A stretch of 6,983 bases of DNA from a bacterium (GTDB lineage: Bacteria; ARS69), in the NCBI GenBank assembly GCA_025774865.1, contig JALGZO010000493.1, forward strand, positions 1 through 6,983, given 5' to 3'. A model generated the notes under the pieces. That model was not told the origin of the DNA. It did not search any database and saw only the letters and a list, made by a program, of their open reading frames with translations. How positions within the stretch are numbered: the first letter of the stretch is position 1; every line of letters starts with the position of its first letter. Made by a program: the position numbers and the translations under genes. Below, piece after piece: positions 1 to 6,983 of this stretch.

Positions 1-193
1 TGACGAAGAGGAACACGCCCAGGTCGAACCACGGGGAGCCGTAGATGTAGTGCTTCATCGCCCTCGTGCTCGTGGACGCCTCGAACTGGGTGGCGAACAT
101 CATCACCACCGTCAGGAAGATCATGAGGACGACGCCGAACTTGATCGTGAGGACGAAGTGCAGGAGGCTGCGAAGCAAGGCCAATGGACTCAA
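1..193 (-). CDS. ResB-like cytochrome c biogenesis protein, N-terminal fragment
   Basis: The fragment covers the first 64 residues and continues past the left edge. From a TTG at 191-193 it reads a short basic N-terminus, one strong membrane segment at about residues 14-34 (FVLTIKFGVVLMIFLTVVMM), a short loop with a Tyr-x-Ser-Pro-Trp-Phe stretch at 51-56, and the beginning of a second hydrophobic stretch. A first helix of the type 'klavvLl', then a loop ending in 'Y.SpWF', is the usual N-terminal pattern of ResB/Ccs1, a membrane protein of cytochrome c maturation system II that helps deliver haem to apocytochromes. The frame is open up to a TAG at 254-256 with no ATG before the membrane segment. 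A GGAG at 204-207, 10 nt upstream, supports the TTG start. The family call rests on a short N-terminal pattern, so another multi-helix membrane protein remains possible. It is divergent from the gene at 402-881. Confidence 0.6.
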   Translation of the reverse strand, partial: MSPLALLRSLLHFVLTIKFGVVLMIFLTVVMMFATQFEASTSTRAMKHYIYGSPWFDLGVFLFV

Positions 194-383
194 GGATCGG
201 GCTCTCCAGGCGGTGGACGGGGCGGGTCGGCTTGTGTAACGTTCAGCCCGCTTCTAATGGCGCGGGTCGGCGGGCATCAACGTGCGAAACGGCTGGAGAC
301 GCACCCGCAGAAATATACGACGGTTTCGGAGGCAAGCAAGGGTCCGAATGCCCTCGCCACGGGCATCGTGGGCCGATTCGACC

Positions 384-390
384 GGGAGGT
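384..390 (+). promoter_or_regulatory. Ribosome binding site GGGAGGT that decides a GTG start
   Basis: GGGAGGT lies 11 nt before the GTG at 402-404. It is the strongest Shine-Dalgarno match in front of any possible start of this gene. The ATG at 348 has only a GGAGG 15 nt away, and the GTG at 282 has no clear site. Starting at 402 also puts the membrane segment at the extreme N-terminus, as expected for a signal anchor, and removes an Arg-rich leader that looks non-coding. Confidence 0.55.
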
Positions 391-401
391 TCGGCCGATC
401 C

Positions 402-881
402 GTGAAGTGGCTCATCGCCATTCCCGTCCTGATCCTGGCGGCCACGCTGTGGCTCCTCGCTCGCGCCGTCAGCCGCCTCCGCCGTCAGCTCGGAGAAGCT
501 GAGTCGAGACTCGCCCGTCGCTTCTACACGCTGCAGGGCCGCGTCACGGAGATCGACGTCACCGTCCGCGAGCTCCACTTCGAGCAGCGAAGGCGACGGG
601 GCGAGATTCGCTTCGACGCGTCGATGAAAGTCGACGAAGCCGTCGCGATCCATCCGAAAGTGCGAGAGATCTTCGCCGCGTTCGGAATCACCGGCGGAGG
701 CTGCGCGGGAGGGGGCGTGGACGAGACGCAGACGATCGCGGCGGCGAGCCGGCAGGCGGCGTTGGATCCCGCGGACGTGCTGGAGGCGCTCGCGAGATTC
801 GTCGAGAATCCGTCGGCTCCCATCGAGGCGCGCACCGCGACGGCCAAGCTCTACCATATCGGGAAGACCGTACTCAGTTGA
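402..881 (+). CDS. Membrane-anchored coiled-coil protein with a single-cysteine DUF1858-like domain
   Basis: The protein has 159 residues from the GTG start at 402. In order: one membrane segment at residues 4-20 (LIAIPVLILAATLWLLA), an Arg- and Glu-rich helical stretch at about 21-65 that looks like a short coiled coil, and a C-terminal domain at about 74-135. That domain reads 'KVDEAVAIHPKVREIFAAFG', then GGGC, then 'DETQTIAAA', matching the layout of the DUF1858 / hybrid-cluster-protein-associated redox disulfide family. The family normally has Cys-x-x-Cys after the Gly; here the first position is Gly98 and only Cys101 remains, the sole cysteine in the protein. Arginines right after the helix suggest the domain faces the cytoplasm. 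The specific function is unknown. The ATG at 348 is an alternative start that would add 18 residues. The gene is divergent from the ResB-like gene and overlaps the LON-domain gene tail to tail by 8 bp. Confidence 0.75.
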   Translation: MKWLIAIPVLILAATLWLLARAVSRLRRQLGEAESRLARRFYTLQGRVTEIDVTVRELHFEQRRRRGEIRFDASMKVDEAVAIHPKVREIFAAFGITGGGCAGGGVDETQTIAAASRQAALDPADVLEALARFVENPSAPIEARTATAKLYHIGKTVLS

Positions 882-1557
882 CGCTCGGGTTGTCCGGCTG
901 AAGATCCTCGTAGCAATTGAAGATGCGGTTCCTCTCCGTGCGCGCTCGCCCCATTTCGATCAAGGTCTTCCGAATCTTCGTCCAGCGCGCCAGAGAATCG
1001 GAGCAGCGGAGCCACTCGAGTTTCTTGGGAATCTCGACCGGCAGGTGCATCGCGATGGTGTGAAGAAGGGTGAGTCCGCCCTCGGGCTCCTGCTCGTCCG
1101 GCATGTGCTCGCGAAGAGCCTCTACGCATCCCGGACACGCGTCCTCCAGCAGACGCTTGAGCTCCAGGATCCGATCGCGCGCACCCGGCGATTCCGCGAA
1201 TGCCGTATCGCTCGGAGAACACCGGACCTCCACGGTCCGGTAAGGCTCCAGGGAAACGACCCGGCCGATCTCCACGACACGTTCCCCTTTCAGGATCAAA
1301 TCGGATCTACCGTCCTCGAGCGGCTGGTGCTCCACGACGCGCCCCACACACGCGTGACGGTAAATATCCGGATGAGCGGGACTCTCTTCGTGGCCGGGCT
1401 TCAGCACCCCCATCACGAAACGTTCCGAGCCGGCCAACGAGTCTTTCAACAATGCCTGGTAGCGAGCCTCGAATACGTGGAGAGGAAGAAGGGCGTTCGG
1501 GAAGAGTACGACGTGGGGAAGCGGAAAGAGGCCGAGCTGTGCGGGGATTGGATCCAT
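874..1557 (-). CDS. Stand-alone LON substrate-binding domain protein
   Basis: The protein has 227 residues. Its N-terminal half carries the signature of the Lon protease N-terminal domain: FPLP at 11-14, VVLFP at 16-20, PLHVFE at 25-30 followed by Arg-Tyr at 32-33, then GRV at 72-74 and LKGERVVEI at 89-97. The C-terminal half is helical and contains the usual 'LPVEIPKKLEWLR..DSLA' segment at about 172-190. No AAA+ ATPase (Walker motifs) or serine-lysine protease domain follows, so it belongs to the small uncharacterised proteins made only of this domain (the COG2802-like group). In Lon the domain helps bind substrates; what the free version does is not established. A CPGC motif at 141-144 is unusual and could bind metal or form a disulfide. 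The ATG at 1555-1557 has only a weak purine-rich site before it. It is divergent from queG. Confidence 0.85.
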   Translation of the reverse strand: MDPIPAQLGLFPLPHVVLFPNALLPLHVFEARYQALLKDSLAGSERFVMGVLKPGHEESPAHPDIYRHACVGRVVEHQPLEDGRSDLILKGERVVEIGRVVSLEPYRTVEVRCSPSDTAFAESPGARDRILELKRLLEDACPGCVEALREHMPDEQEPEGGLTLLHTIAMHLPVEIPKKLEWLRCSDSLARWTKIRKTLIEMGRARTERNRIFNCYEDLQPDNPSVN

Positions 1558-1584
1558 CTCGATTCCGATTCTCGGGGCTGCGAA

Positions 1585-1613
1585 AACCTACACCGTTTCC
1601 ACAGTCAGACCAA
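1585..1613 (-). promoter_or_regulatory. Candidate promoter of the LON-domain gene
   Basis: On the minus strand TTGGTC (1608-1613) and TAGGTT (1585-1590) are separated by exactly 17 bp. This would start transcription near 1578, leaving a 5' leader of about 20 nt before the ATG at 1557. The -10 has the same TAGGNT form as the candidate nrdJ promoter in this window. Both hexamers are partial matches, so this is a prediction only. Confidence 0.35.
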
Positions 1614-1656
1614 CCCCTCGGCCTAGACGCATTCGATGGTCGGGACGCAGCCAAGG

Positions 1657-1662
1657 TATATT
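1657..1662 (+). promoter_or_regulatory. Candidate -10 element placed for a leaderless queG mRNA
   Basis: TATATT ends 6 nt before the ATG at 1669, so a start site 7 nt downstream would fall on the A of the start codon. No convincing -35 hexamer is seen (CGATGG at 17-bp spacing). The only ribosome-binding-like sequence is AAGG at 1653-1656, 12 nt away and overlapping this region. Leaderless initiation is therefore one reading; a promoter further upstream is the other. Confidence 0.3.
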
Positions 1663-1668
1663 TCGGAC

Positions 1669-2709
1669 ATGGATCCACGCTCCCTGAAGCAGAGAATTCG
1701 GGATGAGGCGGAACGGGTCGGTTTCGACCGGATCGCGTTCGCCCCGGCCGGGCCCTGTCGCGACGGGGCTCACCTGCAACGATGGCTCTCGGACGGCCGA
1801 AACGGGGAAATGGCGTGGATGGCGCGCGATCCGGAACGTCGCAGCGATCCCCGGCGTCTCCTTCCCGAGGCGAAGACCGTCATCTCGCTTCTCACCTTCT
1901 ACGGTACGAACGGCGATCCCCCGCAGTGGCGCGGGCGCATTTCTCGGTACGCGTGGGGCAGCGACTACCACAATTTGCTGCAACGCCGAATGAGGAAGCT
2001 CGCCCGAGGCATCGAGGCGGCGGCGCCCGGGTCTCGGACGATCACCGCGGTGGATCACCGACCGATTCTCGAAAAGGAGTGGGCGGAGCGGGCCGGGCTC
2101 GGGTGGATCGGCAAGCACTCGAACCTCATCACGTCCGACCGTGGTTCATGGTTCTTTCTTTCCGAGCTCATCACGGACCTCGAGCTCGAAGCGAAGGAGC
2201 GCCCCCACGCGGATCGGTGCGGAAAGTGCACCGACTGCATCCGGGCTTGCCCGACCGGAGCCATCGTCGCCCCGTGGGAGGTCGATGCGCGTCGCTGCAT
2301 CTCCTACCTCACGATCGAGCTGAAGGGGCCGATCCCCGTGGAGCTGCGGCCACTCGTCGGGGAGTGGATCTTCGGCTGCGACGTCTGTCAGGACGTGTGT
2401 CCGTGGAACCGCTTCGCGGTGGCGGTCGAAGAGCCCCGCTTCCGGCTGGACGAGGGCCGGTTCGACGGGGAGCTCACGGATTTCGTCGGGATGACGGAGG
2501 ACGAGTTCCTGGAGCGTTTCGAGGGAAGCCCGGTCCGACGGGCCGGACGCGACGGCTTCGTGCGCAACGTGTGCGTGGCCCTCGGAAACCGAGGCGATGC
2601 GGGCGCGCTCCCGGCTCTGCGCGAGGCCGCCGAAGATCCCTCCACGCTCGTGCGTGAGCACGCGGTGTGGGCAATCGAGAGGATCGCCGCGACGGCCAGG
2701 TCAGCGTGA
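1669..2709 (+). CDS. queG: Epoxyqueuosine reductase QueG
   Basis: QueG carries out the last step of queuosine synthesis, reducing epoxyqueuosine to queuosine at the wobble base of tRNAs with a GUN anticodon. It is a cytoplasmic iron-sulfur enzyme that uses cobalamin. The protein has 346 residues, a normal length. The N-terminal DUF1730 part includes 'RISRYAWGSDYH' (90-101) and 'VDHRPILEKEWAERAGLGWI' (128-147), with Asp129 in the place of the catalytic acid and GKHSNL following at 148-153. The ferredoxin-like part has eight cysteines: 184, 187, 190 and 194 (CGKCTDCIRACP), 210 (CISYLTIE), and 237, 240 and 244 (CDVCQDVCPWN), enough for two [4Fe-4S] clusters. A HEAT-like repeat closes the protein at about 296-340, as in many QueG proteins. 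The ATG at 1669 is preferred because MDPRSLKQRI matches the usual short N-terminus; the ATG at 1636 would add 11 residues. No queuosine synthesis neighbours are present. Confidence 0.96.
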   Translation: MDPRSLKQRIRDEAERVGFDRIAFAPAGPCRDGAHLQRWLSDGRNGEMAWMARDPERRSDPRRLLPEAKTVISLLTFYGTNGDPPQWRGRISRYAWGSDYHNLLQRRMRKLARGIEAAAPGSRTITAVDHRPILEKEWAERAGLGWIGKHSNLITSDRGSWFFLSELITDLELEAKERPHADRCGKCTDCIRACPTGAIVAPWEVDARRCISYLTIELKGPIPVELRPLVGEWIFGCDVCQDVCPWNRFAVAVEEPRFRLDEGRFDGELTDFVGMTEDEFLERFEGSPVRRAGRDGFVRNVCVALGNRGDAGALPALREAAEDPSTLVREHAVWAIERIAATARSA

Positions 2710-3174
2710 GCGGACGCTCCCGAGGTCGGTCTCGAGGCGCTCGCGCGTCTGGGGATCGCCGACTTCCTGCGCGGCGGCCCACGCCTTCTCGAGCCATTCC
2801 TCACAGTCGACGTCGTCCCCCGCGACCGCCGCCCCCCTGGCGAGCGCCTCGTACGCGTACGCGAGGAGGTAATCGCCGAGGCCATGCTTCCGACAGATCT
2901 GGAGGCTTTGCCGGGCGTGGTGACGGGCCGGCTCCGCGCGCTGCGAGATCGCGTAGACGTGGGAAATCTGCCACTCGGCGATCGCGAGATTCTTCGGCTC
3001 GCATCCGGCCGAGCGGCTCCAATGCCACCGCGAAGTGTGCGCTGCGTTCACCATCTCGGCGTCGTCGTCGGGCGTGCGATCCTGGCGCTCGATGAGAGCC
3101 CACGTATGGTTGAACAGATCGATCGCGATCTTGCGATGCAGCTTGGCGTCGACGGACTCGGTCGAGGAGGTCAT
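2701..3174 (-). CDS. Conserved helical-repeat-like protein coupled to nrdJ, function unknown
   Basis: The protein has 157 residues, with no signal peptide or membrane segment, and is predicted cytoplasmic and mostly helical. Blocks of ordered aromatic and alanine residues look like degenerate TPR-type helices: KLHRKIAIDLFNHTWALIE (11-29), AAHTSRWHW (44-52), NLAIAEWQISHVYA (62-75), AEPARHHARQSLQICRKHG (80-98) and AYAYEALARGAAVAGD (105-120). The sequence resembles a family of hypothetical proteins known from several bacterial phyla, but no function can be given. Its ATG (3172-3174) lies 3 nt after the nrdJ stop (TAG, 3178-3180) and has only a weak ribosome binding site, so translation is probably coupled to nrdJ. 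A protein-protein adaptor role is an inference from fold type only. Its stop lies inside the 3' end of queG (9-bp overlap). Confidence 0.8.
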   Translation of the reverse strand: MTSSTESVDAKLHRKIAIDLFNHTWALIERQDRTPDDDAEMVNAAHTSRWHWSRSAGCEPKNLAIAEWQISHVYAISQRAEPARHHARQSLQICRKHGLGDYLLAYAYEALARGAAVAGDDVDCEEWLEKAWAAAQEVGDPQTRERLETDLGSVRSR

Positions 3175-3177
3175 CGC

Positions 3178-6100
3178 CTACGAGCAGCCCACCGAGTTTC
3201 CGCAGTTCAGGCACTTGTAACAGGCCGCGTTGCGGACCGTGAGGTGCCCACACTGGTCGCAGAACGGCGCGTCCTTGCTCGCGAGCGTCAGCTGCTCCGC
3301 GACCCCACGGGATTGGACCTGGACGATGGATCGGTCTCCGCCGTTCGCGGACGGCCGGCTGCGATCCACCGCGGGCACCTCGGAATCCGATGCCGCGATG
3401 ACCCTGGCCGCCGGCTGCACGCGGGTCGCGACTCGGCCGGCCGGCTTCGAGCGGGCGGATTCTCCGGCGTCGCGAACCGCGGGGACGGGTTCCCCCCCGG
3501 TCGGTTCGGTCCCGTTCCCTTCCACGCTGTCGTGGTTCGCCGTCGGGGGCACCTGAACCAGCTCCGTCCGTCCGAGGTACTCCATCGCCAGCACACGGAA
3601 TACGTAGTCGATAACCGACGTCGAGAAGCGGACGTTGGGGTGATCCGTGTGGCCCTGCGGCTCGAAGCGCGTGAACGTGAAGCAATCGACGAACTCATCG
3701 AGCGGCACGCCGTACTGCAGACCGAGGCTCACCGCAATCGCGAAGCAGTTCATCATGCTCCGGAAGGCCGCTCCCTCCTTGTGCATGTCGATGAAGATCT
3801 CGCCGATGCGTCCATCGTCGTATTCGCCGGTACGCAGGTAGACCTTGTGCCCACCGACGCGCGCCTCCTGCGTGAACCCCGCCCTCTTGCGGGGCAGGCG
3901 AACCCGGATCGCCGGGCCGTCGCCGTTGACGACGGCAGCTGCGGCCACGACCTCGGGAACCGCTGGATCGGGCTCGCCATTCGCTTCCGACCTCTCGGCG
4001 GACGACGTCGAGAGCGGCTGACTCATCTTGCAACCGTCGCGATAGATCGCGATCGCCTTGAGCCCGTTCTTCCACCCGAAGTGGTAAAGCTCCTCGATCT
4101 CTGCGTCCGTCGCCTCTGACGGCAGATTCACCGTCTTGGAGATCGCGCCGGAAATGAAGGGCTGCGCCGCCGCCATCATCTTCAGGTGTCCTCGCGGCTC
4201 GATGAACCGCGTGCCCCTCTTGCCGCACCGGTTCGCACAGTCGAAGACGGGCAGGTGCTCGCTACGTAGATGGGGAGCGCCCTCCACGGTCATGCGGCCA
4301 CAGATGACATCGGTCGCGTGTTCGATTACCGACCGGGAGAATCCCACTTCCCGCAGCAGCGAGAAGCCCGGAGACTCCCAACGCTCCTTCGGAATCCCGA
4401 GACGATCCATGGCCCCCTCGCCCAGCAGCCACGGGCCGATCGTGGAGTCGAGATCGAACGCACCGGCGAGGGCCATCTCGATCTTGGCGATGTCGTCGCG
4501 GTCGAGACCCTTCTCGATCAACGTCTCGCGGTTGATGGCGGGACCGCCGTCCAGACTCATCGTGCCGCGCACGTACTGATCCATCTCGGCGATTTGATCT
4601 TCCGTGTAGCCGAGTCCCCGCAGCGACCGAGTGACCGACTGGTTCACGATCTTGAAGTACCCCCCGCCGGCGAGCTTCTTGAACTTCACGAGCGCGAAGT
4701 CAGGCTCGATGCCGGTGGTGTCGCAATCCATGAGGAGCCCGATCGTGCCGGTGGGCGCCAGCACCGAGGCCTGCGCGTTCCGGTATCCGAACTGGTCGCC
4801 GAACCAGACCGCCTCCTCCCAGTCCTGCCGGGCCGCCGCGATCAGTTCCTCCGGTCCCCCGCGTGCGATGTCGCGAGCGGCGTCGCGGTGCATCCGCATG
4901 ACTCGGCCCATCGAGACCGAGTTCGGTCCGTAACCGGGGAACGGGCCCTTGCGCGCCGCGATCTCCGCGGACACGCGGTACGCGTGGCCGGTGAGGATCC
5001 CGGTGATGGCGCCGCAGATCGACCGGCCTTCGTCGCTGTCGTAGGGCACGCCGAGGATCATGAGAAGTGATCCGAGGTTCGCGTACCCGAGGCCGAGCGG
5101 ACGGAAATCGTGCGATTGGCGGGCGATCTGTTCCGTGGGATACGAGCTCAGGTCGACGAGAATCTCCATCGCCGTGATGAGCACCCGGACCGCGTGGCGG
5201 AAGCCCTCGATGTCGAAGCGGCCATCCTCGTCCAGAAACTTCACGAGGTTCAGGGACGCGAGGTTGCAGGCGGAGTCGTCCAGGAACATGTACTCGGAGC
5301 AGGGATTCGAAGCGTTGATCCTCCCCGACGCCTTGCACGTGTGCCACGCGTTGATCGTGGTATCGAACTGGATGCCCGGATCGGCGCACCGCCAGGCGGA
5401 CTGGCAGATCTTGTCCATCAGATCACGGGCGCGATGGGTGTCCACGACCTCACCCGTCGTCCGCGCCCGGGTCTGCCAGACCCCGTCGTCCGCGACGGCC
5501 TCCATGAATTCGTCCGTGACCCGCACGGAGTTGTTCGAGTTCTGACCCGACACCGTCTTGTAGGCCTCGCCGTTGAAATCGGCGGGGAGGCCCGCGTCGA
5601 TCAGGAAGCCCGCCTTGTCCTCCTCGCGGACCTTCCACTCGATGAAGTTGACGATCTCCGGGTGGTCCATGTCGAGGCAGACCATCTTCGCCGCGCGCCG
5701 CGTGGTTCCACCCGACTTCGTGGCGCCGGCCGCCCGGTCGAAGACTTCGAGGAACGACATGAGACCGGAGCTCGTGCCGCCCCCCGAGAGCTTCTCGACG
5801 TCGCCACGCAGCGCCGAGAAGTTCGTGCCCGTGCCCGATCCGTACTTGAACAGCCTGGCTTCGTTCTTCAAGAGACTGAAGATCGACATGAGATCGTCGT
5901 CGACCGACTGGATGAAGCACGCGCTGCATTGAGGACGGCGGTAGGCTTCCTTGGTCTCGAAGAACGTGTCGGTCTCGGGATCCCACGCGTAGTTCCCGCC
6001 CGACCCTTCGATTCCGTAGGCGTGATACAGACCGCAGTTGAACCAGACCGGCGAGTTGAACGCCCCGCGCTGCTCCACGAGGATCGCGCTCAGCTCCGCC

Positions 6101-6537
6101 TCGAAGGTGGCCGCTTCCTCCTCGCTGGTGAAGTACCCACCGAGTTGCTCGCCGCCGTAACGGACCGTCCGGACGATGCGCCCGATCAGCTGTCGGACGG
6201 ACTGCTCCCGACCGCCATCCGAGAGCCCCGCCTTCCGAAAGTACTTGGACGCGACGATGTCCGTCGCGAGCTGCGACCACCCGACCGGTATCTCGAGATC
6301 GTCCATCTCGAACACCACCGACCCGTCGGGATTCGTGATGACCGAGCGACGCGTCTCCACCTCGACCGCGTCCAGAGGATCCGTACCCACCGAAGAAAAC
6401 CATCGACCTAAAGAGGAGGGCGCGGGGAATCGAGACCCAGCGTCCGCGCTCACTCGACCACTCCGCCCATCCACCGCATGAGCCTCGACCCCGCGACCCT
6501 CCGCCTCCGGCTTTCCGAGGACCCCCACACCCTTCAT
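3178..6537 (-). CDS. nrdJ: Class II adenosylcobalamin-dependent ribonucleotide reductase NrdJ
   Basis: NrdJ reduces ribonucleotides to deoxyribonucleotides, using adenosylcobalamin to make the thiyl radical, so it needs neither oxygen nor a small subunit. The protein has 1119 residues from the ATG at 6537. Visible motifs: FNSPVWFNCG (160-169), SACF with redox Cys207, NPCSE with Asn411, radical Cys413 and Glu415, SACNLASLNL with partner Cys424, and PTGTIG (595-600). A TSCPD-type domain spans about 875-990 (GEIFIDMHKEGAAFRSMMN, then GLQYGVPLDEF). A low-complexity linker (about 1000-1088) leads to a cysteine-rich tail with Cys1093, 1096, 1106, 1109, 1112 and 1118, a zinc-ribbon-like module whose last cysteines probably re-reduce the active site. 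No intein interrupts it and no ATP-cone is seen. The first ~45 residues are not conserved-looking; family similarity begins near RWFSSVGTDPLDAVEVE. A GTG at 6540 and a GTG at 6453 are alternative starts. It is the first gene of a two-gene operon. Confidence 0.97.
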   Translation of the reverse strand: MKGVGVLGKPEAEGRGVEAHAVDGRSGRVSADAGSRFPAPSSLGRWFSSVGTDPLDAVEVETRRSVITNPDGSVVFEMDDLEIPVGWSQLATDIVASKYFRKAGLSDGGREQSVRQLIGRIVRTVRYGGEQLGGYFTSEEEAATFEAELSAILVEQRGAFNSPVWFNCGLYHAYGIEGSGGNYAWDPETDTFFETKEAYRRPQCSACFIQSVDDDLMSIFSLLKNEARLFKYGSGTGTNFSALRGDVEKLSGGGTSSGLMSFLEVFDRAAGATKSGGTTRRAAKMVCLDMDHPEIVNFIEWKVREEDKAGFLIDAGLPADFNGEAYKTVSGQNSNNSVRVTDEFMEAVADDGVWQTRARTTGEVVDTHRARDLMDKICQSAWRCADPGIQFDTTINAWHTCKASGRINASNPCSEYMFLDDSACNLASLNLVKFLDEDGRFDIEGFRHAVRVLITAMEILVDLSSYPTEQIARQSHDFRPLGLGYANLGSLLMILGVPYDSDEGRSICGAITGILTGHAYRVSAEIAARKGPFPGYGPNSVSMGRVMRMHRDAARDIARGGPEELIAAARQDWEEAVWFGDQFGYRNAQASVLAPTGTIGLLMDCDTTGIEPDFALVKFKKLAGGGYFKIVNQSVTRSLRGLGYTEDQIAEMDQYVRGTMSLDGGPAINRETLIEKGLDRDDIAKIEMALAGAFDLDSTIGPWLLGEGAMDRLGIPKERWESPGFSLLREVGFSRSVIEHATDVICGRMTVEGAPHLRSEHLPVFDCANRCGKRGTRFIEPRGHLKMMAAAQPFISGAISKTVNLPSEATDAEIEELYHFGWKNGLKAIAIYRDGCKMSQPLSTSSAERSEANGEPDPAVPEVVAAAAVVNGDGPAIRVRLPRKRAGFTQEARVGGHKVYLRTGEYDDGRIGEIFIDMHKEGAAFRSMMNCFAIAVSLGLQYGVPLDEFVDCFTFTRFEPQGHTDHPNVRFSTSVIDYVFRVLAMEYLGRTELVQVPPTANHDSVEGNGTEPTGGEPVPAVRDAGESARSKPAGRVATRVQPAARVIAASDSEVPAVDRSRPSANGGDRSIVQVQSRGVAEQLTLASKDAPFCDQCGHLTVRNAACYKCLNCGNSVGCS
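6451..6464 (-). promoter_or_regulatory. Alternative nrdJ start: GTG with GGAG 7 nt upstream
   Basis: GTG (6451-6453) is preceded at 7 nt by GGAG (6461-6464). Starting here would give a protein 28 residues shorter, beginning closer to where family similarity starts. It competes with the ATG at 6537 and cannot be decided by eye. Confidence 0.35.
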
Positions 6538-6546
6538 CACCCGACG

Positions 6547-6554
6547 CCCCCCTT
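6547..6554 (-). promoter_or_regulatory. Ribosome binding site of nrdJ (AAGGGGGG)
   Basis: AAGGGGGG on the minus strand ends 9 nt before the ATG at 6537 and 6 nt before the in-frame GTG at 6540. It is the best site for the long form of NrdJ and the reason the ATG at 6537 was chosen. Confidence 0.5.
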
Positions 6555-6586
6555 CGAGAACGGGTCTTTCGAGAAGAGCGGGAGTG

Positions 6587-6607
6587 GCCCACGGGCAGCC
6601 CGAGGGC
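6587..6607 (-). other. GC-rich hairpin in the nrdJ leader
   Basis: The minus strand reads GCCC-T-CGGG-CTG-CCCG-T-GGGC: eight base pairs around a single symmetric U-U mismatch and a 3-nt loop. It lies about 50 nt before the nrdJ ATG. No U-tract follows, so it is not a standard terminator. It could slow ribosome loading or be part of a larger leader fold. Confidence 0.45.
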
Positions 6608-6634
6608 GATCCCCGATCTTCAACTCAAAGTTTT

Positions 6635-6640
6635 ATTCTA
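6635..6640 (-). promoter_or_regulatory. Possible second, proximal nrdJ -10 element
   Basis: TAGAAT, a 5-of-6 match to the bacterial -10 consensus, lies in the only AT-rich patch of the leader. It would start transcription about 90 nt before the ATG. The matching -35 position (CAAGGA at 17 bp) is poor, so this is a weak alternative to the promoter at 6835-6863. Confidence 0.2.
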
Positions 6641-6644
6641 TAAC

Positions 6645-6738
6645 GAACTCTCGACGATCCTTGATGACGCCGACAGCCGGCAAGGCCAGGAAGCGTCTCG
6701 GTCGACTTCCGCTTCCGAACCCCGACCTCGAGAGCTTC
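6645..6738 (-). promoter_or_regulatory. Candidate structured RNA in the nrdJ leader (three-way junction)
   Basis: Three inverted repeats nest as a closed junction. The outer helix pairs 6728-6738 with 6645-6654 (CTCTCGA with TCGAGAG, extended by GAA/TTC past one bulged G). The first inner hairpin pairs GGAAGCG with CGCTTCC (6710-6716 with 6689-6695). The second pairs CCTTG with CAAGG (6681-6685 with 6659-6663), with a GCCG/CGGC pairing inside. It matches no riboswitch class recognised here. GC-rich DNA readily gives chance pairings, so this is a hypothesis. Confidence 0.3.
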
Positions 6739-6810
6739 CGGGCCGCGGTCTCTTCGTGGGGGGGATGATCCAGTGTCGCTCGGTCCGATCCCAGCCAGAA
6801 GACTCGGCTC

Positions 6811-6826
6811 TCACAAGATCTTGAGG
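6811..6826. promoter_or_regulatory. Candidate NrdR box 1
   Basis: TCACAAGATCTTGAGG is a 16-bp near-palindrome centred on AGATCT with a perfect CAAGATCTTG core. It fits the known NrdR-box pattern (aCACwAtATaTwGTGt) at most conserved positions. It begins just past the predicted nrdJ transcription start. NrdR is an ATP-cone repressor of ribonucleotide reductase genes that binds paired boxes. Confidence 0.6.
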
Positions 6827-6834
6827 CACGGCGG

Positions 6835-6863
6835 ACCCTACGCCTCAAGATCTGGTGCGTCAA
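6835..6863 (-). promoter_or_regulatory. Candidate main promoter of the nrdJ operon
   Basis: TTGACG (6858-6863) and TAGGGT (6835-6840) are separated by exactly 17 bp on the minus strand, which puts the transcription start near 6828. The -35 is a 5-of-6 match and the -10 is weak. NrdR box 2 fills the spacer and box 1 lies just downstream of the start, so a bound repressor would block polymerase. The resulting 5' leader is about 290 nt. Confidence 0.5.
6843..6858. promoter_or_regulatory. Candidate NrdR box 2
   Basis: CCTCAAGATCTGGTGC shares the AAGATCT core with box 1. The two centres are 32 bp apart, with 16 bp between the boxes, the three-helical-turn spacing described for paired NrdR boxes. 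The CTCAAGATCTGGTG part keeps the outer C and GTG positions of the consensus. It overlaps the nrdJ promoter spacer. Confidence 0.6.
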
Positions 6864-6983
6864 GCGATTTTCAAATCGGCCTCATCTGGCGTCGTGACAA
6901 ACACTTGGACGTTCCGGCCGCGGTCGGAAGCGCGTCGCGGGCGTGTTCTTTGAGATTAACCCCAAGACGGGTTTCTAGCCATG

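Follow-up and report, generated by a model that had tools for sequence, protein, structure and literature searches.

Paired NrdR boxes predicted in the promoter of the class II ribonucleotide reductase gene nrdJ in a sparsely sampled bacterial lineage

Introduction

In most bacteria, NrdR is a repressor that lowers the synthesis of DNA precursors. Its binding sites, the NrdR boxes, are 16-bp palindromes that come in pairs, are separated by 15-16 bp (31-32 bp centre to centre) and overlap the polymerase site (PMC12051234, PMC9110341). Their published consensus is acaCwAtATaTwGtg, in which positions 7 and 10 are written in lower case and are weakly conserved (PMC4009431). An initial annotation of the 6,983-nt stretch of bacterial DNA analysed here (the window) had noted two AGATCT-centred 16-bp palindromes, 32 bp apart from centre to centre, ahead of the gene nrdJ. 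One was placed within the 17-bp spacer of TTGACG/TAGGGT and the other just past the predicted transcription start. NrdR control was proposed, to be judged by the presence of nrdR elsewhere in the genome and by the retention of both boxes in relatives that keep nrdJ, and the GATC core was seen as a departure from the textbook consensus. This raises the question whether the two palindromes form an NrdR operator or whether they are better explained by another regulator, an RNA structure or a methylation switch.

Results

The assignment of nrdJ is based on matches to NCBIfam TIGR02504 (595.7 bits, cut-off 400), PRK06556 (above cut-off) and Pfam PF02867, PF08471 and PF12637; a GTG is located just ahead of its ATG, at 6540. 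For comparison, we used four further genomes from the family (and phylum), one per genus, which together with the window represent five genera. NrdJ is 67-76% identical to its family orthologues. No other large reductase subunit was found in any of the five genomes, and neither class III NrdD nor any other class I or class III reductase was detected. Pfam revealed no ATP-cone in the window's NrdJ, so that dATP is not expected to control its activity through a domain of this kind, and the principal sensor of dATP may be NrdR.

Apart from that of NrdR, the only ATP-cone found in the genome of the window (G000) stands at the front of an apparently uridine-kinase-like protein (L002, contig C466, ~451-1800, minus strand), the kinase reading having been made by eye. 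On the plus strand of the window, the gene at 1636-2709, likewise read by eye, has ferredoxin-like Cys motifs and a HEAT-like tail and likely encodes QueG (epoxyqueuosine reductase).

Direct reading and a script located two imperfect 16-bp palindromes on the minus strand, both with AGATCT at their centre (Table 1). The positions and the 32-bp spacing given in the initial annotation proved correct, and re-reading also confirmed how the palindromes are set into the promoter: box 1 fills the spacer between the -35 and -10 elements, sharing the last -35 base, while box 2 begins 8 bases past the -10 element, roughly at the expected transcription start. The pair thus overlaps the predicted promoter of a ribonucleotide reductase gene, and its centres are separated by whole helix turns, for which 31-32 bp is usual in NrdR operators. 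Both boxes match CNCNANATNTNGNG with 0 mismatches and agree with the published consensus wherever it is in upper case (C4, A6, A8-T9, T11, G13); the w at position 5 is missed by box 1, which has C, and certain lower-case positions also deviate. The promoter hexamers score 8/12, below the strict promoter scan, and are still credible because five genera share their position and spacing.

Table 1 Features of the nrdJ promoter region in the window, listed from the -35 element to the gene.
Feature	Position	Strand	Details
-35 element TTGACG	6863-6858	minus	TTGAC in 5/5 genera
NrdR box 1 (predicted)	6858-6843, centre 6850.5	minus	GCACCAGATCTTGAGG, 5/8 base pairs symmetric
-35/-10 spacer, 17 bp	6857-6841	minus	
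-10 element TAGGGT	6840-6835	minus	TANNNT exactly 17 bp from -35 in 5/5 genera
NrdR box 2 (predicted)	6826-6811, centre 6818.5	minus	CCTCAAGATCTTGTGA, 6/8 base pairs symmetric
Presumed untranslated nrdJ leader, ~270 nt	6538-6810	minus	downstream of box 2
nrdJ, adenosylcobalamin (B12)-dependent class II ribonucleotide reductase	3178..6537	minus	ATG start 6537 by alignment with relatives

The order -35, box 1, -10, box 2 was found upstream of nrdJ in all five genera, with the centre of box 2 lying 16 bp after the -10 element in each of them. All four other genera thus retain the pair along with nrdJ, at a centre distance of 32 bp in G002 and G003, as in G000, and of 31 bp in G001 and G004. C4 and G13 are invariant in all ten boxes. 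Box 2 of the four relatives reads CCACAAGATCTAGTG or CCACAAGATGTAGTG (pattern CCACAAGAT[C/G]TAGTG) at the same position; box 1 is looser, with degenerate forms in some relatives (G002 TTCAAAATGCTGAG, G004 CGCAAGATGCTGCA) that still keep C4 and G13. The sequence from box 2 to the start codon is not conserved among the relatives, which indicates that conservation is specific to the operator and the promoter.

An intact full-length nrdR was present elsewhere in the genome, on a separate contig (G000 C515:2199-2636). Its product scores 186.5 bits against TIGR00244 (cut-off 124.65) and combines an N-terminal Zn ribbon (Zn_ribbon_NrdR) with an ATP-cone domain. Since the bin is fragmented into 785 contigs and has 8.3% contamination, the linkage of nrdR and nrdJ depends on binning, which is countered by the similar identities of the two proteins to their family counterparts (70-74% for NrdR). 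The regulator was found in 5/5 family genomes, and its DNA-reading residues D15, R17 and R26-R29 are invariant in the five proteins. G004 also contains a fragment similar to the N-terminal part of NrdR (L131, C12:11434-11580; 26.5 bits); it carries two TAG stops and may be an nrdR pseudogene or a chance match.

Next to the local comparison, a pattern search for the pair motif (CNCNANATNTNGNG-N18-CNCNANATNTNGNG, 16 fixed bases) was conducted genome-wide. The 4.7-Mb genome contains one perfect match, at the nrdJ promoter; as the window boxes were in view when the motif was composed, the relatives provide the fairer test, and perfect matches (31 or 32 bp) in the five genomes were likewise confined to nrdJ promoters. 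Over 20 Mb of Markov sequence modelled on the window's intergenic region, with the same dinucleotide make-up, no pair with fewer than 2 mismatches turned up, and pairs with at most 2 mismatches would be expected by chance ~1e-4 times per 430 positions of such sequence. In none of the five genomes is there a second conspicuous box pair with a distance of 31 or 32 bp, be it before nrdR or elsewhere. The sole other pair of G000 with at most 2 mismatches (C462:18065-18110) was rejected, as it was no better than the reversed-pattern control.

Similar pairs occur in other phyla. Among 79 upstream regions of nrdJ homologues, 33 contained a pair with at most 3 mismatches at 31-32 bp (shuffles ~0.2%), although many of these loci belong to related Rhodobacterales and are therefore not independent. 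Over tested spacings of 20-45 bp, the number of loci peaked at 31 bp (22), followed by 29 bp (15) and 32 bp (12). The window boxes agree with these nrdJ-linked boxes at C2, C4, A6, A8, T9, T11, G13 and G15.

The proposed NrdR control of nrdJ is thus supported by the regulator in every family genome and by the conserved pair in five genera, and the two boxes very probably constitute one NrdR operator that would repress nrdJ when dATP is plentiful. Binding of the palindromes by a different dimeric regulator is, in our view, very unlikely. The GATC core and GC-rich flanks are unlike the AT-rich textbook consensus, and NrdR binding is a prediction here, which could speak for such a protein; however, motif positions and 31-32 bp pairing correspond to those of nrdJ-linked boxes in other phyla, all five genomes encode an intact NrdR, and the genome-wide search gave no further perfect site.

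Over 6812-6857, the window boxes are near-perfect inverted copies of one another (14/16, compared to 7-11/16 in the relatives), possibly as a result of recent gene conversion or by chance.

Their 94% complementarity might also be taken as a sign that a 16-nt inverted repeat (CACAAGATCTTGAGGC / GCCTCAAGATCTGGTG, 15/16 complementary, 14-nt loop) acts as an RNA hairpin, an attenuator or a DNA cruciform. This reading is likewise very unlikely. Box 1 lies upstream of the -10 element in all five genera and would therefore be absent from the transcript, and the complementarity over the box 16-mers is lost in the relatives, which keep the boxes themselves. Neither a terminator-like site nor an RNA family was found, and a hairpin or attenuator was hence rejected. 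The leader gave no indication of structure either: Rfam detected no RNA family and no cobalamin riboswitch in the window and the four relatives, and the fold was ordinary (z = -0.57), so that a cobalamin riboswitch or other structured leader was rejected as well. The distance from the centre of box 2 to the nrdJ start is long in all five genera, at 227-387 nt (window, L004, L005, L006 and L009).

The GATC core of the window boxes turned out not to be a departure of the kind initially assumed. Counting both strands, G is the most frequent base at position 7 and C at position 10 in 19 good boxes taken from the best loci of other phyla; the commonest core is GATG, and none of the boxes in this small sample has GATC. 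The cores of the family's boxes vary as well, some reading GATC and others GATG, TATC, AATG or AATC. As positions 7 and 10 are also weakly conserved in the consensus, the GATC core appears to be ordinary variation. GATC methylation switching the promoter, suggested by the GATC in both window boxes, has a negligible probability and was rejected, because GATC is missing from box 1 in 4/4 relatives and from box 2 in G003 and G004, while the NrdR positions are kept.

Discussion

According to the published model, an NrdR tetramer loaded with dATP and ATP occupies the two boxes, introduces a kink into the DNA and blocks RNA polymerase (PMC9110341, PMC12051234, PMC12176259). The architecture of the window, as far as it can be read from sequence, fits this model in every testable respect. 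We infer binding, tetramer formation, nucleotide control and repression from this published work. With plentiful dATP, NrdR carrying dATP together with ATP (or ADP) would assemble into a tetramer and bind the two boxes, which lie about three turns apart on one face of the helix; it would kink the DNA, bar RNA polymerase from the -35 and -10 elements and so repress nrdJ. Upon a drop in dATP, ATP-loaded NrdR would come off the DNA and nrdJ would be transcribed.

The closest parallel is the nrdRJ promoter of Streptomyces coelicolor, which also drives a class II reductase and for which a cryo-EM structure with NrdR is available (PMC9110341). In that complex, D15, R17 and R26-R29 contact the DNA, and inverting the C4/G13 base pairs reduced NrdR binding at least 50-fold (PMC9110341). 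In both systems, a pair of 16-bp palindromes separated by about three helix turns overlaps a class II reductase promoter, each box has C4/G13, and NrdR has D15, R17 and the Arg run 26-29. Unlike in S. coelicolor, nrdR is not adjacent to nrdJ in the window's genome, and its own upstream region yielded no box pair; furthermore, the core is GATC, and NrdR binding is a prediction. As in the window, the Escherichia coli operons nrdHIEF, nrdDG and nrdAB carry paired boxes at the promoter; their centres are 31 bp apart, with a spacer of 15 bp (PMC12176259). While NrdR in E. coli acts on these three operons, which encode class I and class III enzymes (PMC12176259), one class II gene is the sole target found in the window's genome.

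The window boxes are therefore best regarded as a normal NrdR pair, a well-supported but ordinary assignment. It confirms a reading that was made from raw sequence and leaves the view of how NrdR works unchanged, while adding a sparsely sampled bacterial lineage to those in which the known box pair occurs with this spacing and overlaps the promoter. It is plausible, though we would not yet call it probable, that NrdR in this lineage has shrunk to a one-promoter regulator of the sole reductase. As no ATP-cone was detected in this class II enzyme, deoxynucleotide supply would then have NrdR as its only sensor of dATP.
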